From an uncultured Gellertiella sp. (GTDB lineage Bacteria; Pseudomonadota; Alphaproteobacteria; Rhizobiales; Rhizobiaceae), in assembly GCF_963457605.1 (NCBI RefSeq), contig NZ_OY735139.1, forward strand, positions 310,001 to 374,000: DNA of 64,000 nucleotides, read 5' to 3'. Each line of letters opens with the position of its first letter. Position 1 is the first letter of the stretch. The translations under genes were made by a program, and so were the position numbers. The notes beneath the pieces are model-generated. The model made no database searches, was not told where the DNA came from, and saw only the letters and a program-made list of their open reading frames with translations. Positions 1 through 64,000 of this stretch are shown one piece after another.

Positions 1-1
1 G

Positions 2-121
2 GTGCAGGCCGAAGGCAACCCGGCCCGCGTCGACACCTTCGGCCCGCTGATGAACGACGCCTCGGCCGGCCGCATCATGGCCGATGTCAACCGCTGGGCG
101 GCAGGCGGCAAGGGCTGCTGA
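2..121 (+). pseudogene. Aldehyde dehydrogenase fragment cut by the window edge, ending early
   Basis: An open frame enters from the left edge and stops at 119-121. Its 39 residues include GNPARVDTFGPLMNDASAGR and end AAGGKGC. This resembles the stretch of NAD(P)-dependent aldehyde dehydrogenases shortly after the catalytic cysteine region, where the family has a DP-x-T-x-x-GPL motif followed by a helix and a GA(K/R) segment. In that family about 150-200 more residues should follow, but here the frame stops and a gene on the other strand begins 10 bases later. I infer a truncated or decayed dehydrogenase. The part outside the window was not seen, so an unrelated short C-terminus remains possible. 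Confidence 0.42.
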
Positions 122-131
122 GCCTGCAGGC

Positions 132-383
132 TCAATCCATATACAGTGACTTGCGATATTCCTCGCGCGCCTGATTGCGGGTGATGCCGATGTCGCGCAA
201 TTCGGTGTCCGTCAGGCGGGAGAGCGCCCGGCGGCTTTTGCGCCGTTCCGCCCATTGTCTCACCCTGCCTGCGACAACACGCAGCCATTTCCGCAGCCGA
301 CCGGGTGAAATTGTCTCTGCCTTCCCGGCAGGACCCACCATATGCAGGGTGACATTTGCATCATTCTTGCTGATATGCCGCAT
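132..383 (-). CDS. DUF1127 (YjiS-like) small protein
   Basis: Small basic protein whose C-terminal half carries the DUF1127 signature: an arginine-rich segment (RQWAERRKSRRALSRL) followed by TDTELRDIGITRNQAREE. This family is abundant in Rhizobiales. Some members act in phosphate and carbon metabolism and RNA turnover, but this copy cannot be assigned a role from sequence. The chosen start gives 83 residues; an in-frame ATG at 416 would add 11 residues and one at 341 would remove 14, and none has a convincing ribosome binding site. It is divergent from the MocR-type gene that starts at 466, so they may share a control region. Confidence 0.8.
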   Translation of the reverse strand: MRHISKNDANVTLHMVGPAGKAETISPGRLRKWLRVVAGRVRQWAERRKSRRALSRLTDTELRDIGITRNQAREEYRKSLYMD

Positions 384-465
384 GATTTGTCTCGATCTGG
401 CTGGAACAAAGCGCATAATTGGGATACAATGCAGTCATTCCCGATCCAAACGAGATAATGTCACC

Positions 466-1887
466 ATGACAAATTGGCTTCCCGACCTCTCGACCGGCAC
501 CGGCCCGCTCTATGTCCGACTCGCCAACCAGATCGAAGCGGCGATTGATGACGGGCAGTTGCCGCCGGGCACCAAGCTTCCGCCGCAACGCAATATCGCC
601 TTCGATCTCGGCCTGACGGTGGGAACGATCAGCCGCGCCTATGCGCTGGTCCATGAACGGGGCCTTGTTTCCGGCGAGGTCGGACGCGGCACCTATGTGC
701 TGGACCGCAGCCAGCGCGAGCCCGGCCGCGAGACCGATCCGGTCAGCATCGCGCTGGCGGGAACCCGCATTCAGAATGCCGAGCCGGACAAGTTGCGCTT
801 CGACAGCGCATCCGCGCCCGATGTCGGCCAGGCCGCCGTGATTGCCGAGATCACCAATGCGGTGATCCGCAGCCACCCCTGGGAAATCGCCAGCTATACC
901 CGCAATTTTCCGGCCTCCTGGTCGGAAGCGGGCGCGCGCTGGCTGGGTCGCGCCGGTTTCAGGCCGCAGACCGATTGCATCGTGCCGACCATCGGTGCCC
1001 ATGCGGCTGTGGTGGCGATCCTGTCGGTGGTCACCGTGCCCGGCGACCGGGTGGCCTTCGAACCCCTCACCTATTCGCAGATCAGCCGGGCTGCAGGCCT
1101 GACGGGTCGCCGCTGCGTGATGGTGGAAAGCGATGAGGACGGGCTGATCCCGGAAGAATTCGAGCGGGTCTGCGCCCAGCAGCATCCGAAACTGCTGTTC
1201 CTGATGCCGAATGTGCAGAACCCGACGCTGACCATGCTGCCCGAGAGCCGCAGGCGCGAGATTGCCGAGATCGCCCGACGCCACGGGGTCTGGATCATCG
1301 AGGACGATCTCTATGGATCGCTGGTCGCCGATCCCCCGCCGCCGATGTCAGCCTTTGCGCCGGAGCGGACCTTTCTGGTCAGCGGCCTGTCGAAATCGGT
1401 GGCGGCAGGCGTGCGCGGCGGCTGGGTTTCCTGCCCGCCACTCTATGCGCCCCGGGTGCGGATTGCCCACAAGATGATGACCGGCGGCCTGCCCTTCCTG
1501 CTGGCCGAGGTCACCGCACGGCTGGTGCTGTCGGGCGAGGCCGGGCGGTTGATGGGGCTCACCATCACGGAACTCACCGCCCGCGAACGGATGGCACGCC
1601 TCGCCTTTGCCGGGATCGATTTCCAGTCCCGCCCCGGCGTGCCCTTCCTCTGGATGAAATTGCCGGAACCCTGGCTCTCCGGCACTTTCAAGAAGGCCGC
1701 GCAGGAAGACAATATCCTGATCGACGACGAGGACGAGTTCAAATCCGGTCGCTGCGGCAGTGCGCATCCGCATGTCCGGATCAGCTTTTCGACCCCCACC
1801 AGCCGGGATGTGGTGCAGCGCGGCTTTGCAAAACTCGCCTGCCTGCTGGAAACCGGCCGCACCGGCTATGACCGGCTGGCCGGATAG
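466..1887 (+). CDS. MocR-type regulator: GntR winged helix fused to class I aminotransferase-like domain
   Basis: 473-residue protein with an N-terminal GntR-type winged helix (residues about 10-80, including LPPGTKLPPQRNIAFDLGL and GTISRAYALVHERGLV), a linker, and a PLP-dependent aminotransferase fold I domain (about 110-460). The PLP lysine is probably the K of SGLSKSVAAG, and the aspartate motif is WIIEDDLYGSL. MocR proteins are PLP-binding transcription regulators, often of vitamin B6, GABA, taurine or antibiotic-related genes; the effector here is unknown. The frame stays open far upstream, but the first 97 codons overlap the opposite-strand DUF1127 gene and look non-coding, so ATG 466 is preferred. 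The target may be the adjacent DUF1127 gene or its own promoter (inference). Confidence 0.88.
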   Translation: MTNWLPDLSTGTGPLYVRLANQIEAAIDDGQLPPGTKLPPQRNIAFDLGLTVGTISRAYALVHERGLVSGEVGRGTYVLDRSQREPGRETDPVSIALAGTRIQNAEPDKLRFDSASAPDVGQAAVIAEITNAVIRSHPWEIASYTRNFPASWSEAGARWLGRAGFRPQTDCIVPTIGAHAAVVAILSVVTVPGDRVAFEPLTYSQISRAAGLTGRRCVMVESDEDGLIPEEFERVCAQQHPKLLFLMPNVQNPTLTMLPESRRREIAEIARRHGVWIIEDDLYGSLVADPPPPMSAFAPERTFLVSGLSKSVAAGVRGGWVSCPPLYAPRVRIAHKMMTGGLPFLLAEVTARLVLSGEAGRLMGLTITELTARERMARLAFAGIDFQSRPGVPFLWMKLPEPWLSGTFKKAAQEDNILIDDEDEFKSGRCGSAHPHVRISFSTPTSRDVVQRGFAKLACLLETGRTGYDRLAG

Positions 1888-2081
1888 GGGGGCAGCCACC
1901 TCCCCGGTTGAAAAACCCTGTAGTTCTAACCCATCCGTATTGCTTCGTTTGAAAACACCAGTGCGAATTTTCGCTTCTGCAAAATCAGGGGTTGTCATTC
2001 CACCGTTAAAGCTTTGAAATCCCTCACAGCACAGTACTGCGTCGCTGATTTGATCCATTGCATTTTGATGACGAGGTGATT

Positions 2082-2642
2082 GTGACGCCTGTAAGACCTG
2101 GAGCGTGCGCCGCTCTTGCGCTTTGCGCAGTCTGTTTTTCCCTTGCCCAAACCCAAGCCGCCGATCTCGACTTTGACGAGCTTCGCTTCGGTGCGACCGC
2201 AAGCATCGAGCCGAATGGCAATCGGGAACGTGGCGTTTTTGCCAGCAGCATGGCGTTGTTTGACCCCTGGGATCGCAAGGGTGCGACCGGCTGCAGCCAG
2301 CTGTTTACCCCGCGACTGAGCGTGGGGGCCGACCTTTCCGCCTTTGGCGAGGCAAATCAGATCTATACGGGCCTCAGTTGGACAGTGGAACTTGGCGATC
2401 ACCTGTTCGTCGAGGATGGCATCGGCGGCGCGATCCACGATGGCAAACTTCAGGAAGACGGCACATCCGGGCCGAAGCTCGGCAGCCGCGTGCTGTTTCA
2501 CGAATATGCCGCCCTCGGCGTCAATGTCACCGCCCGCTGGCGCGCCATCGCGATGATCGAGCACTCCTCCAATGCGGGTCTCCCCGACGGGCCGAACAGC
2601 GGTCTTTCGCGGGCCGGGATAATGATAGGGTATAAATTCTAA
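2082..2642 (+). CDS. PagL-like lipid A 3-O-deacylase (acyloxyacyl hydrolase), outer membrane
   Basis: About 186-residue exported protein: signal peptide (hydrophobic segment ACAALALCAVCFSLAQTQA) followed by a short beta-barrel-like domain ending in aromatic Phe, as expected of outer membrane proteins. The C-terminal EHSSNAGL motif matches the His-Ser catalytic pair of PagL. PagL removes the 3-O-linked acyl chain of lipid A in the outer membrane, changing its immune and permeability properties. The GTG at 2082 is chosen because GAGG at 2073-2076 sits 5 bases upstream; a TTG at 2058 would add eight residues before the signal peptide. It is a stand-alone gene between the MocR gene and purL. Confidence 0.75.
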   Translation: MTPVRPGACAALALCAVCFSLAQTQAADLDFDELRFGATASIEPNGNRERGVFASSMALFDPWDRKGATGCSQLFTPRLSVGADLSAFGEANQIYTGLSWTVELGDHLFVEDGIGGAIHDGKLQEDGTSGPKLGSRVLFHEYAALGVNVTARWRAIAMIEHSSNAGLPDGPNSGLSRAGIMIGYKF

Positions 2643-2737
2643 TTCGCGCATGGCACCGGCATTTTCCTGTCGCGCCGTGCGAAGGCTTGGGTTAAAGAGA
2701 CGGCAAATTCCACTGCCAGTCTGAGGGGCCTCCAGCC

Positions 2738-4978
<2,241 letters not shown>

Positions 4979-4998
4979 CGGTCGAGGAGAACAAACGC

Positions 4999-5232
4999 AT
5001 GGCCATGAACCCCGGCGATATTGAAGACATGATCAAGGCTGGCATTCCGGGGGCGAAAGTCACCATCCGGGATCTGGCCGGTGATGGCGATCACTATGCA
5101 GCCGAAGTGGTGGCGGAAGCGTTCCGCGGCAAGACCAGGGTGCAGCAGCACCAGATGGTCTATCAGGCCCTCAAGGGCAACATGGGCGGCGTGCTGCATG
5201 CGCTCGCCTTGCAGACCAGCGCACCGGAATAA
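4999..5232 (+). CDS. bolA: BolA/IbaG-family protein
   Basis: 77-residue protein with the BolA fold: N-terminal helix (GDIEDMIKAGIPGAKVTIRDL), a central DGDHYAAEVVAEAFRGK segment, and the helix QQHQMVYQALKGNMGG with its conserved histidine. BolA proteins bind a shared [2Fe-2S] cluster with monothiol CGFS glutaredoxins and act in iron sensing or Fe-S trafficking. Such a glutaredoxin (grxD) lies 1.5 kb downstream on the same strand, which fits this partnership. The ribosome binding site GAGGAGAAC (4984-4992) lies 6-8 bases before the ATG. The purL-bolA unit ends in a clear intrinsic terminator. Confidence 0.93.
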   Translation: MAMNPGDIEDMIKAGIPGAKVTIRDLAGDGDHYAAEVVAEAFRGKTRVQQHQMVYQALKGNMGGVLHALALQTSAPE

Positions 5233-5258
5233 CACCTGACATCAGCATCACCGGACAA

Positions 5259-5288
5259 AGCCCGCGCCGCCCTGGCGCGGGCTTTTTT
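5259..5288 (+). terminator. Rho-independent terminator after purL-bolA
   Basis: Perfect 10-bp inverted repeat (AGCCCGCGCC at 5259-5268 with GGCGCGGGCT at 5274-5283), a 5-base loop, then a run of T to 5288. It abuts the stop codon of the convergent hydrolase gene, so it probably separates the two transcripts. Confidence 0.9.
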
Positions 5289-6448
5289 CATGGCGTCACG
5301 CAACCATCCTCACCGATGGGCGGCAGGTTGCCGGAGGTGAAGGCCGCAAACTGCGCTGATGGCAGAGGGCCCGCGGTCAAAAGGGTAAAGTCGAAACTGC
5401 CCCGGCGATCCGGTCCAAGCACATATTGCCGGTGCATGCGCAGAATATCGCTCTTGATCCGCCGGTAGCGCTCCTCGCTCAGCACCGTGCGGAACCGGAA
5501 GGGCACGATGGGCGGCTGGGGTGCATCGGCAAAACCTGACGCCGACACGGTCCGCGCCTTGTAGAGATGAACGGGATCGGTCAGCGACTGGACCTCGAAC
5601 CAGGTAATCCCCGGACATTCCGCCACCAGCCGGATGCGCCGCCGCAGCACGACGGCACTTTTCAGCAGCGCGCATTGCAGCGCCGCGCCACCCAGCGTCG
5701 CGAAGGTGAGCCGCTTGCCCCGGAACGCGTCCGGATTACGCTCCAGGAGTCCGCCGAGTGCATGCAGCGCCAGACTTGCCCCCATGGAATGGGCGGTCAC
5801 CAGATAGTCGTCCGCCTCCCCCTTCAGCGCCTCTTCCAGCATCGTGATACTGTCGCCGAGCCAGCGGTTGACCTCGCCATCATCCAGCCGCGCCACATGC
5901 ACCGCCAGCCGCCAGTCGGCAAGGAGATGCAGCGTGTGCAGGCGTTCGGAAAAGGGCAGGAATACCTTCACAAAGAACAGCGGCCCGGCAAGCAGGCTCC
6001 ACAGCAGGTGCCAGTGCGGCAGGTCGAGCGCCAGCGGCAGCAGCATGATCGACAGCGATACGGCAAGGGCGGACAGGACGAACTGGAAGGGAAAGACGAA
6101 GAACAGGCCGAATCGCCAGGCATGGCGGAAATAGCCGGTCATCCCGCCTTCCATCATCACCCGGAAGGCGGCGGCAAAGCCGAGCAGGATCTGGCGGATG
6201 AGCCCGACCGAACGCAGCCGGCTGATCAGCCCGTCATGATCGCGCACGTGAATGGTCGAGCGCATGGTCCAGTCCGGGCCGCTCGCCGCCACGCAGAACC
6301 GGTCGCCAGCCAGCGGGCCGGTGACAAATTTCGCATTCCAGACAGCAGCCGACTGCAGCGCCGAACGCGCATAGCGCTTGCGGTGGTCCTCCGCGCCAAG
6401 CGGCTCGAAGCCGGGAAAATGGACGACAATTCTTGAACCCAATGCCAC
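5288..6448 (-). CDS. Membrane-anchored alpha/beta-hydrolase-like protein of unknown substrate
   Basis: 386 residues. It starts with a hydrolase-like strand (RIVVHFPGFEPLGAEDHRKR), has two predicted membrane segments at about 120-165 (FGLFFVFPFQFVLSALAVSLSIMLL and HLLWSLLAGPLFFVKVF), and then a lipase-type nucleophile elbow VTAHSMGAS with Ser221 in G-x-S-x-G-like context (here H-S-M-G). A candidate catalytic histidine is not obvious. Conserved proteins of this type occur in rhizobia without an assigned role. It lies between bolA and grxD on the opposite strand. Substrate and reaction cannot be inferred. Confidence 0.7.
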   Translation of the reverse strand: MALGSRIVVHFPGFEPLGAEDHRKRYARSALQSAAVWNAKFVTGPLAGDRFCVAASGPDWTMRSTIHVRDHDGLISRLRSVGLIRQILLGFAAAFRVMMEGGMTGYFRHAWRFGLFFVFPFQFVLSALAVSLSIMLLPLALDLPHWHLLWSLLAGPLFFVKVFLPFSERLHTLHLLADWRLAVHVARLDDGEVNRWLGDSITMLEEALKGEADDYLVTAHSMGASLALHALGGLLERNPDAFRGKRLTFATLGGAALQCALLKSAVVLRRRIRLVAECPGITWFEVQSLTDPVHLYKARTVSASGFADAPQPPIVPFRFRTVLSEERYRRIKSDILRMHRQYVLGPDRRGSFDFTLLTAGPLPSAQFAAFTSGNLPPIGEDGCVTP

Positions 6449-6703
6449 GCGGTTATTGTCCGTTTCGTTATCGATGCCGCCTGCTACGTCAGATCTGCGG
6501 CAAGAAAGTGCCCGGGACGGGATGATTTTTCGAAATCATGAAAATAATACGGAATAGCTGTCGGCAGGCGGAAATTCGCTGCAAGCCCGAGAGCCCCGTC
6601 AGGTTTTTCGTCCGGCTGTCTGGAATTTGCCCGAAGACATGTTATCTAGGGGACACGCTTTGACAACGGCGGGCCTTGAACCCGCATGCGAAAGGACAGA
6701 CCC

Positions 6704-7039
6704 ATGAGCGGTATCAACGAATTCATCGACAACGAAGTCAAGACGAACGACGTTGTGCTTTTCATGAAGGGAACGCCGCAGTTTCCCCAGTGCGGCTTTT
6801 CCGGCCAGGTCGTGCAGATCCTCGATTATCTCGGCATCGGCTACAAGGGCATCAATGTTCTCGCCGACCAGGAAGTGCGCGAAGGCATCAAGGCCTATTC
6901 CAACTGGCCGACCATTCCGCAGCTCTATGTCAAGGGCGAATTCCTCGGCGGCTGCGACATCGTGCGGGAAATGTTCCAGGCCGGTGAATTGCAGAGCCAT
7001 CTGCAACAGCAGGGCATCGCCGTTCGCGGCGCAGCCTGA
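6704..7039 (+). CDS. grxD: Monothiol glutaredoxin of the Grx4/GrxD family
   Basis: 111-residue CGFS-type glutaredoxin. The active-site CGFS occurs at residues 30-33 (FPQCGFSGQ), with the glutathione-binding WPTIPQLYV and GGCDI motifs downstream. These proteins carry a glutathione-ligated [2Fe-2S] cluster and pass it on in Fe-S assembly, usually pairing with BolA; a bolA gene is encoded nearby. The ATG at 6704 is preferred over one at 6686 because AAAGGA at 6691-6696 is well spaced for it and the extra residues are not family-like. Confidence 0.95.
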
Positions 7040-7085
7040 AGAGGCCCGGCGGGTCGACGAACCGCCTCTTTTGACGAATTCATCA

Positions 7086-7109
7086 AAGGCGCTACCCCGG
7101 TAGCGCCTT
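7086..7109 (+). terminator. Stem-loop after grxD
   Basis: Perfect 10-bp repeat AAGGCGCTAC / GTAGCGCCTT with a CCCG loop. The tail is not T-rich, so it may be a weak terminator or a protective 3' hairpin. It lies 31 bases before the MFS start codon. Confidence 0.5.
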
Positions 7110-7139
7110 AACGCATTTTCAGTCGAGGTATTTAAGCGA

Positions 7140-8387
7140 ATGGCAACACTTTCCAAATCAGCGGCAGACCGCCTGAAAAATGTCGGGCGCAACGAATTCA
7201 TTGCAATGATGGCGGCGCTGATGGCGCTGAATGCCCTTGCCATCGACATCATGCTCCCAGGCCTGCAGCAGATCGGGGCCAGTCTGGGCGTCACCAACGA
7301 GAATCATCGCCAGTATGTGATCACCGCCTATCTCATCGGCTTCGGCATTGCGCAGCTTGCCTATGGCCCGATTTCCGACCGGTTCGGACGCCGGATTCCG
7401 CTTCTGACCGGGCTCGGCATCTATATTGCCGCCGGGATCTCGATCATCATGGTGCCGTCCTTCGGCCTGATGCTGGGCTTGCGCTTCGTGCAGGGGCTCG
7501 GCTCCGCCGCCATGCGGGTGATCACCGTCTCCATCGTCCGCGACATTTTCGGCGGACGGCAGATGGCGGAGGCGATGTCGCTGATCATGATGGTCTTCAT
7601 GGTCGCGCCGGTGCTTGCTCCCGGCACCGGACAGGTGGTGATGCTGTTTGGCAACTGGCACCTGATCTTCGTGTTCATTTCGGTGGTGGCGACGATCATC
7701 GGTGGCTGGGCCTTCATCCGCCTGCCGGAAACGCTCGACCCAAGGGATGTCCGCCCGCTCAATCCACGCACCATCCTTGATGGCTTCCGGATCGTGCTGA
7801 CCAACCGGATCGCCTTCTGCTACACGCTGTCGAGCACCTTCATCTATGGCGCGCTGTTCGGCTTCATCAATTCCGCCCAGCAGATCTATGTCGGCATCTA
7901 TGGGCTTGGCCTGTGGTTTCCGGTGGCCTTTGCGGCGGTTGCCGCCTTCATGTCGATGTCATCCTTCCTGAATTCGAAACTGGTCGGACGCTTCGGCATG
8001 CGCCGCCTGTCGCACGGCGCGCTGCTCGGTTTCGTCACAGTGAACGCCATCTGGCTGGTGCTGCAATTGCTGTGGTCGGGACCCATGCCCTTTCCGCTGT
8101 TCATCACCTTCTTCGGTCTGTCGATGTTCCAGTTCGGCTGGATCGGCTCGAACTTCAACTCCATGGCCATGGAACCGCTCGGCCATGTCGCGGGCACCGC
8201 ATCCTCGGTGCTCGGCTTCATGGGAACGGTCGGCGGCGCGCTGATCGGTGCGGCCATCGGGCAGGCCTTCAACGGGACGGCCCTGCCGATGGTCGCGGGC
8301 TTCTTTGCCGTGTCGATCATGGGATTGCTGCTGGTGCTGATTGCCGAAAAGGGCATGCTGTTCAGGGCGCAGAACAAGCCGGCCTGA
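7140..8387 (+). CDS. MFS drug-efflux transporter, Bcr/CflA type
   Basis: 415 residues with about 12 membrane segments. The first segment contains MALNALAIDIMLPGLQQIG, and the family loop GPISDRFGRRIPL follows segment 2, both typical of the Bcr/CflA (DHA1) proton-coupled drug exporters. These are inner membrane antiporters that export antibiotics or metabolites such as bicyclomycin, chloramphenicol or cysteine; the substrate here is unknown. The ribosome binding site is weak (GAGG about 13 bases upstream). It converges on ttcA. Confidence 0.85.
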   Translation: MATLSKSAADRLKNVGRNEFIAMMAALMALNALAIDIMLPGLQQIGASLGVTNENHRQYVITAYLIGFGIAQLAYGPISDRFGRRIPLLTGLGIYIAAGISIIMVPSFGLMLGLRFVQGLGSAAMRVITVSIVRDIFGGRQMAEAMSLIMMVFMVAPVLAPGTGQVVMLFGNWHLIFVFISVVATIIGGWAFIRLPETLDPRDVRPLNPRTILDGFRIVLTNRIAFCYTLSSTFIYGALFGFINSAQQIYVGIYGLGLWFPVAFAAVAAFMSMSSFLNSKLVGRFGMRRLSHGALLGFVTVNAIWLVLQLLWSGPMPFPLFITFFGLSMFQFGWIGSNFNSMAMEPLGHVAGTASSVLGFMGTVGGALIGAAIGQAFNGTALPMVAGFFAVSIMGLLLVLIAEKGMLFRAQNKPA

Positions 8388-8398
8388 CCGGTGAAATA

Positions 8399-8435
8399 CC
8401 GGGCGACGCGATCAGGCGTCGCCCGGTTCGCTTTT
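8399..8435 (+). terminator. Terminator between the MFS gene and ttcA
   Basis: Perfect 11-bp inverted repeat (CCGGGCGACGC 8399-8409 with GCGTCGCCCGG 8416-8426) followed by TTCGCTTTT. It overlaps the last codons of the convergent ttcA gene. Confidence 0.7.
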
Positions 8436-9296
8436 CCGCTCGGCCACAAGGCCTGCAAAATCAAACAATTTGCCATCCATCAGATGTGAAGGATTGGTAT
8501 TTGCCAGAGCCCGCAGCATCGTGTCCTTGCGACCCGGCATGCGGGCCTCGATATCGGCAATCATCGCCTTCATCGCATTGCGCTGCAGGCCGTCCTGCGA
8601 ACCGCAGAGATCGCAGGGAATGATCGGAAACTTCATCGCCTCGGCAAATTTCGCCATGTCATCCTCGGCGCAATAGGCAAGCGGCCGCAGCACCATCAGG
8701 TCGCCCTCGTCATTGAGCAGCTTGGCGGGCATGGCGGCAAGCCTGCCGCCGTGGAACAGGTTCATGAAGAAGGTTTCCAGAATATCCTCGCGGTGATGGC
8801 CAAGCACCAGCGCGTCACAGCCCTCCTCCCGCGCGATGCGGTAGAGATTGCCGCGTCTGAGGCGCGAGCAGAGCGAGCAATAGGTCGCCCCGTCAGGCAC
8901 CTTCTCCTTCACGATCGAATAGGTATCGCGATATTCGATCCGGTGCCTGACGCCGAGGGCAGAGAGATAATCCGGCAGGACATGTCTGGGGAAATTCGGC
9001 TGGCCCTGGTCAAGATTGCAGGCGACAAGCTCCACCGGCAACAGGCCTCGCCACTGGAGATCCAGCAGGATCGCCAGCAGTCCGTAGGAATCCTTGCCGC
9101 CGGACAGGCCGATCAGCCAGCGCTTCTGGCCCTTCAGCATGGAAAAATCGTCCATCGCCTGCCGCACCTGCCGGAGCAGGCGCTTGCGCAGCTTGTTGAA
9201 GGACACCGTTTGCGGCATGTCGCCAAACAGCCGGGCCGCAGGACCGCTGTCCGGCAGCGCCTGCTCGTCATCCGTCTCAGGGATAGAAAGGGTCAT
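8412..9296 (-). CDS. ttcA: tRNA 2-thiocytidine(32) biosynthesis protein TtcA
   Basis: 294 residues. The PP-loop ATP pyrophosphatase motif [12 protein letters not shown] lies near residue 64, and the paired CxxC motifs CSLC and CDLC, which bind the [4Fe-4S] cluster, follow. TtcA thiolates cytidine 32 of several tRNAs. Its ATG overlaps the TGA of the upstream YdjC-type gene (ATGA), so it is translationally coupled to a glycolipid-modification pair. That neighbourhood does not match its tRNA role and is probably incidental. Confidence 0.93.
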
Positions 9297-10099
9297 GTCT
9301 GTCTCGCGGTCTCAAAAAGCGGCGGGCGTGCGGCAAGGATCTCTAGCTCAACCGCCCGGGCCGCCACAAGGCTGTCACGCGATTCCAGGAGGTCGTCGAT
9401 CTCGCCGGGATGGCACATTACCACGCTCCCCGGGGGCGCCGTTTGCGCCCAGACCTCGAGCGCCACTTCGAACGTCTCCGGCCGCCGCCAGTCGTAAAAG
9501 CCCGCGAGCGGACCCCGGACCGGATACCCGGCCGCCCGCATCTCGCCGTCGAAGCCCCGCGCCAGCATCGCCACGAAACCGATTTTCGCCTTGAGCGCCA
9601 CGCCCGTGGCAAGTGTCATGGCGGGTGCCCCCCGCAGCCACGGCCTTGCCGGGAACTGCCCGGCTTTGTCTTTCAGCCACTGCCGCACGGGCCGCAGGAA
9701 ATGCACATGCTGGTGCCCGTCGAGATAGGCAGGAGCCCTGCCCCAGGCCGTCTCGAAAGCCGCCAACTGGGCGTCGAGTTCATCCCTGATGGCCCGATCA
9801 TGCCGGTCTGTGGTGGCGAGGGTGGCAATCAGGTGTCTCAGCGGTGGCATGCGTCCGCTGCCATCCAGCGAAAATCCGGCAAGGCCGGGAAAATCCGTCA
9901 GCGTCAGGTGCTGGCCGATATCGGCGGCCCCGACATTCGCGGTGGCCTTCAGCAGCCCGGCTTCCTCGCCCCATTCGGGAAACAGCGTCATGCAGCCGGT
10001 GCCGGAGAGACGACCGGCGGCAATCAGGCTGCGGATGCCGCGGCTGACCGCCGGCGACAGGCCATAATCATCGGCAACCAGATGGCGCGGTCCGCTCAC
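9293..10099 (-). CDS. YdjC/ChbG/NaxD-like carbohydrate deacetylase
   Basis: 268 residues from GTG 10099. The metal-binding features of the YdjC family are visible: [17 protein letters not shown] at the N-terminus (Asp pair), [12 protein letters not shown] with a histidine, and [14 protein letters not shown] with the HxxxH-like cluster. Family members remove N-acetyl groups from oligosaccharides (ChbG) or from undecaprenyl-phosphate-GalNAc during lipid A modification (NaxD of Francisella and Bordetella); hopanoid-associated HpnK is also related. Its GTG overlaps the stop of the GT2 gene by 4 bases (GTGA), arguing that it acts on that enzyme's lipid-linked product. The exact substrate is inferred. 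Confidence 0.8.
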
Positions 10100-11052
10100 G
10101 GGGCCTGCTCCGCCGCTGGCCTGTGAATGGCCCGCAGCAGATAGAGCGGACGGTCCTTCGCCTCGCTGACCCCCACCCACAGATATTCGCCGATCAGACC
10201 GAGAAGGGCGAGATTGAACCCGCCGAAGACCGCCACCGCCACCATCAGGCTCGGATAACCCGGAACGGAGACGCCGTAAAACAGCACTTCCAGCAGGATC
10301 TTCAGCCCGTAGAGCATGCCGCAGATGCCGGTGACGGCCCCGAGGATCGAGAAGATCCGCAAAGGAATGACCGAAAACGAGGTGATGCCTTCCACCGACA
10401 GGCCGATCAGCGCCAGTTTCGACCAGCGCGATCCGGAATCCTGCCGCTCGTCCGGCGTATAGGGAATGCCTTTCTGGCGAAACCCGGTCCAGGCATAGAG
10501 GCCCTTGTTGAACCGCCGCTTGTCGCGCACCGACAGCAGCGCATCGCAGACCGCCCGCCGCATGATGCGAAAATCCCCGGCATTTTCCGGCACATTGTAG
10601 CGCTGCTGAAAATTGATCAGCCAGTAGAACAGCCGCGAGCCGATATCCTTGCGGAAGGATTCCTGCTTACGGTCCTCGCGCACCGTATAGACGACGTCGA
10701 GCGACGGTGCGCCGAGCAGTTCCTCGATCAGCTGGATGCAGACCGCATAGGGATGCTGCAGGTCGGCATCGACCATCATCACGTAATCGCCGGTGGTTTG
10801 CTCCAGCCCGGCAAACAGCGCGATTTCCTTGCCGAAATTGCGGCTGAGTTCGGCGATCTTCCAGTTGCCCGTCAGGTACTGGCGATAGCGCGCAATACTG
10901 TCGTCCCGGCTGCCGTCATCGACCAGCACGGTTTCGAGCGCCAGACCGAAGCGGGCCTTGATCTCGGTCTCCAGCATCCGCAGGAAATCGCCCATCCGCG
11001 CGGCGCTGCCGCTTTCGTTGAGGAACGGGATGACCAGGGAAAGCACAGGCAT
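10096..11052 (-). CDS. GT2 polyprenyl-phosphate glycosyltransferase (DPM1/GtrB/ArnC/FlmF2 type)
   Basis: 318 residues: a cytoplasmic GT-A domain (LSLVIPFLNESGS, VDDGSRDDS, the DxD-like MVDADLQHP near residue 97) followed by two C-terminal membrane helices (about 235-265 and 270-295). This is the layout of enzymes that load a sugar from a nucleotide donor onto undecaprenyl or dodecaprenyl phosphate at the inner membrane, such as ArnC, GtrB, RgtE and FlmF2. It heads a three-gene overlapping cluster with a YdjC-type deacetylase and ttcA, and lies 87 bases downstream of a GT39-type transferase. Sugar specificity cannot be read from sequence. Confidence 0.88.
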   Translation of the reverse strand: MPVLSLVIPFLNESGSAARMGDFLRMLETEIKARFGLALETVLVDDGSRDDSIARYRQYLTGNWKIAELSRNFGKEIALFAGLEQTTGDYVMMVDADLQHPYAVCIQLIEELLGAPSLDVVYTVREDRKQESFRKDIGSRLFYWLINFQQRYNVPENAGDFRIMRRAVCDALLSVRDKRRFNKGLYAWTGFRQKGIPYTPDERQDSGSRWSKLALIGLSVEGITSFSVIPLRIFSILGAVTGICGMLYGLKILLEVLFYGVSVPGYPSLMVAVAVFGGFNLALLGLIGEYLWVGVSEAKDRPLYLLRAIHRPAAEQAP

Positions 11053-11139
11053 GGAAAACTCCGGGCAACGACATCATGCGTCCGCCCATTGGCCCTATAA
11101 ATGACCGGATGTAAATAAATTTGTGCGGAATTTTGCCGC

Positions 11140-12630
11140 TCAGCGACCCGGCGACAGCCAGAGATCGAAGGTCCACATGACCCCCTTCTGAAAGCCTTCG
11201 AGCGTGAAGCTCTGCGGCACGACACCGGCTGGCATCGCGGCCCTGACCGCCGCCGCGCAACTGTCGTCACCGTGCTGGCAAAGGCCGATCAGCCCGCGCT
11301 GCAAGGCCTGTTCGCGGGTGACATAGGCCTTTGACGTCTCGAAGGAATTGTCTTCCAGTGCCTTCAGGTCATTGCGGGAATAGAAGGAGACCGCGTTGGA
11401 AAGCACGGTCAGGCCATAGACGATGGCCTTCGGCTTGCCGCCCGCTGCCTCCCAGCGCTGGTCGACCTCCGCCGCGACATCCGACAGCGGCGCCGTGTAA
11501 TAGCCGTCGATCTTCAGCTCCTGCCGGTACCAGAAGGGCGCAACCGCCACGATGATCACCAGGAACAGCACAATCGCGCCGATGGCGCGGCGCAGGCGCA
11601 TTTCGTGATAGGCGGATGGCACCAGCAGCGCCAGGATGACCGCATAGGCGGTATAGAACGGGATGCCCCAGACGGCGCTGAGTTCGGCCCCGGCGAGGTA
11701 GCCGGCCAGAACCGTCAGCAGCAGCGGCCAGACAGCAAAGGCAATCAGCGCCCGGCCTTCGACCGATGCCCGGAGCTCCGTGACACCCGAGACCGGCAGG
11801 AAGGCAAAGGAATCGCGAACATTCCGCATCGACCGGGCAATCAGGATCGAAATCGCGCTGTAGCCGATGGGGGTGACCAGAAACAGGGCGGAATCCGCCA
11901 GATTGGGTCCCTCGCCATCATCCTGATGGGCGGCATAGGTGATCGGCAGGAAATCGTTGCCCACCAGCCAGAATATATGCGGGGCGAGGACCACGGCAAA
12001 ACCCGCGACAGCCACCAGCCCGAACCACGAAAACAGCAATTTCCGCGCCTGCCCATCCATCAGCGCGTGCAGCAGCAGCGCCGCCAGCATCACCGCCGAA
12101 TGATATTTCGTCAGCATGGCGACGGCGGCAAGCACGCCTGTCACGGCGGCGTCGACAAGCCGGCCGCGCTCCAGCCCGCGCAGATAGAACAGGAACAACC
12201 AGGCCCAGACCGGCGTCATCGCCGAATTGGCGTTGAAATTCAGCCCGACAAACGAGATCGGCGGCATCACCATGGCAAGCGCCAGCACCAGCACCTGAAA
12301 ACCGGTCGCGCCGAAACGTGCCGCAATCCGCCAGACCGCCACCAGCGCCATGCCGGCATTGACGCCCGACAGCAGGAAATACCAGAAATCGCGATGCGGG
12401 AAGATCAGGAACCAGGCCGCCGTTTCCCAGCCGAAAAAGGGCGGATGCTTGAAATAGCCCCACTGCCACAACGCACCCCAGGCGTAGTTTTCATACATGT
12501 CGCCATAGCGGTCGAGCGTCGGACGGGAGAGATAGCCGTGCAATGTCAGCGCCAGCACGAAAGCCGCGATCAGGCCGAGGCAGAGGGCTGCATTGCGACG
12601 GCGGGAAAAGGAGGGATCGGCGACAATCAT
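11140..12630 (-). CDS. ArnT/RgtA-like GT39 membrane glycosyltransferase
   Basis: 496 residues with about 10-12 membrane segments and a periplasmic C-terminal domain. After the first helix comes the periplasmic acidic motif DRYGDMYENYAWG, with WGYFKHPPFFGW, a HPP motif typical of the GT39/ArnT/PMT fold. These enzymes transfer a sugar from a polyprenyl-phosphate donor to lipid A, LPS core or protein at the periplasmic face. Rhizobial relatives (RgtA-D) move galacturonic acid, ArnT moves aminoarabinose and FlmK moves galactosamine. The neighbouring GT2 enzyme would supply the donor. Acceptor and sugar are inferred only in general terms. Confidence 0.85.
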   Translation of the reverse strand: MIVADPSFSRRRNAALCLGLIAAFVLALTLHGYLSRPTLDRYGDMYENYAWGALWQWGYFKHPPFFGWETAAWFLIFPHRDFWYFLLSGVNAGMALVAVWRIAARFGATGFQVLVLALAMVMPPISFVGLNFNANSAMTPVWAWLFLFYLRGLERGRLVDAAVTGVLAAVAMLTKYHSAVMLAALLLHALMDGQARKLLFSWFGLVAVAGFAVVLAPHIFWLVGNDFLPITYAAHQDDGEGPNLADSALFLVTPIGYSAISILIARSMRNVRDSFAFLPVSGVTELRASVEGRALIAFAVWPLLLTVLAGYLAGAELSAVWGIPFYTAYAVILALLVPSAYHEMRLRRAIGAIVLFLVIIVAVAPFWYRQELKIDGYYTAPLSDVAAEVDQRWEAAGGKPKAIVYGLTVLSNAVSFYSRNDLKALEDNSFETSKAYVTREQALQRGLIGLCQHGDDSCAAAVRAAMPAGVVPQSFTLEGFQKGVMWTFDLWLSPGR

Positions 12631-12728
12631 TGTGGCACTCTGTATCGGCTACGCGGGATTAGGCCCGGATTAGCATTCCGGCAAAGCAATGGACAGGCGT
12701 TAGTCACCTCAAACATCAGCCAAACATG

Positions 12729-12756
12729 AAAAAAGCCGCCCCGAAGGACGGCTTTT
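12729..12756 (-). terminator. rpsD terminator with UUCG tetraloop
   Basis: Read on the minus strand: AAAAGCCGTCC, loop TTCG, GGGCGGCTTTT (one G-U pair) and a run of T. The very stable UUCG loop and T tail make a strong intrinsic terminator after rpsD. Confidence 0.9.
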
Positions 12757-12779
12757 CCAAAATTTCCAGCGCGTTACGA

Positions 12780-13397
12780 TTAACGCGAATAGAATTCAAC
12801 CACCAGCTGGGGTTCCATGATAACGGGGTACGGAACATCCGAATGGGTCGGTACGCGCACGAAAGTTGCGACCATCTTGTTGTGATCGGCTTCGATATAG
12901 TCGGGAACGTCGCGTTCAGCGAGCTGCACCGATTCGAGAACCGTCACCAGCTGCTTGGACTTCTGGCGCACCTCGATCACGTCGCCAGCCTTGCAGCGGT
13001 AGGAACCGATGTTGACGCGCACGCCGTTGACCGTGACATGGCCATGGTTGACGAACTGGCGGGCGGCAAACACGGTCGGTACGAACTTGGCGCGGTAGAC
13101 GATGGCGTCCAGACGCGATTCCAGCAGGCCGATCAGGTTTTCCGAGGTGTCGCCCTTGCGGCGGTCAGCTTCGGCGAAGATCGCACGGAACTGCTTTTCG
13201 CGCAGGTCGCCGTAGTAGCCCTTCAGCTTCTGCTTGGCGCGCAGCTGCACGCCGAAGTCCGAAAGCTTGCCCTTGCGGCGCTGGCCATGCTGGCCGGGGC
13301 CGTATTCGCGGCGGTTGACCGGGGACTTCGGACGACCCCAGATATTTTCGCCCATGCGGCGGTCGATTTTGTACTTAGCCGATTCGCGCTTGCTCAT
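12780..13397 (-). CDS. rpsD: 30S ribosomal protein S4
   Basis: 205 residues from [14 protein letters not shown] to VVEFYSR, the normal length for alphaproteobacterial S4. The S4 RNA-binding domain spans about residues 95-155 ([27 protein letters not shown]). S4 nucleates 30S assembly on 16S rRNA and often represses its own translation. An ATG 5 codons upstream is in frame, but AAGGAAA sits 5 bases before the ATG at 13397. It is monocistronic here, with its own terminator. Confidence 0.98.
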
Positions 13398-13753
13398 CGC
13401 ATTTCCTTTCAAGGTGTTGGAGCCGTTTCTTCAGAAACGGCCTCAAGGAAACGCGCCCTCCTCTGGTCCTCGTCTTCAAGAACCTGACAGGACCCCACCT
13501 TCTGGCGAACGGGAGATCCACGGGACACGTCAAATGAAACACCGGACATTGCTGCCCGGCGCTGGCGGGTCTTTAGGCTGGCAAGGGGGAAAAGTCAACG
13601 GGGTGAGATGCAAGAACAGTCCGGTAAATGCCGGTGGCACTGATTCATCCCGTTACGTCTTGCCCCGAGGGGCCGCTGTGGTTTTCGCTGGCACGCGATC
13701 CCGCCTTGTCGGTCAAAACAGGCGCAAGCCTCAGATCGTTGGCGATGTGAAGT
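13398..13753. other. Intergenic region upstream of rpsD
   Basis: 356 bases between rpsD and the nucleotidyltransferase stop. Apart from the leader hairpin near 13430 I see no gene, tRNA or clear repeat. It should contain the rpsD promoter, but no convincing -35/-10 pair could be fixed by eye. Confidence 0.5.
13422..13441 (-). promoter_or_regulatory. Leader hairpin upstream of rpsD
   Basis: Perfect 8-bp stem GCCGTTTC / GAAACGGC with a four-base loop (UGAA in the RNA), 25 bases upstream of the rpsD start and just before its ribosome binding site. No T run follows, so a terminator is unlikely. It could be an S4 autoregulatory site, but that is inference. Confidence 0.4.
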
Positions 13754-14125
13754 TCAATCGACATGGATGATTATGCCATCCGCAACCAGACTGCTTGCAG
13801 CCGAGTTGGCGACCTCCAGATCCTCCACGAAGTCGGAAAGACGGGTGCAGGTGACGTCGGCATGGACTCCGCTTCCCTGCTGTACCTTCCAGCCATAGAG
13901 CGGCGACAACAGGCGCTCCGGGGCATCATCTGCGACGATGACCTTGAGATCCCAATCGCTGTGCGCCGTTGCTTCACCCCGGGCACGGCTGCCGTAGAGG
14001 ACGACGTCAATCGGATCGTAGGCCTTCCTGATCAGCGCAAGGAGCTGCCGGATCTCTGGAAACCGGGCCTGCGGCGCGGAACGTCCCCCCAAAGCTTCAG
14101 CGACTGCGTTCACGGCACACTCCAT
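13754..14125 (-). CDS. Small MNT-type nucleotidyltransferase domain protein
   Basis: 123 residues. The polymerase-beta-like motif VVLYGSRARGEATAHSDWDL near residues 42-61 gives the G-S-x(n)-D-x-D catalytic pattern; the rest is a short alpha/beta domain. Minimal nucleotidyltransferases of this type often serve as antitoxins that AMPylate or stabilise a HEPN partner (MntA/HepT); no HEPN gene is adjacent here. It lies 48 bases downstream of the HerA-like ATPase gene on the same strand, so the two may be co-transcribed. Function unknown. Confidence 0.7.
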   Translation of the reverse strand: MECAVNAVAEALGGRSAPQARFPEIRQLLALIRKAYDPIDVVLYGSRARGEATAHSDWDLKVIVADDAPERLLSPLYGWKVQQGSGVHADVTCTRLSDFVEDLEVANSAASSLVADGIIIHVD

Positions 14126-14173
14126 CTCGAAACCGCAGCAACACTAGCTGATCCGCCGGGGTTATTCCATCCC

Positions 14174-15688
14174 CTACTCCGCCGCCGAGACCTCGCCCGC
14201 TCCCAGCGCTGCGTTCGGGTCGCCCGGCTGGGTCTGGGCGTTGAGGTCGGGGAAGGCGACGATGCGTTTGCCGGAAAAGTCGGTATGGACGACGATCAGG
14301 CCCTGTTCCTCGAAATAGCCGAGGAAGCGGCGGGCGCGGCGGGCGGAGTGGGTGCCGTAGGCGCGGGCGATTTCGGCGTCGGACGGGCAGATGTCGCCCG
14401 CCAGCGCATGGCGCGCCAGCAGCAGGAACACGCCCTGCAGATCGTCGGTCACCTGCACCGACAGGCCCAGCGCCTGCTGCCAGCCCTCCTTCGCCGCCGT
14501 ATCGGGGTCGACGCCGGAGCGCACCACGGCGAGGCGGCGGCGAAAGTCGGGAAGCGCCATGGCCGGGCCGGAGATGCGGCGCATCCGGCAGCGCACCAGA
14601 AATTCCTGGAACAGCACGGCATCCGAGCGAAACGCCGCCCCGGCATCGGCGAGGATTTCGCCGAGCACGGCGGAAAGCCGTTCCTCGCGCTCTTCCGGCA
14701 ACAGTTCCGGCTGGCTCGTCCTCGGCTCCTGGGTCGGCGCAGCCGAGGCGGGCGTGGCCTTGGCCAGTTCGGCCAGAATATCCGTGGTCGGGCGCGGCTG
14801 CGGTGCGGCGCGGCGGGTGAGCGGGCGGTTGAATTCCTCCGGGTCGGGGGTGAAGATCAGGTCTTCCACATCCTGCGGCGCATCGGGCAGCGGCATCAGC
14901 TTCGGGCTGGAGGAGCGTGCCGAGGTCTCGACGGCGCCGATGGTGACGGCAAGCGGGCGGCGCGACAGCGCCGGGCCAAGGGCGACGAAACTGCCGCGCT
15001 TCAGGTCGCGGAACATCTCCGCCTGCCTCCGGTCCATGCCGAGCAGATCGGCGGCCCGCGCCATGTCGATATCTAGAAAGGTGCGGCCCATCAGGAAGTT
15101 CGAGGCTTCCGCCGCGACATTCTTGGCGAGCTTTGCAAGTCGCTGGGTGGCAATCACCCCTGCCAGTCCGCGCTTTCGGCCCCGGCACATCAGGTTGGTC
15201 ATCGCACCAAGCGACATCTTGCGCGCCTCGTCGCTGACCTCGCCGGCAACGGCAGGCGCGAACATCTGCGCCTCGTCGACGACCACAAGCACAGGATACC
15301 AGTAATCGCGCTCGGCATCGAACATGCCGTTCAGGAAGGCGGCCGCCGCCCGCATCTGCTGTTCGATTTCGAGCCCCTCAAGGGTCAGAACGCAGGAGAC
15401 CCGGTGCTGGCGGATGCGGTTGGCAATGCCTGCAAGCTCCGCCTCGGAGCGTTCGCCATCCACCACCACATGGCCGAACCTGTCGGCCAGCGTGACGAAA
15501 TCCCCTTCGGGATCGATGATGCATTGCTGCACCCAGGGGGCGGATTGTTCGAGCAACCGGCGCAGCAGATGGGATTTTCCCGAGCCGGAATTGCCCTGCA
15601 CCAGCAGGCGCGTTGCCAGCAACTCCTCGATATCGAGCTTTGCCGGATCCCCTCCGGCAAGCGTTCCCATATCGATGCCAACCTGCAT
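14174..15688 (-). CDS. HerA/DUF87-like ATPase
   Basis: 504 residues. Walker A VQGNSGSGKSHLLRRLL occurs near residues 30-46 and Walker B YPVLVVVDEAQMFAP near 125-139, followed by a RecA/FtsK-like core with CRGRKRGLAGVIATQRL. HerA-family ATPases are hexameric DNA translocases, in archaea acting with the NurA nuclease in end resection, and in bacteria also used in phage defence. No NurA, SIR2 or other nuclease partner is next to it. The C-terminal third (about 320-500) has no recognised domain, though residues 430-470 look winged-helix-like. Conserved copies exist in rhizobia; the role is unassigned. Confidence 0.75.
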   Translation of the reverse strand: MQVGIDMGTLAGGDPAKLDIEELLATRLLVQGNSGSGKSHLLRRLLEQSAPWVQQCIIDPEGDFVTLADRFGHVVVDGERSEAELAGIANRIRQHRVSCVLTLEGLEIEQQMRAAAAFLNGMFDAERDYWYPVLVVVDEAQMFAPAVAGEVSDEARKMSLGAMTNLMCRGRKRGLAGVIATQRLAKLAKNVAAEASNFLMGRTFLDIDMARAADLLGMDRRQAEMFRDLKRGSFVALGPALSRRPLAVTIGAVETSARSSSPKLMPLPDAPQDVEDLIFTPDPEEFNRPLTRRAAPQPRPTTDILAELAKATPASAAPTQEPRTSQPELLPEEREERLSAVLGEILADAGAAFRSDAVLFQEFLVRCRMRRISGPAMALPDFRRRLAVVRSGVDPDTAAKEGWQQALGLSVQVTDDLQGVFLLLARHALAGDICPSDAEIARAYGTHSARRARRFLGYFEEQGLIVVHTDFSGKRIVAFPDLNAQTQPGDPNAALGAGEVSAAE

Positions 15689-15821
15689 TCACAAAACCTC
15701 TGACCACGCCTGCCGCTGATTCCCCGCAAGGCGGGAGCAAAGCCAGTATCAGCCTTTTGCCCGCTTGGCGCGGCAAAAGCTTGCGTGATTCACAGCTTGC
15801 AGCGGGTGGGTGCGGAGCACC

Positions 15822-16616
15822 TCACCGGACGCTGAGGCCAAAGCCCTGCATCAGCCGGCGGGTCGGGAAATCAGGATTGCCGGATGTAAAGATCGCAAAA
15901 TCCCTGGCCTCGGGATGTTCGGCATCGCGCACCTGCGGCACCAGGCTGCGAGCGCGGCGGGCGATGGCTTCCGCCGGGTCGATCCAGTCGACCGGCCAGG
16001 GGGCGAGCCTGCGAAACACATTGGCCATGAAGGGATAATGGGTGCAGGCCAGCACGATGATATCGGTCTTTGCCCCGTCCCTTTCGACGAAACAGTCGGC
16101 AATCTCCGCCTGCACCGCCTCGTCCGACACCCCCTCGCCCCGCACATAGGCTTCCGCCATCCGCGCGAGGTTTTCAGAACCGACCAGCCGCACATGGCAT
16201 TGCTGGGCAAAGGACTGGATGAGATCGCGGGTATAGGCGCGTCTCACCGTGCCGGGGGTGGCGAGCACCGAGACCAGGCCGGAACGGGTGCGCTCGGCGG
16301 CAGGCTTGATGGCGGGCACCGTGCCGACAAAGGTCATGGCGGGAAAGGCGGCCCGGAGATCGGCACCGACAAGCGTGAAGGCGGTATTGCAGGCAATCAC
16401 GCAGACCTCGGGCGCATGCTCGGCCAGAAGCTTGCCGAACAGGCCGATCACCCGCTCCTTCAGCGCCGGTTCCTCCCAGCCGCCATAGGGAAAACCGGCA
16501 TCGTCGGCGACATAGATGAAGCCGCGTTCCGGCATCAGCACACGGGCCTCGCGCAGCACCGTCAGCCCGCCGATGCCGCTGTCAAACACCAGAACCGGCT
16601 TCAGCTCAGTCTGCAT
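15822..16616 (-). CDS. murI: Glutamate racemase
   Basis: 264 residues. It interconverts L- and D-glutamate for peptidoglycan. The two catalytic cysteines lie in VIACNTAF and LACTHYPF, and the opening [16 protein letters not shown] is diagnostic. The start at ATG 16616 has GGGGACAGG immediately upstream and overlaps the end of the methyltransferase gene by 11 bases; ATG 16628 and an upstream ATG at 16667 are alternatives. The overlap suggests coupling to the preceding tRNA methyltransferase gene. Confidence 0.94.
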
Positions 16617-17445
16617 CCCTGTCCCCATCGATGGGCCACTCGCGATCAAGCCCCTGGTCACCCGCACTTTCCCCCTGGCGGAATTTCCGGGAGAAGCGGT
16701 CGAGCGACGAAATCACGCCGCGAAACACCCCGATTTCCTGCGAGGTAAAGGCGCGCCGCGTCATCACGGCCCGGAGATTGTCGACCATCTTCGGCTTTTT
16801 GGGGGCCGGATGGAAATAGCCGCGCGCATCCAGCGCCTCCTCAAGATGATCGAACAGGCCGAACAGCTCGTTCTTGGTGGCGGGACGCTGCTCCAGCGGC
16901 TGGAACAGCGTTTCGCTCAGGTCCTCCATGCCGGATTTCATCCATTCATAGGACATCAGCAGCACGGCCTGCGCGATGTTGAGCGAGGCAAAGGCGGGAT
17001 TGACCGGAAAGGTGACGATTTCATCGGCCAGCGCCACTTCCTCGTTGGAAAGGCCCCAGCGTTCGCGACCGAACAGGATGCCGGTCTTCTCGCCGCCTGC
17101 AAAGCGCTGCCGCAGCGTCGCCGCCGCCACCACGGGCGAGCGCACCGGCTTGAACCCGTAACGCTCGCGGGCGGTGGTCGCAAAGGTGAAATGCAGATCG
17201 GACACCGCCTGTTCCAGCGTGTCGAAAACCTGGACGGCATCGATGACGTGATCGGCCTTGGAGGCCGCCGAGCGGGCCTTCTCGCTCGGCCAGCCATCAC
17301 GCGGATTGACCAGCCGCAATTCCCACAGGCCGAAATTGGCCATGGCGCGGGCAACCATGCCGATATTCTCGCCAAGCTGCGGCTCGACCAGAATGATGAC
17401 CGGTCCTTCCTCGAGCAGCAGCTTTTCGCTGTTGGTGCCTGACAT
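16606..17445 (-). CDS. TrmJ-like SPOUT tRNA 2'-O-methyltransferase
   Basis: 279 residues. The TrmH/SPOUT fold is visible: [21 protein letters not shown] at the N-terminus, [17 protein letters not shown] in the middle and [22 protein letters not shown] near the trefoil knot. TrmJ methylates the 2'-OH of residue 32 in some tRNAs; rhizobial copies are usually annotated just as RNA methyltransferase. The C-terminal extension ([21 protein letters not shown]) is the TrmJ type. The start at 17445 is chosen over one 22 codons upstream, which adds poorly conserved residues. It overlaps murI. Confidence 0.85.
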
Positions 17446-17539
17446 CCAGCCTTGTTCCCTTGCCTGTTTCCCTGCCGTATTGGTCCGGTCTCCCTCGCAT
17501 AATTCGGGCAAAAGGCAAAGTGGGCAATCTCATATCCTG

Positions 17540-18091
17540 TTACTGCGCAATGATCGTCTTGAGTTCGTCCTTGATCGACTTGCCGGACTGGCCGTTCTCG
17601 ACCGGATAGATATCGTCGATGACAGCATGGCCCTTCTCGGTCTTCACATGAAAGATCAGAACGGTATCGTTCTGGTTGGCAGCGTCCTTGCCGAAACATT
17701 TGTGATTCTTGAACAGCGCGGTGACCTGTCCCTCGCCGTCATCTTCCACCCGGATGTCTTCAAACGCGCAGCCATCCTGGCCACCGGCAATCGGATCGTA
17801 ATCGAAGGGGTTGCCCGTCGTTTCTCCCTCCGGCGGATCCATGGCCGGATGATGGGTCGCCTCGCGGTAGGTCCTGGCGAAATCGACGCTGAACAGCCGC
17901 GTCAGCCTGTCCTCGCTGAACACATCTTCCGCGTCGCCATCCTGACCGTCCCAGCTTTTTGCGGCGGTGTTGACCACCTCCCTGACCGGTGCCGTCATGT
18001 CCGCCGCATGGGCCACGCCCCCCGCCAGCGCGACCAGCAAAGGCAGCACGAAAATCGACCCCGTTCTCACCACGCGAAGCTCTCCCGTCAT
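17540..18091 (-). CDS. Secreted protein of unknown function (possibly DUF3828-like)
   Basis: 183 residues from ATG 18091, chosen because a signal peptide starts there (SIFVLPLLVALAGGVAHAAD); the open frame runs 61 codons further upstream without family-like sequence. The mature part has two cysteines (DGCAFED and NHKCFGK), probably a disulfide, and a C-terminal beta-rich stretch ending SIKDELKTIIAQ. It resembles small periplasmic DUF3828-type proteins in layout, but this was not tested. It lies between the trmJ-like gene and icd (divergent from icd). Confidence 0.65.
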   Translation of the reverse strand: MTGELRVVRTGSIFVLPLLVALAGGVAHAADMTAPVREVVNTAAKSWDGQDGDAEDVFSEDRLTRLFSVDFARTYREATHHPAMDPPEGETTGNPFDYDPIAGGQDGCAFEDIRVEDDGEGQVTALFKNHKCFGKDAANQNDTVLIFHVKTEKGHAVIDDIYPVENGQSGKSIKDELKTIIAQ

Positions 18092-18338
18092 TCCGTCAGC
18101 CCCGACCGGAACGGCCGGGTAATGGTTTTGCAGGATAAGCAGCTTGCCGGACTGCGGCAATCCGGGATGCGCTCCATACAGGCTTCGCATTCCGGCCAAT
18201 TTTGGGAGCGAAAAGGCGATCCCCGACTTATGACTGTCTTTGCGATCCCCTTCGGGAATGCTATAGCGCGACATCTCGCGTCAATTCCCACGGGATTCTC
18301 CCGGTATCCCTGACCGCACTTCAAGAGGATGGTTTTTC

Positions 18339-19553
18339 ATGAAAAAGATCAAGGTGGCAAATCCGGTCGTCGATCTCGACGGCGATGAGATGACCCGCAT
18401 CATCTGGCAGCTCATCAAGGACAAGCTGATCCTTCCCTATCTCGATCTCGACATCGAATATTACGATCTTTCCGTGGAAAACCGTGATGCCACCGCCGAC
18501 CAGGTCACCGTCGATGCGGCCAATGCCATCAAGAAGCATGGCGTCGGCATCAAATGCGCGACGATCACCCCGGACGAGGCGCGCGTCAAGGAATTCAACC
18601 TCAAGGAAATGTGGAAATCGCCGAACGGCACGATCCGCAACATTCTGGGCGGCGTGATCTTCCGCGAGCCGATCATCTGCAAGAACGTGCCGCGCCTCGT
18701 TCCCGGCTGGACCAAACCGATCGTCGTCGGCCGCCATGCCTTCGGCGACCAGTACAAGGCCACCGATTTCAAGTTCCCCGGCAAGGGCACCCTGACGATC
18801 AAGTTCGTCGGCGAGGACGGCCAGACCATCGAACGCGAAGTCTACAAGGCACCGGGCGCGGGCGTGGCGCTGGCCATGTACAACCTCGACGAATCGATCC
18901 GCGAATTTGCCCGCGCGTCGATGATGTACGGGCTGCTGCGCAAGTGGCCTGTCTATCTGTCGACCAAGAACACCATCCTCAAGGCCTATGACGGCCGCTT
19001 CAAGGATATTTTCGAAGAGGTCTACCAGGCCGAATTCAAGGCAAAGTTCGAGGAAATCGGCATCACCTACGAACACCGGCTGATCGACGACATGGTGGCC
19101 TCGGCGCTGAAATGGTCCGGCGGCTATATCTGGGCCTGCAAGAACTATGACGGCGACGTGCAGTCGGATACGGTCGCGCAAGGCTTTGGCTCGCTCGGCC
19201 TGATGACCTCGGTGTTGCTGACCCCCGATGGCAGGACGGTGGAAGCCGAAGCCGCCCACGGAACCGTGACCCGCCACTATCGCCAGCACCAGAAGGGCCA
19301 GGAAACCTCGACCAACTCGATTGCCTCGATCTTCGCCTGGACCCGAGGCCTTGCCCACCGCGCCAAGCTCGACGACAATGCCGAACTCGCAGGCTTTGCC
19401 GACACGCTGGAAAAGGTCTGCATCGCCACCGTGGAATCCGGTTACATGACCAAGGATCTCGCCCTGCTGATCGGCCCCGACCAGCCGTGGCTCTCCACCT
19501 CCGCCTTCCTCGACAAGATCGACGAGAACCTGCAGAAGGCCATGGCGGCCTGA
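18339..19553 (+). CDS. icd: NADP-dependent isocitrate dehydrogenase, eukaryote-like dimer type
   Basis: 404 residues. It oxidises isocitrate to 2-oxoglutarate and CO2 in the TCA cycle. The sequence is the eukaryote-like subfamily seen in rhizobia: [20 protein letters not shown] at the start, the metal/substrate motif [19 protein letters not shown] and [29 protein letters not shown] near 305. Length matches. It is monocistronic with a terminator 27 bases after the stop. Confidence 0.97.
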
Positions 19554-19579
19554 ATTTGCGGAGCTTTGATTTGACAACG

Positions 19580-19604
19580 AACCCGGCTTCAGGCCGGGTT
19601 TTTT
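19580..19604 (+). terminator. icd terminator
   Basis: 8-bp perfect stem AACCCGGC / GCCGGGTT, loop TTCAG, then a T run to 19604. Confidence 0.88.
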
Positions 19605-19659
19605 GTTGCCGCCGCCAGCCATGCCGCTATGCTGATTTACTCACATGATGGAGGAATTC

Positions 19660-20289
19660 ATGGCCGCTTCGCTGACCCTTTACACCAATCCGATGTCGCG
19701 TGGCCGTATCGCCCGCTGGCTGATGGAAGAAGCGGGAGAGTCCTACGAGGTCATCAATATCAGCTACGGGCCGGAAATGAAGCAGCCGCCCTTTTCCGGC
19801 ATCAACCCGATGGGCAAGGTTCCGGCGCTCACACATGGCAATGCCGTCATCACCGAATGCGCGGCGATCTGCGCCTACATGGCCGAGAGCTTCCCCAAGG
19901 CCGGGCTCGCCCCGACACCGGAGGAACGGGCCGACTATTACCGCTGGCTGTTCTTTGCCGCAGGCCCGCTGGAACAGGCCGTCACCAACCGGTCGATGGG
20001 GTTCCAGGTGCCCGATGACCGGCGGGGCCAGTCCGGCTATGGTTCCTTTGAGGCGGTGGTTGACACGCTGGAAAAGGCGGTCTCCGCCCAAGACTACATC
20101 GCCGGAAACCGCTTTACCGCTGCTGATGTCTATGTCGGCTCGCAGGTTGCCTGGGGCATGATGTTCGGCACCATCGACAAACGCCCGGCCTTCGAGCGCT
20201 ATGCCGCGCGGGTGACCGGGCGCGACGCCTATCGCCGCGCCCACCGCCTGTGCGAAGAGGACATGCAGGCGATGAAGGCGAGAGGCTAA
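19660..20289 (+). CDS. Glutathione S-transferase family protein
   Basis: 209 residues. An N-terminal thioredoxin-like domain (LTLYTNPMSRGRIARWLMEEAG, then PFSGINPMGKVPAL and the ITECAAICAYMAE glutathione-binding segment) is followed by an all-alpha C-terminal domain (YIAGNRFTAADVYVGSQ). GSTs conjugate or reduce electrophiles with glutathione; no specific substrate is indicated. The start ATG 19660 is set by GGAGG at 19650-19654, 5 bases upstream; ATGs at 19645 and 19648 have no such site. Stand-alone gene. Confidence 0.9.
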   Translation: MAASLTLYTNPMSRGRIARWLMEEAGESYEVINISYGPEMKQPPFSGINPMGKVPALTHGNAVITECAAICAYMAESFPKAGLAPTPEERADYYRWLFFAAGPLEQAVTNRSMGFQVPDDRRGQSGYGSFEAVVDTLEKAVSAQDYIAGNRFTAADVYVGSQVAWGMMFGTIDKRPAFERYAARVTGRDAYRRAHRLCEEDMQAMKARG

Positions 20290-20306
20290 TACCTTTCGCC
20301 CGGCAC

Positions 20307-21161
20307 TCACATGACAGGGATGCAGATTTCCGTGATCAGATCCTGCGGGGCCGTATCCATCGGGGTGTTCAAGTAGATTTCGATGGGCGGCTCGTTGCGC
20401 ACTTCGACATCTGCCGAGCGCAGCCATTGCTGGTAGAGCCACTGATAGGCGAGCGGCAGGCTGGAATAGGGTCCCTTGTGGGTCAGCACCGCATAGCGGC
20501 CACCGGCAATCTTCAGGCGGCGGAGCGGCGGCTCGACGGGGCGCGCGGTGTCGCTGGTCGACAGGCAGGCGACGGAGCGCAGCGTCCGGGGATCACGCCC
20601 CTCGGGATCGTCATAATAGACACCATAGATCCGGGCACCCGGCCCGAACAGGCCACGGCTGCGCGCCAGCCCGTTCAGCCTATCGAAGGCCTGCCCGATC
20701 TCGGTATAGGGGCCGGTATGATCGATGCCGATGGCATCGACCGGTGGCTCGTCGCGAAAAATCACGTCATACATGCTGTTGTCTCCGTTGAGGATGGCCT
20801 GGCTGAGGTTCACGTGAAGACCGGTCTTGCGGAATTCGGCAGGCGGCTTGCCATAGGCGGCACTGAAGGTGCGGGTAAAGGACTGCACATTCGGATAGCC
20901 GCTGTCCCGGGCAATCTCCGCCACGCTGCGGCCCGTGGCAATCAGCGCCCGCGCTGCCCGCTGCAGCCGCAGGCGCTTCACCGTCGCCTGCAGGGTTTCC
21001 CCCTGCACCGCCCGATAGATGCGGTGCCAGTGCCAGGGCGACAGGCAGGCGATTTCGCCGAGCCTGTCCATATCCAGATCGTCCTCCAGGTGATCGTGAA
21101 TATGGGCGATCACCCGCTGCAGACGGCTTTCATAGCTGGCCCATGGGCTGCAGATTGGCAT
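20307..21161 (-). CDS. AraC-family regulator with GyrI-like sensor domain
   Basis: 284 residues. The N-terminal AraC DNA-binding domain (about 10-110) shows both helix-turn-helix motifs: DMDRLGEIACLSPWHWHRIY and VAEIARDSGYPNVQSFTRTF. The C-terminal GyrI/Rob-like domain (about 130-284) has PPVDAIGIDHTGPY and ends with IEIYLNTPMDTAPQDLITEICIPVM. Such proteins (Rob, SoxS relatives) bind small amphipathic molecules and control efflux or resistance genes. It is divergent from the SulP transporter, which may be its target (inference). Confidence 0.9.
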   Translation of the reverse strand: MPICSPWASYESRLQRVIAHIHDHLEDDLDMDRLGEIACLSPWHWHRIYRAVQGETLQATVKRLRLQRAARALIATGRSVAEIARDSGYPNVQSFTRTFSAAYGKPPAEFRKTGLHVNLSQAILNGDNSMYDVIFRDEPPVDAIGIDHTGPYTEIGQAFDRLNGLARSRGLFGPGARIYGVYYDDPEGRDPRTLRSVACLSTSDTARPVEPPLRRLKIAGGRYAVLTHKGPYSSLPLAYQWLYQQWLRSADVEVRNEPPIEIYLNTPMDTAPQDLITEICIPVM

Positions 21162-21327
21162 GGCTTCTTTCCGTTGGTCTCACGCAGCCAGATGAGCACG
21201 GCGCGACTTCACAAATCCTGCGGAGTTTGCTCCGCGATATCAATGCCGGATTATTGCGCAAGCACATGGCAGAAGCAATGCAATCGGCCTAACGTCGGCT
21301 GAACCGACAGACGCAAGGGGCTATGAC

Positions 21328-23004
21328 ATGACCGACAGACTGGTTCCAAAGCTCGTCACCGTGTTCCGGGAAGGCTACAGCCTTGACCGGCTGAAAACCG
21401 ACGCCCTGTCCGGACTGACGGTTGCCATTGTCGCGCTGCCCTTGTCGATGGCGATTGCCATTGCTTCGGGCGTCACACCGGACCGGGGTCTCTATACCGC
21501 CGCCATCGGCGGTTTCCTTGTGTCGATGCTGGGCGGCAGCCGCCACCAGATCGGCGGGCCCGCCGGGGCCTTCATCGTGCTGGTATCGGCAACCGTCGCC
21601 CGGGTGGGAATCGACGGGCTGCTGCTTGCAACCGCATTGTCGGGCCTCATCCTGATTCTCGCGGGCCTCCTGAAACTTGGCCGCTACATCCGCCTCATCC
21701 CCTATCCCGTCACCGTCGGCTTTACCGCCGGGATCGCAGTGATCATCTTTGCCAGCCAGATCCGCGACCTCTTCGGCATCCACCTGGCGGGGAGCGAACC
21801 GGGGGCGATCATTCCGAAACTCCTGACGCTGGGGGGAGCCATCTCGACCCTCAATCCCGCAGCGCTGATCGTCTCGCTTTCGACCATCGCGCTGATCATG
21901 ATCCTGCGCCGCTTGCGGCCCGGCTGGCCCGCGCTGCTGATCGCCGTGGCGGCGACCACCCTTGCCGCCCATCTCCTCGCTCTTCCGGTGGAAACCATCG
22001 CTTCCCGCTTCGGCGGCATTCCCCGCACCCTGCCCCTGCCTGCGCCGCCAGCCTTCAGCCTTGCCAAAGTGCAGGCCGTGCTGCCGGATGCCTTTGCCTT
22101 CGCGCTGCTCGGGGCGATTGAATCGCTGCTCTCCGCCGTGGTCGCCGACAGCATGACCGGCAGGCGGCACCGCTCCAGCATGGAACTGGTGGCGCAGGGC
22201 ATTGCCAATATCGGCGCGGCGCTGTTCGGCGGCATCTGCGTGACCGGCACCATTGCCCGCACCGCCACCAATGTCCGCTCGGGGGCGACAAGCCCGGTCT
22301 CCGGCATGCTGCATGCGGTCTTCGTGCTGCTGTTCATGCTGCTGGCAGCGCCGCTGGCCGGCTATATCCCGCTGGCAAGCCTTGCCGGCGTGCTGGCCGT
22401 GGTGGCCTGGAACATGGTGGAAAAACCGGCCTTTGCCGCCCTCATCCGCGCCTCGCGCGCCGATGCGCTGGTGCTGATGGCGACCTTCCTGATGGTGGTA
22501 TTTCGCGATCTCACCAGCGGGATCGTGGTCGGGCTGGCGCTGTCGGCGATCCTGTTCATCGACCGGATGAGCAAATCCGTCCGCGTCGAGGAAGGCCGCA
22601 GCAAAAACCCCGACGACGAGCCGGAAAGCCCGAAGGAGGGCCTGCCTGCCGATATCCTGCTTTACCGGATCAACGGCGTGCTGTTTTTCGGCGCTGCCCC
22701 GCAGGCAGGGCCGCTGCTGGACCGGGTGGCCAATGGCTACTGCTATGTGGTGCTCGACTGTTCCGGCGTGCCCTTCATGGATTCGACCGCCGCCAACCTG
22801 ATCGAGGGGGCGCTGCGCAAGGCGGAGCGCCGCCAGACCATGACCTATATTGCCGGTGCATCAAAACCGGTGCGCATGGCGCTCGAAAGCCACGAGGTCT
22901 GCGAACCCCGGGTGATCTTTACCGCCACCGCCGACGCGGCTCTGGGCCGGATCGCAGCGCACCGGAGCGGCGAAGGAATTGCGCCCTCGCCCGCCCTTGC
23001 CTGA
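21328..23004 (+). CDS. SulP-family anion transporter with STAS domain
   Basis: 558 residues: about 11-14 membrane segments (residues 20-420) beginning with LDRLKTDALSGLTVAIVALPLSMAIAIASGV, the family helix GGSRHQIGGPAGAFIVLV, and a cytoplasmic STAS domain (about 440-545; VVLDCSGVPFMDSTAANLIEG). SulP carriers move sulfate, bicarbonate or other anions across the inner membrane. The ion here is not evident. AAGGGG lies just upstream of the ATG. Divergent from the AraC/GyrI regulator. Confidence 0.9.
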   Translation: MTDRLVPKLVTVFREGYSLDRLKTDALSGLTVAIVALPLSMAIAIASGVTPDRGLYTAAIGGFLVSMLGGSRHQIGGPAGAFIVLVSATVARVGIDGLLLATALSGLILILAGLLKLGRYIRLIPYPVTVGFTAGIAVIIFASQIRDLFGIHLAGSEPGAIIPKLLTLGGAISTLNPAALIVSLSTIALIMILRRLRPGWPALLIAVAATTLAAHLLALPVETIASRFGGIPRTLPLPAPPAFSLAKVQAVLPDAFAFALLGAIESLLSAVVADSMTGRRHRSSMELVAQGIANIGAALFGGICVTGTIARTATNVRSGATSPVSGMLHAVFVLLFMLLAAPLAGYIPLASLAGVLAVVAWNMVEKPAFAALIRASRADALVLMATFLMVVFRDLTSGIVVGLALSAILFIDRMSKSVRVEEGRSKNPDDEPESPKEGLPADILLYRINGVLFFGAAPQAGPLLDRVANGYCYVVLDCSGVPFMDSTAANLIEGALRKAERRQTMTYIAGASKPVRMALESHEVCEPRVIFTATADAALGRIAAHRSGEGIAPSPALA

Positions 23005-23033
23005 TACCAAAGATCAGCACCATCCCGTCCGGC

Positions 23034-25697
23034 TTAACCGGCCAGTGCGGCCTTGACGGCTGATATTGCCGCGTCCGCCTTGTCGCCATCGGGGCCGCCG
23101 GCCTGGGCCATGTCGGGCCTGCCGCCGCCGCCCTTGCCGCCGAGGGCTGCCGAGGCGATGCGCACCAGATCGACGGCGCTGAAACGCGTGGTGAGATCCG
23201 CCGTGACCGCGACGACCGCGCTGGCCTTGCCATCCGGCGAGACGCCGACAAAGGTTACGACCCCCGAACCGAGGCTCGCCTTGCCGTCATCGGCAAGCGC
23301 CTTCAGATCCCTGGCTTCGACGCCCGACAGCACCTTGCCGAGGAATTTCGTTCCGGCAATTTCCTCAGCCGCATCCGCCGAACCCGCAGCCCCGCCACCG
23401 CCGAGCGCCAGCTTGCGCTTGGCATCGGCCAGTTCGCGCTCGAGTTTCTTGCGCTCGTCCAGCATCGATTCCACCCGCGACACGAGGTCGGCGGGCTGGA
23501 CCTTCAGCGCTGCGGCGAGCGTCTTTACCCGCTCGTCCTGATCGGCAAGATAGGCACGGGCGGATTCACCGGTCACCGCCTCGACGCGGCGCACGCCCGC
23601 ACCCACGGCGCTTTCCGACAGCACGCGGACGAGGCCGATTTCGCCGGTCGCCTGCACATGGGTGCCGCCGCAGAGTTCCAGCGAATAGGGCTTTCCGGCC
23701 TTCTCGCCATGCACGGCCCGGCCCATCGAGACGACCCGGACCTCATCGCCATATTTCTCGCCGAACAGCGCCATCGCGCCTTCGGCAATCGCATCGTCGA
23801 CGCTCATCAGCCGGGTCGAGACGGGGGCATTCTGGACGATGATCTCGTTGGCCATGTCCTCGATGACCCGGAGTTCTTCCACCGTCATCGGCTTGGGATG
23901 CGAGACGTCGAAGCGCAGCCGTTCCGGTGCCACCAGCGATCCCTTTTGCGCCACGTGGGTGCCGAGCACCTCGCGCATCGCCTCATGCAGGAGATGGGTG
24001 GCCGAATGGTTGGCGCGCAGCCGGGAGCGGCGGGCGTGATCGACGGTCAGCACCACGGCATCACCGGTGGCAAGCGTTCCCGAGATCACGTCGGCCGTAT
24101 GGACGAAGACGCCCTCGCCCTTCTTCTGGGTGTCGGTGACCTTCAGCCGGGCAGTGTCGGTTTCGATCAGGCCGGTATCGCCCATCTGGCCGCCGGATTC
24201 GCCATAGAACGGCGTCTGGTTGACGATCACCTGCACCTGTTCGCCTTCGACCGCATTGACCAGCACCTTGCCATCGCGCACCAGCGCCTGCACCACGCCT
24301 TCGGCGCGTTCGGTGTCATAGCCGAGGAATTCGGTGGCACCGTGCTTTTCCCGGATTTCGAACCAGATGGTTTCCGCCGCCTTGTCGCCGGAACCGGCCC
24401 AATGGGAGCGGGCCTCGGCCTTCTGGCGCTGCATCGCATCATTGAAGCCGGTGAGATCGACATGGATGCCGCGCGCCCGCAGCGCATCCTGGGTAAGATC
24501 GAGCGGGAAGCCATAGGTATCATAGAGCTTGAAGGCGGTTTCGCCATCGAGGCTGTCGCCCTTGTCGAGATCGCTGGTCGCATCCGACAGCAGCGACAGG
24601 CCGCGCTCCAGCGTCTTGCGGAACCGGGTTTCCTCGAGCTTCAGCGTCTCGGAGATCAGCGCTTCCGCGCGCTGCAGTTCCGGATAGGCATGGCCCATCT
24701 GCTGGACCAGAACCGGCAGCAGCCTGAACATCAGCGGATCGCGCGCACCGAGCAATTCGGCATGGCGCATGGCGCGGCGCATGATGCGGCGCAGCACATA
24801 GCCGCGTCCCTCGTTCGACGGCAGCACGCCATCGGCAATCAGGAAGGCGGAGGAGCGCAGGTGGTCGGCAATCACCCGGTGGCTGCCGCGGCGCTCGCCT
24901 TCGGCAGCAACGCCGGTCGCCTCGACCGAGGCCGATATCAGGGCGCGGAACAGGTCGGTGTCGTAATTGTCGTGCTTGCCCTGCAGCAGCGCCGAAATCC
25001 GCTCCAGACCCATGCCTGTATCGATCGACGGGCGCGGCAGGCCGACGCGCTCTTCCCTGGTGACCTGCTCGAACTGCATGAACACCAGGTTCCAGATTTC
25101 GATGAAGCGGTCGCCATCCTCATCCGCAGAGCCCGGAGGCCCGCCCCAGATATGGTCGCCGTGATCGTAGAAGATTTCCGAGCAGGGGCCGCAGGGGCCG
25201 GTATCGCCCATCGCCCAGAAATTGTCCGAGGTGGGAATGCGGATGATCCGGCTTTCCGGCAGGCCGGCGATCTTGCGCCAGAGGTCGAAGGCCTCGTCGT
25301 CGGTGTGGTAGACCGTGACCAGCAACCTTTTGGCGTCGATGCCATATTCGCGGGTGATAAGGTTCCAGGCAAGCTCGATGGCACGCTCCTTGAAATAGTC
25401 GCCAAAGGAGAAATTGCCGAGCATTTCGAAGAAGGTGTGATGGCGGGCGGTGTAGCCGACATTGTCGAGGTCATTGTGCTTGCCCCCCGCGCGCACGCAT
25501 TTCTGCGCGGTCGCCGCCGTCTTGTAGGGGCGGCTTTCAAGCCCGGTGAAGACATTCTTGAACTGCACCATGCCGGCATTGGTGAACATCAGCGTCGGAT
25601 CGTTGCGCGGCACCAGCGGGCTCGACGCCACGATCTCGTGGTCGTTCTTCTTGAAGTAGTCGAGGAAGGTCGACCGGATCTCATTCACACCGCTCAT
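23034..25697 (-). CDS. alaS: Alanyl-tRNA synthetase
   Basis: 887 residues, full length for bacterial AlaS. The class II catalytic domain opens with [32 protein letters not shown]. The editing domain has the zinc-type motifs [11 protein letters not shown] and CGGTHV, and the C-Ala domain (DHH-like, glycine-rich [16 protein letters not shown]) closes the protein. It charges tRNA-Ala and clears Ser/Gly-tRNA-Ala. It is the gene immediately downstream of recA on the same strand, but a terminator separates them. Confidence 0.98.
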
Positions 25698-25789
25698 GAT
25701 ATGCCCTTCATAGCCGCCAGCGGGCGGTCCAGTTCATCAAACCACTGGCTTTTATCGCCCCCGTTTTCCCCTGTCCAGCACGACAAACG

Positions 25790-25826
25790 AAACAGGCCGC
25801 CCATCAGCACGAAGAGCGGCCTGTTT
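25790..25826 (-). terminator. recA terminator
   Basis: Perfect 11-bp stem AAACAGGCCGC (25790-25800) with GCGGCCTGTTT (25816-25826), loop of 15 bases. On the minus strand it follows recA by about 50 bases and precedes the alaS promoter region. The T tail is short and interrupted (TTTCGTTT). Confidence 0.75.
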
Positions 25827-25876
25827 TCCCTAAAATAACCGGACCTGGAAGACCTTAAGCAGGCCCCGGGCAGGCT

Positions 25877-26971
25877 TTACATCTCGGCGGCACCGTCACC
25901 GTCGTCGCTGTCGGCCTCCGGGCCACCGTTCTGCAGGAAGCGGTCGGCGATCAGCCCGGCATTCTGGCGCAGCGCCAGTTCGATCTCGCGGGCAAGATCC
26001 GGGTTGTCGCGCAGGAAGGACTTGGCATTTTCACGCCCCTGGCCGAGACGCTGGCTGTTGTAGGAGAACCAGGCCCCCGACTTCTCGACAATCCCGGCCT
26101 TGACGCCGAGATCCACGAGTTCGCCGGTCTTCGACACGCCCTCGCCATACATGATGTCGAATTCGACCTGCTTGAAGGGAGGGGCCATCTTGTTCTTGAC
26201 GACCTTGACGCGGGTCTGGTTGCCGACCACCTCGTCACGTTCCTTGACCGAGCCGATGCGGCGGATGTCGAGGCGTACCGAGGCATAGAATTTCAGCGCA
26301 TTGCCGCCGGTGGTGGTTTCCGGCGAACCGAACATCACGCCGATCTTCATGCGGATCTGGTTGATGAAGATCACCATGCAGTTCGAACGCGAGATCGAGG
26401 CGGTCAGCTTGCGCAGCGCCTGGCTCATCAGGCGGGCCTGGAGGCCCGGCAGGCTGTCGCCCATCTCGCCCTCGATTTCGGCGCGCGGCGTCAGTGCCGC
26501 GACGGAATCGATGACCAGCACGTCGATGGCCCCGGAGCGCACCAGCGTATCGGTGATTTCAAGCGCCTGCTCGCCGGTATCGGGCTGCGAGATCAGGAGG
26601 TTCTGGAGATCGACCCCGAGCTTGCGGGCATAGACCGGATCGAGCGCATGTTCGGCGTCGACAAAGGCGCAGATGCCGCCCTTCTTCTGGGCCTCGGCAA
26701 TGGTCTGCAGCGCCAGCGTCGTCTTGCCCGAGCTTTCCGGCCCGTAAATTTCAATGATCCGGCCCTTCGGCAAGCCGCCGACGCCAAGCGCGATATCAAG
26801 GCTCAGAGAGCCCGTGGAAACGGTCTCGATCTCCACCACATTTTCATTGGAACCGAGCTTCATGATCGATCCCTTGCCGAACGCCCGTTCGATCTGGGAG
26901 AGAGCTGCGTCCAGTGCCTTGCTTTTATCCACCGATTTGTCCTCTACAAGCCGCAAAGAATTTTGTGACAT
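25877..26971 (-). CDS. recA: Recombinase RecA
   Basis: 364 residues from [16 protein letters not shown]. The ATPase core has Walker [14 protein letters not shown] near residue 77, Walker [12 protein letters not shown] to [15 protein letters not shown], and the L2 loop region [28 protein letters not shown]. RecA pairs homologous DNA and triggers LexA self-cleavage. The acidic C-terminus ([11 protein letters not shown]) is typical. The start is at 26971; the longer open frame upstream is leader. A LexA-controlled promoter lies upstream. Confidence 0.98.
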
Positions 26972-27027
26972 ATGATCCACCTTTAGGTTATTGAAGCTGC
27001 ACAGGCAACGAAGCTTCCGATGCGTTG

Positions 27028-27056
27028 TTTGTACTCTTTTTGTTCCGTTTCTGCAA
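27028..27056 (-). promoter_or_regulatory. recA promoter
   Basis: On the minus strand: -35 TTGCAG (27056-27051), 17-base spacer, -10 TACAAA (27033-27028). This gives a leader of about 50 bases to the recA ATG. It was read by eye, so spacing and matches are a proposal. Confidence 0.6.
27031..27045 (-). promoter_or_regulatory. LexA (SOS) box of the alphaproteobacterial type
   Basis: The plus strand reads GTAC-N7-GTTC (27031-27045). The known alphaproteobacterial LexA operator is GTTC-N7-GTTC, so seven of eight fixed bases match. It falls between the proposed -35 and -10 of recA, an expected repressor position. Confidence 0.65.
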
Positions 27057-27078
27057 GAGCCCGTCAACCGCCTGAATA

Positions 27079-27109
27079 AAAAAAGGAATAGAACCTTCGT
27101 TCCTTTTTT
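27079..27109. terminator. A/T-flanked hairpin between recA and psuK
   Basis: AAAAAAGGAA (27079-27088) pairs perfectly with TTCCTTTTTT (27100-27109), loop 11 bases. It has the look of a two-way intrinsic terminator, yet the flanking genes are divergent. It may insulate the two promoters or end an unseen short transcript. Confidence 0.4.
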
Positions 27110-27215
27110 GTTTCGGTGACGGAACGGGCAATGCGTTCAACAGCTTGGCAGGGATCGCAGGGCTCAGTCGGGCCCGCGAATCGCCTGCCGTTCCAGGCCC
27201 GGGCCGGGGGGTTCC

Positions 27216-28163
27216 ATGCAAAATTCCATTCTGGTTCTGGGGGGCGCCCATATCGACCGGCGCGGCAGGATCAGCGGCCAGACGGTGCCGGGTGCCAGCA
27301 ATCCCGGCAGCTGGTTCGAGGAGGCGGGCGGCGGCGGCTTCAATGCGGCCCGCAATCTTGCCCGGCTCGGCCATGCCGTGACCATGGTATCGCCACGCGG
27401 CGGCGACCGGGAGGGCGAGGCGGTTGGCGAGGCTGCGGCCCTTGCCGGGGTGACGGATCATCCCTTCGTCTTCCTCGACCGCAAGACGCCGAGCTATACC
27501 GCAATCCTCGAGGCCGACGGCAATCTGGTGATCGCGCTTGCCGACATGGAGCTTTACACGCTCTTCACCCCGCGCCGCCTGCAGATGCGGCAGATCCGGG
27601 CGGAACTGGCGGCGGCGTCGGCGCTGGTCTGCGACGCCAACCTGCCCGCCGAGACGCTGGCCGAGCTTGCCCGGCATGCAGCGGAAAACCACAGGCCGAT
27701 CTCCGGCATCGCGATTTCGCCCGCCAAGGTGCGCCGTTTCCAGCCGATATTGCCGCTGATGACCCATCTGTTCCTGAACGAGGCGGAGGCCGAGGCAATT
27801 GCCGGCTTCCGGGCGGCACGAGCCGAGGACTGGCCCGGGGCCCTGCGTGCCGCAGGCCTCAGGGGCGGAGCGGTCACCCGGGGCGGCAGGCCTGCGGTGC
27901 TGTTTGACGCAACGGAGGCCGTCACCCTCGCCCCGCCGCCGCCGCCATCAGGCATTGCCGATGTCACGGGGGCCGGCGACAGCTTTGCCGCAGGTGTCAT
28001 GTCGGCGCATATGCAGGGCCTGCCGCTTGCCGAAGCCATCCGCTGGGGCACGGCCTCGGCCTTGATCACCCTTGCCTCGCCGCTCGCCTGCGCCGGGGAT
28101 TTGTCGCCGGAACGCCTGCAGTCCATGCTGCCCCTTGTGCCCCGGGCAGAAATATTGTCTTGA
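27216..28163 (+). CDS. psuK: PfkB-family kinase, probable pseudouridine kinase
   Basis: 315 residues. The PfkB fold is clear: VLGGAHIDRRGRIS at the start, GGGGFNAARNLARLGHAVTMVSPRG with the sugar-binding glycines, and the catalytic anion-hole motif ADVTGAGDSFAAGVM with Asp near residue 251. PfkB kinases phosphorylate sugars or nucleosides. The psuG gene 58 bases downstream makes pseudouridine the likely substrate, giving pseudouridine 5'-phosphate for cleavage; this assignment rests on context. Confidence 0.82.
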   Translation: MQNSILVLGGAHIDRRGRISGQTVPGASNPGSWFEEAGGGGFNAARNLARLGHAVTMVSPRGGDREGEAVGEAAALAGVTDHPFVFLDRKTPSYTAILEADGNLVIALADMELYTLFTPRRLQMRQIRAELAAASALVCDANLPAETLAELARHAAENHRPISGIAISPAKVRRFQPILPLMTHLFLNEAEAEAIAGFRAARAEDWPGALRAAGLRGGAVTRGGRPAVLFDATEAVTLAPPPPPSGIADVTGAGDSFAAGVMSAHMQGLPLAEAIRWGTASALITLASPLACAGDLSPERLQSMLPLVPRAEILS

Positions 28164-28221
28164 ATTTCATCCCCACCCGCGCGGCCCTGCCCGCCGGCCC
28201 CTTTAGAGTGGAACGCCTGTC

Positions 28222-29145
28222 ATGACCAGACCGATTACCCCTTCCCTTCCGATTGCCTATTCCCGCGAAGTGGCGGCCGCCAAGGCGCGCGGCGCGCCGG
28301 TCGTGGCGCTGGAATCGACCATCATCACCCATGGCATGCCCTATCCCGGCAATCTCCACATGGCCGAAAGCGTCGAGGCCATCATCCGCCAGGAAGGCGC
28401 TGTTCCGGCAACGATTGCCGTCATCAACGGCACGCTGCATATCGGGCTCGAAAAATCGGAACTGGTGCAGCTCGCCCAGACCACGGGCGCGATGAAGGTG
28501 TCGCGTGCCGATCTCGCCTTTGCGATTGCCGAGCGGCGCACCGGCGCCACCACGGTCGCCGCCACGATGATTGCCGCTGCCCGGGCGGGCATCAGGGTCT
28601 TTGCGACCGGCGGCATCGGCGGCGTTCACCGGGGTGGCGAACAGAGCTTCGACATCTCCGCCGATCTCGAAGAACTCGCCCGCACCCCCGTCATCGTCGT
28701 CTGCGCGGGGGCAAAGGCCATTCTCGACATTCCGAAGACGCTGGAAGTGCTGGAAACCCGGGGCGTGCCTGTCGTCACCTATGACAGCCTGGAATTCCCG
28801 GCCTTCTGGTCGCGCTCCTCCGGCCTTGCGAGCCCGCTGATGCTGAACAGCCCGGCGGCGATTGCCAATTTCCAGCTGGTGCGCGACCAGCTCGGCATCG
28901 ATGGCGGCATGCTGATTGCCAATCCCGTACCGGAAGAGGCGGAAATCGGCCGGGAGGAAATGGAAATCTACATCAACCGGGCGCTGGCCGATGCCGAAGA
29001 CAATGACATCTCCGGCAAGGCGGTGACGCCTTATCTCCTCGACCGGATCTACCACCTGACCGAAGGCCGAAGCCTGCGGACCAATATCGCGCTGGTGGAA
29101 AACAACGCCCATCTCGCCGCCGAAATCGCCGTGGCGATGGCCTGA
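28222..29145 (+). CDS. psuG: Pseudouridine-5'-phosphate glycosidase
   Basis: 307 residues. The family is recognised by VAAAKARGAPVVALESTII, THGMPYPGN, the SRADLAFAIAERRTGATTVAATM block and FATGGIGGVHRGGE. PsuG is a Mn-dependent enzyme that cleaves the C-C glycosidic bond of pseudouridine 5'-phosphate to uracil and ribose 5-phosphate. It forms a two-gene unit with the kinase and converges on cckA. Confidence 0.94.
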   Translation: MTRPITPSLPIAYSREVAAAKARGAPVVALESTIITHGMPYPGNLHMAESVEAIIRQEGAVPATIAVINGTLHIGLEKSELVQLAQTTGAMKVSRADLAFAIAERRTGATTVAATMIAAARAGIRVFATGGIGGVHRGGEQSFDISADLEELARTPVIVVCAGAKAILDIPKTLEVLETRGVPVVTYDSLEFPAFWSRSSGLASPLMLNSPAAIANFQLVRDQLGIDGGMLIANPVPEEAEIGREEMEIYINRALADAEDNDISGKAVTPYLLDRIYHLTEGRSLRTNIALVENNAHLAAEIAVAMA

Positions 29146-29155
29146 CCGGATATCT

Positions 29156-29182
29156 GGGGGGCCGGTCCCGGTCCCCCGTTTT
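29156..29182 (+). terminator. Terminator between psuG and cckA
   Basis: GC-rich hairpin GGGGGGCCGG with CCGGTCCCCC (one G-T pair) and TTTT after it. Placed between convergent genes. Confidence 0.6.
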
Positions 29183-29200
29183 GCACCGGTTCCGGCTGCG

Positions 29201-31810
29201 TCAGGTATTGCCGTCGAGCATTTCCCAGACCGCTTCGGCCAGCTGCTTCAGCGAGAAGGGCTTTGGCAGGAAGCCGAATTTGGCATCTGCCGGCAGGTTG
29301 CGGGCAAAGGCGTCTTCGGCATAGCCGGAGACGAAGATGAACTTCATGTCGGGATAGGACTTGCGCAGTTCGGTCAAGAGCGTCGGCCCGTCCATTTCCG
29401 GCATCACCACGTCGGAAACGACGATATCCACCTTGCCGTCCAGTTCCTCCATGATCTCCAGCGCCTCGACGCCGGATCCCGCCTCATGGACCGTATAGCC
29501 CCGGGTTTCGAGCATCCGCTTGCCGCCCCGGCGCACGGCCTCCTCATCCTCGACCAGCAGCACGACGGCAGACTTGCCGGTGAGATCGACCGGTTCCTTC
29601 TGCTTCGCCTTCCGTTCCAGAGCCGCCTGGGCCTCCGCCTCGGAAGCGGCGGTGACGACCGGTTCCGGCAGCACTTCGGGAATGAAGCGCGGCAGGAAGA
29701 TGCGGAAGGTGGTGCCCACCCCCACGTCCGATTCCGCCTGGATATGGCCGCCCGATTGCTTGACGATGCCATAGACCATGGCAAGGCCGAGACCGGTGCC
29801 CTTGCCCACTTCCTTGGTGGTGAAGAAGGGTTCGAAGATCTTGTCCATGATCTCGGGCGCAATGCCGGTGCCGGTATCGGTCACCTCGACCACCACATGG
29901 TCTTCGGCGGGCACGTCGGGCACGTTCATCGCGGCAATGTCGGCCCCGGTCAGGTTGCGGGTGCGGATCGTCAGCTCGCCGCCTTTCGGCATGGCGTCGC
30001 GGGCATTGACGCAAAGGTTGATCAGCACCTGCTCGAATTGTGAAAGATCGGTCTTCACCGGCCAGAGATCGCGGCCATATTCGACCTTGAGCTTGACATG
30101 GGTGCCGGAGATCAGCCGGTCGACCAGCATGCGGAGATCGCCGACCACGTCGGTTAGGCTCAGCACCGAGGGCCGCATCGTCTGCTTGCGCGAGAAGGCG
30201 AGCAGCTGGCGCACCAGCACGGCGGCGCGGTTGGCATTGCGCTTGATTTCCATCAGGTCGGCAAAGCTTGCATCCGCCGGACGGGCCTGCAGCAGCAGAT
30301 GGTCGGAGGAGAGCAGGATCGCGGTCAGCACATTGTTGAAGTCATGGGCAATGCCGCCCGCAAGCGTGCCCACCGCATTCATCTTCTGGGTCTGCGCCAT
30401 CTGCGTCTCGAGCGCCTTCTGCTCGGTGATCTCGACCGCATAGACGATGGCCGATTCCTCCGGCGCTTCATCCGACTGGTCGATGACGGCGTTGACATAA
30501 TAGCGGAAATGCCGGTTCTCGTCCTGGGGATGGTGGAGATCGACGGGCGGAATGTCGCCCTGCCGGTCCCTGGCCGCCGCCAGTGCTTCGGCCATGCGCG
30601 GCTGCTCCATCGGCGGCACGATGGTTTCCATCCTGATGCCGGCCTCGACATCGTTGCGGTTCACCACGCCGGCAAAGAGTTTCAGGAACGGCGCATTGGT
30701 GCGCAGGATCCGGCCTTCGCCATCCACCGAGGCAATCGCCATCGGCGTGTTGTTGAAGAAGCGGTTGAACCGCGCGGCCGCATTCGATCCTCCGGCCTCG
30801 CCATCGCTCTCGCCGCTGCGGGCAAGCACGATGGTGCGGCTTTCGCCCGGCGCGCCGTCGCGGGCAAAGGTGACGCTGTGCACCAGCCGGACCGGCAGGC
30901 TCTGGCCATTGGTGCGGCGCAGGTCGATATCGACGGTCGCGGTCTTTTTCATGCCGGGATCGGCCTGGATCGACTGGATCAGCGTCAGCCCCTCGCCCGC
31001 CACCATGTCGGCAATCGACAGGCCGCCCGGCGAAAACTTGGTGAGATCGATGCCCAGCCAGTCGGCAAGCGTCGCATTCAGATAGATGATCTCGCCCTTG
31101 CGGCCGGCGGAAAAGAAGCCTGCCGGCGCATGATCGAGATAATCGATGGCATTCTGCAATTCCTTGAAGAACCGCTCCTGATCGTCCCGCTCGGAGGTGA
31201 TGTCGGTGATCTGCCAGACCCGGGAGGCGGCATTGCCCTTTTCGCTCCCCGCCAGGCTGCGCGCCTTCAGCCGGTACCAGTGCGGACCGGAACCGGTCAT
31301 TGGCTGCCCCAGCGGCTTCATCAGCCGGAATTCCTCGTGGCCGTCTTCGCCCGCCTGCAGGCGGTTCGACAGCCGGTAAAGCGCCTCGCCCGATTCCTTG
31401 TTGCGCGACAGCAGCATTTCCAGCGACTGCACATCCTTCTCCCGGGTCGCACCCGTCAGCGCACCATAGGCGGCATTGGCATAGAGGATGCGGCCCCTGG
31501 CATCGGTGATCAGCATGCCATCCGGGTGGCTGTCGAGATAGGTGCGGTCATGGCCACCACCACCGTTCATCTGCGGCATGACCTCGACGAAGCCGATGAT
31601 GGCCGAGACGATGAAGAAAATGCCGGCCATGGCCAGCATGCCGAGCAGCCCCAGCACCAGCTCGTTGGTCAGCTGTTCCTTGAACAGGATGAAAGCCGCC
31701 GAAGCCGCAATCAGGATCACGGCCAGCACGATGATGCGCCAGGTGGCACCCTTGCCCGCACCGTGATCGACCAGTGCCCTGTTGTCCTTAGCCGGTGATA
31801 GCGTATCCAT
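29201..31810 (-). CDS. cckA: Hybrid histidine kinase CckA
   Basis: 869 residues: two membrane helices (about 25-45 and 52-75), two to three PAS-like regions (first: [27 protein letters not shown] near 93-120), HisKA with phospho-acceptor His489 in [14 protein letters not shown], an HATPase domain ([27 protein letters not shown]) and a C-terminal receiver with Asp800 in [12 protein letters not shown]. This layout and the AHDFNNxLTA box define CckA, the bifunctional kinase/phosphatase that drives the CtrA phosphorelay through ChpT and CpdR in alphaproteobacteria. It converges on psuG. Confidence 0.95.
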
Positions 31811-32287
31811 TCATCCCCCACACCCCGTCCGCAGAGGTATTGCCCGGCAAGAAAGACGCTGACTGCGTCCTCGTCTGCGAAAATCCAGATCCGGCGAAAC
31901 CAGCCGTCTGCCCTTGAGGCGCGCCAGGCCCCGCAGGCTCGAATCATTATTATCAATTTGCATCACGGTGAAGGGGCACCACAAGAAAGGAAGCGCGAAT
32001 CCCCAGACACCGGCAGGCTTTTTGCTACAAGGGCATGCCCTGCCGCCTCCGGCCCGGGCAAAAATGCACGCCCACATCAAGGAAGGCTTGGACAAACCGG
32101 GCGATGCGCTTGTTTCAGCGGTGAAAAAATCGTTTCCTCTCGGGGTCATGGTGTCGGGCTGGCCAGCTTCCCTTGCGGCGCGGGTGCGGCTATCGCGAAC
32201 CTCTGTGACGGGGTAGAGAGGAGCTTGTACCTCTGCACCCTGATAATTCTTGTTCTCGGACTCGGACGCGCTCCGGGAGGCGATACC
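31811..32287. other. Long intergenic region between cckA and the FliO-like gene
   Basis: 477 bases between divergent genes. A 100-codon open frame at 31914-32216 shows no domain and no ribosome binding site. I see no tRNA or strong hairpin. It should hold both promoters, but none could be placed with confidence. Confidence 0.45.
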
Positions 32288-33220
32288 ATGCTGGACGATG
32301 TTTCAGGCTCTTTCGGAATGCGGTTTGCGCTGGCGGCACTGGCTGTCGGCCTCGCCATCACGGTTTTCTTTGCCGCCATCACCTATTTGCGCCGCCGGGC
32401 ACCCGGCACCTTTGCGGGCTTCGGCATCGGAGCGGGCCGCGGCATGGGGCGCGGGCGGCATCACCGGCTCGAACTGCTTGAAACGGTGGTTCTCGATGCG
32501 CGCCGTCGCGTGATCCTCATCCGGCGCGACGAGGTGGAACACCTCTTGCTGGTCGGCGGTCCTGCCGATCTCGTCATTGAAGACGGCATTTCCACCGCCT
32601 ACCAGATGGCTGACCCCGAAGATGACGACGAGGCTCTGCCCCCCTATGAGGATGCGCCGAGCCCGCCGCCTGCGGCTCTTGACCGGCTGCGAGGCCGGAC
32701 CCCTGCCCCGGAAAAACCGGCACCGCCCGCCTATCAGGAATGGCAGGGCGACGACAGCTATGACGATCTCGACCTTTCCGATGAGGGTGACGACGATCTG
32801 GCAGGCGATTTCGAGGAAACCTTCCACGATTATGACCGCAACCGTTCGGAACCGCCGACCGGCACGATCCGGCCGCGGACCGGAAGCGAGGCCGGGCGGG
32901 CCCTTGCACCACCGTCGCCGCCGATGTCGGATGAGGAGGCTGCGATTGCCCGCGAGCTGGAAGCGGCGCGCAAACGCCAGCAAATTCCCGGCCCGAAAGC
33001 CCCGGTTCTGGGTGTCACCGCCGCGAGACCCGGGGACGATTTCAACAGCGCCATGGAAAGGGAAATGGAACAGCGGCTGGAAGCGGCCAAGAAGCAGGGC
33101 CAGGCCGGCGCAGCCCCGCGCCCGGTCACCCTCCAGACCCGTCGCGGCCAGCCCGCCGACGATGCCACGCTGAAATCCGGTCTTGCCCAGCTGTTCGGCG
33201 AAGGCGATCCGAAGGGATAA
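32288..33220 (+). CDS. FliO-like single-pass membrane protein
   Basis: 310 residues from ATG 32288, with GGGAGG at 32276-32281. One N-terminal membrane helix (FALAALAVGLAITVFFAAITYL) is followed by a short conserved globular piece RLELLETVVLDARRRVILIRRDEVEHLLLVGGPADLVIE, which is the FliO signature, then a long low-complexity acidic/proline-rich tail. FliO assists assembly of the flagellar export gate. The gene is far from flagellar genes, so a role beside cckA (cell cycle) in rhizobia is possible; the family call is from the helix plus LLVGG motif. Confidence 0.7.
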   Translation: MLDDVSGSFGMRFALAALAVGLAITVFFAAITYLRRRAPGTFAGFGIGAGRGMGRGRHHRLELLETVVLDARRRVILIRRDEVEHLLLVGGPADLVIEDGISTAYQMADPEDDDEALPPYEDAPSPPPAALDRLRGRTPAPEKPAPPAYQEWQGDDSYDDLDLSDEGDDDLAGDFEETFHDYDRNRSEPPTGTIRPRTGSEAGRALAPPSPPMSDEEAAIARELEAARKRQQIPGPKAPVLGVTAARPGDDFNSAMEREMEQRLEAAKKQGQAGAAPRPVTLQTRRGQPADDATLKSGLAQLFGEGDPKG

Positions 33221-33301
33221 GGCGCGTTCGGGCACGGGGCCGGAGACGATCAACCGGCACATCTGCCCGTTCCCGCGTCTGCACGAAAGCGGACGCGGAA
33301 T

Positions 33302-33327
33302 CAAAAATCGCCGCAAGGTGCGGCGAT
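33302..33327 (-). terminator. dksA terminator
   Basis: Minus strand: ATCGCCGC, loop ACCTT, GCGGCGAT, then TTTTTGA. It follows the dksA stop by 12 bases. Confidence 0.85.
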
Positions 33328-33339
33328 CATCATGCTGGC

Positions 33340-33759
33340 TTATTCGTCGCGATAGACCTTTTCGCGTCGCTCGTGGCGTTCCTGCGCCTCGATCGACAGG
33401 GTCGCAATCGGGCGGGCGTCGAGACGCTTCAGGCCGATCGGCTCGCCGGTTTCCTCGCAATAGCCGTAGGTGCCATCTTCGATCCGCTGCAGGGCAGCAT
33501 CGATCTTGGAGATCAGCTTGCGCTGCCGGTCACGGGCACGCAATTCGATGGCACGGTCGGTTTCGGAAGAGGCGCGGTCGGCAAGGTCAGGATGATTGGC
33601 GCTTTCTTCGGCCAGGTGACCGAGGGTTTCCCGCGCCTCCCGCAGGATGTCGTTCTTCCATGCCAGAAGCTTGGCCTTGAAATAGGCCTTTTGGGTGGCA
33701 TTCATGAACTCATCGTTTTCCGAGAGCACATAGGTACTAAGATCGATCTTCTCACTCAA
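33340..33759 (-). CDS. dksA: RNA polymerase-binding transcription factor DksA (rhizobial type)
   Basis: 139 residues from a TTG start, matching the length of rhizobial DksA. The evidence for TTG 33759 is AGGAG (33771-33767) seven bases before it; the open frame further upstream has no family similarity. The coiled-coil tip and zinc-finger region follow: NHPDLADRASSETDRAIELR, then GTYGYCEETGEPIGLKRLDARPIATLSIEAQERH. Only the first of the four finger cysteines is kept; the others are Thr, Ser and Ala. DksA works with ppGpp at RNA polymerase to adjust promoters in the stringent response. Confidence 0.95.
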   Translation of the reverse strand: MSEKIDLSTYVLSENDEFMNATQKAYFKAKLLAWKNDILREARETLGHLAEESANHPDLADRASSETDRAIELRARDRQRKLISKIDAALQRIEDGTYGYCEETGEPIGLKRLDARPIATLSIEAQERHERREKVYRDE

Positions 33760-34032
33760 CGCGATTCTCCTGAAGAACATCTCTTTGTGCGTGGGTGTAT
33801 ATCGCAACAGTCCCTTGCGGTTCAAGCTTTTGTAAGCTTTCTCGCATTTTTTGCGCCACCGGCCCTGACAGGGATCAAGTGGTACGGTTTTATCCTTTGT
33901 TATCAATCTGCTATTTCGACCTCACACGGAATTTTCCGAAGCCCGTCGCTGCTTTCCTGCGGTTTCGGTTGACGAAGCGGGGTGAAGCCCGCTAGGGGAT
34001 TTCCATCATCGACGAGTTCTGGATCCCGCCGG

Positions 34033-34539
34033 ATGCCCTTTCTGCCGCCGCCGCCTTCGCGCCTCTACCTGATGCGCCACGCCCAGTCCGGCTGGGCCCT
34101 GCCGGGACAGACCGATTTCGACCGCAGCCTGGATGAAACCGGCGTGATGGAGGCATCCCTGATCGCGACCCGTGCCGAAGCGCTGGGATACCGGCCCGAA
34201 ATCCTGCTTGTATCCACTGCCCGGCGCTGCCGCGATACCGCCCGCAGTTTTCTCGCCGCCTTTGCCGAACCTCCGGAAGCGCATTATTTCGACGACCTCT
34301 ACAATGCCCCGCCGCTGGCCTATTACGAGGTGATTTCCCGGCATGCCGCCCGGCGTTCGGTCATGGTGCTCGGTCATAATCCGGCGATGGAAGAAATCCT
34401 GGAAACGCTGGTCGGCCAGAACGTGGCAACCGCCACCGCGCCGGATGGCTATCCGACGGCGGGTTTCGCGGTGCTCTCGCAGGACCGCGAAGCCGAGGCA
34501 ACCGATCCCTTCCTCCTCACCGACTTCCTGCGCCGCTGA
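34033..34539 (+). CDS. SixA-like phosphohistidine phosphatase
   Basis: 168 residues. Histidine phosphatase (phosphoglycerate mutase-like) fold with the catalytic RH motif LYLMRHAQSGW near residue 14, a second histidine in VLGHNPAMEEILETL. SixA proteins remove phosphate from histidine of Hpt domains; in rhizobia the target is not known. An Hpt protein is encoded 7 kb away (no direct link implied). The start at 34033 is the ATG nearest the conserved domain; the upstream one adds 17 residues of weak sequence. Confidence 0.83.
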   Translation: MPFLPPPPSRLYLMRHAQSGWALPGQTDFDRSLDETGVMEASLIATRAEALGYRPEILLVSTARRCRDTARSFLAAFAEPPEAHYFDDLYNAPPLAYYEVISRHAARRSVMVLGHNPAMEEILETLVGQNVATATAPDGYPTAGFAVLSQDREAEATDPFLLTDFLRR

Positions 34540-34647
34540 GGGGCAGAACACCTTCCGTCAGTCGCCCGCCTTGTTTTCCGCGCCGGAAAGCACCAGTTTC
34601 CTGAGACGCGCGGTTTGTCCGCGGCAACCGGAACAGGGCAGGCATCG

Positions 34648-35040
34648 ATGAAGACACTCGGCCTCAACCACATCAATATACGCGCGCCCCGCCCGCTGCT
34701 CGAGGATCTGCGTGATTTCTACCGGGATGTGGTGGGTCTTGCCGAGGGATTTCGCCCGCCCTTTGCCGGGTTCGGTTACTGGCTCTATGCCGGCGATCAA
34801 CCGGTGGTGCATCTCTACGAGACGGCACCGGAGGATATCAGGACATCGGGCGTCGCGGTGCCGCTCGACCATTTTGCCTTCAGCTGCGAGGACCGGGCGG
34901 ACTTTGAAGCCACGCTTTCCCGGCTCGCCATTCCCCATGTGTCGAAAACCATCCCGCAGACCGGCCATGGCCAGATCTTTGTCACCGACCCCGCCGGCAA
35001 TCGCGTCGAACTGCAATTCGCCCGCCACGACCAGGGCTGA
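34648..35040 (+). CDS. VOC (glyoxalase/bleomycin resistance) family protein
   Basis: 130 residues with two beta-alpha-beta-beta-beta modules: GLNHINIRAPRPLLEDLRDFYRDVVGL with a metal-binding His, and VPLDHFAFSCEDRADFEATL ending in IFVTDPAGNRVELQF with the metal-binding Glu. VOC enzymes are metal-dependent lyases, isomerases or dioxygenases, or resistance proteins. Reaction unknown. Followed 11 bases later by the YcjX-type gene. Confidence 0.85.
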   Translation: MKTLGLNHINIRAPRPLLEDLRDFYRDVVGLAEGFRPPFAGFGYWLYAGDQPVVHLYETAPEDIRTSGVAVPLDHFAFSCEDRADFEATLSRLAIPHVSKTIPQTGHGQIFVTDPAGNRVELQFARHDQG

Positions 35041-35051
35041 GGAAGATCCAT

Positions 35052-36521
35052 TTGCCGCCTCGCATCACCTCCCTTGCCGATGACGCCCTGATTGCCCTTG
35101 ATCACCTCGCGGGCCAGGCGGGCCAGTTCTTCAACCCTTCCGTCCGGCTCGGCATCACCGGCCTGTCGCGCGCGGGCAAGACGGTGTTCATCACCTCGCT
35201 TGTCCACAACCTCCTCAACAATGGCCGCCTGCCGCTGTTCGAGCCGATGCGGTCGGGACGCATCTCCGCTGTCCGTCTCGATCCCCAGCCCGACGATGCG
35301 GTGCCGCGCTTCCAGTACGAGGACCATATCCGCGCGCTCTTGCAGGAAAGGGTCTGGCCCGACTCCACCCGGCAGATCTCCGAACTCCGCCTCACCCTGG
35401 ATTTTGCCAGCGCCAGCGGCTGGAACCGGCTGTTCTATCCCGGCAGGCTGTCCATCGATCTCGTCGATTATCCCGGCGAATGGCTGCTGGATCTGCCCTT
35501 GCTCGGCCAGACCTACCGGGAGTTCAGCGCCCGCACCGTCGATCTCGCGCGCACCGGCAGCCGTGCGAAGCTTTCCGCCGAATGGCTGGCCCTTGCAGCG
35601 ACGATGCAGGGCGGGACCAGCGCCGATGAACCCGCCATCCGCAGGCTCGCCGATGCCTTTACCCGCTATCTCCGTGCCTGCCGGGACGACGAGCGGTCGC
35701 TCTCCACCCTGCCGCCCGGCCGCTTCCTGATGCCCGGCGATCTCGAGGGGTCGCCCGCCCTCACCTTCGCGCCGCTGCCGGATCTGCCGACGGGGCCGCC
35801 TGGGCGGGGCTCCCTGCACCAGACGATGGAACGCCGTTTCGAAGCCTATAAATCCAGCATCGTGCGCCCGTTTTTCCGCGACCATTTTGCCCGGCTCGAC
35901 CGGCAGATCGTGCTGGTCGATGCCCTGCAGGCGGTCAATCGCGGTCCGGAGGCGGTCGAGGATCTCGAGCGCGCGCTCGGCGATGTGCTTGGCTGCTTCC
36001 GGCTTGGCCGGAGCGGCCTCCTCTCGGCGCTGACCGGCAGCCGCATCGACCGGGTGCTGATCGCCGCCACCAAGGCCGACCATCTGCACCACGAGGGCCA
36101 TGACCGGCTGGAGGCGATCACCCGGCGCATCACCCAGCGGGCCCTGTCCGGGATCGGCCTCAGCGGTGCGGGCTTCGACGTGATGGCGCTCGCCGCCGTG
36201 CGCGCCACGCGGGAAGCCTTTGTCGAGCGATCCGGCGAAAGGCTCCCCGTCATCACCGGCACCCCCATCGCCGGGGAACGGATCGGCGGCGAGAGCTTTG
36301 ACGGCAACCGGAAAACCGCCATATTTCCCGGGGACTTGCCGGACAATCCGGATTCAGCGTTTGAAGCAGGTGATTCAAAATCTGAACTGCATCCGCCCGT
36401 CGCCTTCGTCCGCTTCCGCCCGCCGGAACTCGACGTCACCACCGGCGGGCTGAAACTGTCGGTGCCGCATATCCGGCTTGACCGGGCGCTGCAGTTTCTG
36501 GTGGGAGACTATCTCGCATGA
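35052..36521 (+). CDS. YcjX-family GTPase-like protein
   Basis: 489 residues starting with TTG (GAGGA at 35038-35043, spaced for it). P-loop GLSRAGKTVFITSLVHNLL at residues 37-55, then switch-like VDYPGEWLLDLPLL near 140 and an NKxD-like site TKADHLHH near 340. YcjX (DUF463) proteins form a conserved pair with YcjF and are thought to be stress-linked nucleotide-binding proteins at the envelope. The next gene overlaps by 4 bases, so they are coupled. Confidence 0.88.
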   Translation: MPPRITSLADDALIALDHLAGQAGQFFNPSVRLGITGLSRAGKTVFITSLVHNLLNNGRLPLFEPMRSGRISAVRLDPQPDDAVPRFQYEDHIRALLQERVWPDSTRQISELRLTLDFASASGWNRLFYPGRLSIDLVDYPGEWLLDLPLLGQTYREFSARTVDLARTGSRAKLSAEWLALAATMQGGTSADEPAIRRLADAFTRYLRACRDDERSLSTLPPGRFLMPGDLEGSPALTFAPLPDLPTGPPGRGSLHQTMERRFEAYKSSIVRPFFRDHFARLDRQIVLVDALQAVNRGPEAVEDLERALGDVLGCFRLGRSGLLSALTGSRIDRVLIAATKADHLHHEGHDRLEAITRRITQRALSGIGLSGAGFDVMALAAVRATREAFVERSGERLPVITGTPIAGERIGGESFDGNRKTAIFPGDLPDNPDSAFEAGDSKSELHPPVAFVRFRPPELDVTTGGLKLSVPHIRLDRALQFLVGDYLA

Positions 36522-37591
36522 CGGACCCCGGGGATGACGACCGAAACCGCGCACCCGGTGCCTTTTCGCTCGCCGCAGAAGCCGCAAAGGCGAAACCCGC
36601 ACCGGACAGGCCGCGCCAGCCGCAGAGCTTTTCCGGCCCGGTCGAGATGACGCCTGACAGCGACGACCCTTTCCTTGCCGAAGCGGCGAACCTGCCCGCA
36701 ACCGTCCGGCCTGCCCGCAGGCGGTTTTCGCTGGGCAATGTCGCAGCCTCCGCCTTCGGCATTCTCCTGTCGCTTGCCCTCGGCATCTGGATCGACGACC
36801 TGATCCGCGCCCTGTTCGACCGCTCGACCTGGCTTGGCGAGATCGCGCTCGGCGTGCTCGCCGTATTTCTGCTGGCGCTGGGGGCCATCGTCATCCGCGA
36901 AATTGCCGGTCTCTGGCGGCTCGATTCGGTGCTGGCGCTGAAGGCGGACGCGGAAGAGGCGCTGCGCGTGCGCAAGCCCGGCCCGGCCCGCGCCGTGTTG
37001 GCACGGCTCATCGTGCTTTTTGCCCATCGTCCGGAAACCGCGCGCGGACGGGCATCCCTTGCCGCAACCGCGGGCGACATCATCGACGGGCCGCATCTGG
37101 TGGCGCTGTGCGAAACCGAATTGCTGGGCCCGCTCGACGCCACCGCCCGCAGCCTCGTTCTCGATGCCGCCAGGCGGGTATCGGTGGTAACCGCCGTCAG
37201 CCCGCGCGCGCTGGTCGATCTCGCCTATGTGCTGTTTGAATCCGTCCGCCTCATCCGCCGCATTGCTGCCCTCTATGGCTGCAGACCGGGAACGCTCGGC
37301 ATGATCAGGCTGGTGAAGGACGTGCTGTCGCATCTGGCCGTCACCGGCACGATTGCGGTCGGCGACAGCCTCGTCCAGCAGGTACTCGGCCACGGTATCG
37401 CCTCACGCCTCTCCGCCCGGTTCGGCGAGGGCGTGATCAACGGGCTGATGACGGCGCGCATCGGCATTGCGGCGATGGATTACTGCCGTCCGCTGGCCTT
37501 TCATGCCTGCAGGCGACCGGGAATAGGCGATTTCATCGGCGACCTCTCGCCCTCGATGTCACGCGCAAAAGCGCCTTCCGACAAGGCCTGA
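36518..37591 (+). CDS. YcjF-family (DUF697) membrane protein
   Basis: 357 residues. A proline-rich cytoplasmic N-terminus precedes two membrane helices (RFSLGNVAASAFGILLSLALGIWI near 70 and WLGEIALGVLAVFLLALGAIVI near 105), then the DUF697 domain (about 240-340; RIAALYGCRPGTLGMIRL). YcjF accompanies YcjX; function is unknown. Its ATG overlaps the YcjX stop (ATGA). Confidence 0.85.
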   Translation: MTDPGDDDRNRAPGAFSLAAEAAKAKPAPDRPRQPQSFSGPVEMTPDSDDPFLAEAANLPATVRPARRRFSLGNVAASAFGILLSLALGIWIDDLIRALFDRSTWLGEIALGVLAVFLLALGAIVIREIAGLWRLDSVLALKADAEEALRVRKPGPARAVLARLIVLFAHRPETARGRASLAATAGDIIDGPHLVALCETELLGPLDATARSLVLDAARRVSVVTAVSPRALVDLAYVLFESVRLIRRIAALYGCRPGTLGMIRLVKDVLSHLAVTGTIAVGDSLVQQVLGHGIASRLSARFGEGVINGLMTARIGIAAMDYCRPLAFHACRRPGIGDFIGDLSPSMSRAKAPSDKA

Positions 37592-37699
37592 TGACTTGAC
37601 GGAAAACAGGAATTGGGGCGGGCGATCAACCAAGCATTAACCATTTTCACCCATATATTCGGCCTGTATTTTGTGTGTAGCCCGTCCCAAGGAATGTCC

Positions 37700-38251
37700 A
37701 TGAACACGCGTCACTCATCGCTTCTGTGCTGCCTCGCGGCAACAGCCATCGGCATGATCGCCGTTTCCGCGCCGAAAGCCATGGCCGCATCGCGGGACAA
37801 GGTGTTTTTCCAGTCGGTGGCGGGGGCCTGGCAGGGCCCGGGTGAAATCGTCGCCGGCAAATACAAGGGCACCAAGTTTTCCTGCAGCCTGACGGGCGAA
37901 GCGCCAAGCGCAGGCAAGGCCGGACTGAAGCTTGACGGCACATGCCGCGTCGGGCTGTTCAGCCAGCCGATGTCCGCCGAGCTTTCCGATGCCGGCGGCA
38001 CCTACAAGGGCAAGTTCCTCGACGGCGCATCCGGCAAGGGCCTCGACATCATTTCCGGCCGGGTCGCAAAGGACAATGTCGTGCTCGGCATCAACCGCTC
38101 GAAGCTGAACGGTGCGATGATCGCCAGGCTCGAAAGCGACAATGCGATGAATGTCACCATCTCGGTCAAGGTCGGCGAGACGATGGTGCCGGTGATCGGC
38201 ATGAAACTGAGCCGCCAGACGGACGATATCCAGGTCGGCGCGATCAAGTAA
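37700..38251 (+). CDS. Exported protein of unknown function
   Basis: 183 residues with a signal peptide (SSLLCCLAATAIGMIAVSAPKAMAAS). The mature protein is beta-rich with repeated glycine/lysine turns (GKYKGTKFSC, GGTYKGKFLDG) and two cysteines. I recognise no domain; similar exported proteins occur in rhizobia. ATG 37700 has AAGGA at 37689-37693. A terminator follows. Confidence 0.7.
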   Translation: MNTRHSSLLCCLAATAIGMIAVSAPKAMAASRDKVFFQSVAGAWQGPGEIVAGKYKGTKFSCSLTGEAPSAGKAGLKLDGTCRVGLFSQPMSAELSDAGGTYKGKFLDGASGKGLDIISGRVAKDNVVLGINRSKLNGAMIARLESDNAMNVTISVKVGETMVPVIGMKLSRQTDDIQVGAIK

Positions 38252-38281
38252 GGCCGCGTTCCTTCCCACTGGTCATACGGC

Positions 38282-38305
38282 AAAGGCAGCCCCGGTTGCC
38301 TTTTT
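38282..38305 (+). terminator. Terminator between the exported protein and folK
   Basis: Stem AAAGGCA (38282-38288) with TGCCTTT (38297-38303), loop of 8, two more T. Lies between convergent genes. Confidence 0.65.
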
Positions 38306-38320
38306 GCATGTCCGGCACCT

Positions 38321-38839
38321 TCAGAAGCTCTGCCACCAGCTGGCGGGATGACCGGCGTCCTCGATCCCGGCAACGTCTGCCTCCCGCAGCCAATCGGCGA
38401 CCGAACGCCCGGCAACGATCAGCTCGGGCGCGAAATCGGCAAGCGGCTTCAGCACGAAGCCCCGCCCGGTCATCCGCGGATGCGGCAGTTCCAGACGGTC
38501 CGAGGCCTGCACCAGGCTGCCATAGGTCAGCACGTCGATATCGATGGTGCGCGGCCCCCAGCGCTCGATGCGCACCCGCTTCATGTCGCGCTCGATGCCG
38601 AGACAGGCGTCGAGCAGGTCTTCCGGCGACAGCGTGGTATCGACGCCAGCGCAGGCATTGAAGAAATCCGCCTGATCGGTCTTGCCCCAGGGCGGCGTGC
38701 GGTAGACGCGGGAGACATCCGTCACCCGGCAATCCGGACGCTGGTCGAGATGGCGCAGCGCCTCCGCCATGGCATGGACGGGATCGCCGATATTGCCGCC
38801 GAGGCCCAGCGTTGCGGGAATGAAGCGGGGCTCAGGCAC
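38321..38839 (-). CDS. folK: HPPK (folate synthesis)
   Basis: 172 residues from GTG 38839. It transfers pyrophosphate to 6-hydroxymethyl-dihydropterin. The signature is visible: ATLGLGGNIGDP, RWGPRTIDIDVLTYG and LPHPRMTGRGFVLKPL. The GTG overlaps the end of folB by 8 bases, so it closes the folP-folB-folK operon. Confidence 0.95.
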   Translation of the reverse strand: MPEPRFIPATLGLGGNIGDPVHAMAEALRHLDQRPDCRVTDVSRVYRTPPWGKTDQADFFNACAGVDTTLSPEDLLDACLGIERDMKRVRIERWGPRTIDIDVLTYGSLVQASDRLELPHPRMTGRGFVLKPLADFAPELIVAGRSVADWLREADVAGIEDAGHPASWWQSF

Positions 38840-39200
38840 GGTGGGTCACGCTGACCTGGACGTAATCCAGAATGCCGCGGATCGGCGCGGAGGGCTTGCG
38901 CACGGTGATCCTTGCCTCGCGGATCGCCGGGAATTTGGCGCAGAGCGCCCGGGCGATATCGAGCGCCAGCGCCTCGATCAGCTGGCGGCGGGTGCCGGTG
39001 ACGATCTGTTCCATCAGTTCGAAGGCCTCGCCATAGTGGACGGTACCCTCGATACTGTCCGTTTCCAGCGCCGCGCCTGCCTCGACCTCGAGCGCGGCAT
39101 CGACGAAGAAGCGCTGGCCCAGCACCTCCTCTTCCTTCAGCACCCCGTGCCGGGCGAAAAACGCGCAGTTCTGCAATTCGATGCGATAGGTACTGGTCAT
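38832..39200 (-). CDS. folB: Dihydroneopterin aldolase
   Basis: 122 residues. It converts dihydroneopterin to 6-hydroxymethyl-dihydropterin. The start IELQNCAFFARHGVLKEEEVLGQRFFVD is diagnostic. The ATG overlaps the folP stop (ATGA). Confidence 0.95.
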   Translation of the reverse strand: MTSTYRIELQNCAFFARHGVLKEEEVLGQRFFVDAALEVEAGAALETDSIEGTVHYGEAFELMEQIVTGTRRQLIEALALDIARALCAKFPAIREARITVRKPSAPIRGILDYVQVSVTHRA

Positions 39201-40069
39201 GCGTGCAGATCCGGTTTCAGTGTCAGTCGGGCTTCGGCATCGAGCATAGCATTGGCGACCGCCAGTGCGTCCCTGTTGATTGCGACATTGTGGACCCGGA
39301 AAATCGCGGCCCCCTGCTGGCGCAGATAGACCGTGGTCGCCGCCGTCCCCGCATCGCGGCGATCGGCCATCTCCTCGCCGGTCATCGTGCCGATGAAGCG
39401 CTTGCGCGAGGTGCCGGCAATCAGCGGCAGGCCGAACCCGTGCAGTTCCGCAAAACGCGCCATCAGCTCCATGTTTTCGGCAGGGTCCTTGGCAAAGCCG
39501 AAGCCCGGATCGAGCACGACGGCGCTGCGGGCAACACCCGCCGCATCGGCAATATCAAGCGAGCGACCGAGAAACAGGATCTGGTCGGCGATCACGTCGG
39601 ACAGCTTGTCGCGCCCGCGCCCGGTATGCATCAGGCAGAGCCCTGCCCCGGTTTCAGCCGCAACCTTTGCAATCTCCGGCTCGCGCTGCGCGCCATGCAC
39701 ATCGTTGATCACATGGGCACCGGCGGCGACCGCCAGCCGGGCGGTGGAGGCCCGGTAGGTGTCGATGGACATCAGCGCATCGGTGCGCGCGGCAAGCGCT
39801 TCGATCACCGGCAGCACCCGGTCCTGTTCTTCCGCCGCGCTGATCCCGACGGCACCGGGCCTGGTCGATTCGCCGCCGATATCGAGGATATCGGCACCCC
39901 CAGCCACGCAGGCCAGCGCATGGTCGACAGCGGCGGCGGTACTCTTCAGCAGCCCGCCATCGGAAAACGAATCCGGCGTGACATTGATGATGGCCATCAA
40001 TGCGCCGTCCTTCAGGTCCAGCGCCCGGCCATGCGCCAACTGCCAGATCCTTTGCGCCGTCACGACCAC
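39197..40069 (-). CDS. folP: Dihydropteroate synthase
   Basis: 290 residues from GTG 40069. It condenses the folK product with p-aminobenzoate (sulfonamide target). INVTPDSFSDGG, DIGGESTRPGA and SKRKRFIGTMTG-like loop motifs (here GTSRKRFIG) identify it. The start is set by AAGGAGG, 7 bases upstream; an ATG 10 codons earlier is possible but lacks such a site. First gene of the fol operon. Confidence 0.95.
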   Translation of the reverse strand: MVVTAQRIWQLAHGRALDLKDGALMAIINVTPDSFSDGGLLKSTAAAVDHALACVAGGADILDIGGESTRPGAVGISAAEEQDRVLPVIEALAARTDALMSIDTYRASTARLAVAAGAHVINDVHGAQREPEIAKVAAETGAGLCLMHTGRGRDKLSDVIADQILFLGRSLDIADAAGVARSAVVLDPGFGFAKDPAENMELMARFAELHGFGLPLIAGTSRKRFIGTMTGEEMADRRDAGTAATTVYLRQQGAAIFRVHNVAINRDALAVANAMLDAEARLTLKPDLHA

Positions 40070-40168
40070 CGCCCCGCCTCCTTCATGGCATTTTGCCAAA
40101 CTCTGTCTTGCACTTGGTCAGCCTATGCCGCAAGGTCCGCCCGAGTTCAACCACCCGGACTTTCAAGA

Positions 40169-40813
40169 ATGAATTTTGCCCCGTGGCGTCCCTCTGTTTT
40201 TGTCATCCGGACGCTGATTGCCCTGCCGATGCTCGTTACGGCAACCGCCGCCCCGGCGGAGATGATCGTCTACAAGACAATCACCTATTTCTCCATTGGC
40301 GGCACGACCATCGCGGAACTCGATCACGAACTCCAGACCCGCGGCCCCGAGGTCAAGACGACAGGCACCCGGCATCCCGGCGCAACCCGGATCAAGTTTG
40401 GCGGCGATGTCACCTATCTGCAGAAGGGCGGAACCTGCCGGGTGGCAAAGGCTCGGGTCACCGTCAGCACCCATATCATGCTGCCGCGCTGGAAAAACCG
40501 CCGCAGTGCCAAGCCCGGTCTCGCCCTGCTCTGGGACACGCTGTCCGGCGATATCCGGCGCCATGAGGAGCGGCACGCCGAAATCGCCCGCACCCACGGG
40601 CGCGAGATGGAACAGGCGCTCGCGCATTTGCCAGCCGAATCGACCTGCCATGCAATGCAGGAGGCCGTTTCAAGCCTGTCCGCCATGCTCATCCTGTCGC
40701 ATGATCGTGATCAGGCGCGCTTTGATCGTGTTGAGGCGGTCAATTTCGAAAGCCGGATGATTCGCCTGCTGAGGGGCCGGATTTCCGCCAAACCGGTTGA
40801 AAAACATCTGTGA
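40169..40813 (+). CDS. DUF922 secreted metallopeptidase-like protein
   Basis: 214 residues with a signal peptide (TLIALPMLVTATAAPAE). The central DUF922 segment contains RRHEERHAEIARTHGREM, an HExxH-type zinc site (HEERH), and WDTLSGDI. Three cysteines are seen (GTCRV, ESTCHAM). DUF922 proteins are predicted zinc-dependent proteases; activity is not shown. Divergent from folP across about 100 bases. Confidence 0.75.
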   Translation: MNFAPWRPSVFVIRTLIALPMLVTATAAPAEMIVYKTITYFSIGGTTIAELDHELQTRGPEVKTTGTRHPGATRIKFGGDVTYLQKGGTCRVAKARVTVSTHIMLPRWKNRRSAKPGLALLWDTLSGDIRRHEERHAEIARTHGREMEQALAHLPAESTCHAMQEAVSSLSAMLILSHDRDQARFDRVEAVNFESRMIRLLRGRISAKPVEKHL

Positions 40814-40929
40814 TGTCTCGGGCCGCCCTTGCGGGGACTGCATCGCCAGGCTTGCGCGGGGCTTGCCGCAAGTCTGCGGAATGATCGGTCATTTCTGATG
40901 ATTTAAGAATCGAGAATTATCTATTATAA

Positions 40930-41073
40930 AAATAATCATGTTTCCTGGTTGGTTTATCCGGTTCCCGCGTTCTCCTGGTGCGTCCCAGAGCCGCAGGCGT
41001 TCTCCTCCCTCGCCCTGCAGGCGATGCACCCATCTGGCCTCGCCGGTCCCAGACCGTTGCGAGGCTTTTTTTT
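40930..41073 (+). ncRNA. Candidate trans-acting small RNA with anti-Shine-Dalgarno loops
   Basis: No protein-coding sense is seen here, but three stem-loops follow one another. Hairpin 1 (about 40959-40992) and hairpin 2 (about 40993-41020; stem GCAGGCG / CGCCCTGC with one bulge) each carry the 10-mer GCGTTCTCCT in the loop region, which is complementary to ribosome binding sites. The third is a strong terminator (7-bp stem plus inner 4-bp stem, 8 T). An A/T-rich stretch (TATTATAAAAATAAT, 40922-40936) may hold the -10. Rhizobial alpha-r14 and alpha-r15 (AbcR) RNAs show anti-SD loops of this kind; family membership is not tested. The 5' end is a guess. Confidence 0.6.
41037..41073 (+). terminator. 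Strong intrinsic terminator of the candidate small RNA
   Basis: GCCTCGC (41037-41043) pairs with GCGAGGC (41059-41065), inner CGGT/ACCG, followed by 8 T (41066-41073). It lies 224 bases after the nearest plus-strand stop codon, too far for a simple gene terminator. Confidence 0.85.
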
Positions 41074-41143
41074 GACCGTCACGCCGTTCTACCAGCGGAA
41101 CTCGACAGCCAGATGACGGAATATGCGGGGAGACTCCTGACAA

Positions 41144-41464
41144 TCAACCCTGGCGTTCCGGAACATGCACCACCAGACCGTCGAGCTCATCACTGATCTT
41201 GATCTGGCACGACAGGCGCGAGGTCGGGCGCACGTCGAAGGCAAAGTCCAGCATGTCCTCTTCCATCGCGGCAGGCGCACCGACCTTTGCGGTCCAGGCA
41301 TCGTCCACGTAGACGTGGCAGGTGGCGCAGGCGCAGGCACCGCCACATTCGGCTTCAATCCCGGGCACGGAATTGCGCACGGCGTTTTCCATGACGGTGG
41401 AGCCATTGGCTGCATCAAGTTCAAGGCGCGTGCCGTCGAAGGCGACGAGGGTCAGTTTGGTCAT
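41144..41464 (-). CDS. Adrenodoxin-type [2Fe-2S] ferredoxin
   Basis: 106 residues. The cluster ligands are in [15 protein letters not shown] (C-x5-C-x2-C) with a distal Cys in RLSCQIKIS. The ferredoxin passes electrons to oxygenases or to Fe-S assembly. It is a single gene; it ends 70 bases from the candidate RNA terminator (convergent). Confidence 0.92.
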
Positions 41465-41654
41465 GTTGCTGTTCCGATGCCTGAAGGGAAAAAACCGCGC
41501 CTGTCTTCCATAAAAAACACCGGACAGTCAACACGGGTGCGAGGCCTTGCGGACGAATTCCGGTTTCCAGATTGTCAGCGGAGAAGGAGGATCGTCCGGC
41601 AGCACATGGCTGAGCCTGTGCCATCAGGACACAGGCCGGATGCATCGCTGCCTC

Positions 41655-42023
41655 CTATCGGCACAGTTTCAGGATAAAGTTTTCCGCCGCGACAATGGCA
41701 GACCCGACCGACACGATCAGGCCGGCATCCCGTGGGTCTGCCTCGAGCCGGGTCGTGATGGCGACGATATCCCGGGCACCGACGGCAGCGGCGGCTCCCT
41801 TCAGGCGATGGGCGATGGCGCTTGCCTGGGTCTCATTGGCATGGGCGAGTTCGGCAAGGCAGGAACGGGCCTGCCGGGCAAAGATTTGCAAGACTTCGGT
41901 TTCAAGCGCCTTGTCGCCCATGGTCTGTTTGGCGAGATGATCGAGATCGATGGGGCGGGTCGCAGAAGGGCACGGGCCGGAGTGATTGTCGGGGGCCTCG
42001 AACGCAATATTCAACGCTGCCAT
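41655..42023 (-). CDS. Hpt-domain phosphotransfer protein
   Basis: 122 residues. The helix carrying the phospho-acceptor is ASAIAHRLKGAAAAVGARDI (His in AHRLKGAA); the preceding helix is LETEVLQIFARQARSCLAEL. The 25-residue N-terminus is not conserved. Such free Hpt proteins relay phosphate between hybrid kinases and regulators; partner unknown. AAGGA lies about 8 bases before the ATG. Divergent from gpr. Confidence 0.82.
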   Translation of the reverse strand: MAALNIAFEAPDNHSGPCPSATRPIDLDHLAKQTMGDKALETEVLQIFARQARSCLAELAHANETQASAIAHRLKGAAAAVGARDIVAITTRLEADPRDAGLIVSVGSAIVAAENFILKLCR

Positions 42024-42462
42024 GTCAACATGTCCTTGTTCTTATTTTTGACGCTTCGGCAATATGTGCCGGGTTGAGACGCAATCCCGTTAAAAACCGG
42101 CGCTATCAAGGCAGAAACTGAATTTATGGTTAACAGTGGTTAAAGGTCGCTGCCGAAAGGGTTTATATCGAAGGGTATGTGTTAAAACATGTTAACAAAG
42201 CGAGCGAATGGCCCCTGCCCGCGACCCCGCTTGATTGTATCAGCGCCCCTTCTGTGGCACTAAAGCATTGTAAAGCTGAATAAAGGCGACGATGCCGCCC
42301 TCCTGCTTCCCAACAGCTGATGACATCGAGCGGCGATGGCATGAAAGGCCGGGGTGGAGAGAATGGCGGATCAGGTATGGAGTGCCTTTCTGGAAACGCG
42401 ATGTGCGCCTGGCTGCCCGCGAATTCCGAGAGTTGCTCCCGAAGAGATACGAGGCAGGATGC
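42024..42462. other. Intergenic region between the Hpt gene and gpr
   Basis: 439 bases between divergent genes. It holds two TTAA-N6-TTAA pairs (42130-42143 and 42182-42195), one base short of the CtrA site TTAA-N7-TTAA. The gpr reading frame extends 57 codons into it (to 42292), but without a good ribosome binding site there. No other structure was seen. Confidence 0.45.
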
Positions 42463-45400
42463 ATGGCAAACGGTAGAAGCGGCGACCCGCAGGCTGACAA
42501 GGCTTACCAGGCCCTCGAGGATGCCCTGCAGGGTAAATTTGACGAAAAAGGCCAGCAGCGCGCTGTGGCTCGCTCTGACGGCCGGGAGGCAAATGTGGCG
42601 GATAACATGAAGCAACGTCCCAAGACGGCAGCCGAGCAGGCGCAGCAGCGCCGGGCCGCCCAGGAAGGCGGACGCCCGCAAATGCCGGAAGGTCCCAAGG
42701 GCCAGTCCCAGCCGCCCGCCAATGACGGTCGCCGGTCCTCCTCCGCCATGCTGAAAAATCTCGAGGGCGGCTCGATGAATTCGGCGCTGCGCAATGCGGC
42801 GGTGATGTCGCTGCTGTGGGCCGTGGCCGTTGTCGGCCTGGCGCAATTGCTGTTTTCCTCGCAGATCTGGCAGATCAGCGCGGCCTCGGATGTATTCGGC
42901 CTGCCCCGCCTGATCCTGCTGATCATCGCGATCATCCTGCCGGTCATGCTGTTCTTTGCCTATTCGATCATGATTGCCCGCGCCCAGGACATGCGCAACG
43001 CCACCCGGTCGATGGCGGAGCTTGCGCTGCGTCTGGTGGAGCCGGAAGCCATGGCCTCCGACCGCATCATGAATGTCGGCCAGGCCGTGCGCCGCGAAGT
43101 GACCGCGATGAACGAGGGCATCGAGCGGACCATCGCACGCGCCACCGAACTGGAGGCGCTCGTGCATTCCGAAGTCAATGCGCTGGAGCGCAGCTATACG
43201 GACAACGAGATGCGGGTGCGCTCGCTGGTCCAGGAACTCGGCTCCGAACGCGAGGCGATCACCAATCATGTCGAGCGCATCCGCTCCTCGATTGTCGGCG
43301 CGAATGAGCAGCTGAAGGAAGAAATGTCGCTCGCCACGGAAGAAATCTCCGTGCGGCTGGCGACATCGGGCGAAGCCTTCGCCCAGATGATCGACACCCG
43401 CGCTGCGGTGCTGCTCGAAAAATCCGATACCGCAGCCCAGAACATCAGCTCGCTTCTGACCGGCAAGACGACGGCGCTGGTCGATGCGCTCGATGCCTCG
43501 GGCTTTGCCCTGGCCCGGGAATTCGACACCCGCCTCGATTCGATCTCCACCACCATTACCCATCGTGGCCAGGAAATCCTCGGCCAGTTCGAGACCCGCG
43601 CCTCGACGCTCGACGCCAATACGGAACGGCTGAATGCCGCGCTCAACGAACGCGCCAACCAGTTGAACGAGACCCTGATTGCCCGCACCCGTGAAATCAA
43701 CGAGAGCCTGACCTCGGGCCAGACCAGCATCGCCGGCACGCTCGACGACGTGTTGATGAAACTCAATACCAATCTCGACGAGAAGAGCTCGACCTTCCGC
43801 CAGAACCTGCAATTGACCGCCGACGAAGCGGTGATGGATCTCGACATCCGGTCCGGCTTCTTCGTCGAACGGATGCAGGCCACCACCAGCCAGCTGTCAA
43901 CAGTTTTCGACGAGCGCTTTGCGGAATTCTCGGAAGCCTTCGAACAGCGCTCCGGTTCGCTGGACAACAAGCTGATGGAAAGCCTGGCACGGATCAACGA
44001 AACCCTGTCGAGCGGGTCTGAATCCCTCGACGGCATCCTGTCGACCAGCATCGACCGGCTCGGCACCTCGCTCAACGACCAGTCCTTCGCGCTGGCCGCA
44101 GCGCTTGGCACCGGGCAGGAGGTGATCGAGAATTCCATCGACCTGCGGGTGCGCGAAATCACCGGCACGCTGGAAAGCCGCACCGGCGAAATCACCTCGG
44201 TGCTGAACGAGACCGCTTACAGTATCAATTCCAATCTTGCCGAGCGGACGGCGGAAATCGCCTCGACCCTGGGCGCCCGGGCAGATGAATTCACCACCGC
44301 GCTGAACAGCAAGACCTCGGAAATCACCTCGACCCTGACGGAGAAGACCTCGGAACTCACCTCGGAGCTCGATTTCCGCACCATGGAACTGACCGCAGCG
44401 CTCGGCGCACGTACCGAGGAAATCACCTCGGCGCTGAGCAGCAAGACGGCGGAAATGACCTCCGCGCTGACCGACAAGACCTCGGTACTCACCACCGAAC
44501 TCGACTACCGCACCATGGAACTGACCGCAGCACTTGGTGCCCGCACCGAGGAAATCACCTCTGCCGTCAGCACCAGTACCGAAGAGATGAGCCAGACCCT
44601 GTCGGCCCGCATGCAGGAGATGAATGCATCGCTGGAAAGCCGCACCGGCGAGTTCAAGGCTGTGATGGATCACCGCTCCGGCGAGATCACCTCGGCGCTG
44701 ACCACCCGCACCGCCGAAATCGCCGGCGCCCTGCACCAGGCCGAAAACCGGATCGGCGCGACCATGGCCGAGCGCAGCGACACGCTGATTGCCACCATCT
44801 CGACCAATTCCGCTGCGCTGACCGAGGCAATGACCGCGATGGAATCGAATTTGGGCACGGTGCTGGCCAGCCGCAGCGACAGCCTGATCTCGGCAGTTGC
44901 CAGCGCAACGGCAGAGCTTGCCGAGACCATCGACGCCCGCGTCACCGGTCTCACCGATGTCTTTGCCAGCGGCAATAGCCGTCTTGCCGACACGATTTCC
45001 GGCCAGACCGACATTCTCGGCACGATGGCGGATACCACGCAGGCCGCGATTGCCGATGCGCTTGGCCGTCGCACCGACGATATCGCGCTGGTGCTGGAAC
45101 AGGGCCGCAGCCGTATCGACGCCACCCTGGCCGAACGCGTGGATCAGATGACCGGGGCTCTGACCACCAGCAGCACCGAGATCATCGGCAGCATCGACCG
45201 CAAGGTGAACGATCTCTCGGACGCGCTCGTCGAGGGTTCGCTGACCTTCGGCCTGCAGCTCGAAACCCATGTGGCGACCGCCATCGACAGCGTAGCCGAC
45301 GCCGAAACCCGCCTCACCTCCTCGCTGGAAGAACGGGCGGCAGCGCTGCGCCGGACCTATGAGGACAATCAGGCCCTCATCCAGGACGTCCTCGACGGAT

Positions 45401-48400
45401 CCGCCAGCCGGCTCGAGAATACCATTTCCAGCGGCACGCGCCGCATCGAGGACGCGGTATCGAGCAGCGTCAACCAGCTCGACGGCTCGCTGTCGACCAG
45501 TGCGCTGCAGATCGAGGAATCCCTGAATTCCGGCATCAGCCGCCTGACGGAAACCCTGATCGGCACCTCCTCGGAACTGGCGATTACCGTGGAAAGCGGC
45601 GTCGAGCAGATGCAGACCTCGCTGCAGGCGAGCGCCAGGGACATCGACACGGCATTGCAATCGGGGACCGGGGATATCCAGTCGTCGCTGCTCGCGGGCA
45701 ATGCCCAATTGCGCGATGCGCTGGTGACGGGTACAGGCGACCTCCGGGGTGCCTTGCTCAACAGTGCCGCCGACATCAGGACTTCGCTGACAGAAGCGCA
45801 GACGCAGCTCGACGCATCGCTTGGCCTGGGGACAGCGCAATTGCAGACCGCCCTCACCGGGGCGCAGGCGCAGCTCGACATGGCGCTCGGCCAGGGTACG
45901 GCGCAATTGCAGACCGCGCTGACAGAAGGTTACGACAATATCAGCGGCAGCATCGCCACCGGCTACGAGCGGATCGACCGCGCGCTGTCGACCACGCATG
46001 CGCAGTTCCGCGAGACGCTGGAGGCTGGCAACGACAAGCTCGATCTGACGCTGAAGGATGCGCGCAGCCAGATGGAGAGCGTGCTGATCGAGCAGGCCAC
46101 CACCATCGGCGCAACGGTTGCGACCGGCGCAAGCATGCTGGAAATGTCGCTGGAGGATCAGGGCACGGCCCTGCGCCAGGCCATCGAACTTGCCACCACC
46201 GACATGGACAGCCGCCTGCGGGGCACCGCCGGCAAGATCGCCGGCCAGCTCAGCAGCGCCGCACTCGACGTCAACAATGCCGCCGCCACCGCGACCTCGC
46301 AGGTCGAACAGAGCGTCGACCTGCTGGCCTCCCGCCTGGTCGATACCGGCAACCGGGTTGAACTTGGCCTCAACGCCATCGAACTGAGGATCCGCGAAGG
46401 TGTCACGGGTGTCGCCACCCAGATGGAAACCGCCGGACGGGTGTTCGGCGACACGCTGTCGGAACGCATCCAGGATATCGACCGGGTCTCGACCGAAGCC
46501 ACGGGCCGTCTTGCCGATGTGCTCGACAGCCGCAGTTCGCAGGTGGCAAACACCATGGAGGCCGGCACCTCGCAGATCGACCAGCGCCTGTCGCAGCTCG
46601 ATGGTGCACTCGCCACCGGCCTCGACAATGTCAACCGGACCATCGAGGAAAAGGCCGGGGTGCTCGCCGTGACCCTGCGCTCGGCGGTCACCGACGCCGC
46701 AGGCAATCTCGAGGCGGAGGTCGCCCGCACCACCCGGGTCCTCGCCCAGGCGAGCGATGGCTTCATCGACAAGGTCGGCGCAAAGAACCTCGAATTCACC
46801 CAGTCGGTCGAAGACCGCTCCGACCGGATCGTGGCACGGGTGTCGGAAACCCAGAACCGGCTGGCCGCCCAGGCGGCCGCCGTCGCCCAGACCTTCTCCG
46901 TCGCCGGCAATTCGATCGTCAGCAAGGTTGCCGAGGCCGAAGGTCTCGTCTCCAGCCAGGTTCAGGCCATCACCGAAGTGCTGGCCGGGGCTGAAAGGAC
47001 GCTTGGAGCGCAGGGCGAGCAGATCCGCACCAGCCTCAGCGAAACCGGCGACGCGATCCGGAGCAGCATGGCGGAAACCGGAGATGCCCTGCGTACCAGC
47101 CTCAGCACCACCAGCGGTGACATTACCAGTACCCTTTCCGACGTGGAACGGGTGCTCCAGAACCGCAACGAAGCGATCCGCACCAGCCTTGAGGAACGGG
47201 CCCGCGAAATCGATGGCACCCTAAGCCAGGTCGACCGGGCACTGGAAGCCCGTGGCAATGCCGTTCGCTCGGCGCTGGAAGAGCGCACCCGCGACATCAA
47301 CTCGATGCTGTCGGACCGGTCCATCGAGCTTAGCAGCATCATCGAGGACAAGCTTCTGCCGGTGATCGAGACCTATGCGGCCACGGGCCGCGAGGCCGCC
47401 GATCATATCTCCATGGCCGCACGCACCAGCGCCGACCGTCTGCGCGCCGAAAATGCCGCGCTGATCGATGCCATGGTGCAGCGCACCGAGGCGACCGCCC
47501 AAACCATCAACCAGCTGGAAGCCACGCTGTCGACCAGTGTCAACAGCCTGATCCACCGGCTGGCGGAGAGCAATTCCGGCCTTGCCGACACCGTCGGTCG
47601 CGCCAGCGAGGAGCTTGGCACGGTCAACCAGACCATGGATGCGACCGCCAGCCGCTTCAGCGAGACGGCGGAACGGGCTTCCGAGCGCGTCACCGCCTCC
47701 ACCCGCTTCCTCGAAGGCAAGGTCGACCGGCTGTCGAGCATTTCCGCCGATACGCTGGCGCAGGTCTCCAGCATCGTCACCCGCTTCTCCGACCATTCCA
47801 AGGTGCTCGGTCAGGCCTCGGAACTGCTGGGGGCTGCCCAGTCCAATCTCGCCAATACGCTGGAAGACCGCGAAGAGGCGCTGCGCCAGCTCGCCGTTGG
47901 CCTCGTCACCCGCTCCGACGAAATTTCCGGGACCATGCGGTCGCTGGGAGAAATGGTCGATGGCGCCTTCGACCGGGCGGAACAGCGCTCCAGCCAGCTG
48001 TCGGGCAACCTGCGCCAGGGCTTCCAGTCTTCCTTCGCCGATGTCGGGCGTGTTCTCACGGAAACCGAAAAACGCACCGCCCAGGTGGCCGAAAGCCTGC
48101 GCGACACCATGGCCAAGGCCGGTCAGGACGCCAGCCAGTCGCTGGAGACCTCGTTCTCCGATGTTGGCCGCCTGCTGAGCGAGACCGAGAAACGCTCGGC
48201 AACCGCCGCCGAAAGCCTGCGCAATACGGTGTCGGGTGCCGCCCAGAGCGCCACCAGGATGCTGGATGGTGCCTTTGGCGAGGCGGAAAAACGTGCCCTT
48301 GGCCTGTCCGAGCGGATGCTGTCGAGCCTCAACAGCTCGCTGACCGAACTCGACCAGGTGATCGACACGACCGCGAAAAAGTCCGGTTCGGCTGCCGATG

Positions 48401-49467
48401 CGATGCGCGACGTGCTGCGTCACGCCGTCGAGGACGCGGTTGCACGGTTCGATGGCGCGACCGAGGAAATCCGCCGCTCCGCCACCGAGATCCGCAAGGA
48501 ACTCGACATGACCCGCAGCGAACTGAAGCGCGGTGCCTTCGACCTGCCGGAAGAGGCAAAGGAAAGCGCTGCCGCCATGCGCCGCGCGGTCGCCGAGCAG
48601 ATCAAGGCGCTGCAGGACATTTCCCAGATTGTCGGCAAGTCGTCGCGGCAGTTCGAGGTGTCCGAGCAGGCCGTCCGCAGCATGGCCAATGCCGAACCTG
48701 CCAGCCGCCCCGCCGCCCCTGCTGCCCGCGAGACCGACACGGTGCTGCGTGGCAGCCTGCCCATCGAGCGCACGCCGCGTGCCGCCGAGCCAGCCCGCGA
48801 CATCCTGCGCGAGCCGCCGCGTGCGGCCCGCACCGAAGACCGCAGCGAACCCGTTGTCGAACAGCGGCTGGCCGCAAGGCCGGAACCGCAGCTCGAGGCG
48901 CGGGTACAGAACCGTGCCGACAGAAGTGTCGAGCAGCCCCGCCCGCCTGCCCCCGCAGACGGCAGGGGTGAAACCGGCGGCTGGATCAGCGATCTCCTGC
49001 GTGGCGCGTCGCGCGAAGACGACATCACCCCCGCCCCGGTCGCGCCCCGCACCGCCGTTGCCACCACCCGCCCGGTTCTCGAGGCACCGCAGCCCCGTCA
49101 GGCCGATCCGCGCAATCCGCGCCACATGGTGGAATCGCTGAATTCCCTGTCGGTCGATATCGCCCGCGCCATCGATCATGATGCCTCGGTCGACCTGTGG
49201 CGGCGCTACCAGCGCGGCGAACGGGATGTCTTCACCCGCCGCCTCTACACGCTGAAGGGCCAGCAGACCTTCGACGACATCAAGCGCAAATACGACCGTG
49301 AACCGGAATTCCGTACCGCCGTCGACCGCTACATCGCCGATTTCGAGAAACTGCTGGGAGACGTCGCCCGCACCGACCGCGACAAGTCGATCACCCAGTC
49401 CTACCTGACCTCCGATACCGGCAAGGTCTATACGATGCTCGCCCATGCCGCCGGTCGCTTCAGCTGA
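42463..49467 (+). CDS. gpr: Growth Pole Ring protein (GPR/RgsE) homologue, giant coiled-coil membrane protein
   Basis: 2334 residues from ATG 42463 (GAGGCAGGA just upstream). N-terminal cytoplasmic tail (QADKAYQALEDALQGKFD), two membrane helices at about 112-132 and 150-173, then some 1900 residues of alpha-helical, Ala/Ser/Thr/Glu-rich apolipoprotein-like repeats, a proline-rich linker (about 2080-2210) and a conserved C-terminal domain (RHMVESLNSLSVDIARAIDHD to YTMLAHAAGRF). This matches the 2115-residue GPR of Agrobacterium tumefaciens and RgsE of Sinorhizobium meliloti, which form a ring at the growing pole and organise polar peptidoglycan synthesis. Long antisense open frames here are codon-bias shadows. 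Confidence 0.85.
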   Translation: MANGRSGDPQADKAYQALEDALQGKFDEKGQQRAVARSDGREANVADNMKQRPKTAAEQAQQRRAAQEGGRPQMPEGPKGQSQPPANDGRRSSSAMLKNLEGGSMNSALRNAAVMSLLWAVAVVGLAQLLFSSQIWQISAASDVFGLPRLILLIIAIILPVMLFFAYSIMIARAQDMRNATRSMAELALRLVEPEAMASDRIMNVGQAVRREVTAMNEGIERTIARATELEALVHSEVNALERSYTDNEMRVRSLVQELGSEREAITNHVERIRSSIVGANEQLKEEMSLATEEISVRLATSGEAFAQMIDTRAAVLLEKSDTAAQNISSLLTGKTTALVDALDASGFALAREFDTRLDSISTTITHRGQEILGQFETRASTLDANTERLNAALNERANQLNETLIARTREINESLTSGQTSIAGTLDDVLMKLNTNLDEKSSTFRQNLQLTADEAVMDLDIRSGFFVERMQATTSQLSTVFDERFAEFSEAFEQRSGSLDNKLMESLARINETLSSGSESLDGILSTSIDRLGTSLNDQSFALAAALGTGQEVIENSIDLRVREITGTLESRTGEITSVLNETAYSINSNLAERTAEIASTLGARADEFTTALNSKTSEITSTLTEKTSELTSELDFRTMELTAALGARTEEITSALSSKTAEMTSALTDKTSVLTTELDYRTMELTAALGARTEEITSAVSTSTEEMSQTLSARMQEMNASLESRTGEFKAVMDHRSGEITSALTTRTAEIAGALHQAENRIGATMAERSDTLIATISTNSAALTEAMTAMESNLGTVLASRSDSLISAVASATAELAETIDARVTGLTDVFASGNSRLADTISGQTDILGTMADTTQAAIADALGRRTDDIALVLEQGRSRIDATLAERVDQMTGALTTSSTEIIGSIDRKVNDLSDALVEGSLTFGLQLETHVATAIDSVADAETRLTSSLEERAAALRRTYEDNQALIQDVLDGSASRLENTISSGTRRIEDAVSSSVNQLDGSLSTSALQIEESLNSGISRLTETLIGTSSELAITVESGVEQMQTSLQASARDIDTALQSGTGDIQSSLLAGNAQLRDALVTGTGDLRGALLNSAADIRTSLTEAQTQLDASLGLGTAQLQTALTGAQAQLDMALGQGTAQLQTALTEGYDNISGSIATGYERIDRALSTTHAQFRETLEAGNDKLDLTLKDARSQMESVLIEQATTIGATVATGASMLEMSLEDQGTALRQAIELATTDMDSRLRGTAGKIAGQLSSAALDVNNAAATATSQVEQSVDLLASRLVDTGNRVELGLNAIELRIREGVTGVATQMETAGRVFGDTLSERIQDIDRVSTEATGRLADVLDSRSSQVANTMEAGTSQIDQRLSQLDGALATGLDNVNRTIEEKAGVLAVTLRSAVTDAAGNLEAEVARTTRVLAQASDGFIDKVGAKNLEFTQSVEDRSDRIVARVSETQNRLAAQAAAVAQTFSVAGNSIVSKVAEAEGLVSSQVQAITEVLAGAERTLGAQGEQIRTSLSETGDAIRSSMAETGDALRTSLSTTSGDITSTLSDVERVLQNRNEAIRTSLEERAREIDGTLSQVDRALEARGNAVRSALEERTRDINSMLSDRSIELSSIIEDKLLPVIETYAATGREAADHISMAARTSADRLRAENAALIDAMVQRTEATAQTINQLEATLSTSVNSLIHRLAESNSGLADTVGRASEELGTVNQTMDATASRFSETAERASERVTASTRFLEGKVDRLSSISADTLAQVSSIVTRFSDHSKVLGQASELLGAAQSNLANTLEDREEALRQLAVGLVTRSDEISGTMRSLGEMVDGAFDRAEQRSSQLSGNLRQGFQSSFADVGRVLTETEKRTAQVAESLRDTMAKAGQDASQSLETSFSDVGRLLSETEKRSATAAESLRNTVSGAAQSATRMLDGAFGEAEKRALGLSERMLSSLNSSLTELDQVIDTTAKKSGSAADAMRDVLRHAVEDAVARFDGATEEIRRSATEIRKELDMTRSELKRGAFDLPEEAKESAAAMRRAVAEQIKALQDISQIVGKSSRQFEVSEQAVRSMANAEPASRPAAPAARETDTVLRGSLPIERTPRAAEPARDILREPPRAARTEDRSEPVVEQRLAARPEPQLEARVQNRADRSVEQPRPPAPADGRGETGGWISDLLRGASREDDITPAPVAPRTAVATTRPVLEAPQPRQADPRNPRHMVESLNSLSVDIARAIDHDASVDLWRRYQRGERDVFTRRLYTLKGQQTFDDIKRKYDREPEFRTAVDRYIADFEKLLGDVARTDRDKSITQSYLTSDTGKVYTMLAHAAGRFS
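44371..44570 (+). repeat. Near-identical 132-bp repeat inside gpr
   Basis: The block encoding RTMELTAALGARTEEITSA occurs twice, 132 bases (44 codons) apart (ATG-Met codons at 44383 and 44515). Since 44 = 4 x 11, this fits the 11-residue helical repeat of apolipoprotein-like proteins. Confidence 0.85.
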
Positions 49468-49493
49468 AGCAAACAGGCACCTGGACACATGGA

Positions 49494-49523
49494 AAACGGC
49501 GCCCGATGAAGGCGCCGTTTTTT
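49494..49523 (+). terminator. gpr terminator
   Basis: AAACGGCGCC (49494-49503) with GGCGCCGTTT (49511-49520), loop of 7, T run to 49523. Confidence 0.9.
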
Positions 49524-49645
49524 GTCTGCGGACTCTGGCAATGCCGTAACGGCAGGTATAGGCAAACTTGCAAGAAAACCCGCTCAAGATCTTGAAAAGA
49601 CGTCCCTATCCCTATCTGGCGATATTCAGGGAGCCCTGCGAAACC

Positions 49646-49748
49646 TAAAGTTTGTCAGGGAAAAGTGGAATCCGTTTTTCCCGAAAAGACAAACGAAAAC
49701 AAAGGGCACTAGAGTCTGTCTGGTTCAATAAGAACCTGACAGACTCTA
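49646..49748. repeat. RIME-like 103-bp double-palindrome element, intact copy
   Basis: Ends TAAAGTTTGTC and GACAGACTCTA form a near-perfect terminal inverted repeat. Inside are two hairpins: GTTTGTC..GACAAAC enclosing GGGAAAA..TTTTCCC, and AGAGTCTGTC..GACAGACTCT enclosing GGTTC..GAACC. A second copy of the same length lies at 55295-56596, split by an IS. Length and double palindrome match the rhizobial RIME1 type; sequence identity to it was not tested. It lies between convergent gpr and lipoprotein genes. Confidence 0.85.
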
Positions 49749-49753
49749 GAGTC

Positions 49754-50389
49754 TCACAGCGACGTCAACACCCAGCTGACGATATCGGCGGTGACCGAGG
49801 CAAAGGCTGCGTCCATGCCCCTGACGAAGGCGGGGTTGCCGCTGCCTGCGGCGGCTTCGGCGTGGAAGGTCTGCTGGGCGCGGATCGTGCCATTGCGGTC
49901 GTTGAGGATCTTGACGGAGATTTCGACCCTCGCCACGGAGTTGCCATTGGTCACGACTTCGAAAGCCCGGATGTCGGAGACGATCTGGTCGTCGATGGCC
50001 AGACCCTGCCCCGGTTTTCCCACGCCTGACAGCTTGCCGGTATTTTCCAGCGCATTGACAAGCCGCGCCTGCACGAGGCGCGGCAGCCGGTCGGCCCACT
50101 GTGCCCCGGCGAGATACTGGATTTCCGCCCCGCCAAGCCGGATCACGATCCGGTCACTGTCGAGCGCCTTCACGGCGGTTGGCTCGGGCACCAGTACCTG
50201 GCGTTTGCGGGCCGGTGCCGAGACCGTCGTCTTCAGCGACGAGAGGTCATAGGTATCCGGCGCGGGGCCGGTGCCGCATCCCGACAGCAGCAGCGCCAGC
50301 AGGCAGAGACTGGCGCTGGCACGTCCTGTAGCGGGCGTGACGCCCGCCGGTTTACGTGATGTGATGATCTTCAACGCCGCTGCCCTCAC
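49754..50389 (-). CDS. ABC transport auxiliary lipoprotein (PqiC/MlaB-like position in Mla operon)
   Basis: 211 residues from GTG 50389, which overlaps the mlaD stop by 4 bases. Lipobox LLALLLSGCGTG (Cys near residue 38) after the signal peptide; the mature domain (ABC_trans_aux type) has VPEPTAVKALDSDRIVIRLGGAEIQYLAGAQWADRLPRLVQARLV. Such outer membrane lipoproteins accompany MCE-type lipid transporters. Last gene of the mla operon. Confidence 0.85.
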   Translation of the reverse strand: MRAAALKIITSRKPAGVTPATGRASASLCLLALLLSGCGTGPAPDTYDLSSLKTTVSAPARKRQVLVPEPTAVKALDSDRIVIRLGGAEIQYLAGAQWADRLPRLVQARLVNALENTGKLSGVGKPGQGLAIDDQIVSDIRAFEVVTNGNSVARVEISVKILNDRNGTIRAQQTFHAEAAAGSGNPAFVRGMDAAFASVTADIVSWVLTSL

Positions 50390-51756
50390 CGCCTGATCCG
50401 CCCGTCATATTGCTTGACCGTATCGCCGCCGAAAATCAGGCGTTGCGGATTGCGGTCGAAATTGTTGATCGTCTGGTTGAGATCCTGCACGGCCTGCCGG
50501 GTTTCGCCGACCAGTGTCTGCACGTCCCTGAGCCCGCCACCCGAAAAGCGGGCGAGATTGTCGGCAATCGGACCGATCCTGGCATTCAGCGTATCGGCGA
50601 CCTTGCCGAAGGATTCCACCGTCTTGCGGGCCTGCGCGATCAGCGACTGGCTGTCATCCGAACCAACCAGCCCGTCAATCTTGACCAGAATGCCATCGAC
50701 CCTTGCCGACGCGCCGTTCAGCCGTTTCGCCATGCTGGTGGCATCCGCCACCATCTGGTCGATATCCTTGCGGCGTTTGTCCATGTCGTCGGTAACGCCG
50801 CGAATCGAGGCGATGGCGACACGGGCATCGGCGGCGGCGACCGCAACATCATCAACGGCCTTGCCGGTTTTGGCGGGGTCGATGGAGGCAAGCAGACTGT
50901 CAACTCGCGCCAGAGACTGGTTGGCCCTGTCGCCGAAGGCCTTGAAGGAATCCGCCGTCTGCTGGACCTTGCCGATGGTCACCTTCACCTGGCCGGAGGC
51001 ATCGGCCAGATCCCTGCTGACCTTTTCGGCATTGGCGAGAACCGTATCGATCTTCTTCGCATCGACCGATTTCACCAGTGTTTCCACCGAAGCCAGGGTT
51101 GCCTCGACGCGGCCCGAGACGCTGGTGACCGTCTTCGACAGGGTGCTGACACTTTTCAGGAAGTCATCGACCCCATCGGCATTGTCGCTGAGCGCCTTGG
51201 AAAAGGTCTCGGCATTCTTCACCGTATGGGCCAGCGGCGCGCGGGATTCTTCGACAAAGCCTTGCACCGCGGCAATCGCCTTGTCAGCACGTCCCATGAT
51301 CTTGTCGGCGGTGGCGAGAAGGTTGGTGACACTCGACTGGTCCGCCAGAAGCACGGCGCGCTCGCCCTTTGCCTTGGCCGATTTCAGCAGATTTTCATCG
51401 CCGGTATCGCCGCCGGACAATTCCACATAGGCAGCACCGGTCAGGCCCTGGATTTCCAGCACGGCCTTGGTGGACTTGTAGATCGGTGCATCGGCGCTGA
51501 CCTCGGTAAAGGCCACGGAAAATTGCGGATCATCGGCATCGATGGCGAGGCTGCGTACCGTGCCGATGGAAATGCCGTTGAACCGCACGGGCGAGCCGAC
51601 GCTGAGCCCATTGGCGGAGCCGGGGATGCGGATCACCAGCTCTTCCATCGGCCCGCCGCGTCCGTATTGCGCCATCCAGTAGACGAATCCGAAAGCCGCA
51701 GCGATGACGATGACGGCAAACAGGCCTACAATGGCGTAATTGGCTTTGGTTTCCAT
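50386..51756 (-). CDS. mlaD: MlaD-like MCE-domain protein
   Basis: 456 residues. N-terminal membrane anchor (AIVGLFAVIVIAAAFGFVYWMAQYG) and MCE domain (about 40-120; RIPGSANGLSVGSPVRFNG), then a long helical C-terminal part with coiled coils (about 150-440). MlaD binds phospholipid in the periplasm at the inner membrane for transport by MlaE/MlaF. It is much longer than the 183-residue E. coli MlaD, resembling Gram-negative long-tail versions. It overlaps the lipoprotein gene. Confidence 0.9.
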   Translation of the reverse strand: METKANYAIVGLFAVIVIAAAFGFVYWMAQYGRGGPMEELVIRIPGSANGLSVGSPVRFNGISIGTVRSLAIDADDPQFSVAFTEVSADAPIYKSTKAVLEIQGLTGAAYVELSGGDTGDENLLKSAKAKGERAVLLADQSSVTNLLATADKIMGRADKAIAAVQGFVEESRAPLAHTVKNAETFSKALSDNADGVDDFLKSVSTLSKTVTSVSGRVEATLASVETLVKSVDAKKIDTVLANAEKVSRDLADASGQVKVTIGKVQQTADSFKAFGDRANQSLARVDSLLASIDPAKTGKAVDDVAVAAADARVAIASIRGVTDDMDKRRKDIDQMVADATSMAKRLNGASARVDGILVKIDGLVGSDDSQSLIAQARKTVESFGKVADTLNARIGPIADNLARFSGGGLRDVQTLVGETRQAVQDLNQTINNFDRNPQRLIFGGDTVKQYDGRIRR

Positions 51757-51850
51757 AGGTCGCTCAATCCTCGATGTCGGCAGACTGCGTCACTCTTCTG
51801 CCGCAACGCTGGCCCTCAGGCCGCGTTGCTGTTCCTGCACCCATGCGACG

Positions 51851-52654
51851 TTACTTGCGCATATCGGTATTTCGCACGATGGAGCGGGCCCGCTTTCCCT
51901 TGAAATAGGACTGCACCCAAGGATCATCGAAGGCAAGCATGTCTTCTATTGTTCCTTCCACCAATACGCGTTTCTGTCCAAGCACTGCAATACGGTCACA
52001 GACAGAAAACAGACTGTCGAGATCGTGGGTCACCATATAGACCGTCAGGCCGAGCGTATCGCGCAGCTGGACGATCAACTCGTCAAATTCCGTCGCGCCA
52101 ATCGGGTCGAGGCCGGAGGTCGGCTCATCCAGGAACACCAGATCCGGATCCAGCGCCAGCGCCCGGGCGAGCGCCGCCCGCTTGATCATGCCGCCCGACA
52201 GTTCGGACGGGTACTTGTCCGCCGCATCGGGTGCAAGACCCGTCAGCGCGATCTTCAGGTGCGCCAGTTCGTCCATCAGCTTTTGCGGCAGATCCAGATA
52301 TTCGCGCATCGGCAGCTGGATGTTCTCCTTCACCGTCAGCGAGGAGAATAGTGCACCATGCTGGAAAAGCACCCCCAGCCGCATGTCGAGCGAGGTCCGG
52401 TCCTGGTCGGAGACCGAATCATAATCCGCCCCCAATATGGTGATGGAGCCGCTGCGGCGTGGCAGAAGCCGCAGCACGGTGCGCATCAGCACCGATTTGC
52501 CGGTGCCCGATGCGCCGACAAAGCCGAGAATCTCGCCGCGCCTGATGTCGAGACTGAGCTTGTCGAGAATGATCTTGTCGCCAAAGCCGACGGTCAGGTC
52601 CTTGACGGACAGGACCACTTCGCTCTTGGCTCCGGGAAGACGGGTGCGTGCCAT
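51851..52654 (-). CDS. mlaF: MlaF-like ABC ATPase
   Basis: 267 residues. Walker A GASGTGKSVLMRTVL, signature LSGGMIKRAALARAL, Walker B LVFLDEPTSGLDPIG. It powers lipid transport with MlaE and MlaD between the membranes. It follows mlaE by 3 bases and precedes mlaD by 94 bases. Confidence 0.95.
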   Translation of the reverse strand: MARTRLPGAKSEVVLSVKDLTVGFGDKIILDKLSLDIRRGEILGFVGASGTGKSVLMRTVLRLLPRRSGSITILGADYDSVSDQDRTSLDMRLGVLFQHGALFSSLTVKENIQLPMREYLDLPQKLMDELAHLKIALTGLAPDAADKYPSELSGGMIKRAALARALALDPDLVFLDEPTSGLDPIGATEFDELIVQLRDTLGLTVYMVTHDLDSLFSVCDRIAVLGQKRVLVEGTIEDMLAFDDPWVQSYFKGKRARSIVRNTDMRK

Positions 52655-52657
52655 CGC

Positions 52658-53830
52658 TCAGAACCCTATCGCTGCATAGAACACGGCAAACAGCCCATCC
52701 ATCAGGATGACCACGAAAATCGACTTCACCACCGAGGATGTCACCTGCTTGCCGAGCGATTCCGCCGAACCGCCGACCTTCAGCCCTTCGACCGCGGCCA
52801 CCACACCGATGATCAGCGCCATGAACGGTGCCTTGACCATGCCGGCAATGACTGTCGACAGGGACACCGCCTCGTGCAGGCGGGTCAGAAACACTTCGAA
52901 GGTAATGCCGGAATAGATCAGCGACACCACCGCCGCACCAAACAGGGCGGCAAAATTGGCAAGGATGGTCAGCAATGGCAGCACCACGGCCAGCGCAGCC
53001 AGACGCGGAAAGATCAGCACGCCGACCGGGTTCAGCCCCATCACCAGCAGTGCATCCACTTCTTCGCGCATCTTCATTGAGCCGATTTCGGCGGTGATCG
53101 CGCTGCCGGAGCGGCCAGCGATCATGATGGCGGTCAACAGCACGCCGATTTCGCGCAATTGCAGGATGCCGACGAGATCGACGACGAAGATTTCCGCCCC
53201 GAAGGCCCGAAGCTGGAAAGCCCCCTGCTGGGCGATGATCGCGCCGATCAGAAAGGACATCAGCAGAATGATCGGCACCGCCTGGACGCCCATATTGTCG
53301 ATCTGGTTGACGACGGCGGCAGGCGAGAGGCCGCTGCGGCGGCCGAATTTCAGCTGCCCGCCGCGCACTGCGGCACCGAGAATGTTCATCGCCGAGACGC
53401 TGTCATCCCAGAAGGAGACCGCCACCTTGCCGATCGGGGCAAAGATCCGCTCGAAGCGTGATTTCGCGGCACCGCTGCCGGCCTTCATCTCGGGCAGTCT
53501 TGCGGGAATGGCATCCAGCAATTCCTGCGTCGCTGCCGACATGCCGGAGAGCACCACTTCGGCCCCCCTGGCCGCCACCGCAACCATCATCTGCTTCAGC
53601 ACCCATGCACCGCTGGTGTCGATCTCGCTGACCCCGGCAAAATCCACCTCCAGCCGCCTGGCCGAAAAGGAGCCGCCCAACTGGCTCAGGGGCTGCAGCA
53701 CCGGCGGAAGGCCGGTATTGCGCCAGAGGCCGGACAGAACGACCCGTTGACCCTGATCGGCGTCGAGCGCCTCGATCTCTATGGCAGCGGTCAAAAGTGC
53801 GGGCGTGGTCACGGGGCGCAGACTCTGCAT
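52658..53830 (-). CDS. mlaE: MlaE-like permease with N-terminal STAS domain
   Basis: 390 residues: an N-terminal STAS-like domain (about 20-115; ARRLEVDFAGVSEIDTSGAWVLKQMM) and the MlaE permease with five to six membrane segments. The family motif EIGSMKMREEVDALLVMGLNPVGVL lies near residue 245. The STAS fusion replaces a separate MlaB. First gene of the operon mlaE-mlaF-mlaD-lipoprotein, which maintains outer membrane lipid asymmetry. Confidence 0.92.
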   Translation of the reverse strand: MQSLRPVTTPALLTAAIEIEALDADQGQRVVLSGLWRNTGLPPVLQPLSQLGGSFSARRLEVDFAGVSEIDTSGAWVLKQMMVAVAARGAEVVLSGMSAATQELLDAIPARLPEMKAGSGAAKSRFERIFAPIGKVAVSFWDDSVSAMNILGAAVRGGQLKFGRRSGLSPAAVVNQIDNMGVQAVPIILLMSFLIGAIIAQQGAFQLRAFGAEIFVVDLVGILQLREIGVLLTAIMIAGRSGSAITAEIGSMKMREEVDALLVMGLNPVGVLIFPRLAALAVVLPLLTILANFAALFGAAVVSLIYSGITFEVFLTRLHEAVSLSTVIAGMVKAPFMALIIGVVAAVEGLKVGGSAESLGKQVTSSVVKSIFVVILMDGLFAVFYAAIGF

Positions 53831-53915
53831 TCTGATTCAGGAAGTGGCGGTTTACCATGATTGGCGTCCCGTCCACTCCCCAAAATGGAGCCCATCCCGA
53901 TTTTGTCGAGCGGTC

Positions 53916-55169
53916 TCAGCGACCTGTTGCGCGAATGCCGACGCGCGAAGGCTGACGCGACCAGCCAAAGGCGGCAATTGCCAGCCCGATGAGCGCCACG
54001 CCCGCCATGATCGTATAGGCATGGCCGCCGAAAGTGACATTCAGATAGCCCGAGGCAAAGGTAACGGCGGCGATGAAGACACCGTTGTAGAAATAGTAAT
54101 TGCCCTGTGCCGAAGCCTCCTGCTCACCCCCCACGCTTTCCACGATCAGCCGCTGGATGCCGATATGGCAAAAGCCGAAGGTAATGGCATGCATGCTCTG
54201 CAGGCCGATGAAATAGGCATATTCCGTTGGCAAAGGAAACAGCAGCCAGCGCAGCATGGCCAGGGCCGAACCGATCCACATCAGCGTCCAGCTGCTCAGC
54301 AACCGGTAGAGCCGCCTCGCAAAGATGAAGGTGACCATCTCCGACAGCACGCCGGTTGCCCAGAGAAAGGCGACATTGGCCCCGGTAAAGCCCAGTTGCA
54401 GCCAGTGGATCGAGGCGAAGGTGTAGAGCATTGCATGGCTGCCCTGCACCACGGAAATGCCGATCATCGCAAATTGCAGATCCTTGCGGCGCAGGCTGCG
54501 GGGGGCAGCCGGGGACGCCGGGGACGCCGGGGACGCTGGAGCCGCCGGGGACGCTGGAGCCGCCGGGGACGCCGCGACTGCCGCAAGACTTGCCCGTCCG
54601 GTGCGGGGCGCGGTGATCCCCATGATCACCATCAGGATGAAGCCGAAGACCATGCCCGCCAGCACCACCGGTCCGCCCCACAGTTCGATGGCGTAACCGC
54701 AGATCAGCGTGCTGACAATGAAGGCCGCCGAACCCCAGACCCGCATGCGGCCATAATCATAGCCCCAGCGCCGCACCCCGGTCATGAAGAGTGATTCGGC
54801 CAGCGGCACATAGGGGGCATACACCGCGCCCTGCACGGTATAGAGCAACAGCACAGGCCAGAATGTGGTGGTGCCGAGCAGGCCGAGGGCGGTCAGCAGC
54901 GACAGCACTGCCGAGGCGATCAGCACATAGGCGCGATCCGGCAAGCGGTCGGCGATGACGCCGACAATCGGCACCATCACCACACGGATGATCAGCGGCA
55001 CGCCCTGGATCACCCCGATCTCGTAGTCGGAGAAGTTCAGCTGCTTCAGAAACACGGAAAAGAACGGCAGTGCCATGCCGTTGACGATCATCGGCGCGCA
55101 AAATACCAGCGAACTGCGAAGGCGATACCACGGCGGCGGTGCCGCTGGCGAAATGGAGGCAAGGGACAT
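53916..55169 (-). CDS. MFS transporter of the HcaT/MFS_1-like type
   Basis: 417 residues with 12 membrane segments. The N-terminal half begins SSLVFCAPMIVNGMALPFFSVFLKQLNFSDYEIG and has GVIADRLPDRAYV after helix 2. Related proteins carry 3-phenylpropionate or nucleosides; substrate unknown. The central loop (about residues 200-221) is made of seven Ser/Ala-Pro-Ala triplets encoded by a 9-bp tandem repeat. It follows mlaE by 85 bases, oriented the same way. Confidence 0.82.
   Translation of the reverse strand: MSLASISPAAPPPWYRLRSSLVFCAPMIVNGMALPFFSVFLKQLNFSDYEIGVIQGVPLIIRVVMVPIVGVIADRLPDRAYVLIASAVLSLLTALGLLGTTTFWPVLLLYTVQGAVYAPYVPLAESLFMTGVRRWGYDYGRMRVWGSAAFIVSTLICGYAIELWGGPVVLAGMVFGFILMVIMGITAPRTGRASLAAVAASPAAPASPAAPASPASPASPAAPRSLRRKDLQFAMIGISVVQGSHAMLYTFASIHWLQLGFTGANVAFLWATGVLSEMVTFIFARRLYRLLSSWTLMWIGSALAMLRWLLFPLPTEYAYFIGLQSMHAITFGFCHIGIQRLIVESVGGEQEASAQGNYYFYNGVFIAAVTFASGYLNVTFGGHAYTIMAGVALIGLAIAAFGWSRQPSRVGIRATGR
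54508..54570. repeat. Tandem 9-bp repeat in the MFS gene
   Basis: Seven 9-bp units, mostly GCCGGGGAC with two GCTGGAGCC variants, encode SPA/APA triplets in the central cytoplasmic loop of the MFS protein. The unit is a multiple of 3, so copy changes keep the frame. Confidence 0.9.
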
Positions 55170-55371
55170 GTCGGGACCTGTGCGGCGCGCAGATGTGGGA
55201 GGTGCGCCCCTGATTCCCGCAAATACTATCAGGTGTTGGCAATCCGTAAATCTAAATCGTTTGAACGCGCGTTCAGTTTCCCGCAGCCCGCCCCTAGAGT
55301 TTGTCAGGGAAAAGTGGAATCCGGTTTTCCCGAAAAGACAAACGACAACAAGGGGAGCCAGAGTCTGGCTG

Positions 55372-55380
55372 GTTCAATAT
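55372..55380. repeat. Target-site duplication, left
   Basis: GTTCAATAT, repeated at 56571-56579, flanks the IS directly. Confidence 0.9.
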
Positions 55381-56570
55381 CACAGTACACGACTCATATT
55401 CGGCTTATTTGTAAGGAAGGTCGTTTTGGGCATTTTTCAGTCCAAGCCTTGATAGCTTTTTGTTGTGCGTTTGCGATCCAGTTTCTGAGAGCGTCGAGGC
55501 CGATGCGGAACCATGATTTCTCGCGACGGCCATGGGTCTTTCGTTTGATGGCTTTCATGCCCATGGTTTTGGTGGCGCAGCGATAGGCCCAGACCATGGC
55601 CAGGGTGACGACGACCAGCAGGCAGGAGAGTTTTTCATAAGAGCGGATGCGTGTGTCTTCGAGATTGAGGCCGCGTGTCTTGGTGTCGCCGAACAGGCAC
55701 TCGATGGCCCACCGTTTACGATAGTCGCTCAGCGCCTGCCTCGCATCGGGCATGTTGGTGACGACGATGAGCCATTCGTCGGTCTTGAGTTGTTTTGCGA
55801 CGAACTTGAGCAAGCTTTGCCCCGTGGCGTGTGTGCCGTTCTGGAACGCCTGCCATATCGGCGTTGCGCGGCGTGCCCGCTTGCGTGTCAACAGTGTCTT
55901 GAGCGAGCAGGTCTGGCCGGTTTGCAGGGTGACGTTCATGTCCGCCTTCACGCGTATGACAAACGGGATATTGTTTTGATTGAGGAAATCCATCCAGCTG
56001 GCACCGATGAACTCGCGATCGGCGAACAGGCACTCGATCGAGGCAACCGGAAACAGAGCCAGATAGCGCCGCATCAGCGCGATGCGGCTTGCGGTGTCGG
56101 AATTGCCCTGATGCGGCAAGAGGGTCCACAATAGCGGCACGCGGAAACGCCGGGTGACGACCGCCAGCATCAGGATGTTGACGTCGGTGGACCCGATCTT
56201 CCAGTTGGTTCGGTCCAGCGCCAGACATTTGGGCCGCGCCAGATTGAGCATATGCACGACCAGAAGCGCCATGCTGTCCATATCCAGACGAACAAACTGG
56301 AAGAAGCGCTGCAGCCGCCGATAATGAGAGGAATGACGAGCATCCCCGGGGCAGTGACTGGCGAGATGCGACAGGTTCACCGTGCGCGATTGGGCAAGGC
56401 CCGTGATCAAGACGGCAAGCGTCAGCAGACGGCTCTTGCTCAATCCAAAATGCGTCGATAGCGTGCCGATGAGAGCGGTGTGAAGTGACAACATGATGAA
56501 GATCCTTTTGGCGAAGAACCTTCATTTACAACACGTCATCCCGTTCTCACCATGACTGTCGTGTACGGTG
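55381..56570 (-). mobile_element. IS4-family insertion sequence (1190 bp)
   Basis: Terminal inverted repeats CAC(A/C)GTACACGAC, 13 bp with one mismatch, lie at 55381-55393 and 56558-56570, flanked by the 9-bp duplication GTTCAATAT. One transposase gene fills the element. The base composition is less GC-rich than its neighbours, in line with a recent arrival. It sits in the loop of the RIME-like element's second palindrome. Confidence 0.92.
55394..56494 (-). CDS. IS4-family transposase
   Basis: 366 residues. The DDE catalytic residues can be seen in LALDRTNWK (first D), LFADREFIG (second D) and the YREK signature YRKRWAIECLFGDTK (E), which defines the IS4 family. Appears intact: no frameshift or internal stop. 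Confidence 0.93.
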   Translation of the reverse strand: MLSLHTALIGTLSTHFGLSKSRLLTLAVLITGLAQSRTVNLSHLASHCPGDARHSSHYRRLQRFFQFVRLDMDSMALLVVHMLNLARPKCLALDRTNWKIGSTDVNILMLAVVTRRFRVPLLWTLLPHQGNSDTASRIALMRRYLALFPVASIECLFADREFIGASWMDFLNQNNIPFVIRVKADMNVTLQTGQTCSLKTLLTRKRARRATPIWQAFQNGTHATGQSLLKFVAKQLKTDEWLIVVTNMPDARQALSDYRKRWAIECLFGDTKTRGLNLEDTRIRSYEKLSCLLVVVTLAMVWAYRCATKTMGMKAIKRKTHGRREKSWFRIGLDALRNWIANAQQKAIKAWTEKCPKRPSLQISRI

Positions 56571-56579
56571 GTTCAATAT
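56571..56579. repeat. Target-site duplication, right
   Basis: GTTCAATAT, identical to 55372-55380. Confidence 0.9.
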
Positions 56580-56609
56580 GAACCTGACAGACTCTAAGGT
56601 GCCGAAAAA

Positions 56610-57419
56610 TCAGGCTGCCGCCAGTGCCAGCAGCGGTTTTGGCGGCTGCTCCGCCTCCGGAGCAAGCTGGCTCCAGGTGATCAGTTCGAAGCGGCCATCG
56701 GCATGTTCGGCAATGGCGGTGCAGCTTTCCACCCAGTCGCCGGTATTGATATAGGTGATGCCCCCGATCTCGGTGATGACCGCATGGTGGATATGGCCGC
56801 AGATCACCCCGTCCGCCCCATTGCGCCGTGCCTCGTCGGCAAGCACGGTCTGGAAGTCGCCGATGAAATTGACCGCACGCTTGACCTGCTGCTTTGCCCA
56901 GGCGGAGAACGACCAGTAGGGAAGCCCGCACAGGCGGCGCAGCGCTGCCAGTCCCTGATTGATGTGCATGGCCATGTCATAGGCCCAGTCGCCGAGATAG
57001 GCGACGATGCGGGCATTGCGCACCACCACGTCGAACTCGTCGCCATGCACCACCAGGAACCGCCGTCCGTCGGCAGCCTCGTGGACGATGCGGTCGGCGA
57101 CCTCGATGCCGCCGAAATGCCTGCCCGGAAACGACCGCAGGAACTCGTCGTGATTGCCGGGGATGTAGATGATGCGGGTGCCCTTGCGCGCCTTGCGCAG
57201 CAGTTTCTGCACCACGTCATTGCAATCCTGCGGCCAGTACCAGCTGCGCTTCAGCCGCCAGCCATCGACGATGTCGCCGACCAGCACGATGGTCTCGGCA
57301 TCGTGATGCTTGAGGAAATCGAGCAGGAAGCTCGTCTTGGCCGCCTTCGAGCCGAGATGGATGTCTGAGAGAAACAGGGTACGGAATGTGCGGGTCTCAT
57401 CGGGTTCATTCACGATCAT
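56610..57419 (-). CDS. LpxH-like UDP-2,3-diacylglucosamine diphosphatase / metallophosphoesterase
   Basis: 269 residues from ATG 57419 (AGGAAGAGG upstream). Calcineurin-like phosphoesterase with FLSDIHLGS, LVGDIVDGW, IPGNHDEFLR, VVHGDEFD and CGHIHHAV motifs binding two metals. LpxH cleaves UDP-2,3-diacylglucosamine in lipid A synthesis. Rhizobia commonly use the unrelated LpxI for this step, so this protein may have another phospholipid or nucleotide substrate. It starts near the divergent maeB and ends 14 bases from the split repeat. Confidence 0.75.
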   Translation of the reverse strand: MIVNEPDETRTFRTLFLSDIHLGSKAAKTSFLLDFLKHHDAETIVLVGDIVDGWRLKRSWYWPQDCNDVVQKLLRKARKGTRIIYIPGNHDEFLRSFPGRHFGGIEVADRIVHEAADGRRFLVVHGDEFDVVVRNARIVAYLGDWAYDMAMHINQGLAALRRLCGLPYWSFSAWAKQQVKRAVNFIGDFQTVLADEARRNGADGVICGHIHHAVITEIGGITYINTGDWVESCTAIAEHADGRFELITWSQLAPEAEQPPKPLLALAAA

Positions 57420-57669
57420 CACCTCTTCCTCGCGTGTCCTTGTCGCTCCCTATGATCAGAGTCCTGTTTCATCCATATGACAGGCAAGCGGCAAAGGCCC
57501 GGCCCTGATATGAGCCGCATGCCGGCCGAAAGTCGAATTGATCGGGAAGCCCGACACGAATATCCGGCACCGGGACCATGCCGGGCAAGATTGTCCCTTG
57601 TTATGGCTCCCGTTCAAAGGTTATCTCGATAGCTCGTTTGCGCCAAGACACCGGGGGGATTCGTCGCAC

Positions 57670-60006
57670 ATGGTTGACAGGGACAAGGACACCAGGGACG
57701 CCTCGGAAGACGGTACAGCGGCAAGCACCGCCGCACGGGCCGATCTCGACCAGCAGGCGCTGTTCTACCATCGCTATCCCGGCCCCGGAAAGCTGGAAAT
57801 CCAGGCGACCAAGCCGCTCGGCAACCAGCGGGATCTGGCGCTGGCCTATTCGCCGGGCGTTGCCGCCCCCTGCCTTGCGATCCGCGACAATCCCGATGCG
57901 GCTGCCGATTACACCGCGCGGGGCAATCTCGTCGCGGTGATTTCGAACGGCACCGCCGTGCTCGGCCTTGGCAATATCGGGCCGCTCGCCTCCAAGCCGG
58001 TGATGGAGGGCAAGGCTGTCCTCTTCAAGAAATTCGCTGGCATCGACGTCTTCGACATCGAGATCGATGCGCCCGAGGTCGAGACCATGGTCAACACCAT
58101 CTCGGCGCTGGAACCGACCTTCGGCGGCATCAACCTCGAGGACATCAAGGCACCGGAATGTTTCGAGGTCGAGCGGCAGCTGCGCGCGAAGATGAACATC
58201 CCGGTCTTTCACGACGACCAGCACGGCACAGCTATCATCGTCGCCGCCGCGGTGCTGAATGCGCTGGAGCTTGCGGGCAAGGCCATCACCGATATCAAGC
58301 TGGTCGCCTCCGGCGCGGGTGCGGCGGCACTGGCCTGCCTCAACCTCTTGACCATGCTCGGCGTCCGGCGCGAAAACATCTGGGTCCATGATATCGAAGG
58401 CCTGGTCTACAAGGGCCGCGCCGAGTTGATGGACGAGTGGAAGTCGGTTTATGCGCAAGGAACCGGCAAGCGGACGCTTGCTGAAACCATCGACGGGGCC
58501 GACGTGTTCCTCGGCCTGTCCGCCGCAGGCGTGCTGAAACCGGAACTGCTGGCGAAGATGGCGGACAAGCCGCTGATCATGGCGCTTGCCAATCCGACGC
58601 CGGAAATCATGCCGGAACAGGCGCGCGCTGCCCGTCCGGATGCGATGATCTGCACCGGGCGCTCGGATTTTCCGAACCAGGTCAACAATGTCCTCTGCTT
58701 CCCCTATATTTTCCGGGGCGCACTGGATTGCGGCGCACGCGAGATCAACGAGGACATGAAGATGGCCGCCGTGCGCGCCATTGCCGCCCTTGCCCGCGAA
58801 GAAGTCTCGGAAGTCGCGGCCAGGGCCTATTCCGGTGAAACGCCGCTGTTCGGACCGGACTACCTGATCCCCTCGCCTTTCGATCCCCGCCTGATCCTGC
58901 GCATTGCCCCTGCCGTGGCAAGGGCTGCGGCGCAAAGCGGCGTGGCGGCGCGGCCGATCACCGATTTCGACACCTACATGGACACGCTCAACCGCTTCGT
59001 CTTCCGCTCCGGCTTCGTGATGAAGCCGATCTTCGCGGCGGCAAAGCAGGCCGAGCGGAAGCGGGTGATCTTTGCCGAAGGCGAAGACGAGCGCGTGCTG
59101 CGGGCCGCCCAGGTGCTGATCGAGGAAAAGATTGCCGTGCCGATCCTGATCGGCCGCCCGCAGATCCTCGAAAGCCGCCTCAAGCGCTTCGGGCTGCGCA
59201 TCCGCCCGAACCAGGATTTCGACGTGGTCAATCCGGAAGGCGATCCGCGCTTTCGCGACTATGTCGATGATTATTTCGCCCTTGTCGGCCGTCGCGGCGT
59301 CATCCCGGATGCCGCCCGCACCATCGTGCGTACCAATTCGACCGTGATCGGCGCACTCGCCGTCAAGCGTGGCGAGGCGGATGCGCTGATCTGCGGTCTG
59401 GAAGGCCGCTATGAAAAGCACCTGCGCGACGTCCGCCAGATCATCGGCAAGCGCGAGGGCGTGCTGGATTTTTCGGCGCTGAGCCTGCTGGTCTCGCAGC
59501 GCGGCGCGACCTTCATGACCGACACCTATGTGACCGTGCATCCCGGTGCCGAGGAAATCGCCTCGATGGCGATCATGGCTGCCGCCGAAATCCGCCGCTT
59601 CGGCATCACGCCGAAGGCAGCGCTGGTCTCCCATTCGAATTTCGGCTCGCGCGACAGCGACAGCGCCCGCAAGATGCGGGACGCCCTGCAACTGATCCGC
59701 GACCGCGCGCCGGATCTCGAGGTCGATGGCGAGATGCACGGGGAATCGGCGATTTCCGAGCTTCTCCGGCAGAAGGCCATGCCGAGCACCACGCTGTCAG
59801 GCGAAGCCAATCTGCTGGTCTTCCCCAATCTCGACGCCGCCAACATCACCATGGGGGTGGTGCGCGCCATGACCGATGGCCTGCATGTCGGACCGATCCT
59901 GCTCGGGACCGCCTTGCCCGCCCATATTCTCGCCCCCTCCGCCACCTCGCGCGGCGTCGTCAACATGGCGGCTCTCGCCGTCGTCGAGGCTTCTCACCCG
60001 GCGTGA
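57670..60006 (+). CDS. maeB: Malic enzyme with phosphotransacetylase-like domain
   Basis: 778 residues from ATG 57670. The malic enzyme domain (about 10-420) includes [49 protein letters not shown] and an NAD(P)-binding region [18 protein letters not shown]; the PTA/PTB-like domain (about 430-770) is not known to be active. It decarboxylates malate to pyruvate. Rhizobia have NAD (dme) and NADP (tme) forms of this length; which one this is cannot be decided here. Confidence 0.93.
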
Positions 60007-60027
60007 GGTACTGACCGGATCACGTCA

Positions 60028-60051
60028 CCACAGGCATTAACCCGCCTGTGG
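60028..60051 (+). terminator. Stem-loop after maeB
   Basis: CCACAGGC (60028-60035) pairs with GCCTGTGG (60044-60051), loop of 8. No T run, so a weak terminator or a 3'-end hairpin. Confidence 0.45.
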
Positions 60052-60237
60052 ATGACATTGATCCCGTTAAGGTAAATATCAGCGAGCATTTGCCAGCGCC
60101 CGCCTGAAGCGGCACAGTTGCGCCAGTCATTCCCGTCGGAACCTTTTGCCACTTTTCAGCCTTGATGCAGGGCCGGGAAGTTTTTCGACATGGAAGACGT
60201 TCCGCAGCCCGCTCCCTGCCCAGGAGGTCATGTCGCC

Positions 60238-61146
60238 ATGTCCAGACGCTCAATTCTTGCTCTCCTGATGGTCCCCGCCCTGCTCATCGGTTCGCCCGGT
60301 GCCCGGGCATCGGATGTATGCGCGGCGCTGAAGGAAAGGTTCAACCAGATGCCGGAGATCATCGGGTCGGGAGGCGGTGCCCGCTACAAGGCGGAATCGG
60401 TTTTCCGCCTCAACCGGATTGAAATTGCCCTGCGCGGGGAGTTGCGCAAACTCGATTGTCCGACCGCAAGTGTCGTGGAATGGAGTGCCGGGGATGCGGC
60501 GGCCTGTTCTGACCTCGGACAGAATCTTGCCGACGTCCTTGCGGCAAAACAGAGATACACGGCCTTCCAGCCGGTGATGAGCCAGACCGTCGATGACGGC
60601 ACCGGCATTCTTCCAGCCCTTCGCCGCCAGCTGCACGCGGCCCATTGCGATGTCAGGGGCACGCAGGAGGATGTCGAGATCATCGGCAGCACTACGGCGG
60701 CGGAAAACCCGCGCCAGGTTGCCGTGGTCACCACCTATGGCGAGGGCGACCAGCCCGTCGTGCTCAGTGATGGCGAGACCCGGCAGGACCTCTCCGCCAT
60801 TCTCGGCGATAGCGAGGCGAACGCAACGCCGGAAGCCTATGGCATGATCCAGCTGTCGCCACGGGATGCGGAAAATGCGCAGAAGCTGGCCAGGGTCGAA
60901 CTGCCGAAACTGGAAGGCCAGGAACTGGAGACGGGCGCGGGCTCGATAGACCGGCTGCATTCAGCACCTGCACCCGGCCAGGGGTCGCCCGATGCGGCGC
61001 AGGCGGCGCAACCACCGATGCCGCTGCGCGATTATGATCCCACGGACCGGAAGGTGCGGCGCGTCGGCCCGGCGTTTCTGGCCGAGAAGGAAGACGGCAT
61101 AGACCTGCGCAATCCCGCCCCCTCCGTGACCTCCGATCTCAACTGA
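60238..61146 (+). CDS. Exported protein of unknown function
   Basis: 302 residues from ATG 60238 with a signal peptide (ILALLMVPALLIGSPGARASD). The mature protein carries several cysteines (VCAALK, KLDCPTA, AACSDLG, AHCDVRG) and ends in an unstructured acidic/proline-rich tail. No recognised domain. AGGAGG at 60222-60227 is the nearest ribosome binding site. It lies between maeB and the chemoreceptor. Confidence 0.65.
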   Translation: MSRRSILALLMVPALLIGSPGARASDVCAALKERFNQMPEIIGSGGGARYKAESVFRLNRIEIALRGELRKLDCPTASVVEWSAGDAAACSDLGQNLADVLAAKQRYTAFQPVMSQTVDDGTGILPALRRQLHAAHCDVRGTQEDVEIIGSTTAAENPRQVAVVTTYGEGDQPVVLSDGETRQDLSAILGDSEANATPEAYGMIQLSPRDAENAQKLARVELPKLEGQELETGAGSIDRLHSAPAPGQGSPDAAQAAQPPMPLRDYDPTDRKVRRVGPAFLAEKEDGIDLRNPAPSVTSDLN

Positions 61147-61163
61147 AACTCCTGAAACGGCAA

Positions 61164-61189
61164 GGGCTGCCCGGTTGCCCGGACAGCCC
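61164..61189 (+). terminator. Hairpin between convergent genes
   Basis: GGGCTG-C-CCGG / CCGG-A-CAGCCC, stem with one mismatch, no T run. Probably marks the end of one or both transcripts. Confidence 0.4.
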
Positions 61190-61212
61190 GAAGCATGCGC
61201 TGGTCTGATGCC

Positions 61213-63081
61213 TCAGGCGGCGCGGTTGTAGCTGCCTTGCGGAGCGCCTTCTACCTTGAACTGGTTGACCTGCATGTAGAGGCTGGCGGCGCCGGAAGCG
61301 AGACGCTGGACTGTCTGGTTGGAATCCACCACCATCGCCGCATTGTGCTGGGTCACCTCGTCCATCTGGCTCATCGCGCTGTTGATTTCCTGCAAGCCGG
61401 TCGCCTGTTCGCGGGCCGAGACGATGATCGCGGAAATGTCCTCGTTGATCTCGCTCACCTGCTGCTGGATCATGGTCAGGATCTGCCCGGTCTGGTTGAC
61501 GAGGTCGACACCGGAGCCGACCGCATCGCCGGAACGCGAGATCAGCGCCTTGATTTCCTTGGCCGCATTGGCAGAACGCTGGGCAAGCTCGCGCACTTCC
61601 TGCGCCACCACCGCAAAGCCCTTGCCCGCCTCGCCTGCCCGCGCCGCCTCGACGCCGGCATTCAGCGCCAGAAGATTGGTCTGAAATGCGATTTCGTCGA
61701 TGACGCCGATGATCTGGCTGATCTGGCGCGAGCTTTCCTCGATATTGCCCATGGCAAGGATCGCCTTCTGCACGACGGCATCGGATTCATGCGCCTGCCG
61801 CTTGGCGACCGTGACGCGTCCGCCTGCCCCTTCGGCGCGGCTTGCCGTATTGCGCACCGTCACGGTGATTTCGGTCAGTGCCGAGGCGGTCTGTTCCAGC
61901 GCTGCGGCCTGATGGCCGGTGCGCGACGACAACTGGTCGGAGGACTGGCGGATGTGGTCCGTATCGGTCTGGAGATGGTTGGTGATGTCGATGATCCCGG
62001 TCAGCGCCAGTTGCAACCGTTCGGCGGACTGGTTGAAGTTCAGCCGCAGCCGGTCGTAATCCCCCTTGAAGGAGCGGGTGATGCGGGTGGCGAGATTGCC
62101 CGAGGCCAGAAGGTCAAGCGCATTGCCAAGCTCGTCGACCACACCCCGGGTTTCGTCATATTCCGCGTTGCGCTGCGCTTCCGCCTCCATCCGCTGGGCG
62201 CGGGCGGCATCGCGCAGTTCCGCTTCCTGCCGTTCGGCGGCGCGCTTGGCGAGCAGGTTTTCGCGGAAATTGAGGTAGGCACGGGCGAGATCACCGATCT
62301 CGTCGCCACGTTCGTGCCCGGGAAGCTGGATCGAGGTATCGCCTTCCGCCAGCCTGTTCATCGCCGTGGTGGCCTCATCCAGCGGCCGCATCAGGCGGCG
62401 GATGATGAAGAAGGCAAGGCCGATACCCGCCGCGATCAGTCCGGCACCCAGCGCAATCATCAGGGTAATGGTCTGTCCAACTTCCTGCTTCAGATCGTCA
62501 ACCCTTTGCTGGCCCGCAGTTTGCTGGTCATCGACATATTTCGAGATGATGGCGCTGAAGGCCAATGCCCGCTTTTCCATATTGGAGGCAATTTCGTCAA
62601 ACGGGCTCATCAGCTTGTTGCCCGCTTCCGGACCGCCGGAGATATAGGCATTGGCAAGATCGATGCCGAGCTTGTGGAATTCGTCGAACTGGGTTTCGAG
62701 ATCCTCGATCACCGGCGGCAATGCGGCAAGGCCGACCTTGCCAGCAAGCTCCTTCAGCGCTGCGGCCTGCACATGCAGATCGTCTGCGGCCTTGGCAGCC
62801 AGCCCGACACCGTCATTCAGCCCGTCGAGACCGCGCGTCGCGGCATTGTCCTCCAGCAGTTCCTGCGTGTTGAGGATGTCGTATTCGATCTTCTTCTGCA
62901 GGACCGTGATCTGCAGGGCATCCCGGGCCGCGACCTGCGAGGCGGTGTAAACGCCGATGCTTTCCCGCAGCCGGTCATAGGAGACGTAATCGGTGACGGC
63001 GAGAATTGCGCCGCTCAGCGTGACCAGCCCGACAATAGCAAGGGGAACTGCCTTCCCCAAACGCACACGATCAAATGACAT
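61213..63081 (-). CDS. Methyl-accepting chemotaxis protein
   Basis: 622 residues from ATG 63081 (AGGAG 9 bases upstream; the upstream ATG at 63117 has none). N-terminal membrane helix ([19 protein letters not shown]), a periplasmic sensing part (about 40-195), a second helix ([20 protein letters not shown]), HAMP (about 225-280) and a signalling domain with [17 protein letters not shown]. The C-terminus lacks the CheR-binding NWETF motif. It reports an unknown ligand to CheA/CheW. A CtrA-type box lies upstream. Confidence 0.93.
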
Positions 63082-63190
63082 GAAGCCGAACTCCTGGAAT
63101 GATGGGGCGATTGACATGCCGGGAAAGGCTCTGAATCCGCATCATGCGCCGGGAAATCCCGTTCAGTATGGTAAAACTATAGTGCCAGAT

Positions 63191-63205
63191 TTAACGCCCG
63201 ATTAA
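63191..63205 (-). promoter_or_regulatory. Putative CtrA-binding site upstream of the chemoreceptor gene
   Basis: TTAA-N7-TTAA (63191-63205) fully matches the core CtrA consensus, about 110 bases before the MCP start. CtrA controls motility and cell-cycle genes in alphaproteobacteria, and CckA, which phosphorylates it through ChpT, is encoded at 29201-31810. Confidence 0.5.
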
Positions 63206-63361
63206 TTATCAACAGGCGCAGCCCAAAACCTTGAATTTTTGTTAAAATTGCACGCTAAGATTTGAGACACATCAACTCGCTCGCCAAATTGGGTGCAACG
63301 CAGGTTGTGCAGCCGATGGATTTGACGGATGTCAATTGGCGAATCGGCGTGGGCGGGTGGC

Positions 63362-64000
<639 letters not shown>

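Follow-up and report, generated by a model that had tools for sequence, protein, structure and literature searches.

An Atu_C7 small RNA between a DUF922 gene and a convergent ferredoxin gene carries two conserved strips complementary to the Shine-Dalgarno sequence

The window, i.e. the whole 64 kb stretch of DNA that was analysed, contains a short intergenic region at 40930-41073, for which the initial annotation had proposed an expressed regulatory RNA exposing an anti-Shine-Dalgarno motif. The neighbouring genes were assigned with Pfam, and the three minus-strand products were scanned minus the first codon:

39197-40096, minus strand, pterin-binding enzyme
40169-40810, plus strand, DUF922
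41144-41461, minus strand, 2Fe-2S ferredoxin domain (Fer2)
41655-42020, minus strand, Hpt domain

Farther downstream (42292-49467, plus strand) lies an open frame of 2391 amino acids, which appears by eye to encode a long repetitive coiled-coil-like sequence.

The window was searched against 4227 Rfam families, and Atu_C7 (RF02501, "Rhizobiales sRNA Atu_C7") was the sole family over its cut-off. The match covers 40921-41070 on the plus strand and the full model (positions 1-157 of 157), with 49.9 bits against a gathering score of 45 and an E value of 2.5e-08. Because this score lies over the cut-off, the candidate belongs to a catalogued small RNA family, and by score and place the stretch is a member of Atu_C7. 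One match was found in the source organism's own genome. Scores among the relatives range from 43.2 to 73.9 bits, compared with 49.9 in the window. The window copy resembles the family in its layout of stem, loop and terminator and in the full-length covariance match; it differs in having its own 5' leader and an exact duplication of a 10-mer. The name Atu_C7 reportedly goes back to an sRNA, C7, described by Wilms et al. in 2012 in their RNA-seq study of Agrobacterium. In open papers no functional study of Atu_C7 was found under the names searched, and a differently named study is possible; no named sRNA of S. meliloti could be matched to it. RcsR1 was considered as the Sinorhizobium name and was rejected, as PMC7143759 has RcsR1 transcribed from the trpL attenuator position.

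Named loci were collected by protein alignment of DUF922, independently of the RNA sequence, and the best 80 of 314 confirmed loci were taken, a sample that is therefore biased toward near kin and does not include the Agrobacterium founder locus. The organisms named include Sinorhizobium, Ensifer, Rhizobium, Shinella, Neorhizobium, Pararhizobium, Mycoplana, Ciceribacter and Peteryoungia. The convergent ferredoxin gene is present in 77 of the best 80, and the RNA lies between it and DUF922 in all 77 loci having both. When 20 of the named loci were scanned with the Rfam model, 19 were over the cut-off; the twentieth (L081) reached 49.2 bits with R1, a covariance model built here from 14 sequences, the window included. 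Four loci (L001, L002, L005 and L008) were omitted from the R1 search because they duplicate the window, L018, L015 and L016. Matches of more than 100 nt were found in 89 of 91 sources (75 of 77 after removal of the model's own 14 sequences), and these 89 were collapsed to 81 distinct cores, on which all counts out of 81 below are based. The two misses were L028, where the contig ends just after DUF922, and L042 (Sinorhizobium americanum). In the latter, DUF922 is present, and no ferredoxin match, core motif or sRNA was found after it; its state appears to be a loss or a rearrangement.

Whole genomes were also searched; in each genome this search scores only a restricted set of first-look candidates, so that absences are weak evidence. 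Under this limit, Atu_C7 was found in 11 of 61 genomes (own included), nine of them over the cut-off, and, among 297 genomes sampled from the order, in five (own included), all of the window's family. R1 matched 14 of the 61 genomes, 11 strongly and three weakly and out of place. The weak matches (G006, G011 and G049, loci L106, L107 and L108; 26-27 bits) were taken as chance, since their loci have no DUF922, ferredoxin, pterin-binding or Hpt protein matches.

The elements within and just upstream of the RNA, all on the plus strand, are as follows:

40878-40903, plus strand, conserved upstream element GGAATGATCGGTCATTTCTGATGATT, a candidate activator site (matrix from 8 seed loci)
40921-41070, plus strand, Atu_C7 small RNA (Rfam match)
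40922-40929, plus strand, TATTATAA, a -10-like, TATA-like sequence (by eye; same place in genus-mates)
40967-40976, plus strand, 5' strip GCGTTCTCCT, the first repeat copy, with the conserved core TCTCC (GTTCTCCTGG in 66/81, TCTCC in 79/81)
40977-40984, plus strand, 5' arm of the outer stem, pairing with 41023-41030 (fold, covariation)
40990-40999, plus strand, 5' arm of the inner stem (folds, covariation)
40997-41006, plus strand, second repeat copy GCGTTCTCCT, from the end of the inner stem into the loop (exact search)
41000-41010, plus strand, apical loop TTCTCCTCCCT, complementary to the Shine-Dalgarno sequence (fold; CCTCCC in 80/81)
41011-41030, plus strand, 3' arms of the inner and outer stems (folds, covariation)
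41037-41073, plus strand, intrinsic terminator with a tail of 8 T (fold; seven tested pairs standard in 81/81)

In the window fold, the RNA consists of one long bulged hairpin and the terminator. The stretch 40966-41073 has a fold z of -4.47, and none of 200 dinucleotide shuffles was equally stable; for the longer 40930-41077 the value is -2.82. The inner hairpin by itself is unremarkable (z -1.54, with 15 of 200 shuffles equally stable). The independent terminator with 8 T described by the initial annotation is present, with a hairpin at 41037-41065 followed by the T run at 41066-41073 (z -6.17, no equally stable shuffle among 200). A simple terminator scan listed none, probably because the stem is interrupted. 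The three hairpins first described were not confirmed as such: before the 5' strip the window has a weak one of three pairs, and its sequence is not conserved in the alignment.

Covariation was examined for 22 stem pairs in an alignment that was not fitted to the structure, and 11 of them were testable. The null was a simple simulation of our own, with sites evolving independently on a tree from the same alignment, and each pair was judged singly, uncorrected for how many were examined. For five of the 11 pairs (columns 25-84, 30-78, 46-68, 48-66 and 97-124), the association was reached by at most 4 of 400 simulations. For example, the pair 48-66 is A-U in 37 sequences, G-C in 32, G-U in six, U-A in three and U-G in one. 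Three further pairs were reached in 11, 16 and 18 of 400 simulations, and the remaining three of the 11 testable pairs (28-80, 44-73 and 45-71) showed no covariation against the tree simulations. This comparative alignment of the 81 homologues was the check proposed at the outset, for compensatory stem changes and conserved loops, and the candidate was not refuted by it.

The lack of coding sense that was noted at first also extends over the 81 homologues for the forward strand. Counted from the 5' strip, the three forward frames contain stops in 47, 22 and 37 of the 81 sequences, and 11 different distances, between 50 and 73 nt, separate the 5' strip from the terminator. There is no conserved reading frame on the forward strand.

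The feature that had first drawn attention is a 10-mer occurring twice. An exact search of both strands of the 64 kb window placed GCGTTCTCCT at 40967-40976 and 40997-41006 and gave no third copy; 0.12 matches would be expected by chance, and two or more copies were seen in 1 of 100 shuffles. The pair is therefore real, as had been claimed. The placement of each copy in a hairpin loop does not hold for the window sequence, where the first copy is unpaired on the 5' side of the main stem and the second spans the end of the inner stem and part of the loop. Among the 81 distinct homologues, the exact double copy occurs in one, the window's own sequence, and a double GTTCTCCT occurs in four, each from the window's genus. 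From these counts, the eye-catching repeat is a genus-level likeness between two different conserved strips.

Each of these strips is conserved in its own right. As RNA, the 5' strip is GUUCUCCUGG in 66 of 81 distinct homologues, and TTCTCCTGG is found in 72 of 81 distinct cores. At the loop place, the CCUCCC core is present in 80 of 81 homologues; in the exception (L011), CCTCCC is located in the 5' strip and the loop carries the variant TCTCCC. In all folds but one (80 of 81; the exception is L077), a hairpin loop holds the C-rich core, L011 being counted with its TCTCCC. The loop has a mean unpaired probability of 0.98 over the 81 folds, and in the window the apical loop UUCUCCUCCCU is free of purines and complementary to AGGAG-type ribosome binding sites. 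For the 5' strip the mean unpaired probability is 0.75 over the 81, and the window's value is 0.97; 35 of the 81 folds leave this strip wholly unpaired, and in 31 it lies partly within a small hairpin loop. The original picture of a loop at this strip therefore fits part of the family, not the window sequence. The anti-Shine-Dalgarno feature, an accessible and conserved complementary strip, is found in the loop; the 5' strip is not as accessible. Taken together, a structured small RNA with a conserved place and Shine-Dalgarno-complementary strips is well supported by Rfam, synteny, folds and covariation. The initial interpretation is thereby borne out in part, expression and regulatory action in this organism being predicted.

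Upstream of the RNA, the matrix matched an element like GAATGACCGGTCATTTCTCGCGATT / GAATGACYGGTNATTTCTCGCGAT in 42 of the 81 loci; with the seeds set aside the figure is 34 of 73, and the threshold is one that 1% of shuffled upstream regions exceed. Many of the loci are close kin, which means that these counts are not independent. The element lies 84-144 nt before the 5' strip in the 42 loci. None of these 42 is from Sinorhizobium, Ensifer or Pararhizobium, whose upstream regions look different by eye. A stricter expression for the element matched 12 of 81 upstream regions, against a mean of 0.56 for shuffled ones. The pattern TNACYGGTNATTTC has one occurrence in the source organism's own genome, and it lies elsewhere; the window site is one position off the pattern and is not matched by it. 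Transcription would probably start near 40935, shortly after the TATA-like sequence.

The hairpins might also be merely the 3' end of the DUF922 mRNA, i.e. a terminator and possibly a processed 3' UTR, in which case there would be neither a regulator nor a promoter of its own here. In the loci compared, the RNA does follow DUF922 on the same strand, and a simple scan passed no promoter (no sigma-70-like site). However, anywhere from 135 to 447 nt separate the DUF922 match from the RNA in the 77 loci, and yet the upstream element is found in 42 of 81; moreover, the loop and the main stem are conserved more than a terminator requires. A mere mRNA end is therefore considered unlikely, and an RNA with its own promoter and terminator is preferred; an sRNA derived from the 3' UTR is conceivable.

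Rfam includes models for alpha-r14 and for AbcR / alpha-r15, the RNAs that had been named as analogues and whose models the initial annotation had suggested searching. Neither was matched in the window among the 4227 families, and the same check yielded Atu_C7 instead; at E values up to 1 the only other hits were MIR2680 and sX13, both far under their cut-offs. According to PMC10746234, alpha-r14 members have three hairpins, each with CCUCCUCCC, and in NfeR1 of Sinorhizobium meliloti the three loops are redundant and ntrB is silenced through pairing at the translation start. An exposed loop sequence complementary to the Shine-Dalgarno sequence is shared by NfeR1 / alpha-r14 and the window RNA; however, the latter has one UCCUCCC loop and one 5' strip, and the three-hairpin layout with CCUCCUCCC is absent. 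For AbcR / alpha-r15, PMC7486931 gives a VtlR/LsrB box upstream (GCAT-N3-TG-N3-T). Membership of the alpha-r14 (NfeR1) or AbcR family would account for the exposed CUCCU/CCUCC strips that these RNAs have in common; against a single C-rich loop instead of three, no CCUCCUCCC, and Atu_C7 as the one family passing, it is hardly credible. The Atu_C7 RNA at most works like alpha-r14, AbcR or sX13.

Among the single-loop RNAs, the likeliest analogue is PmaR (formerly C10) of Agrobacterium, which is likened here by description, having a long stem and a single C-rich loop; it is another gene. According to PMC6234868, this loop is accessible and required for target regulation, and PmaR occurs only in Agrobacterium and a single strain of Rhizobium. 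The same paper reports that its deletion lowers the murB, murI and cheD transcripts and the AmpC protein, which indicates that such an RNA can also raise its targets. The sX13 RNA of Xanthomonas represses through C-rich loops on G-rich motifs near start codons, and Hfq is not needed (PMC3771888). A C-rich loop is common to sX13 and the window RNA, whereas sX13 has three loops, and with the sX13 model, whose cut-off is 50, the window RNA reaches 18.7 bits.

Possible targets were searched in the source organism's own genome. The motif AGGAGAAC followed by ATG after 0-12 nt gave 25 matches, compared with one for the reversed control, and GAGGGAGGA with the same spacing gave four against none; AGGAG is the ordinary Shine-Dalgarno sequence, so this enrichment names no targets. 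Fourteen of the 25 AGGAGAAC matches (13 distinct starts) have a frame of at least 90 amino acids, some of them inside genes. By eye, three of the genes with AGGAGAAC before ATG (L111, L116 and L123) resemble ABC transporter substrate-binding proteins, an AbcR-like kind of target. A 228-aa frame whose first 70 residues are identical is present three times in the genome, on both contigs (L110, L112 and L121, at G000:C1:114309, C1:159785 and C2:1142781), each time with nearly the same leader, and is a repeated element.

The longest complement is CCAGGAGAACGC before homospermidine synthase, with 12 nt against 40967-40978. Among the ten RNA-bearing genomes with this gene, CCAGGAGAAC precedes it in two, the own genome included, and AGGAGAA in three. 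CAGGAG lies within 30 nt before the gene in eight of the ten genomes with the RNA versus one of 11 in which the RNA was not found (leaders L139-L159); the genomes with the RNA are closely related, and in the other set the start codon is unclear for several genes, so this contrast is a weak lead that kinship alone could explain. That the target search gave no firmly conserved target would fit a sponge for another RNA, or strips that are bound by a protein, in place of pairing with the ribosome binding sites of mRNAs, as would the G-poor sequence of the strips and the accessible loop. The rhizobial and agrobacterial analogues NfeR1 and PmaR do act on mRNAs, according to PMC10746234 and PMC6234868, and a sponge or protein-binding role is considered very unlikely.

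The reading that we regard as quite probable is a trans-acting Atu_C7 sRNA with its own promoter and terminator, whose two strips pair with the ribosome binding sites of several mRNAs. The RNA would be transcribed from a predicted promoter of its own, in the gap that separates DUF922 from the convergent ferredoxin gene, and the transcript would be ended by its own terminator. The covarying long hairpin would present the purine-free loop, with the second strip GUUCUCCU just before the stem. Both strips might then pair with purine-rich ribosome binding sites of several mRNAs, and the translation of these mRNAs would be changed, most likely lowered. By analogy with the known RNAs, Atu_C7 may thus regulate several mRNAs, most likely by blocking translation starts; since PmaR raises some of its targets, repression is not to be taken for granted.

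A broader picture, which is offered tentatively, is that Atu_C7 might be a core riboregulator, present in single copy, of the Rhizobium-Sinorhizobium-Shinella branch. It would work through two different strips complementary to the Shine-Dalgarno sequence, and in about half of the loci compared the conserved upstream element would serve to activate it. Polyamine synthesis (homospermidine synthase) would perhaps belong to its regulon, as would ABC transporter binding proteins.

The guess of a regulatory RNA, made without any tools, was sound, and its object was already catalogued. What is added here is that the conserved anatomy is one loop and one 5' strip, not a repeat, and that the place of the RNA between DUF922 and ferredoxin is constant across the Rhizobiaceae loci compared. 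The conserved upstream element points toward a regulator that may be identifiable.
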